Positions 1-32,965 of a stretch of DNA of 32,965 nt are shown piece after piece. Each line of letters opens with the position of its first letter. The first letter of the stretch is position 1. This stretch comes from Mesorhizobium sp. BR1-1-16 (GTDB taxonomy: Bacteria; Pseudomonadota; Alphaproteobacteria; Rhizobiales; Kaistiaceae). Below the pieces are notes generated by a model, which saw nothing but the letters and a program-made list of their open reading frames with translations, ran no database searches and was not told the origin of the DNA. A program made the position numbers and the translations under genes. The stretch is from assembly GCF_020165495.1 (NCBI RefSeq), contig NZ_JAIUIE010000022.1, positions 1 to 32,965 on the forward strand. The letters run 5' to 3'.

Positions 1-1
1 C

Positions 2-3000
2 GCCGGCGGTGCTGGCGGTCGCTACACAAACGGCGTTCAGGCAGGGCAGGGCCAAGGCTATGGCACCGGCATCTTCTATTCGGGCCCTGGCTTTCTGACA
101 TTCGCGCCTGGCGTCGGCCAGATCCAACGCGTCAGCGATGTGATCGCAACGCAGGACGGCATCACCGGTGGCCGCGGCGATGGCTTCTACATCGTCAAGA
201 ATGGCGCGGGTACGACAGTCCTGACCGGAGCCAATGCTTATGCCGGCCTCGTCATCGTCAATGCCGGCACGTTGCAGGGCAACACGACAAGCCTCGTCAG
301 CGATATCCGCAACGAGGCCTCGCTGGTTTTCGGCCAGAAGGCCAACGGCACCTTCAATCAACGGATTTCCGGCGCCGGCTCGCTGACGAAGAGCGGCGCA
401 GGCGCACTTACGCTCACGGGGTGGAACATCTATTTCGGCACCACCACTGTCAATGATGGCGCGCTCCTTCTCGGCAATTCACGCGCGCTTTCCGAAAACA
501 GCGCCGTCACGCTGAATGGCGGGCAGCTTGGTGTCGAGGGCGCCTCGGCAACGGTTGGCAATGCCATAACGATCGGATCGGCGGAGGGCAGCGGGCTCTA
601 TGCCGGCAAGGGCGGACAGTTGACGCTGAACGGAGTCGTGAGCGGTAGTCCGCTGGTCAAATCTGGCCCTGGCGAGGTGACGCTTGGTGGCGCGAACACA
701 TTCACCGGCGCGACGGTCAATGGCGGCGTTCTCAGATTCACGACCGACAGCAATCTCGGCACGGCGCTGGCGCCGATTACCGTCACTAGTGGCGGCAGCG
801 TCGGTACGACCGAGGCCGTCCCTGCCGACTTCACCATCAGCCGGCCGCTGAACGTGGATGGCAGCGGTGGAGTCAACGTCGCCCTGCATCCGGTCATCTG
901 GTCGGGGCCGATCTCGGGTGCCGGAACCTTCGTCAAGAGCGGGCCGGGAGAGCTCTGGCTAGCTGGCACCAATACCTATTCGCGTGGCACGGACATCGTC
1001 GGCGGAACGATCCGGGTCGAATCCGACGCGGCGCTCGGAGCCTCGGGTACGAATATCAATCTGAACGGCGGCGCGCTGCGCGCATCGCAAAGCTTCAAGA
1101 CGCAACGTGGGGTCTCGCTCGGCAGGCTGAACGGCACGTTCAATGTCGACCCCGGTCAGCGGCTCGAGCTCGCCGGTCCGGTCAGCGGCGCCGCTCTTGC
1201 CAAGGTCGGACCGGGGACACTGGTGCTGAGCAGTGGCGTCAACAGCTACAATGGGCCTAATTATGTGAATGGCGGGGTGCTCGAGGGCAACAGCGGTTCG
1301 ATCCGCGGCAAGATCATCTTTGATTCGAACGCAGATAACCCCGTCCCCCGCTCCGTGCGCTTCCAGCAGACATGGGATTCGACCTACAACGGCGCCATCT
1401 CCGGGCTCGGCAGCGTCGTCAAGGCCGGCGGCGGCCTGCTGACGTTGAGCGCGACCAACACGTATACTGGCGGGACCATCGTCGAGGGCGGCACGCTGCA
1501 GGGCGATACCAACAGCCTACAGGGCGATATCCTCAACAATGCGTCCGTGGTCTTCAGGCAGAACGTCGACGGCACCTATGCCGGCAACCTGACCGGTCCC
1601 GGCCAACTGACCAAGACCGGCACCGGCCGACTCAACCTGGCCGGCAATGATGCGGCCGGCGGCACGTCGATCAATGGCGGCACGCTCGCGGTCAACGGCA
1701 AGCTGACCAGCGATGTCGTCGTGAACACCAACGGTGTGCTCGCGGGTGCTGGCAATGTCGTCGGCAATATCGACTTGAAGGGCGGCACGATCGCACCCGG
1801 CAATTCGATCGGAACCGTGCATGTCAGCGGCGACCTACTCCTGGAGCCGCAGTCCGACTACCGGGTCGAGATCAATGGCGCGTCGAGCGACCGGATCGAG
1901 GTCGGCGGCACGGCGACGATCCTCTCCTCGCGCTTCGAGATCGAGCGCTACAACACGGACGATTCGCCCGTCGTGCCCGGCACGACCTATACAATCCTGA
2001 CCACGGGTGGCGGCCTGACCGTGCAGTCGCCGGAGGTCGCAGTCGCCGACTTCCCGTTCATCAGCTTCACGTTGAGCGAGGACGGCACTAATGGCTACCT
2101 CTCGACGGCACGGAGCGCCGAGCGCTTCGCAGACCTTGCGTCGACGTCAAACGAGATCGCGGTGGCGAATGCGCTCGATGCGTCGACGTTGACGCCGGAA
2201 TGGGCGCAGGTCGTCGGCGCATCGACAGCGCAGGCGGAGGCCGCCTTCACCAGCCTCGCCAACGCCTCGTTCCATGCCAGCGCCCTCGGCGTCCTCTCCG
2301 AACAGTCGCATTTCCTGCGCGACGCCGTCACCGACCGGCTGCGCGGCGCAATCGGTGGCGAGGCGACCAAGCCTGTCGCCGGCGTCACCACGGTGTCGGC
2401 CGGCACCGCCTATGCGATGTGGGGCCGGGCGCTCGGCAGCTGGGGTTCGGCCAATGGCGACGGCAACGCCGCCGACATAAGCTCCTCGATCGGCGGCCTG
2501 ATCGCCGGCGTTGACGCCACGGTCGACGATACCTGGCGCTTCGGCCTTGCCGGCGGCTACAGCCAGAGCTGGTTCTCCTCGCCCGACATCGCTGCGTCCG
2601 GGTCGAGCGACAGCTATCACGTCGCGCTCTATGGCGGCTGGCAGGGCCAGTCCGGCTTCGCGCTCCGCGGCGGCGCCGCCTATTCCTGGAACGACGTCGA
2701 TACGTCGCGCCAGCTCGCGGTGGTCGGTCTCTCTGGAGCCGCCGAAGGCAGCTACAGCGCGCCGACGGCGCAGGTCTTCGCCGAAGGCGCCTACAAGTTC
2801 GACTATGGCAAGGCGGCATTCGAGCCCTTCGCCAATCTCGCTTATGTGCATATCGACGGCGATGTGAGCGAAAGCGGCACGGCAGCAATGACCGGTTCGA
2901 CGACGTTCGACACGACCTATACGACGCTCGGACTGCGCGCCTCGGGTCAGCTGGCGACCGGCGTCACGGCGCGCGGTACGCTCGGCTGGCGGCATGCTTT

Positions 3001-3214
3001 CGGCGATGTCACGCCGGAAACGACGCTTGCCTTCGATCCGGCGTCCGCCGTCGCGCTTTCCGGCACGCCGATCGCCGAAAATGCACTCGTCACGGAACTC
3101 GGGCTCGACTTCGCGGTCAGCAAGAGCGCCACACTCGGCGTCTCCTATTCAGGACAATACGCGTCTGAGGCCTATGAGAATTCGGCGCAGGCCAATTTCT
3201 CGGTACAGTTCTGA
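2..3214 (+). CDS. Autotransporter (type Va) with PATR repeats, 5' end outside window
   Basis: The reading frame is open from base 2, so the start and signal peptide lie upstream; about 1070 residues are visible. The first two thirds is a Gly/Thr/Asn-rich passenger. At least seven autotransporter-associated beta-strand repeats are visible, of the pattern G-x-L-x-K-x-G-x-G-x-L-x-L-x-G-x-N-x-Y-x-G, consistent with a beta-helix. A linker with a helical stretch (about nt 2140-2400) leads into a beta-barrel domain of roughly 270 residues starting near nt 2410. The chain ends in alternating hydrophobic residues and a terminal Phe, the usual outer-membrane assembly signal. The barrel should insert in the outer membrane and display or release the passenger. 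The passenger function (adhesion or other) cannot be told from the repeats. An internal GTG at 140 is not the real start, because the frame continues upstream without a stop. Confidence 0.93.
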   Translation, partial: AGGAGGRYTNGVQAGQGQGYGTGIFYSGPGFLTFAPGVGQIQRVSDVIATQDGITGGRGDGFYIVKNGAGTTVLTGANAYAGLVIVNAGTLQGNTTSLVSDIRNEASLVFGQKANGTFNQRISGAGSLTKSGAGALTLTGWNIYFGTTTVNDGALLLGNSRALSENSAVTLNGGQLGVEGASATVGNAITIGSAEGSGLYAGKGGQLTLNGVVSGSPLVKSGPGEVTLGGANTFTGATVNGGVLRFTTDSNLGTALAPITVTSGGSVGTTEAVPADFTISRPLNVDGSGGVNVALHPVIWSGPISGAGTFVKSGPGELWLAGTNTYSRGTDIVGGTIRVESDAALGASGTNINLNGGALRASQSFKTQRGVSLGRLNGTFNVDPGQRLELAGPVSGAALAKVGPGTLVLSSGVNSYNGPNYVNGGVLEGNSGSIRGKIIFDSNADNPVPRSVRFQQTWDSTYNGAISGLGSVVKAGGGLLTLSATNTYTGGTIVEGGTLQGDTNSLQGDILNNASVVFRQNVDGTYAGNLTGPGQLTKTGTGRLNLAGNDAAGGTSINGGTLAVNGKLTSDVVVNTNGVLAGAGNVVGNIDLKGGTIAPGNSIGTVHVSGDLLLEPQSDYRVEINGASSDRIEVGGTATILSSRFEIERYNTDDSPVVPGTTYTILTTGGGLTVQSPEVAVADFPFISFTLSEDGTNGYLSTARSAERFADLASTSNEIAVANALDASTLTPEWAQVVGASTAQAEAAFTSLANASFHASALGVLSEQSHFLRDAVTDRLRGAIGGEATKPVAGVTTVSAGTAYAMWGRALGSWGSANGDGNAADISSSIGGLIAGVDATVDDTWRFGLAGGYSQSWFSSPDIAASGSSDSYHVALYGGWQGQSGFALRGGAAYSWNDVDTSRQLAVVGLSGAAEGSYSAPTAQVFAEGAYKFDYGKAAFEPFANLAYVHIDGDVSESGTAAMTGSTTFDTTYTTLGLRASGQLATGVTARGTLGWRHAFGDVTPETTLAFDPASAVALSGTPIAENALVTELGLDFAVSKSATLGVSYSGQYASEAYENSAQANFSVQF

Positions 3215-3259
3215 CCGCGGGCGGCGCGAGTCGACAATCGGAAACCGGGCGGAGACATC

Positions 3260-4681
3260 ATGGCTTCAGCTGCGACGCTCGGACTGGCGCTGTTCCGCCG
3301 CAAGCCGGTGCGGTCCATGGCCGAGCAGGCTCTTGCCGATGCGGCGCATGGCACGCTGCGCCGGTCGATCGGCCTGTTCCAACTGGTCATGCTGGGCATC
3401 GGCGCTACGGTCGGCAGCGGCATCTTCGTCGCCCTGACGGCCGCCGTGCCGGTCTCGGGGCCAGCCGTGATCGTCTCCTTCGTCATCGCGGGCATCACGG
3501 CCGGCTTGACCGCGCTCTGTTATGCCGAGCTTGCCTCGACGATGCCCGTTTCGGGCTCCGCCTATTCCTATGCCTATGCGACGCTCGGCGAGTTCTGTGC
3601 CTTCGTGGTCGGCGCATGCCTGCTGCTCGAATATGCCGTGTCCGCGTCAGCCATCGCCGTCGGCTGGGGGCAGTATCTGAACGAGTTGTTTGGTGACGTC
3701 ACGGGATGGCACATGCCGGATGCCATCACGCAGCCGCCGGGGGAAGGTGGCGTCGTCAACCTGCCGGCTGTGGCACTGATCGCGATCTGCGCGACGCTGT
3801 TGATCCGCGGCGCGAAGGAATCGACGACGGTGAATGCCATCCTCGTCGTGGTGAAGCTGGGCGTGCTGGCATTGTTCGGCGTCATCGCGCTGACCGCCTT
3901 CAGGAGCGAGAACCTCGTTCCGTTCATGCCGCTCGGCTGGGCCGGCATCGGCTCCGCGGCCTCGATGATCTTCTTCTCCTATATCGGTCTCGATACCGTC
4001 TCGACCGCCGGCGACGAAGCGAAGGATCCGGCGCGGACATTACCGCTCGCGATCATCATTTCCCTGGTGGTGGTGACGGGGATCTATCTGTTCGTGGCGA
4101 TCGCCGCGGTGGGCGCCCAGCCCTGGAACGCCTTTTCGGATCAGACCGCCGGTCTCGCGGTGATCCTGCGAAACGTCACCGGCGCGGCGTGGCCATCGAT
4201 CCTGTTCTCGATCGGCGCCATCGTCTCGATCTTCAGCGTGACGCTCGCCGCGATGTATGGCCAGACGCGGATCCTGATCGCCATGAGCCGCGACGGCCTT
4301 CTGCCGGCGGTCTTCGCCAAGGTGGATCCGGTGACGCAATCACCGCGGCACAACACGTATATTGTGGCGGTGTTCATTGCCGTTCTGGCTGCGGTCGTGC
4401 CGCTTAACGTGCTCGTCAATCTGACCAGCATGGGTACGCTGACGGCGTTCGCAGTCGTTTCGCTCGGCGTCATGATCCTCAGGCGCACGAGACCGGATCT
4501 CGAACGCGGCTTCAAGGTGCCGCTGTTTCCCCTGGTGCCGGTCGCCAGTGTAGCCTTCTGCCTCTACCTGATCATCGAGCTGCCCCGGCTCACCCATTTG
4601 CTTTTTCTCGTTTGGATAACCGGAGCGTTGCTTCTCTATTTCGGATACTCGTATCGAAACTCAGTGCTCGCGAGGACCTGA
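3260..4681 (+). CDS. APC-superfamily amino-acid permease
   Basis: This 473-residue inner-membrane protein has about 12 hydrophobic segments. Near the N-terminus, residues 46-57 carry the GIGATVGSGIFV motif typical of the first membrane helix of APC transporters, where the unwound Gly-rich part binds the substrate amino group. A later stretch rich in F-F-S-Y-I-G-L-D (about residues 237-244) matches the conserved TM6 region of the cationic amino-acid transporter (CAT/YfnA-like) branch. It should import an amino acid or amine with protons; the exact substrate cannot be read. The start ATG is preceded by a GGAGA-like ribosome site. It begins 45 bp after the autotransporter stop and ends 5 bp before the serine hydrolase, so the last two are probably co-transcribed. 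Confidence 0.9.
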   Translation: MASAATLGLALFRRKPVRSMAEQALADAAHGTLRRSIGLFQLVMLGIGATVGSGIFVALTAAVPVSGPAVIVSFVIAGITAGLTALCYAELASTMPVSGSAYSYAYATLGEFCAFVVGACLLLEYAVSASAIAVGWGQYLNELFGDVTGWHMPDAITQPPGEGGVVNLPAVALIAICATLLIRGAKESTTVNAILVVVKLGVLALFGVIALTAFRSENLVPFMPLGWAGIGSAASMIFFSYIGLDTVSTAGDEAKDPARTLPLAIIISLVVVTGIYLFVAIAAVGAQPWNAFSDQTAGLAVILRNVTGAAWPSILFSIGAIVSIFSVTLAAMYGQTRILIAMSRDGLLPAVFAKVDPVTQSPRHNTYIVAVFIAVLAAVVPLNVLVNLTSMGTLTAFAVVSLGVMILRRTRPDLERGFKVPLFPLVPVASVAFCLYLIIELPRLTHLLFLVWITGALLLYFGYSYRNSVLART

Positions 4682-4686
4682 CAGCC

Positions 4687-6273
4687 ATGAAAGACCAAGC
4701 TTTGATGTCGGATCGACAGGTGGCCCGCGACTTCAGGATGGCCGCCCGCCTCGGGATTGCCATGCTGCTTGCCTCTGTCGCGACCCCGCTGTTTGCCGGT
4801 CCGCTGCCGCCGCAGGTTGCGGGCGTCGCGATCCCCGATGGTCAGATCGATCGCGCCGTCGCCGGTCTCGACGGAATCGCAGAGACCATCATGAAGCAGA
4901 GCGGCGTTCCGGGCATGGCGATTGCGGTCGTTCAGGACGGCCGAACCGTCTATGCCAAGGGCTTCGGCGTCCGCAAGGTCGGCGACCCCGCGCCTGTTGA
5001 TGCCGATACGGTGTTCCAGGTCGCCTCGCTGTCGAAATCGCTCGCCGGCAGTGTGGTCGCCCATGAGGTGGGGACGGGCGTCGTCGCCTGGGATACGCCG
5101 GTTGTTGCTCATCTGCCGTGGTTTGCTCTGAAGGATCCGTGGGTGACGCAGCATGTCACGATCGCCGATCTCTTCAGCCACCGGTCGGGTCTGCCGGAAC
5201 ATGCCGGCGACAGCCTTGAAGATATCGGCTTCGATCGACGAGCCGTGCTGGAGCGGCTCCGCCTGCTGCCGCTCGACAGCTTCCGCGACACTTACGCGTA
5301 TACGAATTTCGGATTGACGGCGGCAGCAGAATCCGTCGCCGTCGCCGCTGGAAAGAGCTGGGCTGACCTCGCGGATGAAGCGCTCTATCAACCGCTCGGC
5401 ATGACATCGACCAGCTCCCGCTTCGCCGATTTCGAGAAACGGCCAGATCGCGCCTTCGGTCATGTGAAGGTCGGAGATAGTTACCTGCCGAAGTACCAGC
5501 GGCAGCCGGATGCGCAGTCACCCGCCGGCGGTGTCAGTTCGTCGGTCAACGATCTGGCGCGCTGGATGTCGATGATTTTGGCGAACGGCGAATTTGGCGG
5601 CAAACAGATCATTGCCGAGGACGCGCTGCTTCCGGCCATCAGCGCCGAGATGATCTCGTCGCCATCCTATGCCGTCGACGCTCGGCCCGGCTTCTACGGC
5701 TATGGTTTCGGCGTCGGGATCACGCCGTCGGGCCGCGTCATGCTCAGCCATTCCGGCGCTTTCGCGCTCGGCGCCGGGACCTATTATGCCATGCTGCCGT
5801 CGGCCCATGTCGGCATCGTCGTTCTCACCAACGCGGCTCCAACAGGCGCGGCGGAGTCGATCGGCGCATCGTTCATGGATCTCGTCCAGTTCGGCACCGT
5901 CACCGAGGACTGGTTTAGCCTGTATGGCCCGCGACTGGCCGCTGTCTCGGCGCCAGCGGGCGATCTGGTCGGCAAGTCGCCACCTGACGATCCGGCGCCG
6001 GCGGCGAAGCTCGCGAGCTATGTCGGCGTTTATGCCAATCCCTATTTCGGCGAGGCGGAGATCACCGAGGTTGGCGATCATCTCCAACTCACGATCGGAC
6101 CCGCGGCCAGGACCTATCCGCTCAGCCACTGGGACGGCGCGACGTTCAGCATCCGTCCGTCCAGCGAAAACCAGCCGGATGGCTCGCTTTCATCGATTGC
6201 GTTCGGACCAGCCGGCGAAATGACCATCGGTTACCTCGGCCAGAACGGCTTCGGCCGGCTCACCAGACGCTGA
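4687..6273 (+). CDS. Exported SxxK serine hydrolase (class C beta-lactamase fold)
   Basis: The protein has 528 residues. A basic stretch followed by a hydrophobic helix and an Ala-rich cleavage region (about residues 18-38) is a signal peptide, so it acts in the periplasm or outside. Three motifs of the beta-lactamase/D-aminopeptidase/esterase family are visible: S114-L-S-K117 (nucleophile and general base), Y205-T-N207, and H355-S-G357 in place of K-T-G. The HxG form is common in esterases and D-amino-acid peptidases of this family rather than true beta-lactamases. The C-terminal ~110 residues look like an added beta-rich domain. The ATG at 4687 is chosen over one at 4612, which lies inside the permease gene; starts at 4708 or 4738 would keep the signal helix. 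Coupling to an amino-acid permease suggests release of an amino acid that is then imported. Confidence 0.85.
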   Translation: MKDQALMSDRQVARDFRMAARLGIAMLLASVATPLFAGPLPPQVAGVAIPDGQIDRAVAGLDGIAETIMKQSGVPGMAIAVVQDGRTVYAKGFGVRKVGDPAPVDADTVFQVASLSKSLAGSVVAHEVGTGVVAWDTPVVAHLPWFALKDPWVTQHVTIADLFSHRSGLPEHAGDSLEDIGFDRRAVLERLRLLPLDSFRDTYAYTNFGLTAAAESVAVAAGKSWADLADEALYQPLGMTSTSSRFADFEKRPDRAFGHVKVGDSYLPKYQRQPDAQSPAGGVSSSVNDLARWMSMILANGEFGGKQIIAEDALLPAISAEMISSPSYAVDARPGFYGYGFGVGITPSGRVMLSHSGAFALGAGTYYAMLPSAHVGIVVLTNAAPTGAAESIGASFMDLVQFGTVTEDWFSLYGPRLAAVSAPAGDLVGKSPPDDPAPAAKLASYVGVYANPYFGEAEITEVGDHLQLTIGPAARTYPLSHWDGATFSIRPSSENQPDGSLSSIAFGPAGEMTIGYLGQNGFGRLTRR

Positions 6274-6299
6274 ACGAGGAGACCGGCGCGGGCTTTCCC

Positions 6300-7334
6300 T
6301 CACATCGAAGGGGAGGCGAGGTTCGCGCCGATCTGGCGGTAATAGGCGCGGAGCCGGTCGGCATCGCCAGCAAACATCGCCGCGACCCATTGATGATAGG
6401 CATCGGCGGTTTCGCGGGCCGGTGCCCTGCCACCGAGGCTGGCCGCGATCAGGTGTCCCGCCGTCATTCCGGACAGCAGCGCCTTCAGGACGCCATGCGA
6501 GGATGTCGGATCGAGCGTTGCCGACGCATCGCCGACCATGAACCATCCAGGCCCGGCCGTCTGCTCCGCCATCCGCCAGGTCACATCGGCGCCTCTCTCA
6601 GGTCCGAGCGCGGCGAGCCCGAGAAGCTCGTCCGGTACCGCGCCGACGGCGCGTCCGCCGAAGCGGACGGATGTCCACTGGTAGAGGTCGGGTTTCACCC
6701 GCGCAGACCAGGTCCAGCCCGACACATTGCCGACCAGCAATGGCGCCTCGTCGCGGGCGGGACACGAGCCCTCCCGGTAGCCATAGCGCGCGATCAACTG
6801 TGGCGAGCGCACGACCCCGCCAATGTCCAGCATGCGGCCAAGCCACCGGCTCGCGCCTGTCGCATCGACGACAATGCGGGAGGAGATCGGACCGGCTGGT
6901 GTCATGATGCCGCCGAGGCCGGCTTCGTCCTTGAGGACGCCGGTTGCCGCGCAATCCGTGTGCACGACAACGCCAACGGCGCGCGTTCGCTCGAGCAGCA
7001 TGGCGTCGAAGTCGGCGCGCCATACCTGAAACCCGTGCCAGGGACCGTTCTGATCCTCGCCGAAGGATTCGAAACGACGCGGCCCACCCCACTCGATCCA
7101 GATCCCTTTATGGCGCGCGCCGACGACTGCGTTCAAACGCTCCGCCAGGCCGAGTTGCGCGAGCAAGGGCTCGATGCCCGGATGCAGCGTTTCGCCGGGT
7201 CGGTCGCGAAGGCCGGGCTCGCGTTCGCAGAGGACGACGCGCAATCCGCGCGTGGCGCAGGCGATCGCCGCCGCGCAGCCTGCGGGCCCGCCGCCGACGA
7301 CGACTATGTCGGCATCGACGTGTCGGCTATCCAT
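6300..7334 (-). CDS. FAD-dependent halogenase/LodB/QhpG-like flavoprotein
   Basis: This 344-residue cytoplasmic flavoprotein starts with a Rossmann dinucleotide motif (G14-G-G-P-A-G19). It has a P-G-E-T segment near residue 45 like that of flavin-dependent halogenases, a D-A-T-G-A-S-R segment near 156 and an FAD-ribityl motif G-D-A near residue 278. At residues 205-208 it has G-W-T-W, reminiscent of the halogenase G-W-x-W-x-I-P motif but without the I-P. This makes a true halogenase less likely and a monooxygenase of the LodB/QhpG kind more likely; those proteins modify a protein Trp during tryptophylquinone formation. It overlaps the 3' end of the upstream Tat-exported protein gene by 31 bp, so the two are translationally linked. 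The family call is from motifs only; the modification role is inference from the pairing. Confidence 0.72.
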   Translation of the reverse strand: MDSRHVDADIVVVGGGPAGCAAAIACATRGLRVVLCEREPGLRDRPGETLHPGIEPLLAQLGLAERLNAVVGARHKGIWIEWGGPRRFESFGEDQNGPWHGFQVWRADFDAMLLERTRAVGVVVHTDCAATGVLKDEAGLGGIMTPAGPISSRIVVDATGASRWLGRMLDIGGVVRSPQLIARYGYREGSCPARDEAPLLVGNVSGWTWSARVKPDLYQWTSVRFGGRAVGAVPDELLGLAALGPERGADVTWRMAEQTAGPGWFMVGDASATLDPTSSHGVLKALLSGMTAGHLIAASLGGRAPARETADAYHQWVAAMFAGDADRLRAYYRQIGANLASPSM

Positions 7335-9820
7335 GGACCGTTTTCTCGCTGGATGAGAACGATATTGTCCGAGACATAGGCCCGAGCCTGTTCCAGCACC
7401 TCCAGGAGAACGACATTCATGTCGTCCGGATGCGCGGTCTCTTTGCCCCAGCGGATAACGTGGAAGGAATAACGGCGCGGGCCGGAAAGCTGGACGCCCG
7501 CCGCTTTTTCCGCCGCCAACAGCCCTGCGTCATCAGGCTTCACGGTCAGGAATGACAGGACCGACCACTTGGCCTTGGCTTGCAGCACCTTGAAAGCGGC
7601 TGTCTTCTTGTCGAATTGCTTGAGAAATTCCGGATCATGGATGCCGAGCGCCCAGTAGACGCCAGCCATGGCCATGATACGCGCGCGATATTCCGGGGTA
7701 TCGATGCGCGAGGTGAGCGCTGCCGTCATCGTGCCGACCGTGTCGATGTAGTCGACCCTGTAGGCATTGGGATAGGCCACGACCGGTTTGTCGGCCATGG
7801 TGATCAGTTTCGGGCCGCGAACACCGTCCCAGGGCAGATAGCGTCCATCCTCCAGCGGCGCGCTGCCGATCTCTTGGTCGGTCAGCGGAATGATCGTCGG
7901 ATAGGGATAGAATTCCCCGCCGATCCCCTTGTCGGGCGCGAAGGTCCTGGTCGAATCCGGCGCGACGCCAGGCCAATAGGCGCCAAGCGCCGCGCAGAGC
8001 TTGGCATCTTCGATAAAGGGCGATCCGAGCCCGTAGCCGGCCATGAACTTCTGCAGCGGCCTGTTCGGGTCTGTGTAGTAGATGCCCTGACTTGTGTCCC
8101 ATCCCGGATCGAAAAGACCCGGCGAGCCGTCCGGCAACCCGGTCTTCTGAACCTCCCAGGGTCCGTTCGGATGCTGGACTTCGCTTGCCGCTTCCGTCGG
8201 CTGCGTGACGATCGCCGTGATGGTGGTGTCTTCGAGACTGAAGCCGACCGGCAGCGTGATATTGCCGGCCATGCGTGTTTGCGACAGGGCAAGAGGGTGG
8301 ATCGCCCACAGCGCATCACGGATCGGCTCCGGCACCTCGTTCTGCCACCAGACCATGAGATCGCGCTGCGTCACCTTCGGGAAGAAGTCGGGCAGTCCCA
8401 CCGTGCAATAGGCCGGCAAAATCCAGTCCACGCTGGTCTTCAGCTGCGGGCAGTCCACTTCGACCCAGCCGTCGCCGACGCCATCGAAATAGTGCAGGGC
8501 GTCATAACCGCCGGCCTTGATCACGGCATCCATGTCAGGGCGGAGGTTGAGATTTTCGATCTGTCCGTTCGGCAGAACGCGGTGTCGGATATTGATGTAT
8601 TCCGGCGCCGGGCGCTGCGTGTCGCGAAATGCATCCAGCATATAGCGTGGCTCGCCCGCTGGCGGGTCGGGCATGCCGACCGGCAGGATCTGCATGGCGC
8701 CAAGCTGGAGGTTCTCGGGCTCCGACGTATAGCGTCCGTCGACCGGAAAGGTCAGCAGCCGGCCGTCATACTGAGCCGGCGTCAGCAACGGGTTCGGAAG
8801 CGGTTCCAATACGCCATCGCCGAAGTCCGGTCGCTGCGAAAGCGAGCCGATCCTCTCATCCTTGATGGTGAAGGGGAAATTCTCGAGGTCTTCGCCGCGC
8901 CAGTTGTTCTTGAGCCCGTTCAGATCGAGGAAGCGATGGAATTGCGCCAGCCCGTCATTGCGCAGTCCGCGTGTGAGCTCGACGCGAAGATCAAGCCCGG
9001 CAATGCATTCGCGGCCGCTGAACAGCTTGTGGATCGGCACCCAGAACGGCAGATCCTTGTCTTCCGGCAAGGTGTCCTGCGGCCCGAAGGCTTCCGATGC
9101 GCCCTGCATCTGAATGGCGAGAAACGCCACGAACCGCCGCGGCATGACGCGGAACTCGAACGGCTGCGCGTCGTCCAGCGGGACGAAGTTGCGCGCGCGC
9201 CCGTCATAGAGCGGCTCCAGCGTGCCGAGACGCGTGATGCCGGTCCGGGAGAAGCACAGCTCGGCGTGCTTTGAATGAACCGACATCGGCGCGCTCTGGT
9301 ATTGCGGCGCGAACACGACCATGCCGAGCGGCCTGCCGCCCGCTTGTCGGCGAATGTCCTCGAGGGTCGGTGGCGCGACGCCATACACATAGTTCTCGAC
9401 GGCTTCGATCTCGGCGAGCGTCGGAAACCCGCGCAACGCGTTGCCGCTGCGGTCGGCCACCACGGTCGGCGATGCCAGGGCGTGGTAAAGCAGGCTGCGT
9501 TCGGGCCGGCCCGCCTCGATGCCCTTCGAGCCGGCGAGCGCGAAATCGCCGAAGCCTGGATAGCTGCGGTCGATGCGGGTCAACGTCTTGCCCAGCTCCG
9601 CCCCGAGCGGATCCGCCTCGATATCCAGTTCTCCGCCGGTCGCATCGAGCAGGAGCTGACGCCATCCGAGCGGGGCGAGCCGCGCGCAGGCCGCGCGCAC
9701 GCTGTCGACAAGGGGGCGATCCTCGCCGGCAATCGCGCCGAGGTTTGGAAAGGCGACGAACGCGCCAACCCCCAAGGCAGTCGTCCTCAGGAAGCTGCGG
9801 CGCGTGACAGCCCAAGACAT
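7304..9820 (-). CDS. Large Tat-exported protein of unknown function, candidate modified-Trp oxidase
   Basis: The protein has 838 residues. The N-terminus carries a twin-arginine motif (R-R-S-F-L-R, residues 7-12) followed by a hydrophobic stretch to about residue 31 and an A-G-E cleavage-like site, so it is probably exported already folded. I do not recognise the mature part as a known family. It is rich in Trp, Tyr, Pro and Asp, with no obvious repeats or membrane segments after the signal. Cys residues are few; C609 sits seven residues before W616 in a conserved-looking segment (D-A-K-L-C, then Y-W-P-G). The start ATG has a GGGAG ribosome site. The next gene overlaps it and encodes a halogenase/LodB-like flavoprotein. 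That layout recalls LodA-LodB, but the N-terminus does not look like LodA, so identity with that family is not claimed. Confidence 0.6.
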   Translation of the reverse strand: MSWAVTRRSFLRTTALGVGAFVAFPNLGAIAGEDRPLVDSVRAACARLAPLGWRQLLLDATGGELDIEADPLGAELGKTLTRIDRSYPGFGDFALAGSKGIEAGRPERSLLYHALASPTVVADRSGNALRGFPTLAEIEAVENYVYGVAPPTLEDIRRQAGGRPLGMVVFAPQYQSAPMSVHSKHAELCFSRTGITRLGTLEPLYDGRARNFVPLDDAQPFEFRVMPRRFVAFLAIQMQGASEAFGPQDTLPEDKDLPFWVPIHKLFSGRECIAGLDLRVELTRGLRNDGLAQFHRFLDLNGLKNNWRGEDLENFPFTIKDERIGSLSQRPDFGDGVLEPLPNPLLTPAQYDGRLLTFPVDGRYTSEPENLQLGAMQILPVGMPDPPAGEPRYMLDAFRDTQRPAPEYINIRHRVLPNGQIENLNLRPDMDAVIKAGGYDALHYFDGVGDGWVEVDCPQLKTSVDWILPAYCTVGLPDFFPKVTQRDLMVWWQNEVPEPIRDALWAIHPLALSQTRMAGNITLPVGFSLEDTTITAIVTQPTEAASEVQHPNGPWEVQKTGLPDGSPGLFDPGWDTSQGIYYTDPNRPLQKFMAGYGLGSPFIEDAKLCAALGAYWPGVAPDSTRTFAPDKGIGGEFYPYPTIIPLTDQEIGSAPLEDGRYLPWDGVRGPKLITMADKPVVAYPNAYRVDYIDTVGTMTAALTSRIDTPEYRARIMAMAGVYWALGIHDPEFLKQFDKKTAAFKVLQAKAKWSVLSFLTVKPDDAGLLAAEKAAGVQLSGPRRYSFHVIRWGKETAHPDDMNVVLLEVLEQARAYVSDNIVLIQRENGPWIADTSMPT

Positions 9821-10046
9821 ATGAATTCTCCCGAAATCCTCGGGCTAACTATATTCGGTCCCGACTGATTTCGTCCATCGATCTCTCTGCTTAAGTGGCG
9901 ACGATTGATCGTATTTTTCCGCCTCAACCGTCCTCGCGGGGAGAATGGCCCGACGGCAAATCTTTCGTCGATTGAACAGGTGGGCGAGGGCACCGAGGCG
10001 GCAACTGCATGCCCGTGCCGTGCGACCTCTGGGGCCGTCTCCGGCC
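9821..10046. other. Intergenic region upstream of the Tat-protein operon
   Basis: This 226-bp gap should hold the promoter for the minus-strand Tat-protein/flavoprotein pair and the end of the amidohydrolase operon. The only structured element I see is a short perfect inverted repeat ACGAT-tg-ATCGT at 9901-9912, about 80 bp upstream of the Tat-protein start. It could be an operator half-site pair. No convincing -35/-10 pair and no small gene are visible. Confidence 0.35.
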
Positions 10047-10919
10047 TCACCGCGTCAGGGGATTGTCGCCATGCCACCAATGGGCGAAGGGGTCGGACTG
10101 CAGGATCCGATCCATCGTCTCGCGGCTGATGCGCGGCAGCTTCGTGCCTTCGAGCTGGTCGTTGATCCCGAGAAGGCCATCGACCGATTCATCGACGCGC
10201 GCGAAGGGGAAGTCGGTTCCAAAGAAGATCTTGTCGGTGATGCGGTATTCCTGCGCGCACATCAGGATGTTGTAATACTGCCAGGGACGATAGGAGAGCG
10301 CTGAGACTTCGCAATAGACGTTCGGCTGCTTGCGCGCGACGACGATGCAGTCCTCGTACCAAGGGTGGCCCATATGGGCCATCACCATCACGAGATCCTT
10401 GTATTTCTGGGCGATGGGTTCGACATGGATTGCCCGGCCCATATCAACAGGCGCATTGCGGGCGAAGGTCGTGCCCATATGCATGGTGAGCGGGATGTTG
10501 TTCTTCTGCAGATATTCATAGACCGGGACCAGCCGCGGATCGGACAGGGCCACACCGTTGTAGATCGGGCCGAACTTCACGCCCTTCAGCTTCAGGTCTT
10601 CGATCGCATGCACGAGCATGTTCATGCAGTCGGCGCGGCGCGGATCGACATAGGCAAAGCCGACGAACTTGTCGGGATATTTCGCGACGGCGGCGGCGGT
10701 CGTCTCGTCGTCGCTCTCGATGCCGACGCTGTCGCCATAGCGCAGCGCGAAGACGATCGCCTTCTCGACATGATCCATTTCGGCGTAGAGCGTATCGGCA
10801 TCGGCCTTCGGCGCCATGTCGCCGGCGCGCACGCGGGCCAGTTGCTCCGCATAGAGCGGCAGCACATGCTCGTCGTTCCAGATATTGACGTGGCAATCGC
10901 AATAGGCGCGGGCGGTCAT
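10047..10919 (-). CDS. Amidohydrolase-2 family TIM-barrel protein with altered HxH motif
   Basis: The protein has 290 residues in the ACMSD/lactonase-type amidohydrolase family. Family landmarks are an early D-C-H segment (H10), H147 in M-H-M-G, H182 and H185 in A-H-M-G-H, and D236 in F-G-T-D-F-P. The usual metal motif H-x-H at strand 1 is H10-V-N12, so the second His is Asn. Members act as decarboxylases or as sugar-lactone hydrolases. In this operon, next to a sugar dehydrogenase and an aldonate dehydratase, a lactonase role is the simplest guess. It is the last gene of the minus-strand operon, 14 bp after the ATPase. The ATG at 10919 is chosen because a GGGGGAA ribosome site sits just upstream; the in-frame start at 10937 lies before that site and inside the ATPase gene. 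Confidence 0.85.
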   Translation of the reverse strand: MTARAYCDCHVNIWNDEHVLPLYAEQLARVRAGDMAPKADADTLYAEMDHVEKAIVFALRYGDSVGIESDDETTAAAVAKYPDKFVGFAYVDPRRADCMNMLVHAIEDLKLKGVKFGPIYNGVALSDPRLVPVYEYLQKNNIPLTMHMGTTFARNAPVDMGRAIHVEPIAQKYKDLVMVMAHMGHPWYEDCIVVARKQPNVYCEVSALSYRPWQYYNILMCAQEYRITDKIFFGTDFPFARVDESVDGLLGINDQLEGTKLPRISRETMDRILQSDPFAHWWHGDNPLTR

Positions 10920-10933
10920 TTCTATTCCCCCGG

Positions 10934-11713
10934 TCAATGGGCAGCTGCCGCCGCCGGGCGGCGGGCATGCAGCGACATCAGGAAATCGGTGAGTTCGAGA
11001 TAGGTCATGCTGGAGGTCGGCGCGTCGAGCGCGATCTCGCCGCGATCAAGCACGACCAGGCGGTCGCAGACCTCGTGCACGTGATGGATGTTGTGCTCGA
11101 TATAGATGCAGGAGCGGCCGCCGGACTTGATCGAGCGGATGAAGTCGAGAACCTTCTGCACTTCCTTCAGAGCCAGCGCCACGGTCGGCTCGTCAAGGAC
11201 GATCAGGTCACTGTCGAAATGCATCGCGCGGCCGATGGCGACACCCTGGCGCTCGCCACCCGAAAGGCGGCTGACCGGCGTATCGACATCGATGCCGACA
11301 CCGCGAAAGCCGATGGTCGAGCGCATGATGTGCTCCGCGACCTTCTTCTCTGCCTTGACGTCGATGAAACCGAACCGGTTGGTGATCGGCCGGCCGACGA
11401 AGAAATTGCGCCAGAGCGGCTGCTTCTCGCCGAGCGAGGAATCCTGATAGACGGTCTCGATGCGCAGCTTGTGCGCTTCCTTCACCGTGTAGGAGGAGGC
11501 ATCGATCTTCTGGCCGCGGACATAGAGCGTGCCGCTCGTCGGGGGCTCGACCCCGGTGAGCACCTTGATCAGCGTTGATTTGCCGGCGCCGTTGTCGCCG
11601 ATCAGCCCGACGATCTCGTTGGCGCCGATCTCAAGCGTCACGTCCTTGAGGCTGACGACCTTGCCATATTTCTTGCCGACATGCTCAAGGCGGACGATCG
11701 GGGTTGAGGTCAT
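10934..11713 (-). CDS. Ribose-type (CUT2) sugar ABC transporter ATPase, single domain
   Basis: The protein has 259 residues. Walker A is G39-D-N-G-A-G-K-S-T47, the signature is L-S-G-G-E-R-Q and Walker B is L-I-V-L-D-E-P-T, followed by an H-loop in I-E-H-N-I-H. It powers the importer with the permease and binding protein encoded upstream. Most CUT2 ATPases (RbsA) are double-domain proteins of about 500 residues. This one has a single nucleotide-binding domain, like FrcA of rhizobia, so it should work as a homodimer. The ATG at 11713 is preferred over an in-frame start at 11740, as it is followed at once by a typical beta-strand start of the domain. Confidence 0.92.
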   Translation of the reverse strand: MTSTPIVRLEHVGKKYGKVVSLKDVTLEIGANEIVGLIGDNGAGKSTLIKVLTGVEPPTSGTLYVRGQKIDASSYTVKEAHKLRIETVYQDSSLGEKQPLWRNFFVGRPITNRFGFIDVKAEKKVAEHIMRSTIGFRGVGIDVDTPVSRLSGGERQGVAIGRAMHFDSDLIVLDEPTVALALKEVQKVLDFIRSIKSGGRSCIYIEHNIHHVHEVCDRLVVLDRGEIALDAPTSSMTYLELTDFLMSLHARRPAAAAAH

Positions 11714-11755
11714 GAAACGCGATCCAGTTCCTGGCTTCAATAAGCGGGCGGAGGA

Positions 11756-11786
11756 TCGGGCGACGCAGCGAAGCCGCGCCGCCCGA
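11756..11786 (-). terminator. Strong intercistronic stem-loop after the sugar-binding-protein gene
   Basis: Arms at 11756-11769 and 11773-11786 pair over 14 bp on the minus-strand RNA, with two G-U wobbles and a 3-nt loop. It begins about 6 bp after the stop of the binding-protein gene and no T-run follows. Position and shape fit a hairpin that protects the upstream mRNA from 3' exonucleases or partly attenuates transcription, raising binding protein over the ATPase as in many importer operons. The role is inferred. Confidence 0.6.
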
Positions 11787-11791
11787 AGGCC

Positions 11792-12769
11792 TTAGCGGAT
11801 GCCGTCCTTCACGAGCGCTGCGAGCGCGTCGACATTGTCCTTGGTCAGGTAGCCGCCGCCGGTGTTGAGCTGCAGGCCAGCGAGGCCGTACTTCTTCTGC
11901 AGCACGGCGGCGACGACCGGCATGAAGCCCTGCAGATAGGGCTGCTGGTCGAGCACGACGGTGATGTAGCCGTCGCGGACGCCCTGGATCGCGCCGGAGG
12001 AAATGTCGAAGCCCGAGGTCACGACTTCGCCCGGCTGCTTGCCGGCTTGCTTCAGCACCTTGTCGAGCACGGCGGTGATGCCGCCATGGCCGGGAACGAT
12101 GATCGCCTTGGTATCGGGATTGGCTTCAAGATAGGCGACGAGCACCGGAACCGACAGCGCCGGATCCTGCACGGCCTCGTTCGACCACTGCAGCTTCGTG
12201 AAGTCGATGCCCTTCTCTGTCAGCACCTCGGCCGTGCCCTTGGCGACATCCGCGCCGGGCGCGCCCTCGATGAAGGCGCCATAGACCAGCACCTTGTCGC
12301 CGCTCTTCAGCTTGCCGTTTTCGATGGTGAGGTTTGCGAGATTGCGTCCGGCACCGTGGTTGTCGAGGCCGAAATAGCTGAGATTGGTGCCGGGTAGCTC
12401 GTTGTTGTTGACCACGACGACGATGCCATCGGCCTTGGCCTTCTCGAGCACCGACTTCATGGCGTCGGTGCCGGGATGTCCCATGACAACCATCGCGTCG
12501 GGCTGCGCCGCGATCGCTTCGCTGGCCTGGACCAGCATCTTCTGCGGATCCCAGCCGGCATGCTGCTCGATCAGGTTGACCTTCAGAACGCGCGCCGCAT
12601 CGCGGGCGCCGAGTTCACGCGCCAACGTCGCCGTGTCGCCGGGATTGCCGCCCATCTGGAAATAGATGGTCATCCCGGAATCGACGGCCTCGGCGGCGAG
12701 TGCCGCGCCTGGCGCGGCGAGCATCGCCGACAGAGCAAGGCCGGCCAGTCCCTTCATCAGATGTCGCAT
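11792..12769 (-). CDS. Periplasmic sugar-binding protein (RbsB type)
   Basis: The protein has 325 residues. The first ~25 form a signal peptide (M-R-H-L-M-K, then a hydrophobic Leu/Ala core ending A-L-A-A). The mature chain has the type I periplasmic binding fold: alternating beta/alpha units, a D-A-M-V-V-M-G-H-P stretch after the first third and a hinge-like V-V-V-N-N-N segment. It delivers a sugar or polyol to the CUT2 permease. The exact ligand cannot be read, though the neighbouring dehydrogenase, dehydratase and amidohydrolase point to an aldose or aldonate. The gene lies 31 bp after the permease and is followed by a stem-loop. Confidence 0.92.
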   Translation of the reverse strand: MRHLMKGLAGLALSAMLAAPGAALAAEAVDSGMTIYFQMGGNPGDTATLARELGARDAARVLKVNLIEQHAGWDPQKMLVQASEAIAAQPDAMVVMGHPGTDAMKSVLEKAKADGIVVVVNNNELPGTNLSYFGLDNHGAGRNLANLTIENGKLKSGDKVLVYGAFIEGAPGADVAKGTAEVLTEKGIDFTKLQWSNEAVQDPALSVPVLVAYLEANPDTKAIIVPGHGGITAVLDKVLKQAGKQPGEVVTSGFDISSGAIQGVRDGYITVVLDQQPYLQGFMPVVAAVLQKKYGLAGLQLNTGGGYLTKDNVDALAALVKDGIR

Positions 12770-12800
12770 GGTGTTCCCCTTTTTCCCTTGGAAGCAGAAT

Positions 12801-13823
12801 TTATCTTCTCGCGCGCGAGCGGAGATCCTTCAGCAACGGGACCTTGTCGGGATCCTCTATTGCCGCATTCATGGTGACGGAGACGATGAAGACGAGGCCG
12901 ATGAAGAAGCGGGTCCAGAAGCCCGCGACGCCGCTCGCAACGAGCCCCGCCTCGATGATGGCGACGATCAGCGAGCCGAACACCGTGCCGACAACCTTGC
13001 CGGCGCCGCCAAAGATCGACGTGCCGCCGATGAACACCGCTGCGACGACCGTGAGCAGATATCCCATGCCGGCCTGCGAGAAGTAGGTGGTTGTTTCCAG
13101 CGTCAGCAGCACGCCGGCAAAGGCCGACAGCAGCCCCATCAGCGTGAACAGCTTGATCTTCTCGCGGTCGATGCTGATGCCGACGACCTTGGCGACCTTG
13201 AGGTTGTCGCCGATGAAGAGGAGGCTTTCGCCGAAGCGGTGGCGGTTGAGGACCATCCAGACCAGCCCGGCGACGCCGAGCGCCCACAGGAACTGCACCG
13301 GAAACACGCCGACGCGCCCGGCGAAGACGCCATGGATCAACGTGCCCTCGATATCGGGAATGGCCAGCGAGGCGCCGTTCGAGACCACCGTGACGAGCCC
13401 GCCCCACAGGAACAGCATCGCCAATGTCGCGATCAACGATGGAATGCCGAGCTTGGTCACGACGAGGCCGTTGACGAAGCCCATCACCGTTCCGGTCGCC
13501 AACGCCGCCACGAGCGCGAGCCAGGTCATGTCGTAGTTCTGGTAGAGCGCGCAGAAGACATAGCTGGCGAAGGCGACGATCGAGGGGAAGGAGAGGTCCA
13601 TTTCCCCCGCGACAACGACCAGCGTCAGGCCGAGCGCGATGATCATCGGCGGCGGCACATTGGCCATGAAGCTCATATAGACGCGAAAGCCCATGAAGGC
13701 CCGCGGCGCCGTGAGCATGAACAAGAGCACCAGCAACAGGAAGACGAAGGCGATCGGCGTGCCCTCGATCTTGAAGAACGCGGCGATCGGGTTGCTGGAG
13801 GCCCGCTTGTCGGCATGCGCCAT
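12801..13823 (-). CDS. Ribose-type (CUT2) sugar ABC transporter permease
   Basis: The protein has 340 residues with about 8-10 hydrophobic segments. It has the family segment A-G-E-M-D-L-S-F (about residues 72-79), equivalent to A-G-G-I-D-L-S in RbsC-like permeases, and a late G-G-x-x-I-F-G-G-x-G-x-V segment, which is also typical. It forms the membrane channel, probably as a homodimer, for the adjacent binding protein and ATPase. Its ATG overlaps the stop of the upstream RraA-family gene by one base (TGATG), implying translational coupling. The gene order permease-binding protein-ATPase is less usual for this class, where the ATPase often comes first. Confidence 0.92.
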   Translation of the reverse strand: MAHADKRASSNPIAAFFKIEGTPIAFVFLLLVLLFMLTAPRAFMGFRVYMSFMANVPPPMIIALGLTLVVVAGEMDLSFPSIVAFASYVFCALYQNYDMTWLALVAALATGTVMGFVNGLVVTKLGIPSLIATLAMLFLWGGLVTVVSNGASLAIPDIEGTLIHGVFAGRVGVFPVQFLWALGVAGLVWMVLNRHRFGESLLFIGDNLKVAKVVGISIDREKIKLFTLMGLLSAFAGVLLTLETTTYFSQAGMGYLLTVVAAVFIGGTSIFGGAGKVVGTVFGSLIVAIIEAGLVASGVAGFWTRFFIGLVFIVSVTMNAAIEDPDKVPLLKDLRSRARR

Positions 13824-14509
13824 CAGAGCACCCCGTATTTCGCGTAGACGTCGCGGAGATAACCTCCGGCCCTGAGCTCATCCATCGAGTGGTCTTCGCC
13901 GCGGATCTTGTCGAAGGCGATCTTGAGCACATCCGCTTCGACCGCTTGCGGCACGACCACGGCGCCATCGGCATCGCCGAAGACGAGGTCGCCGGGTGCA
14001 ACGCGGACGCCGGCACAGATCACCGGCACATCGACCGACTGGATCTGGCCACGACCCTTGGAATCGAGCGGCGCGATGCCGGCATGGAACACCGGCAGCT
14101 TCAACCGGCGGATTTCGAGGATATCGCGCACGAAGCCATCGGTGATGCAGCCGGCCGCGCCGCGAACCGTCGTTGCCGTCGAGAGCAGGCTGCCCCAGGG
14201 CGCGATACGCGAGGAGCCGCCACAGGCGAACACCGCGACATCGCCGGGCTTCAGATCGTCGACGATCGCGATCTCGAGTTCATAGGGGTTCACCCCCTCC
14301 TCGACATAAGCGACTTCCATATAGATGCCGGTGCGCGCGCGGCCGCACATCTTCAGCTGCTCGTCGAGCGGCCGGATCGAGGGCGGGAAGGCCTGATTGG
14401 TGACGCCAACCGCATCGAGCGCATCGGAAAGGACCGCCGAATAGAGCTGCTCCCAGCCAGCAGGCAGCGGAGCATTCTGATACGGCCGGAAGCTTGTATT
14501 CGCAGACAT
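13823..14509 (-). CDS. RraA-family protein (HMG-aldolase-like)
   Basis: The protein has 228 residues. The family core is visible: G-D-V-A-V-F-A-C-G-G, then a G-A-A-G-C-I-T-D-G segment with the downstream V-R-D, then V-A-P-G-D-L-V-F-G-D-A-D-G near the C-terminus. In class II aldolases of this family, such as 4-hydroxy-4-methyl-2-oxoglutarate aldolase, the R and D of these segments bind pyruvate and Mg2+. Here an aldol cleavage or decarboxylation of a keto acid produced by the upstream dehydratase would fit. It could complete a route from aldonate to pyruvate plus an aldehyde, but the substrate is inferred from context only. It starts 11 bp after the dehydratase stop and overlaps the permease start. 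Confidence 0.85.
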   Translation of the reverse strand: MSANTSFRPYQNAPLPAGWEQLYSAVLSDALDAVGVTNQAFPPSIRPLDEQLKMCGRARTGIYMEVAYVEEGVNPYELEIAIVDDLKPGDVAVFACGGSSRIAPWGSLLSTATTVRGAAGCITDGFVRDILEIRRLKLPVFHAGIAPLDSKGRGQIQSVDVPVICAGVRVAPGDLVFGDADGAVVVPQAVEADVLKIAFDKIRGEDHSMDELRAGGYLRDVYAKYGVL

Positions 14510-14520
14510 TTCGCCTCGCT

Positions 14521-16266
14521 TCAGAAGGAAACCTTGGAGGGGGGCGTGCCGCTGCTGCCGACGAGGAAGTCGAAATCGACGCCCTTGTCGGCCTGCTGCA
14601 CGTGATCGAGAAAGAGCTTGCCGTAGCCGCGGTCATAAGCCGGCTTCGGCGGCACGAAATCCTGGCGCCGCCGCTCGAGTTCCTCGGCGGAGAGATCGAC
14701 GTCGATCCGGCGTGCCTCGGTATCGAGGACGATGATGTCGCCTGTGCGAACAAGGGCCAGCGGTCCACCCAGCGCCGATTCTGGCGCGACATGCAGCACG
14801 ACCGTGCCAAACGCCGTGCCGCTCATGCGCGCATCGGAAACGCGGACCATGTCGGTGACGCCCTCGGCGAGCAGCTTCTTCGGCAGCGCCATCGAGCCGA
14901 CCTCGGGCATGCCCGGATAGCCGACCGGTCCGGCATTTTGCAGGACCAGCACGCTGTCGGCGGTGACATCGAGATCGGGATCGTCGATGCGCGCGCGGAA
15001 ATCCTCGGCATCGTTGAACACCACAGCCTTGCCGCGATGCTGCATCAGCGTCTTCGAGGCGGCGGACGGCTTCAGGATCGCGCCATCGGGCGCAAGATTG
15101 CCACGCAGCACGACGAGCCCGCCGCGCGGGGTCAACGGATTGTCGACGGGGCGGATCACCTCGTCGTTCCAGCCTTCGGCGGCGGCGATGCGCGCGCCGA
15201 TCGTGCCGCCCTCGATCGCCGGCGCATCGAGATCGAGGCGATCGGCGATGCGGCGCATGACGACCGGCAGGCCGCCGGCATCGAAGAATTCCTCCATCAG
15301 GAAGCGGCCCGATGGCTTCAGGTCGACGAGGCAAGGCACGTCGCGGCCGAGCACGTCCCAATCGTTCAGCGTGAACGGCACGCCGAGCCGGCCGGCAAGG
15401 GCAAGGAGATGCACGACGGCATTGGTCGAGCCGCCGATCGCGCCGGCAACCTTGACCGCGTTTTCAAACGCCGCCCGGGTAAGGATCTTGGAGATGCTGA
15501 TGTCCTGCAGCACCAGTTCGACGGCGCGCTTGCCAGCTTGTTCGGCCAGCACCGCACGGCGGCTGTCTGGCGCCGGGATCGTGCCGTTCATCGGCAGGCC
15601 AATGCCCATCGCCTCGGTCAGCAGCGCCATGGTCGACGCCGTACCCATCGTCATGCAGGAGCCGGCCGACCGGCTCATCGCAGCCTCGGCCGCCTCGATC
15701 TCGGCCTTCGAGATCTTGCCGGTGCGATAGTCCTCGTCGAGCTTGAAGACATCGGTGCCCGAGCCGAGTTCGCGGCCCTTGTAGCGTCCGTTCAGCATCG
15801 GCCCGCCTGAGACGAGGATTGCCGGCACGTCGCAGCTCGCCGCGCCCATCAAGAGCGCCGGGGTCGTCTTGTCACAGCCGGCGAGCAGCACGACGCCGTC
15901 GATCGGATTGGCGCGGATCGTCTCCTCGACATCCATGGCGACGAGATTGCGGAACATCATCGTCGTCGGCCGCATCAACGGCTCGCCGAGGCTGGTCACT
16001 GGAAACTCGAGCGGGAAGCCGCCGGCCATGAGCACGCCGCGCTTCACATGTTCGGCCAAATCACGCAGATGGCGGTTACAATTGGTCAGTTCTGACCAGG
16101 TGTTGCAGATGCCGATGACCGGCCGTCCATCGAATAGCTCGGCCGAGAATCCCTGGCTCTTCATCCAGCTGCGCGGAATGAATCCATATTTGCCGGCGCG
16201 GGCGAACCACTCCGCGCTGCGGCGCGGACGCGCGGTCGTCGAGCTGGCATCGAGCGTCTCGGTCAT
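14521..16266 (-). CDS. IlvD/Edd-family sugar-acid dehydratase (arabonate/xylonate dehydratase type)
   Basis: The protein has 581 residues. C54 (G-I-C-N-T-W), C131 (A-G-C-D-K) and C204 (A-G-S-C-M) are spaced as the three [2Fe-2S] ligands of pentonate dehydratases, and K133 corresponds to the Mg-site lysine. The length and the N-T-W-S-E-L-T segment fit the L-arabonate/D-xylonate dehydratase branch (about 580 residues) rather than biosynthetic IlvD. It should convert an aldonate to a 2-keto-3-deoxy acid in the cytoplasm. It is the first gene of the operon that continues with rraA-like, ABC importer and amidohydrolase genes. The ATG at 16266 has an AGGGGGAA ribosome site; an in-frame ATG at 16293 lies upstream of that site and inside the proposed operator, so it is rejected. 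Confidence 0.9.
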   Translation of the reverse strand: MTETLDASSTTARPRRSAEWFARAGKYGFIPRSWMKSQGFSAELFDGRPVIGICNTWSELTNCNRHLRDLAEHVKRGVLMAGGFPLEFPVTSLGEPLMRPTTMMFRNLVAMDVEETIRANPIDGVVLLAGCDKTTPALLMGAASCDVPAILVSGGPMLNGRYKGRELGSGTDVFKLDEDYRTGKISKAEIEAAEAAMSRSAGSCMTMGTASTMALLTEAMGIGLPMNGTIPAPDSRRAVLAEQAGKRAVELVLQDISISKILTRAAFENAVKVAGAIGGSTNAVVHLLALAGRLGVPFTLNDWDVLGRDVPCLVDLKPSGRFLMEEFFDAGGLPVVMRRIADRLDLDAPAIEGGTIGARIAAAEGWNDEVIRPVDNPLTPRGGLVVLRGNLAPDGAILKPSAASKTLMQHRGKAVVFNDAEDFRARIDDPDLDVTADSVLVLQNAGPVGYPGMPEVGSMALPKKLLAEGVTDMVRVSDARMSGTAFGTVVLHVAPESALGGPLALVRTGDIIVLDTEARRIDVDLSAEELERRRQDFVPPKPAYDRGYGKLFLDHVQQADKGVDFDFLVGSSGTPPSKVSF

Positions 16267-16292
16267 TGTGTGTTCCCCCTCTGCCCGATCCA

Positions 16293-16304
16293 TGTAACGT
16301 TAAA
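16293..16304. promoter_or_regulatory. Candidate LacI-type operator upstream of the dehydratase operon
   Basis: The 12-mer TGTAACGTTAAA is nearly palindromic around a central CG, as expected for LacI-family sites. Ten of twelve bases match the 12-mer at 17414-17425. It lies between the lacI stop (16342) and the dehydratase ATG (16266), where it could block initiation. The regulator is probably the LacI protein encoded just upstream. Confidence 0.6.
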
Positions 16305-16341
16305 TTTAAATCACGGCAAGCCTCTGCGGCCGCCATTTGCT

Positions 16342-17379
16342 TCAAGTGGTGGCGCCGGGATCGAAATGGACCGGGAGAACAAATTCCGGCCGCTCGAAGC
16401 GGCCGCTCTCGAGGCGGGACAGCATGGCCTTTCCGGCCTGTTCGCCGAGCGCATAGGCGGGGGAATCGACCGTTGTCAGGCGGGGCCTTGCATAGCGATG
16501 CGCCTCGAAACCGTTGAAGCCGACGATGCGCACCTCGTCGGGGACGCGGATGCCATGATCGAACAGATAGAGCATCGCCGCGGTGGCGATGGGATCATTG
16601 GCCCCGACGATCGCGCCGGGCAGCGGATTTGCCGCGAGATAGCGCGCCACCGCCTCCTGTACATCCGCGAAACTCTCGCTTGCCGCGGTGATCACCGTCA
16701 GTCGCGCAGCGCCACCATTGGCCGCGAGGCTCTCGCGCAAGCCCTTGACGCGCATTTCGATCGCCGGCCAGTCCTGGGATGGCACGATGGCGAGAAAATC
16801 CTCCACGCGGCGGGCGAGGAGATGATCGCCGATCAACCGGCCGCCGCCGCAGTCATCCTGGCGGATCGTGCAGAAATCCGCGCCGGGAAGGGCGATCGGC
16901 TCCTGAAAGACGATCAGCGGCTGGTCGAGATTGACCAGTTGGCGGATGGCCGCATGGCGGTCCGCATCATGGCCGGAGATCATGGCGCAGAAGCCGGCGA
17001 CTTCGAAATTGCGCATGATCATCGAGGAGGAGAGCTGGTCGCCATGCATGCCCTGCACGGTCAAGGTGAAGTCGGCACCGTTGAGGACATTGGCGAGCCC
17101 TGCCACCACCTGGCAGGTGAAGAAATCGGCAAGGAAGGCCGGCGATTCGTCGACGATGACCATGCCGATTGAGCGCTGCTCGGCGACGCGCAGGTTGCGT
17201 GCGTTCGCCTGCCGCCGATAGCCGAGCCGCTCGATCTCGCGCTCGACCCGCTTCTTGGTCGCAGGGCTGACGAATTGTAGCCTCTCGTTCAGGACGTTCG
17301 AGACGGTCATGGCCGAAACGTCGGCCGCCTTGGCGACATCCTTGATCGTCGCGCGTCGCCGCGTCGGCTCCTTGCTCAT
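16342..17379 (-). CDS. LacI-family transcriptional regulator
   Basis: The protein has 345 residues. The N-terminal helix-turn-helix is clear: A-T-I-K-D-V-A-K-A-A-D-V-S, then M-T-V-S-N-V-L-N and the hinge helix region through about residue 60. The rest has the periplasmic-binding-like effector domain with a G-M-V-I start and a late segment I-V-G-F-N-G-F-E. It most likely represses the downstream dehydratase/transporter operon and the divergent SDR gene, releasing on a sugar or sugar-acid inducer. The same frame is open much further upstream (to 18165), but a GGAGA ribosome site and the usual LacI N-terminus fix the start at 17379. The upstream extension is the antisense of the SDR gene. Confidence 0.93.
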   Translation of the reverse strand: MSKEPTRRRATIKDVAKAADVSAMTVSNVLNERLQFVSPATKKRVEREIERLGYRRQANARNLRVAEQRSIGMVIVDESPAFLADFFTCQVVAGLANVLNGADFTLTVQGMHGDQLSSSMIMRNFEVAGFCAMISGHDADRHAAIRQLVNLDQPLIVFQEPIALPGADFCTIRQDDCGGGRLIGDHLLARRVEDFLAIVPSQDWPAIEMRVKGLRESLAANGGAARLTVITAASESFADVQEAVARYLAANPLPGAIVGANDPIATAAMLYLFDHGIRVPDEVRIVGFNGFEAHRYARPRLTTVDSPAYALGEQAGKAMLSRLESGRFERPEFVLPVHFDPGATT

Positions 17380-17413
17380 GCTTGCGTCTCCATCCCCACC
17401 GATGCTACCGCCA

Positions 17414-17425
17414 TATATCGTTAAA
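17414..17425. promoter_or_regulatory. Candidate LacI-type operator in the lacI/SDR divergent region
   Basis: TATATCGTTAAA matches the box upstream of the dehydratase at 10 of 12 positions, with the same central CG and the same right half. The 72-bp gap between the divergent lacI and SDR starts holds both promoters, so one bound site could control the SDR and autoregulate lacI. Confidence 0.6.
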
Positions 17426-17451
17426 TCAAACCCTAGCGGATTCGCGATATC

Positions 17452-18207
17452 ATGTCCTCCTATGCTCACTATCCGAGCCTTCGCGGCAAGTCCGTCTTCA
17501 TCACCGGCGGGGCAACCGGCATCGGCGCCTCCCTCGTGTCGCATTTCGCCGGGCAGGGCGCCCGTGTCGGGTTCATCGATATCGACGACACTGCGGCCAA
17601 CGCTTTGATGGCGACGCTGCCTGACGGTGCGGTCTACAGCCATTGCGATGTGCGCGACGTCGCCGCACTGCAATTCGCTCTCGCGATCTTCGAAGCGGAG
17701 GTCGGCCATATCGACGTGCTCATCAACAACGCCGCCAATGATGACCGTCACCGGGTCGAGGATGTCGACGCCGCCTATTGGGACGACCGCATGGCGATCA
17801 ATCTGCGGCCGCATTTCTTCGCAGCCCAGGCCGTGCGGGCTGGAATGGCGCGGGCTGGCGGTGGATCGATCATCAATCTCGGCTCGATCGTCGTCGCGAT
17901 GAGCGCTGCGGAATGTGTCGCTTATGTCGCCGCGAAAGGCGCCATCCATGCCATGACGCGCGCCCTTGCCCGCGAGTTCGGACCCGACATGATCCGGGTC
18001 AATTGCGTCATTCCCGGCTGGGTGATGACCGAGCGCCAGATCAAGCTGTGGCTGGATGATGCCGGCGAGCGCCGGATCGCGGAGCGCCAATGCCTGCCCG
18101 AGAAGCTCGACCCCGACGACATCGCCCGCATGGCGCTGTTCCTGGCAGCCGACGACAGCCGCCACTGTACGGCCCAGAATTTCGTCGTCGATGGCGGCTG
18201 GACCTGA
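17452..18207 (+). CDS. SDR-family dehydrogenase (sugar dehydrogenase candidate)
   Basis: This 251-residue classical short-chain dehydrogenase has the NAD(P)-binding T-G-G-A-T-G-I-G (residues 18-25), the N-N-A-A motif near 91, Ser in L-G-S-I, and the catalytic Y-x-x-x-K in Y-V-A-A-K. The acidic D-I-D-D after the second beta strand favours NAD+ over NADP+. Together with a dehydratase, an RraA-like protein and an importer under apparently common LacI control, it probably oxidises an aldose to its lactone or oxidises a pathway intermediate. It is divergent from lacI. No strong ribosome site precedes the ATG; translation may start on a short leader. Confidence 0.88.
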   Translation: MSSYAHYPSLRGKSVFITGGATGIGASLVSHFAGQGARVGFIDIDDTAANALMATLPDGAVYSHCDVRDVAALQFALAIFEAEVGHIDVLINNAANDDRHRVEDVDAAYWDDRMAINLRPHFFAAQAVRAGMARAGGGSIINLGSIVVAMSAAECVAYVAAKGAIHAMTRALAREFGPDMIRVNCVIPGWVMTERQIKLWLDDAGERRIAERQCLPEKLDPDDIARMALFLAADDSRHCTAQNFVVDGGWT

Positions 18208-18516
18208 GCGGCCGCACCGCGCAGAGGCGGTCAGATCAGCCGCAGCGTGACAAAGCTTGGCGCCTTCACCGCGTTTCGGCGCGTGCTGCGCGGTCGGCGA
18301 ATGTCTGAAGCGACGGTGTCATGTGTGGACAGGCGGATTGGATCCGCTCGGCGATCGAGATCAAGATAGTCAGCCTCTGACGCGCGCGGTCCTCTCTCCG
18401 GGCGATCATCGGTGGCGATGCGATGGCGGCGACCTTAGCCTGGTTCAGCGCCGTCGCGTGGACTTGCTCTCATATCGGTCACGTCTTCCAGGCAAATGAC
18501 AAAAAATACGGCACCG
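18208..18516. other. Intergenic region with a weak hairpin, no gene seen
   Basis: No reading frame here has a plausible start and family features. A hairpin with arms CGCC/GGCG plus ACCGCG/CGCGGT at 18261-18299 could end SDR transcription, but it has no T-run and a long loop. The distal part, which becomes AT-richer after about 18495, probably holds the promoter of the long downstream operon. Confidence 0.35.
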
Positions 18517-18531
18517 TTCATGTGACATGAA
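18517..18531. promoter_or_regulatory. Perfect 15-bp inverted repeat, candidate operator of the catabolic operon
   Basis: TTCATGTGACATGAA is a perfect 7-1-7 palindrome 56 bp before the first gene of the operon. Just after it, two GAATTCC copies (18533-18539 and 18544-18550) are spaced 11 bp apart, one helical turn. An AATTCC/GGAATT inverted pair (18545-18550, 18559-18564) follows. This density of symmetry in a promoter region suggests a regulator site. The binder is unknown; the XRE-cupin protein encoded in the operon is a candidate. Confidence 0.55.
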
Positions 18532-18587
18532 TGAATTCCGGACGAATTCCCGTGGCATGGAATTTGTTTGGGAGGGGTCTGTCTTCC

Positions 18588-19100
18588 ATGGACCGGGAAC
18601 AGCCGATGACCCTCTACAGCAAGCCCACGCGCACTCTCACCCTCGACGGAGCCCTGAAGGCGCTCGAGGCCGCCATCGCGGAATCGAAGCGGCTCGGCAA
18701 GCCGATGTGCATCTCCGTCGTCGATACGGGCGGCAACCTCCTCGCCTTCGCACGTATGGACGGATCGAAGGCGCTGAGCGTCATTTCAGCGACGAATAAG
18801 GCTGTAACTGCAGCGCTTTCCGGCGTTCCGACCGGCGGTGCGCATGCTGATGTCGAGCTCCAGGTCTCGATGGCATCCGACTGCCGCTGGACCAATCTGA
18901 TCGGCGGAATTCCGGTCATGGTTGACGGGCTCATTCTCGGTGCAGTCGCTGCTGGATCGGGCACGGGACCTGAAGACCTCCAGGTCGCGCGGGCCGGCGC
19001 CGCCGTCATCGAGGGCGCCAACATGTTCGAGGACTTCGTGCCGATGGGTGCCGAAGACACCGGAATCATCCGCGGCTCCGCGCCCGATCCCGTTCGGTAA
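18588..19100 (+). CDS. GlcG/HbpS-family protein
   Basis: This small protein has 170 residues if translated from 18588. The segment I-S-V-V-D-T-G-G-N-L-L-A-F-A-R-M-D-G (near residues 45-62) and the later G-G-I-P-V and G-A-V-A-A-G-S-G motifs are hallmarks of the GlcG/HbpS (DUF336) family. Members bind small ligands, including heme in HbpS, and often lie in catabolic operons, where their job is usually unclear; some are cofactors or isomerase-like partners. The start at 18588 follows a GGAGGGG ribosome site. An in-frame ATG at 18606 is a good alternative, giving 164 residues and keeping the whole domain. It is the first gene of the long operon and is followed by the peptide-binding protein. Confidence 0.82.
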   Translation: MDREQPMTLYSKPTRTLTLDGALKALEAAIAESKRLGKPMCISVVDTGGNLLAFARMDGSKALSVISATNKAVTAALSGVPTGGAHADVELQVSMASDCRWTNLIGGIPVMVDGLILGAVAAGSGTGPEDLQVARAGAAVIEGANMFEDFVPMGAEDTGIIRGSAPDPVR

Positions 19101-19103
19101 TTC

Positions 19104-19133
19104 AAGTGGCATGAACGTTGCGTCATGTCGCTT
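19104..19133. promoter_or_regulatory. Imperfect inverted repeat before the binding-protein gene
   Basis: Arms at 19104-19114 and 19123-19133 match at 9 of 11 positions around an 8-bp spacer and contain TCATG cores like the palindrome at 18517. It may be a second binding site, or a hairpin ahead of the binding-protein gene. Confidence 0.35.
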
Positions 19134-19181
19134 GCAGAAAACTTGCGGCGCGAAAGTCGCCGCCAACCAGGGAACGGTGAG

Positions 19182-20744
19182 ATGGTGACAAAACGGGTGG
19201 CATTCGGTCATTTGCGAAAGGAATTGATGGCATCGGCGCTGGTGCCGCTGCTCTTGGCCGCGGGCATCGCGGCCAGCGCGGCCGCGCCGCGCGAGAAGAC
19301 GGTCATCGTGGCGCAGAGCGGCCAGGTGAATACGATCGATCCGCTCCGCTCCGACTACGGGCAGACGGACCTCATCGACAACGTGCTCTATGACACGCTC
19401 GTCACCTATGACCGCGACAACCAGATCGTCGGCCGCCTCGCGACCGAGTTCGTCCTGGCGCCCGACGCCAAGTCGGTGACGGTCACGCTGCGCCCCGGCG
19501 TCACGTTCCATGACGGCGCGCCGCTGACGGCCAAGGACGTGGCCTTCACCTTCGACAGGTTGAAGCGACTCGGCGTCGGCGTCGCGAGCCTCGTCGACGC
19601 TTACGAGTCGGCGACGATCACCGACGATACCCATCTGACGCTCAATTTGAGCCGGCCATCGTCGCTGTTCCTGGGCGCGCTCAGCAAGATCTACATCCTG
19701 AATTCCGCGCTGGTGACGGCCAATGCCGGAGCCGACGATGGTCAGGCCTGGCTGCAGTCGCATGACGCCGGCAGCGGGCCGTTCATGGCCGACGAGCGGA
19801 CCGGCGCCGAGATCTCGGCTAGCGCCTTCCCGGGCTATTGGGAGAAGGTCGACAACCGGCCGGAAGCGTTCATCTTCCGCCGCATCGATGAGCAGGCGAC
19901 GAAGCGCGACGAGTTGATCGCCGGCAATATCGACCTTGCCGTCTTCATCGGCGATCGCGACGTGCCGGCCCTGCAGAAGGGCCCGGATACCGCCGTGGCG
20001 CTGCCAAAGACCTCGGAGCAGACCGAGATCGTGTTCAACACGCGCACCGGTCCGACCGCCAATCCGGCCGTGCGCAAGGCGATTCGCCTTGCCTTCGACT
20101 ATGACGGTGCGTTCAAGAACATCATCTCGGGCAATGGCGAACTCGCCAATGGCCCACTGCCGAACTCGCTCGCTTGCCGTCCCGATTTGCCGATCGTCAA
20201 GCAGGACCTCGCCGCAGCCAAGAAGATCCTCGATGATGCCGGGATCAAGGACCTGACAGTGGCGATGAAGTTCCAGCCGGCCAAGGAGACGAGCAAGCAG
20301 GAGGCAGCGCTGCTTCAGTCGAACCTGAAGTCGATCGGTGTCAATCTGGTGCTCGAGCCGATCGCCTTCCCCGCTTATCTGCAGAGCCTCAAGAACGTCG
20401 ATTCGATCCCGCAGATGATGCTGCTCGTCGATTTTGCCCAGTTCCCGGATCCAGGCATCGTTCTTTACAAGGGCTACAAGTCGGATGCCATCGGCACCAA
20501 TCGCTCCGGCTATTCCAATCCGGAAGTCGACAAGCTGCTCGATCAGGCGCTCGCAAGCGGCGACGCCGCCGCGCGCTGCGACATCTACAAGAAGGTGCAG
20601 GAGATCGTCGACGCGGATTCCGTGATGGTCGACATGTACACGCTCAATGCGCCGAACGGCTACCGCAAGGATCGCATCCAGGAGCCGCCTCCCAGCAAGG
20701 TCGTCGATCCGCTCGCGCCGATCGAGATCCGCCTCGCTCCGTAA
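19182..20744 (+). CDS. Dipeptide/oligopeptide-type ABC substrate-binding protein (SBP family 5)
   Basis: The protein has 520 residues. A basic N-terminus (K-R then R-K) followed by a Leu/Ala-rich core and A-S-A-A-A is a signal peptide with no lipobox Cys. The mature chain has family-5 landmarks: a start naming D-P-L near residue 55, a L-Y-D-T-L-V segment, and L-R-P-G-V-T-F-H-D-G-A-P-L-T-A-K-D-V near 105-125, the classic DppA/OppA motif. It binds the imported compound in the periplasm. The family also takes glycosides, nickel complexes and opines, so peptide specificity is not assured. The ATG at 19182 is chosen for its AGGGAAC ribosome site and charged n-region. ATG 19227 has an AAAGGA site but would leave the signal without positive charge. 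Confidence 0.9.
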   Translation: MVTKRVAFGHLRKELMASALVPLLLAAGIAASAAAPREKTVIVAQSGQVNTIDPLRSDYGQTDLIDNVLYDTLVTYDRDNQIVGRLATEFVLAPDAKSVTVTLRPGVTFHDGAPLTAKDVAFTFDRLKRLGVGVASLVDAYESATITDDTHLTLNLSRPSSLFLGALSKIYILNSALVTANAGADDGQAWLQSHDAGSGPFMADERTGAEISASAFPGYWEKVDNRPEAFIFRRIDEQATKRDELIAGNIDLAVFIGDRDVPALQKGPDTAVALPKTSEQTEIVFNTRTGPTANPAVRKAIRLAFDYDGAFKNIISGNGELANGPLPNSLACRPDLPIVKQDLAAAKKILDDAGIKDLTVAMKFQPAKETSKQEAALLQSNLKSIGVNLVLEPIAFPAYLQSLKNVDSIPQMMLLVDFAQFPDPGIVLYKGYKSDAIGTNRSGYSNPEVDKLLDQALASGDAAARCDIYKKVQEIVDADSVMVDMYTLNAPNGYRKDRIQEPPPSKVVDPLAPIEIRLAP

Positions 20745-20761
20745 GCGCAGATGACCCCTAT

Positions 20762-20787
20762 GCCGGGCGGCCTTGCCGCCGCCCGGC
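20762..20787 (+). terminator. Perfect 10-bp stem-loop after the binding-protein gene
   Basis: Arms at 20762-20771 and 20778-20787 pair perfectly over 10 G/C-only base pairs with a 6-nt loop. It begins 17 bp after the binding-protein stop and is followed only by a short T4. It fits an mRNA-protecting or attenuating hairpin within the operon. It also supports a permease start at 20812 rather than the TTG at 20773, which lies inside the loop. Confidence 0.65.
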
Positions 20788-20811
20788 GCCCGTTTTCCCG
20801 CCGAGTTGCCG

Positions 20812-21909
20812 ATGTTCGATAGCCCCGCAGCTGATCCCGCCTTGCCCAACCGGTTTGCGCCCGTCCGCGCTGCCGCCCCGCTGGTGCGCTTTTTCGCGCG
20901 GCGGATCGGGCTTTCCGTGCTGACGCTGCTCGGTCTCGTCACGCTCGCCTTCGCCATGACGAAGTTCATTCCCGGCGACGAGGCGCAGGTTGCGGCCGGT
21001 CCCGATGCCGGGCCGGACCAGGTCGAGGCGATGCGCGCGCGGCTCGGGCTCGATGCACCGGCGATTGTCCAGTATCTCCGCTTCATCTGGCGGCTGTTGC
21101 ATGGCGATCTCGGCACCTCGATCGTCACCTACCAACCGGTGCTGCGCGATCTCGAGCGGGTGCTGCCAAGTACCCTGGAGCTGGTCGCCATCACCATGGT
21201 GCTCAACCTCGTCATCGCCATACCCGTCGCGACGATCGCAGCGGCGCAGGGCGGCCGCGGCCTCGACGCCTTGACGCGCATCGCGGCGGCAATCGCGGCT
21301 GGCTTGCCTGTGTTCTGGGTGGCCCTGATGCTGCAGTTCCTGCTCGGCACGCTCGCCCGCGTCCTGCCGATCTCCGGACAGCGCGGCTTCGGCGTCACCG
21401 TGCCGAACTGGACCGGCATGCGCACTCTGGATGCGCTCCTCTCCGGCAATCCAAGTGCCTTCCTCGACGCGTCGCTCTATCTCGTCCTGCCGGCGGCGAC
21501 GCTGGCGCTCCACTTCTCCAGCCAGCTGTTCCGTGCGCTCCGGGCATCGCTCGAACTGGCGGCGGCTAGTGATTTCATCGCGCCGGTCAAGGCGAAGGGC
21601 GCTTCGACCGCGCGCATCCTCTGGCGCCATGCGCTGCCCAATGCGTTGCCGCCGGTGATCACGCTGGCCGGAACGCAGATCGCCGACATGCTGGGCGCGG
21701 CGGTGCTGGTCGAGGCCGTATTCGCGCGCCAGGGCGTCGGCGCCTATCTCGCCAATGCCGTCGCGCAAAAGGACACGTTCGCGGTCATCGGGACGGTGCT
21801 CTTCGTCGGCGCCATGGTGTGCGTCGTCAATCTCCTGGTTGACGCGATTCTGCTGGCGACTGATCCGCGGCTGCGCGCGGCAGAACTTGCGCGGGGAGGG
21901 CGGCAATGA
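20812..21909 (+). CDS. Dipeptide-type ABC transporter permease (DppB type)
   Basis: The protein has 365 residues with about six membrane segments. The N-terminal helix is followed by F-I-P-G-D-E-A, typical of DppB (P-G-D). Near the middle it has the L-P-V-F-W-V-A segment, and near residue 265 the A-K-G-A-S-T-x-R-I-L-W-R-H-A-L-P-N-A EAA loop that contacts the ATPase. It pairs with the DppC-type permease, which it overlaps (ATGA, 4 bp). The ATG at 20812 is preferred, as upstream starts fall in the intercistronic hairpin. The N-terminal tail of about 30 residues before the first helix is longer than usual, so a start further in is possible. Confidence 0.92.
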   Translation: MFDSPAADPALPNRFAPVRAAAPLVRFFARRIGLSVLTLLGLVTLAFAMTKFIPGDEAQVAAGPDAGPDQVEAMRARLGLDAPAIVQYLRFIWRLLHGDLGTSIVTYQPVLRDLERVLPSTLELVAITMVLNLVIAIPVATIAAAQGGRGLDALTRIAAAIAAGLPVFWVALMLQFLLGTLARVLPISGQRGFGVTVPNWTGMRTLDALLSGNPSAFLDASLYLVLPAATLALHFSSQLFRALRASLELAAASDFIAPVKAKGASTARILWRHALPNALPPVITLAGTQIADMLGAAVLVEAVFARQGVGAYLANAVAQKDTFAVIGTVLFVGAMVCVVNLLVDAILLATDPRLRAAELARGGRQ

Positions 21910-22742
21910 TGGCGCGGCCTCATCTTTCACTCGGCGACGCCACCGTCTTCGTCCTTGTCGCGCTGATTCTGGCTGCCGCAGTGTTCGGCAATCTTCTGGC
22001 GCCCGAGGCGACCTTCTCCTCCGATATCGGCAATGCATTCCTGCCGCCCGATGCGCAGCATTGGCTCGGCACGGATTCGCAGGGGCGCGATGTGCTCTGG
22101 CGCGTGATCGCCGGCGCGGCGCCGTCGCTGCTCTCATCCATGCTGGTCGTCACCATCTATTCGCTGATCGGCGTCGTCGTGGCGACGCTCGCGACCGTGG
22201 TGCCGCGCTGGCTCGACGAGGGGCTGATGCGCGGCACCGAGATTGGGCTCGCACTGCCCGGTGTCATCGTTGCCATGGGCTTCGCGTCGGCCATGGGCCC
22301 CAGCCTCGCCTCGGCCGTGATCGCCATGAGCATAACCGGCTGGCCGATCACGGCGCGGCTGCTGCGCAGCATCACGCGACAGACCATGGTGGCGCCCTAT
22401 GTCCAGGGCGCGCAGGTCATGGGCGTTTCGCGGTTCCGCCTGATGACCCGGCATGTGCTGCCGAACTCGCTCGACGTGCTGATCATCAAATGGTCGGGCG
22501 ATGTCAGCATCACCATCCTGGTGCTGGGCGGCCTCTCCTTCGTCGGCGTCGGCGCGCAGCCGCCGAGCGCGGAATGGGGCGCCATGATCTCGGACGCGCG
22601 CAGCTATGTCTCGACCGCCTGGTGGACGGCGGCGGCCCCCGGCGCAGCGATCGCGCTGACGGCCGTCTCGTTCAGCCTGCTTGGCGACATCCTGCAGCGC
22701 CGTCTCGGCGGCGCCGGCGCGTCCGGCGGAGCGCGGTCATGA
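21906..22742 (+). CDS. Dipeptide-type ABC transporter permease (DppC type)
   Basis: The protein has 278 residues. It begins with a hydrophobic helix and the DppC-type segment L-G-T-D-S-Q-G-R-D-V-L-W-R-V (about residues 54-67), near-diagnostic of this family. The EAA loop is V-M-G-V-S-R-F-R-L-M-T-R-H-V-L-P-N, followed by a L-S-F-V-G-V-G segment. It completes the membrane part of the importer. The start overlaps the DppB-type stop, and a second ATG three bases on (21909) is equally good. It ends in an ATGA overlap with the first ATPase gene. Confidence 0.93.
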   Translation: MMARPHLSLGDATVFVLVALILAAAVFGNLLAPEATFSSDIGNAFLPPDAQHWLGTDSQGRDVLWRVIAGAAPSLLSSMLVVTIYSLIGVVVATLATVVPRWLDEGLMRGTEIGLALPGVIVAMGFASAMGPSLASAVIAMSITGWPITARLLRSITRQTMVAPYVQGAQVMGVSRFRLMTRHVLPNSLDVLIIKWSGDVSITILVLGGLSFVGVGAQPPSAEWGAMISDARSYVSTAWWTAAAPGAAIALTAVSFSLLGDILQRRLGGAGASGGARS

Positions 22743-23707
22743 AGCCGCTGCTCGAGGTGCGCGCACTTACCATCGACGTACCGAAGGGCGAAGGCTGGAT
22801 GCGCGTCGTCGACGGCGTCGATTTCTCCATCGGCGCCGGTGAGCGGGTGGCGCTGGTCGGCGAGTCGGGGTCAGGCAAATCCATGACCGCCCGCGCGCTG
22901 ATGCGGCTCGACGATGCGCTGCGCATCGGCGGCGCGATCCGTTTCGCAGGCGAGGAGGTGCTCGGCTGCACCGAGGCCGAGATGCGCGCGCTGCGTGGAT
23001 CGGGCATCGGCATGGTGTTCCAGGATCCGATGGCCTCGCTCGATCCGTTCATGCGGGTCGGCGACCAGGTTGCCGAGGTGCTCAGGATTCGCGGCGTCGG
23101 CCGGGCCGAGGCGCATGCGCGCGCTGTCGCCATCCTGGCCGAACTCGGCGTCCGCGACGCCGCCAGCCGCTCCGGCGCCTACCCGCACGAGTTCTCCGGC
23201 GGCATGCGCCAGCGCGTCGTTCTCGCAATGGCGCTCGTCGCGGGCCCGAAGCTGCTCGTCGCCGACGAGCCGACCACGGCACTCGACGCCCGCATCCAGC
23301 AGCAGGTCCTCGATCTCATCGACGACGCTGCGGCCGATCGGGGCCTCGGCGTCCTGCTCATCACGCATAATCTTGGCATCGTCGCGGGCTTCGCCGATCG
23401 CGTGCTCGTCATGTACTCGGGCAGGATCGTCGAGGAAGGGCCGGTCGAGCAGATCTTCGCCGCGCCCGCTCATCCCTATACGCGCGGGCTGATCGCGGCC
23501 GTGCCGCGCGCCGACATGCGTGTCGACCGCCTGCCGCCGATCGACGGCGCGCCGCCTTCTCCCGCACGGCGCCCGTCTGGCTGCGCCTTCCATCCGCGCT
23601 GCCCGGTCCGGCTGCCGGTCTGCGTCATGACAGCGCCGCAGCTTCGCCCGTCGGGTGGCGGCTCCGTCGCCTGCCACCTCGCCGCGGCGGAAGAGGCGAT
23701 GGCATGA
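22739..23707 (+). CDS. Dipeptide-type ABC transporter ATPase (DppD type)
   Basis: The protein has 322 residues. Walker A is G41-E-S-G-S-G-K-S, the signature F-S-G-G-M-R-Q-R, Walker B L-L-V-A-D-E-P-T, and the H-loop I-T-H-N-L-G. The C-terminus has the oligopeptide-transporter tail with C-A-F-H-P-R-C-P and a further Cys, typical of DppD/OppD. The frame is open far upstream (to 21755), but the overlap ATGA with the permease and the standard N-terminus fix the start at 22739. It forms a heterodimer with the next ATPase. Confidence 0.94.
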   Translation: MKPLLEVRALTIDVPKGEGWMRVVDGVDFSIGAGERVALVGESGSGKSMTARALMRLDDALRIGGAIRFAGEEVLGCTEAEMRALRGSGIGMVFQDPMASLDPFMRVGDQVAEVLRIRGVGRAEAHARAVAILAELGVRDAASRSGAYPHEFSGGMRQRVVLAMALVAGPKLLVADEPTTALDARIQQQVLDLIDDAAADRGLGVLLITHNLGIVAGFADRVLVMYSGRIVEEGPVEQIFAAPAHPYTRGLIAAVPRADMRVDRLPPIDGAPPSPARRPSGCAFHPRCPVRLPVCVMTAPQLRPSGGGSVACHLAAAEEAMA

Positions 23708-24543
23708 CCGGTCTTGCCGTCACGGATCTCTGCAAATCCTACCCCGCGGCCGGCGGCGGCCGGCGCGAGGTGCTGAAGGGCGTCTCGCTCAGGATCGACA
23801 AAGGCGAATGCGTGGGACTGATCGGCGAATCCGGTTCCGGCAAGTCGACGCTGATCCGCTGCGCGCTTGGCCTCGAGAAGCCCGATTCCGGCCGCGTCGA
23901 CTACGAGGGCAGCTTTGTCCATGAGGCGACAGGCCCGGACCTGCTGCTGTTCCGGCGCGAGGTGCAGATCGTCTTCCAGGATCCGTTCGCCAGCCTCAAT
24001 CCGCGTATGACAGTCGAGGAACTGGTCGGCGAGGGACTGCTGGTGCACCGGATCGAGCCGTCGCGCGCGCGCCGGCGCGCGTGCGTCGCCGAGTTGCTCG
24101 GCCGTGTCGGCCTCGAGGCGGACGCCATGCACCGCTATCCGCGCGCATTCTCGGGCGGCCAGCGGCAACGCATCGCTATTGCCCGCGCGCTCGCCGTCTC
24201 GCCGCGCATTCTGGTGTGCGACGAGCCGGTCTCGGCGCTCGACGTGTCGGTGCAGGCGCAGGTCATTAATCTCCTCGCCGACATGCGCAGCGCGCTCGGC
24301 CTCGGCATCCTGTTCGTTGCGCATGACATCGGCGTCGTCCGCTATCTCTGCGACAGCGTGCTCGTCCTCGCCGAGGGCCGCGTGGTCGAGGAAGGCCCGA
24401 CGGAAACCGTGTTCGGCGATCCGCAGCACGATTACACGCGCGCGCTCATGGCGGCGGCGCCCGTTCCGGATCCGGCGGAAGCCAAGGCAAGGCGGGCGCT
24501 CCGCCGACAACAACGCGAAGCAGCAAGAGGAAGCGAGCCATGA
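23704..24543 (+). CDS. Dipeptide-type ABC transporter ATPase (DppF type)
   Basis: The protein has 279 residues. Walker A is G-E-S-G-S-G-K-S-T, the Q-loop region Q-I-V-F-Q-D-P, the signature F-S-G-G-Q-R-Q-R, Walker B I-L-V-C-D-E-P and the D-loop S-A-L-D-V-S. It is shorter than usual DppF (about 320 residues) because it lacks the Cys-containing C-terminal tail and ends in a basic, Ala/Arg-rich stretch. It overlaps the neighbours on both sides by 4 bp, so the importer and the first enzyme gene are translationally coupled. Confidence 0.93.
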   Translation: MTGLAVTDLCKSYPAAGGGRREVLKGVSLRIDKGECVGLIGESGSGKSTLIRCALGLEKPDSGRVDYEGSFVHEATGPDLLLFRREVQIVFQDPFASLNPRMTVEELVGEGLLVHRIEPSRARRRACVAELLGRVGLEADAMHRYPRAFSGGQRQRIAIARALAVSPRILVCDEPVSALDVSVQAQVINLLADMRSALGLGILFVAHDIGVVRYLCDSVLVLAEGRVVEEGPTETVFGDPQHDYTRALMAAAPVPDPAEAKARRALRRQQREAARGSEP

Positions 24544-25622
24544 GGCTGGGGGTCGACGGACGCAAGATACCTGAGGCAGCGAAGCGCGGGCCGATCGGCA
24601 GCCTCGAGCATGCCGGCGCGCTTGGCCTGGACGGGCTGTTCTTCCGTACCGTGCTCGATGTCAGCCAGCGTCTTGATGGCGGCGAACTCGCCGAGATCCG
24701 CGCCGCGGCCGATGGGCTCGGCCTGTATCTCGAAATGGGGCTCGGCAAGGTCAATCCTTATGCGATGCCGGAGGCGCCGGAGCTGCGAGCCGCTGGCGAC
24801 GGCGACACCGTGCTCGGCTTCCGGCGGATGATGGAGGCCTGCGCGGCGATCGGCTGCCGCGAGCTTTGGGTCGCGACCGCCAACTACAAGGGCGCCTATG
24901 TCGGCCGCTGGTGTTACGACCGCTTCCGCACCGATGTCAGCTGGGCCGAGCAGCTTGCCGCGACGGAGCGCTTCCTCAAGATCCTCGCGCCGATCGCCCG
25001 CGATCTCGGCATCCACATGAATATCGAGACGCATGAGGAGATCACCTCTTTCGAACTCGTGCGTCTGGTCGAGAGCGTCGGCCCCGATGTGACCGGAATC
25101 GTCTTCGACACCGCCAATGTCCTGCAGCGCGGCGAGCACCCGACCTGGTGCGCGCGCCGCATCGCGCCCTATGTTCGCCAGACGCATGTCAAGGACGGCT
25201 ATCTCGGCCATGCTCACGGCGGCCTCGATTTCCAGATGCGGCCCTGCGGCGAGGGCATCGTCGATTTCGCGGCGATCCTGCCGATCCTCGCCGCCGCCAA
25301 TCCGGCGCTCAACCTGACGATCGAGAACACCCAGTCCCAGGACGACAAGCCGGACAGCAATGCCGTGATTCATATCGAGATCTTCGATCCAGACTGGCTC
25401 GCCGGCCATCCCGATCTTACGGTCGAGGAATATGCCGCCTTCCACGCGATGGTGCTGGACTACCAGCGGCGTGTGGCGGCCGAGTCCATCGACGGCATCG
25501 CCGCCTATGCGGCGCGGCCGTTCGGCTATGCCGAGGCCGTCGCATCCATCGAGGCCGGCGCGCGCCATATTCGCGCTGTCTGCGATGCCGCCGGTTTGCC
25601 GCTCGCGGAGCGCACACGATGA
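24540..25622 (+). CDS. Sugar-phosphate isomerase/epimerase-like TIM barrel, metal site intact
   Basis: This 360-residue member of the xylose-isomerase-like TIM-barrel (AP endonuclease 2) superfamily has metal ligands that can be placed at strand ends: E163 (N-I-E-T-H), D190 (V-F-D-T-A-N), H216 (Q-T-H-V-K-D) and E262 (T-I-E-N-T). Such enzymes isomerise or epimerise sugars, dehydrate inositols, or act on hydroxypyruvate- and dehydroshikimate-like substrates, so the reaction stays open. It overlaps both neighbours by 4 bp. The next gene encodes a clear paralogue sharing H-E-E-I-T and A-P-Y-V-R-Q segments. Its position directly after the importer suggests it acts early on the imported compound. 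Confidence 0.85.
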   Translation: MRLGVDGRKIPEAAKRGPIGSLEHAGALGLDGLFFRTVLDVSQRLDGGELAEIRAAADGLGLYLEMGLGKVNPYAMPEAPELRAAGDGDTVLGFRRMMEACAAIGCRELWVATANYKGAYVGRWCYDRFRTDVSWAEQLAATERFLKILAPIARDLGIHMNIETHEEITSFELVRLVESVGPDVTGIVFDTANVLQRGEHPTWCARRIAPYVRQTHVKDGYLGHAHGGLDFQMRPCGEGIVDFAAILPILAAANPALNLTIENTQSQDDKPDSNAVIHIEIFDPDWLAGHPDLTVEEYAAFHAMVLDYQRRVAAESIDGIAAYAARPFGYAEAVASIEAGARHIRAVCDAAGLPLAERTR

Positions 25623-26551
25623 CCGGCATCATGAAGACCGCCATGCCGGGCTATGAGGCGATGGATGTGCTGGCGGCGCTCGAGGCGGCGGCCGGATACG
25701 GCCTCGATGGCTGCCTCTTCTCTCATCTCCTCGACGTAGCGCTCGATCTCGACGCGGGAAGGCTGGCCGAAGTCAGGGCACGCGGCGTCGAACTCGGCGT
25801 CAAGCCTGCCGCCGGCATCGGCTGGATCAATCCCCATCATCTCGACCGCGCCGCGGCGCTCGTCGCGCTCGGCGGCGGCGATTATCGCCGCGGCTTCGCG
25901 CGCGCGATCGAGGCCGCTGCCGCGTTCGGGCTGACCGATCTCTTCTTCATGATCAGCCTGATTGAGGACCGCTTCGACACCGATCTCACATGGTCCGGCC
26001 AGCTTGCGGCAAGCACGCGGTTCCTCGCCAGCCTGGCGCCGATCCTGCGTGCGAACGGCGTCCGCCTGCTGCTCAAGACGCATGAGGAGATCACGACGCA
26101 GGAGATCCTGCGCGTCATCGAGGCGGTCGGCGAGGATGCGATCGGCGTCGCGCTCGATCCGGTCAATGTCATGGTACGCCTCGAGGAGCCGCTTGCCGCG
26201 GCGCGCCGTGTCGCGCCCTATGTTCGGCAGGTCCATCTCGATGACGCCATCATCCGCTTCGCGGGCGATGGCATCCGCCGCATCCTGCATCCGCTCGGCC
26301 AGGGGCAGATCGACTGGCCGGGCATTCTGGCTCTCGTCGGCGCGGCGCCGCGCTTCCTCGAGATGCATCGCGGACAGTTCGCCATGCCGGTTTTCGAGCC
26401 CGGCTGGCTGGCGCCGCAGAGCGATGTCGTGCTGCCCGAACTTGCGGCACTGCTCGAGATGGCGGTCGCCTCCGGCGATGCGCCGGACGCCTGGAACCAG
26501 GACCTGCCGCTCACCCGTCTGCCGGCGACGCTGGAGGCGCTGCGACCATGA
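25619..26551 (+). CDS. Second TIM-barrel isomerase-like paralogue with Glu-to-Lys at a metal position
   Basis: The protein has 310 residues and is paralogous to the preceding gene product: T-W-S-G-Q-L-A-A, T-H-E-E-I-T and V-A-P-Y-V-R-Q-V-H align along the length. D180, H206 and E248 occupy three of the metal positions. The first one, E163 in the paralogue, is K153 here (L-L-L-K-T-H-E-E). The site is therefore unlikely to bind metal in the usual way. It may be a partner subunit, a metal-free lyase or isomerase, or a divergent enzyme. The frame is open upstream to 25148, but the ATGA junction sets the start at 25619. It lacks about 50 residues relative to the first copy, mainly at the C-terminus. 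Confidence 0.82.
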   Translation: MTGIMKTAMPGYEAMDVLAALEAAAGYGLDGCLFSHLLDVALDLDAGRLAEVRARGVELGVKPAAGIGWINPHHLDRAAALVALGGGDYRRGFARAIEAAAAFGLTDLFFMISLIEDRFDTDLTWSGQLAASTRFLASLAPILRANGVRLLLKTHEEITTQEILRVIEAVGEDAIGVALDPVNVMVRLEEPLAAARRVAPYVRQVHLDDAIIRFAGDGIRRILHPLGQGQIDWPGILALVGAAPRFLEMHRGQFAMPVFEPGWLAPQSDVVLPELAALLEMAVASGDAPDAWNQDLPLTRLPATLEALRP

Positions 26552-27111
26552 GCGGGCAGGACGGGTTCATCGACGCGGCCATGCAGCGCGCCATCCAGCT
26601 CTCCGCCCATGCGGCGGCGATCGGCAACGAGCCGTTCGGGGCCGTGGTGCTCATCGGCGACGAGATCGTCGGTGAGGGGTACAATCAGGCGCGACAGCTC
26701 CTCGACCCGACGGCGCATGGCGAGGTCCAGGCCATCCGGGACGCCTGCCGCAAGCTCGGCAGGCTCGAACTCGACGGCTGCGTCCTCTACACCTCATGCG
26801 AACCCTGTGCACTGTGCATCGCAGCCATGGCGGGTGTCGGGATTCGGAAGCTTTACTATGCGGCAACGCTCCAAGCATGCGAGCAGCTCTTTGCGGGCGC
26901 TCCGGCGCTCGGGCGGGCAGCGACCGATGTCGCGACGCTGCGGGCGGCTGCCGGCGCGCCGGGCGGCGGCGAAGTGATTGCGTCCGCGCAGCGTAGCAAC
27001 ACAGAGGCGCTCGCAGTGGTGGCAGACTGGGTCAGGAAGAAGACGGCGATGGAATCGATGAGGGAGGCGAGCATCACACGCTCCGACAACAACCAGGGAG
27101 GCGATGCGTGA
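26548..27111 (+). CDS. Zinc-dependent nucleobase/heterocycle deaminase (CDA superfamily)
   Basis: The protein has 187 residues. The zinc motif is complete: H57-G-E59 (ligand and proton shuttle), then T-S-C-E-P-C87-A-L-C90. This arrangement is that of guanine deaminase, bacterial cytosine-deaminase-like and TadA-type proteins. N-E-P-F-G-A-V-V near residue 27 and Y-N in G-Y-N-Q are also typical. It would remove an amino group from a ring or amidine substrate, releasing ammonia. The C-terminal ~40 residues beyond the domain are unusual and charged. It overlaps the previous gene by 4 bp (ATGA) and the regulator by 4 bp (GTGA). Context points to catabolism rather than tRNA editing. Confidence 0.87.
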   Translation: MSGQDGFIDAAMQRAIQLSAHAAAIGNEPFGAVVLIGDEIVGEGYNQARQLLDPTAHGEVQAIRDACRKLGRLELDGCVLYTSCEPCALCIAAMAGVGIRKLYYAATLQACEQLFAGAPALGRAATDVATLRAAAGAPGGGEVIASAQRSNTEALAVVADWVRKKTAMESMREASITRSDNNQGGDA

Positions 27112-27698
27112 GCGAGAAATCCCAGGATCGAGAGGTCCAGCAGCTGCAGGTCGACGCGCGGATCCGGCATGCCCGCATCTTGAAGGGTATGCGGATGCGC
27201 GATCTCGCAGAGCTGATCGGTTGCGACGAGAGCATGATCTCGAAGATCGAGACCGGCAAGGTGGTGCCTTCGCTGGTCATGCTCACCAAGATCGTCAAGG
27301 CGCTCGATCGCGACATGGCGTCGTTCTTCGGCCTCGAGATCGACGAGCACAAATTCGTGCAGCGACCGAGCGACCGCACCATGGTGCCAAACGATGCGCT
27401 GCGCAGCGGCAGCGGCGTCGTCTATGAGCGGCTGGTGCCGCCGGCCGCCGGCAATCTGCTCGAGGGCAACATCCACCATGTCGAGCCGGGTGGCGGCAAA
27501 ACCGACTCGATCACCCATCAGGGCGAGACGGTCGGCTATCTGCTCGAGGGCGAGATCGACCTCGAGATCGACGGCACCGTCTATCGCGCCCGCGCCGGCG
27601 ACTCCTTCTTCTTCAAGGCTTATCTGCCGAGCGGCTACCGCAATGTCGGCGACACGGTGGCGCGCATCCTCTGGGTCAACACCCCGCAGGTCCATTGA
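27108..27698 (+). CDS. XRE-family regulator with C-terminal cupin domain
   Basis: The protein has 196 residues. Residues ~14-70 form a lambda-repressor-like helix-turn-helix (R-I-R-H-A-R, then M-R-D-L-A-E-L-I-G-C, M-I-S-K-I-E-T-G). Residues ~110-190 form a single cupin barrel with H-Q-G-E-T-V-G-Y-L-L-E-G-E and a G-D-S-F-F-F segment. This layout (SutR/PuuR type) is common for regulators of amino-acid, polyamine and nitrogen-compound use, with the cupin sensing a small ligand. It is encoded inside the operon and may control it. It begins with GTG: an AGGGAGG ribosome site lies 8 bp upstream, and a nearby ATG is out of frame. Confidence 0.9.
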   Translation: MSEKSQDREVQQLQVDARIRHARILKGMRMRDLAELIGCDESMISKIETGKVVPSLVMLTKIVKALDRDMASFFGLEIDEHKFVQRPSDRTMVPNDALRSGSGVVYERLVPPAAGNLLEGNIHHVEPGGGKTDSITHQGETVGYLLEGEIDLEIDGTVYRARAGDSFFFKAYLPSGYRNVGDTVARILWVNTPQVH

Positions 27699-29176
27699 TG
27701 ATATCGCCGCAAACGCCGGCGACCCGCGGCCCGCTCGGGCTCGACCGGGCGCAGGACATCGCTGCCGCCGTCGCCAGCGGCGCCATCTCACCCGTCGAGG
27801 TCGTTCAGGCCGCCCTCGACGCCATGGACCGGCTCGATCCGAGCCTCAATGCCTTCTGTACGCCTGCGCATGACGAGGCGCTCGCCGTGGCGCGCCGGCT
27901 CGAGGCTCGCATTCGCGCCGGTGAGGCGGCCGGGCCGCTGGCCGGCGTGCCGGTGGCCATCAAGGATCTCATCTTCACGCGTGGCCTCCGCACCACCTTC
28001 GGTTCGCGGCTCTATGCCGATTTCGTCCCCGACGAGGACGACGTGGCGGTGGCGCGCCTCCGGGTCGCCGATGCGATCATTGTCGGCAAGACCAATGCCG
28101 CCGAGTTCGGCTATGGCGGCTTCGGCCACAATCCGCTGTTCCCGACGACGCGCAATCCCTGGGACCCCGCGCTCACCTCGGGCGGATCGAGCGCCGGCTC
28201 GGCGGCTGCTGTCGCGGCCGGCCTCTGCCCGATCGCGCTCGGCAGCGATGGTGGCGGATCGGTGCGCCTGCCGGCCGCCTTCTGCGGCATTGTCGGGTTC
28301 AAGCCGACGATGGGCCGCATTCCGCTCTGGCCGGGCTGCCGCGACCCCCGTTTCGCCGGTGCCTCCGGATGGGAATCGATCGAGCATTACGGCGTCCTTT
28401 CGCGTGGCGTCGACGATGCAGCGCTGATGTTCGACGTAATGGCCGGGCCCGATCCCCGCGACCGCCTGTCGCTGCCGCGCGTTGCCGAGACGTGGCGGAC
28501 GATTGACGCATTGCCGCGCGGGCTCAGGATCGCCTTCGTGCCGACATGGAGCGGGGAGCCCCTCGATCGCGCTGTCGCAACGCTTGCCGAGCGGGCGGCA
28601 GCGCGTTTTTCGGCCGATCTCGGCGCCGATGTCGAGGCAGTCACCGCCCCATTTGACGATTGCATCCATGCCTATCGAGCGATCGTCGCGATGGAGACCG
28701 ACCTCACGGGGCTGCGCGCCCGCATCGCTGCCGCCGCCGCCGGCGTCGCCGTCTCGCGTCCGCTGTCGGCGCTGCTCGCGGCGGAGTGGTCCGGCGATCG
28801 CTTCGCCGATGCGATCGTCGCGCGTAAGCAGGCCGTCGCGGCGATTGCCTGTTTCATGGAGCGGTTCGATCTGGTGCTGACGCCGACCGTTCCGACGACA
28901 GCGTTCCCGATCGACCGCGACGGTCCAGGCTCGATCGACGGGCAGCCGATCGACGACGACGCCTGGACGCCGGCGCTTTTCCCTCTGAACCTGACCGGCC
29001 AGCCAGCAGCGAGCGTGCCGGCCGGATGGACCGGCGAGGGCTTGCCGGTCGGTTTGCAGATCGTCGGCCGTCGGTTCGACGACAGCCTTGTCCTTGCCGC
29101 AGCGCGTGCTTTCGAAACGGTGCAGCCATGGCATCGCCGGTATCCGCCGATATCGATCTGGAGCGAGGACCGCTGA
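27698..29176 (+). CDS. Amidase-signature-family amidase
   Basis: The protein has 492 residues. The Ser-cisSer-Lys triad is placed as K89 (V-A-I-K-D-L), S164 (S-G-G-S-S-A-G) and S188 (S-D-G-G-G-S-V-R), with spacings of 75 and 24 residues as in known amidases. It hydrolyses an amide or ureido bond to acid and ammonia in the cytoplasm. GatA is unlikely: there is no gatB/gatC nearby and the operon is catabolic. A close match in role would be an allophanate-, mandelamide- or indoleacetamide-type amidase, but specificity cannot be read. The ATG at 27698 overlaps the regulator stop by one base (TGATG); the TTG just before it is a less likely start. Confidence 0.92.
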   Translation: MISPQTPATRGPLGLDRAQDIAAAVASGAISPVEVVQAALDAMDRLDPSLNAFCTPAHDEALAVARRLEARIRAGEAAGPLAGVPVAIKDLIFTRGLRTTFGSRLYADFVPDEDDVAVARLRVADAIIVGKTNAAEFGYGGFGHNPLFPTTRNPWDPALTSGGSSAGSAAAVAAGLCPIALGSDGGGSVRLPAAFCGIVGFKPTMGRIPLWPGCRDPRFAGASGWESIEHYGVLSRGVDDAALMFDVMAGPDPRDRLSLPRVAETWRTIDALPRGLRIAFVPTWSGEPLDRAVATLAERAAARFSADLGADVEAVTAPFDDCIHAYRAIVAMETDLTGLRARIAAAAAGVAVSRPLSALLAAEWSGDRFADAIVARKQAVAAIACFMERFDLVLTPTVPTTAFPIDRDGPGSIDGQPIDDDAWTPALFPLNLTGQPAASVPAGWTGEGLPVGLQIVGRRFDDSLVLAAARAFETVQPWHRRYPPISIWSEDR

Positions 29177-29177
29177 C

Positions 29178-29999
29178 ATGCCAGACCTGCTGAACCATCG
29201 GTTGCGCAGCGGGCCTCAAGGGGAGGCGACACTGCTAATGGTGCACCCGCTCGGCGCCGATCTCTCCTTCTGGGACGAGTGCGTTGCGCGGTGGGGCGAT
29301 CGCCGCGCAACGCTCGCCGTCGATCTCCGCTCGGCCGGTCGCTCGCCGGGCAGCGACAGCCCGCCGACGCTCGACACGCATGTCGCTGATCTTCTCGCGC
29401 TGCTCGATGTCCACGGTATCGACCGCGTCGTCGCCGTTGGCTGCGCCATGGGCGGGGCGGTCGCCGTTGCCCTTGCTGCGGCTCTGCCTGGCCGTGTCGT
29501 CGGGCTCGTCATGGCCAATCCCGAACTGCGGCTCGATGATGGCGCGCGGATCCGCCTTGCCGAGCGAGCCGATCTGCTGGAGGCCGGCGGGCCGGAGGCG
29601 GTGCTCCCAGCGGCGGTCGACAATGTGTTCGCCGGCCTCGACGATCCGGTGCGCAAGGCCCGCTATCTCGCTGCTTTCAGGCAACTGGACGGACGGCGCG
29701 CCGCCGCCTGCATCCGCGGCTTCCTGTCAGCCGATGTGACGACGGCAACGGCCGCGATCCAATGCCCGACGTTGCTTGTGGCCGCCGTGCACGACATGCT
29801 TGGCGGCCATGATGCCGTTGGAGCGATGTGCAGATTTCTGCCGGCCGCACATTGGGCCACGTTGGCGGGAGCGTCGCATTTCGGCCCTTACCAAGCCCCC
29901 GCCCAATTCGTTGACATCGTCGAAGCCTTTCTCAATGCGCTCTCGGACGATGGGCCAACGCAGGAAGGCAAATTCGGCAGAAGTCCCCCCATTGAGTGA
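29178..29999 (+). CDS. Alpha/beta-hydrolase-fold protein with Ala at the nucleophile position
   Basis: The protein has 273 residues with the layout of enol-lactonase/MhpC-like alpha/beta hydrolases: an oxyanion-side segment M-V-H-P-L-G (near 21), a D-L-R-S-A-G-R-S motif (49-56), and later D206 and H234 (A-S-H-F-G) as the acid and His of a triad. The nucleophile elbow G-x-S-x-G reads G88-C-A90-M-G92, so the expected Ser is Ala. Cys89 is at the neighbouring position. The DNA (GGC TGC GCC ATG GGC) is unambiguous, so this is not a frame error. It may be a non-hydrolytic enzyme, a binding protein, or a Cys-assisted variant. It is the last gene of the operon, 1 bp after the amidase stop, and its start ATG is the first after it. 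Confidence 0.85.
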   Translation: MPDLLNHRLRSGPQGEATLLMVHPLGADLSFWDECVARWGDRRATLAVDLRSAGRSPGSDSPPTLDTHVADLLALLDVHGIDRVVAVGCAMGGAVAVALAAALPGRVVGLVMANPELRLDDGARIRLAERADLLEAGGPEAVLPAAVDNVFAGLDDPVRKARYLAAFRQLDGRRAAACIRGFLSADVTTATAAIQCPTLLVAAVHDMLGGHDAVGAMCRFLPAAHWATLAGASHFGPYQAPAQFVDIVEAFLNALSDDGPTQEGKFGRSPPIE

Positions 30000-30209
30000 G
30001 ATTGACCCTTGCAGCGCAGCAAGAGTGGAAGTGTCTCGCTGATTGCAGCCGGCCGGAATATCGGAGAGCAAGCCGTAGCTTCGGGTCAGAAGCAGCGCTG
30101 CAGCCGATGTGTTTCTCATCGGTTAGGTTGGCGCGCTTCCGATGCGACTGCAGTCGCGGTGCGTTGCCAGTCGAGCCGCCCCAAATCGGCAGGTCTGGAC
30201 CGCAGCGAA

Positions 30210-30242
30210 CCGGCGCGGGCAGGACGGGCCGTCCCGCGCCGG
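30210..30242. terminator. GC hairpin between convergent genes
   Basis: Arms 30210-30219 and 30233-30242 pair perfectly over 10 bp around a 13-nt inner part that can pair further. It lies between the end of the long plus-strand operon and the minus-strand SDR stop, where a bidirectional terminator is expected. There is no clear T-run on either side. The rest of 30000-30258 shows no gene. Confidence 0.5.
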
Positions 30243-30258
30243 AAGCAGACGTCGCGGC

Positions 30259-31014
30259 CTAGATATTCTGGCCGCCCGACACCTCGATGCGCTGTGCAGT
30301 CACCCAGCGGTTGTCGGAACCGAGCAGGCTCGCGACAGCGGGGCCGACATCCTCCGGCAGGCCGACGCGGCCGAGCGCGATGATGCTTGCGAAGGCCTCG
30401 TTATAGGCCGGCGTGTCGCGGACGGCGCCGCCGAGGAAGTCGGTTTCGATCGCCCCAGGCGCGATGGTGTTGGCCGTGATGCCGCGGCTCCCCAGTTCCT
30501 TCGCCATATAGAGCGTCAGGATCTCGACGGCGCCCTTGGCAGCGGAATAGGCGGAGAAGCCGGGATAGCTGGCACGGGTGAGGCCGCTCGAGAAGTTGAC
30601 GATCCGTCCGCCATCGACCATCAGCGGCAGCAGCGCCTGGGTGAGGAAGTAGACGCCCTTCACATGGACGTCGAACAGGGCGTCGAACTGGGCCTCGGTG
30701 GTCTCCGTGAAGCTGGCCATCTCGCCATGGCCGGCATTGTTGACGAGATGGTCGAAGGTCTCGCGACCCCAGACGTCGGTGAGCTTCGAGCGAACGGCGT
30801 CGACGAAGCCCGGGAAGCTGGCGGTGATGCCGGTATCGAGCTGCAGGGCCACCGCCTTGCGGCCGAGCGCCTCGATCTCGGCGACGGCGGACGCGGCGTT
30901 CGCGGCGCCGTTCCGATAGGTGAGGATCACATCGCCGCCATGGCGGGCGATGCTGATGGCGGTGTTGCGGCCGAGGCCGCGGCTGCCGCCGGTGACGATC
31001 GAGATGGTGGTCAT
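30259..31014 (-). CDS. SDR-family oxidoreductase
   Basis: This 251-residue classical SDR has T-G-G-S-R-G-L-G at residues 8-15, N-N-A-G near 92, S-S-G-L with the catalytic Ser, and Y-S-A-A-K. The basic Y-R-N after the second strand and the R in the G-S-R-G motif favour NADP(H). It resembles the FabG-like/quinone- or ketone-reductase group, often found next to AraC-type regulators; the substrate is unknown. An AAGGAG ribosome site precedes the ATG. It is divergent from the AraC-type gene, which probably controls it. Confidence 0.9.
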   Translation of the reverse strand: MTTISIVTGGSRGLGRNTAISIARHGGDVILTYRNGAANAASAVAEIEALGRKAVALQLDTGITASFPGFVDAVRSKLTDVWGRETFDHLVNNAGHGEMASFTETTEAQFDALFDVHVKGVYFLTQALLPLMVDGGRIVNFSSGLTRASYPGFSAYSAAKGAVEILTLYMAKELGSRGITANTIAPGAIETDFLGGAVRDTPAYNEAFASIIALGRVGLPEDVGPAVASLLGSDNRWVTAQRIEVSGGQNI

Positions 31015-31030
31015 GCGCTTGCTCCTTGAT

Positions 31031-31083
31031 CAGCGTTTTCGCTGGAGAAGCAATCGCAGAGGCGCGGCCGGCAAAGTTGCCGG
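31031..31083. promoter_or_regulatory. Divergent SDR/araC-type intergenic region with two inverted repeats
   Basis: CCGGCAA-ag-TTGCCGG (31068-31083) is a perfect 7-2-7 palindrome and CAGCG-tttt-CGCTG (31031-31044) a perfect 5-4-5 one. Both lie between the divergent starts at 31014 and 31154 and may be operators. The second lies close to the SDR ribosome site and could also form a leader hairpin. Confidence 0.45.
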
Positions 31084-31153
31084 ATGCTCGCCAATTCTTG
31101 CCTGATCGTCCGCGACGCTTGAGTGCCCTCGCTGGGCGGACTACCTTGAGGCC

Positions 31154-32032
31154 ATGACCCAGACGCTCCTCGCCACAGCCACGCGCTTCGCCGAGGCCCA
31201 TGCCGGCGAACACGGCGTGGCCATGACTCCGGTGCCCGGACTTGCCGTGGTGCGGGAGACGATGCCGACCGCGCTTCAGTATGCGATCAACCGGCCACTT
31301 GTCGCCCTGGTGCTGCAGGGCCGCAAGCACGTCGCGATGGGCGCCAGTACTTTCGATCTCCATACCGGTGAGTCGCTGCTGATCACCGCAGACGTGCCCA
31401 CGGTGAGCCAGATCACCGAAGCCAATCTCGCCAAGCCGTATATCTCCATCGTCTTCGAGATCGATGCAGCCGTGGTGGCTGAACTGGTCACGGAAATGGG
31501 TGCGGCTCCGTTTCTGGCCGGCACCCCGATCCGGGTCGACCCGACGGAGAGCGAGGTCGCCGACGCGGCGCTGCGCCTGTTGCGGCTGGTCGACAGGCCG
31601 GCGACGATCCCGATTCTCCAGACGCAGCTGCTGCGCGAGCTGCATTTCTGGCTGCTGTCCGGCCGCCACGGCGGTGCTATCCGCGCGCTCGGGATCCCAG
31701 GCAGTCACGCGCAGCGCATCGCCCGCGCCGTCAACCTCATCCGCTCGGAGTTCGCGGCGCCGCTTCGTGTGGAGCAACTGGCCAGCGCCGCCGGAATGGG
31801 CCTCTCTGCGTTCCATGAGCACTTCCGCGCCATTACCTCCCTGACGCCACTGCAGTTCCAGAAGAAGCTTCGGCTGATCGAAGCGAGGCGCCTGATGCTG
31901 TCGGCGGGCGAACCGATCAGCAACGCCGCCTATAGCGTCGGCTATGAGAGCGTCCCCCAGTTCACGCGCGAGTATGGACGGCTGTTCGGGGTGACACCCG
32001 CCCGCGACCGACGGCAGCAGTCGGTGGCCTGA
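31154..32032 (+). CDS. AraC-family transcriptional regulator
   Basis: The protein has 292 residues. The N-terminal ~190 residues match the AraC_N (cupin-like) type, with L-V-A-L-V-L-Q-G-R-K and a later P-Y-I-S-I-V-F-E-I-D segment. The C-terminal ~100 residues hold two helix-turn-helix units: R-V-E-Q-L-A-S-A-A-G-M-G-L-S, then Q-F-Q-K-K-L-R-L-I-E-A-R-R-L-M-L and the second unit I-S-N-A-A-Y-S-V-G-Y-E-S. It is probably an activator of the divergent SDR gene, responding to a small compound. It is one of the common pairings of this regulator subfamily with oxidoreductases. Confidence 0.93.
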   Translation: MTQTLLATATRFAEAHAGEHGVAMTPVPGLAVVRETMPTALQYAINRPLVALVLQGRKHVAMGASTFDLHTGESLLITADVPTVSQITEANLAKPYISIVFEIDAAVVAELVTEMGAAPFLAGTPIRVDPTESEVADAALRLLRLVDRPATIPILQTQLLRELHFWLLSGRHGGAIRALGIPGSHAQRIARAVNLIRSEFAAPLRVEQLASAAGMGLSAFHEHFRAITSLTPLQFQKKLRLIEARRLMLSAGEPISNAAYSVGYESVPQFTREYGRLFGVTPARDRRQQSVA

Positions 32033-32251
32033 GCGCCCGACATCCGCTCTTGGCCAACTGCTGGATCCTCGCGCCTTGCCGCTGCTTCCGAATGGACTTC
32101 AGCGCGTAGTGAGCACCCCCTCCAAGCATGCTCGTAGCCTTTCGGCGTTGATGCCCCTTACAGTCGGTGCGTGACCCCTCATGCCGTCTTGCGCTCGCGG
32201 TGCTTGGCAGCTATCGGCGGACCTGAACGCCCTACCCCAGAGAAGCTGAAG

Positions 32252-32770
32252 ATGTCGAGACTGACAACTCCCTCCCGGAAGCCGCCGGAAGCCAAGGACG
32301 AACTCGTCAAATGGCTCAATAAGTGGACCTTCGACCGGTTCGTGACCCTGGCCTTCAATAGCGCGGCGTCTGGAAATGGGCTCTCGTACGAGTCCGATCG
32401 GCAATATCAGTTTCTGCGGAAGAAGCTCCGGCTCTGGGACGCCTTCATGAACCGCGCTCTCCTGGGAACCAACTGGCAGAAGACGTCTGACCAACTATTC
32501 TGTTTCTATTTCCTCGAAAAAGCCAACGTCAACCCTCACTGGCATGGTTTGATCCGCTTCTTCTCCAACGATGAGGACGAGATCTCGCGCCAGGCCGACA
32601 TCTTCGACACGAGAGCACAGCAGCTCTGGGTTAAGCTGGTGCCCTCTGGCACTGTAGATATCCAGCCGATCGACCTTCAACTGAGCGTTGTTGAATATGT
32701 TGCAAAGTCCGTCCCATTTGGTGTAAATTGGGATCGCTTCATCGTTGCTGACGAGTTCGGCAAGGGTTGA
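32252..32770 (+). CDS. HUH-endonuclease-like (Rep/transposase-type) protein
   Basis: The protein has 172 residues from the ATG at 32252; a GTG at 32171 would add 27 residues of low-complexity sequence. Three ordered motifs of HUH nucleases are visible: F30-V-T-L-A-F (motif 1), P-H96-W-H98-G-L-I-R-F (motif 2, metal-binding H-hydrophobic-H), and E-Y149-V-A-K152 (motif 3, nicking Tyr with Lys). Such proteins nick single-stranded DNA in rolling-circle replication or single-strand transposition. The gene is shorter than most Rep proteins and stands alone. GC content here is visibly lower than in neighbours, suggesting recent transfer. I do not assign it to a named element family; the motif order is the evidence, and the ribosome site is weak. 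Confidence 0.6.
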   Translation: MSRLTTPSRKPPEAKDELVKWLNKWTFDRFVTLAFNSAASGNGLSYESDRQYQFLRKKLRLWDAFMNRALLGTNWQKTSDQLFCFYFLEKANVNPHWHGLIRFFSNDEDEISRQADIFDTRAQQLWVKLVPSGTVDIQPIDLQLSVVEYVAKSVPFGVNWDRFIVADEFGKG

Positions 32771-32843
32771 AGACCAGGAGCCGCGAAGTTGCCGGCCGCC
32801 AAGCGGTGACAACCAACAGCCTGCGATATCCCCCATAAGTATT

Positions 32844-32871
32844 GATCATCGTGCCAGAAATGGCGCGATGG
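32844..32871. repeat. 12-bp hairpin with GAAA loop downstream of the HUH gene
   Basis: Arms 32844-32855 and 32860-32871 pair over 12 bp with two G-T wobbles and a GAAA loop. It lies about 75 bp after the HUH-like gene. HUH nucleases typically recognise hairpins, so this could be a nicking site or element end. It could also be a terminator, but no T-run follows. The rest of 32771-32965 shows no gene. Confidence 0.45.
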
Positions 32872-32965
32872 TGTTCTATGGAGGAAAGACATCCCAGACG
32901 ACCACCGGCCATCCGACGACGTGCCACAGCGAACCGGCTCCAGCACTTAACTGGTGCAGGCTGCT

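Follow-up and report, generated by a model that had tools for sequence, protein, structure and literature searches.

A Tat-signal protein and an overlapping flavoprotein as a candidate remote branch of the LodA/LodB tryptophylquinone systems

Results and Discussion

Organization and distribution of the gene pair

The analysed window, a 32,965-nucleotide stretch of DNA from Mesorhizobium sp. BR1-1-16, contains two overlapping ORFs on its minus strand. The larger one (7304-9820) encodes an 838-aa protein with a Tat-type signal (N-terminus MSWAVTRRSFLRTTALGVGAF), referred to below as the partner protein, which is a candidate remote LodA-type quinoprotein carrying cysteine tryptophylquinone (CTQ). 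The other (6300-7334) encodes a FAD flavoprotein of 344 aa, which is a candidate dedicated Trp-hydroxylating maturase of the LodB/GoxB/QhpG kind. The overlap of the two ORFs (7304-7334) is 31 bp long, and both are present as an earlier note on this DNA had described them. The same two-gene order and the same 31-bp overlap were found in four related loci (L003, L004, L005 and L006; for L004 the overlap was measured from the aligned start at 10478), which argues that the arrangement is more than a chance one. The overlap is 34 bp and 44 bp, respectively, in the more distant loci L028 and L029.

The flavoprotein gene adjoins that of the partner protein in 9 of the 11 loci. Matches to the flavoprotein profile above 400 bits were obtained in 3/249 and 2/289 sampled genomes, and only in genomes having the partner; the pairwise divergences of the two proteins are correlated (r 0.91, 8 pairs). 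Adjacency in these nine loci and co-occurrence thus tie the flavoprotein to the partner. In genome G186 the flavoprotein is present and unlinked to the partner, and a search of the plasmid that carries the Acaryochloris partner copy revealed none there; the latter case agrees in part with a condition (homologues lacking the flavoprotein) that the earlier note had named as a refutation of its idea. An ORF of 225 aa lying upstream of the G186 flavoprotein gene was examined as a possible alternative partner and rejected; it matched neither Pfam nor the family profile. A 179-aa ORF which overlaps it, and which by eye resembles a membrane protein, is the likelier gene.

Nine neighbouring proteins of the window were compared with Pfam. 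This analysis recognised no genes for a halogenated product or for other biosynthesis, and no radical SAM, haem-subunit or small cross-linked-subunit family. Relatives of the partner were detected neither in viral contigs (two scans) nor in phages, and plasmid searches with two other partner members as queries returned the same three records.

The partner protein

Ten full-length members of the partner family can be aligned end to end, and share 30 to 72% identity with the protein of the window. The latter has no Pfam match at E <= 10, so that LodA_N and LodA_C, the models with which the earlier note had proposed to compare it, are unmatched at this threshold; neither model is matched by any of the ten members at E <= 1. 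Pfam detected signal-sequence models in some members (PF10399 in three, PF10518 in two). A match of one member to Tcell_CD4_C (E 8e-4) was taken as chance.

The Tat-type signal region comprises residues 1-31 (9728..9820, minus strand), with the motif R-R-S-F-L-R, and was delimited from the sequence, the model TIGR01409 and the family alignment; the TIGR01409 score is 15.5 bits, just under the cut-off of 16.7. The motif R-R-x-F-L is present in the window protein and in the L003, L004, L005 and L006 proteins, and absent from the other five of the ten aligned members. The signal is followed by an extra N-terminal region (residues 36-165; 9326..9715, minus strand), defined by the family alignment and helical in the AlphaFold model, and about 130 residues thus appear to precede the LodA-like part. 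By eye, this region resembles a cytochrome-c-like domain without the haem motif. The model of the whole protein, built from a 5-sequence alignment, has a mean pLDDT of 41 and is too poor for its fold to be judged; residues 41-70 reach about 82, and the remaining N-terminal region is lower.

Comparison with LodA/GoxA-type proteins

A profile of the ten partner members was compared by hhalign with 13 LodA/GoxA-type sequences. It yielded three collinear local matches and a best score of 36.8; of 400 column-shuffled decoys made, 394 were scored and none reached this value (maximum 25.4). For a second comparison a short row was dropped from the 27 LodA/GoxA-type rows, and the remaining 26 gave a best score of 44.5 over the whole profile (probability 37.6%, E 3.4e-4). 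Here, 296 of the 300 decoys scored at or below 26.6, and the other four scored 131 to 139 bits, above the real best. These four gave short alignments (2 to 29 columns among the matches listed) extending into the final columns of the decoy, and their score hardly varied with the start of the alignment; they were taken as end-of-profile artefacts.

Two matches recurred in both comparisons, namely a D-D-x-x-D-G segment and the CTQ site. The former, which is the strongest profile match, aligns residues 444-483 (8372..8491, minus strand) with the D-D-x-x-D-G-x-V ... P-x-Y-A-P segment of LodA/GoxA; it was identical in every setting and was reached by 0/394 decoys and 0/150 segment shuffles. The position of the second match depended on the data set and on the setting: with 13 rows it fell on residues 280-292, and with 26 rows on residues 193-205 without realignment or just after the D-D-x-x-D-G segment with realignment. 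The alignment of residues 193-205 (T-G-I-T-R-L-G; 9206..9244, minus strand) with the N-terminal G-I-A-R-V-G of LodA/GoxA is thus a weak match seen in one setting only, and a fourth match (score 18.1) is not collinear. When segments were tested singly, hhalign gave a probability of 56% for one of them; the F-x-P-G and V-H-V-A-N-K segments were reached by 58/150 and 27/150 shuffles, respectively, and neither is significant, while the CTQ-site segment taken alone matched only around W616 (reached by 2/150 shuffles). Long alignments resulting from forced low-confidence realignment (mact 0.1) were left out of use. HMMER alone, with filters off and a search space of 1000, gave a best E-value of 0.74 in one direction and of 0.44 in the other.

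Taken at the level of sequence profiles, the partner is probably a remote homologue of the LodA/GoxA-type proteins. It had been suggested earlier that it may form a separate family whose N-terminus is unlike that of LodA; the different start is borne out by the approximately 130 leading residues, but the supposed unrelatedness to LodA is probably wrong in view of the profile matches.

The candidate CTQ site (residues 598-622; 7955..8029, minus strand) was recognised by invariance and by the weak LodA/GoxA profile alignment. Residues C609 and W616 do occupy the positions previously assigned to them, and, together with D605, they are identical in all ten aligned members, which answers the question of their conservation raised in the earlier note. 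In both hhalign comparisons, although with a weak score, the three residues are aligned with the corresponding Asp, Cys and Trp of LodA (D512, C516 and W581) and of GoxA (D678, C682 and W697; positions counted in the sequences). The Asp-Cys distance is 4 in the partner, as it is in each of the 25 LodA/GoxA-type rows covering this site. The Cys-Trp distance is 7 in the partner, 5-37 in the LodA/GoxA-type rows (5 in L107 and L111) and 65 in LodA itself. The choice of W616, near C609, as the residue that may be modified is therefore well supported by invariance and by the (weakly aligned) CTQ-site columns. The family contains a second invariant Cys, C272.

The flavoprotein

The flavoprotein contains a GGGPAG sequence near its N-terminus and, as had been observed before, a GWTW motif (G206-W207-T-W209), which is followed by S-A-R and not by IP. 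The motif GWxWxIP is characteristic of FAD-dependent halogenases. Among NCBIfam models, the flavoprotein matched QhpG (E 1.1e-30), GoxB (6.8e-28), CmlS (1.1e-22), the geranylgeranyl reductase family (1.1e-21) and LodB (9.8e-18). None of these matches reached its curated cut-off; the scores for NF038171, NF038174 and NF049967 were 64.4, 97.7 and 106.9 bits versus cut-offs of 400, 400 and 240, respectively. The Pfam model Trp_halogenase was matched above its cut-off. In a sequence search of the PDB the best match was the halogenase 8zop (E 6.9e-37), with QhpG (7ctq) at 5e-4, and Foldseek, run with a weak model of the flavoprotein, ranked 8zop and other halogenases above QhpG. In the phylogenetic tree the new flavoproteins form a clade of their own (support 97/95), which joins the LodB/GoxB rows weakly (80/72); their grouping with QhpG was not rejected (p-AU 0.153).

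Interpretation

It is likely, judging from sequence comparisons, that the pair belongs to the LodA/LodB (GoxA/GoxB) systems as a remote offshoot, composed of a quinoprotein and a maturase dedicated to hydroxylating its Trp; one branch would also use Tat export. The results computed here and bearing on this reading are the gene pairing, the invariance of D605, C609 and W616, the profile similarity to LodA/GoxA, and the likeness of the flavoprotein to QhpG, GoxB and LodB and to halogenases. Against the reading speak the absence of LodA_N/LodA_C matches, the modest hhalign probabilities and HMMER E-values, the weak single-segment results, the shifting second match and non-collinear fourth match, the poor model of the partner, the Acaryochloris plasmid, the halogenase as best PDB match of the flavoprotein and the invariant C272.

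An independent origin, in which a partner unrelated to LodA acquired a flavoprotein hydroxylating a Trp beside a Cys, as has been argued for quinohemoprotein amine dehydrogenase (QHNDH), would agree with the lack of a Pfam match to the partner, with its extra N-terminal region, with a tree topology, not rejected, in which the new flavoproteins group with QhpG, and with a Cys-Trp distance of 7 that is close to the 6 between Cys37 and Trp43 of QhpC (PMC7876137). Such short distances also occur in the LodA/GoxA-type L107 and L111, however, and the best LodA/GoxA profile match scores well above the decoys and is accompanied, in collinear order, by a match at the CTQ site, which makes this origin unlikely. 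Less probable still is a flavoprotein acting as a halogenase or monooxygenase on a small molecule, with the exported protein as a pathway neighbour devoid of quinone: the match to 8zop, the Trp_halogenase score and the Foldseek ranking all point in this direction, but GWTW is not followed by IP, the QhpG and GoxB models outscore the CmlS halogenase model, the nine neighbouring proteins include no recognised biosynthetic genes, and the invariant D-x3-C...W of the partner sits on the CTQ columns of LodA.

We consider it very improbable that the pair produces a different protein-derived cofactor, such as a singly hydroxylated Trp, a quinone-free Cys-Trp thioether or a cross-link involving C272. 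The invariance of C272 would fit such a product, as would the F-x-P-G of the partner family, which has Asp or Ala where the GoxA F-H-P-G has His (a pairing made by eye, whose segment test is not significant); nevertheless, all three CTQ-site residues (Asp, Cys and Trp) are retained.

If the pair is of the LodA/LodB kind, C609 and W616 would form the CTQ of the partner, and the role of the conserved helper Asp would fall to D605. We infer the quinone itself, the modification of the protein before its export and an amine-type substrate, as follows. The flavoprotein would bind the unexported precursor of the partner in the cytoplasm and hydroxylate W616, introducing one or both oxygens, which would lead to the thioether with C609 and to the quinone. 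In the branch represented by the window, the finished, folded enzyme would then exit by the Tat pathway. Once outside the cytoplasm, it would oxidise an amine or an amino acid, with O2 or a cupredoxin-like acceptor receiving the electrons.

There is, in our estimate, an even chance that these proteins constitute a lineage of self-made tryptophylquinone enzymes that has not been described before, at a great distance from the known LodA groups and distinguished by an additional N-terminal domain and by a maturase clade of its own, and that in one branch of it Tat export would be gated by cytoplasmic completion of the cofactor. To our knowledge, no more than a handful of tryptophylquinone enzymes have been described. 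If the pair does make CTQ, the LodA kind extends much further than profile libraries show; the pair, in which Cys and Trp are 7 apart, would also be a minimal system of two genes in which to study the selection of a single Trp in a folded protein by a flavoprotein, and the timing of this modification relative to Tat export.

Comparison with known systems

Among the matches listed for open-licence PubMed Central papers on tryptophylquinone enzymes, no title or opening of an abstract concerned this partner/flavoprotein family. With the FAD-dependent halogenases (8zop, Bmp2, CmlS), the best PDB sequence match among them, the new flavoprotein has a common FAD fold, but it lacks GWxWxIP and is tied to a protein partner. 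The QhpC/QhpG proteins of QHNDH resemble the pair in the type of flavoprotein (QhpG) and in the arrangement of the site: PMC7876137 gives Asp33, Cys37 and Trp43 for QhpC, i.e. an Asp-Cys distance of 4, as in the partner, and a Cys-Trp distance of 6, versus 7 here. However, QhpC is small and is cross-linked by a radical SAM enzyme, whereas the partner has 838 aa and the nine neighbouring window proteins searched include no radical SAM family.

In the LodA/LodB system (lysine epsilon-oxidase), as stated in PMC4417212, a large protein is accompanied by a downstream flavoprotein which is needed for CTQ formation. The new pair shares with it the combination of a large protein and a flavoprotein, the D-x3-C ... 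W site and the profile matches. It differs in the lack of a LodA_N/LodA_C match, in the approximately 130 extra N-terminal residues and in the separate flavoprotein clade, and the relation of the partner to the LodA-like family is not detected by HMMER profile searches. The same likeness extends to GoxA/GoxB (glycine oxidase), although the flavoprotein of the window reaches 97.7 bits versus a cut-off of 400 for the GoxB model. GoxA belongs to group II of the LodA-like proteins, in which, according to PMC4417212, all but three members contain a twin-arginine motif, and this motif is shared by the partner protein of the window.

Gene pair and distribution of the large protein

The window contains, on the minus strand, an ORF encoding a large protein of 838 aa with the signal R-R-S-F-L-R (7304-9820), whose end is overlapped by 31 bp by an ORF for a 344-aa FAD flavoprotein (6300-7334), an arrangement correctly described in the earlier note. 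The large protein (the partner) has no match at E ≤ 10 in either Pfam or the PDB sequences. Its residues 36-165 (window 9326-9715, minus strand; P-E-R-S-L-L-Y-H-A-L-A-S-P ... F-P-T-L-A-E-I-E-A-V-E-N-Y-V-Y-G) gave no library match in whole-protein scans; by eye they resemble cytochrome-c-like domains, but without CxxCH. Upstream of the pair, on the same strand (10047-18165, minus), are genes for (i) an amidohydrolase, (ii) an ABC ATPase, a periplasmic binding protein and a permease, (iii) a dihydroxy-acid/sugar-acid dehydratase and (iv) a LacI-type regulator, which together resemble a sugar-acid uptake operon.

Relatives of the partner are scarce and scattered. Including the window, 11 loci were identified: two in Kaistia terrae, single ones in Ancylobacter and in a Burkholderia, three on plasmids (Acaryochloris, Burkholderia stagnalis and Cupriavidus) and others in the sampled genomes G186, G675 and G830. 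Single-sequence searches of 289 genomes from the class yielded two with the protein, and of 398 from the phylum just one, that of the window itself; a search of 249 genomes from the order with a 6-row profile yielded three. In this last search the protein was absent from all four genomes sampled from the window's genus, an absence which suggests that the unit is mobile or often lost. Ten full-length members can be aligned along their whole length. R-R-x-F-L is present only in the window protein and four close relatives (L003-L006), and Tat therefore belongs to one branch of the family.

Association with the flavoprotein

The constant association of homologues with the flavoprotein, raised in the earlier note, holds in part: the flavoprotein gene lies directly downstream of the partner in 9 of the 11 loci. 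The genes overlap by 31 bp in the window and in each of L003-L006, by 34 bp in L028 (G675) and by 44 bp in L029 (G830), and are separated by 14 bp in L008 and 6 bp in L009, where both seem frame-broken. On the Acaryochloris plasmid no family flavoprotein was found, and in G186 it is unlinked, being encoded on a different contig (L080:8207-9208, minus strand), where it adjoins a short ORF, membrane-protein-like by eye. Compared with the window flavoprotein alone, the G186 protein scores 237.9 bits; the best non-family flavoprotein among the fetched loci scores 81.8 bits. The L008 and L009 proteins, assigned by gene position, fall below this value (58.7 and 35.5 bits); the tree described below supports the membership of L008 and leaves out L009.

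A flavoprotein profile gave matches at E ≤ 1e-30 in 4 of 249 order and 13 of 289 class genomes. Scores above 400 bits were confined to three order and two class genomes, exactly those bearing the partner, and the remaining matches reached at most 109.5 and 129.4 bits, respectively. The strong rows score highly by construction, since they are included in the profile; the lack of further strong rows, with up to 8 (order) and 7 (class) candidates scored per genome, is not by construction. Partner and flavoprotein distances are correlated (r 0.91, 8 pairs), which would also be expected from shared descent.

Other neighbors of the pair were noted at some loci. In L028 the next gene after it belongs to the animal-type haem peroxidase family (10091-11608), and a DyP peroxidase is encoded near the Acaryochloris copy, on the opposite strand. 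Just upstream of the pair are genes for a 365-aa protein bearing a cupredoxin domain at its N-terminus, a possible electron acceptor, in L029 (8730-9827, minus strand) and for a PixA (inclusion body protein) family member in L006 of Burkholderia sp. 4M9327F10 (7312-7932). As functional clues, the peroxidases and the cupredoxin are slight hints.

Probable relation of the partner to LodA and GoxA

The earlier note suggested that the partner may be a family separate from LodA; profile matches point instead to a remote LodA relative. LodA/GoxA-type proteins were gathered from genomes and plasmids. Against 13 such rows, the family profile produced three collinear local matches, and the best score exceeded all 394 scored decoys (column-shuffled profiles). 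With 26 rows the best score rose to 44.5, placing the D-D-x-x-D-G segment on partner residues 444-483, and 296 of 300 decoys scored at most 26.6, the other four being taken as artefacts. The second match placed the LodA N-terminal G-I-A-R-V-G on residues 193-205 without realignment; as realignment moves it elsewhere, it is only a hint. The third was again the site of the cysteine tryptophylquinone (CTQ) cofactor, on residues 598-622, and a fourth was not collinear. Counting the artefacts, 5 of 300 decoys equaled or exceeded the second match and 19 the third, and both are weak alone. The case for LodA lies in the strong first match together with the recurrence of the CTQ site in the right order. 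HMMER alone did not detect the relation, and the proposed homology rests wholly on profile comparison. The most probable reading of the partner is a distant relative of LodA carrying an extra region at its N-terminus, and not a member of an unrelated family.

Candidate CTQ site

The proposal that W616, near C609, is the modified residue is borne out as far as sequence can tell. D605, C609 and W616 are identical in all ten partner members, are retained in the downstream piece of the broken L009 gene, and are aligned with the Asp, Cys and Trp of the CTQ site in the 26-row comparison. C272, W53, W491, W574 and W664 are likewise identical in 10/10; C272 (window 9005-9007, minus strand), within H-K-L-F-x-G-x-E-C, is the sole further invariant Cys.

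According to an excerpt of PMC4417212, the CTQ of LodA is built from C516 and W581; counted on the sequence of the solved protein, these lie inside P-W-Q-A-D-F-F-N-C and at the second W of Y-W-W-P-P. In GoxA, the Cys is 4 and W697 19 residues after D678. Cys and Trp are invariant across 25 LodA/GoxA-type rows, with an Asp-Cys distance of 4 in all 25, as in the partner. The Cys-Trp distance is 5 to 37 in these rows, 65 in LodA itself and 7 in the partner; it is just 5 in L107 and L111 (Paraburkholderia caribensis and Hymenobacter cellulosilyticus). In the part of PMC7876137 consulted, an Asp near the cofactor of tryptophylquinone enzymes is described as strictly conserved, and a GoxA Asp678 mutant still formed CTQ.

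Affinities and probable role of the flavoprotein

The best NCBIfam models for the flavoprotein are QhpG (1.1e-30), GoxB (6.8e-28), the halogenase CmlS (1.1e-22), a geranylgeranyl reductase family (1.1e-21) and LodB (9.8e-18), every one scoring under its cut-off. Its top PDB sequence match is the halogenase 8zop (E 6.9e-37), with QhpG 7ctq at 5e-4. In a 34-row tree the new flavoproteins (9 rows) form one clade (97/95), joined at 80/72 to a LodB/GoxB-type group, a label given by GoxB-model score or by position beside a LodA_C match. This group includes one FAD row of unknown function; QhpG and other FAD rows lie outside it. Constraining the new clade with QhpG, the sole alternative grouping tested, was not rejected (p-AU 0.153).

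If it works like LodB/GoxB and QhpG, the flavoprotein would act on the precursor by hydroxylating W616, after which C609 would add to the ring and the quinone would form. In the same excerpt of PMC7876137, the likely substrate of the flavoprotein in LodA/GoxA systems is given as mono-hydroxylated Trp, and that of QhpG as unmodified Trp; either state of W616 may be the substrate here. Tat transports folded proteins, and maturation before export would therefore suit the window's branch. In size, the 344-aa flavoprotein is near LodB and GoxB (models of 361 and 358 positions), whereas the QhpG model, with 423 positions, is longer.
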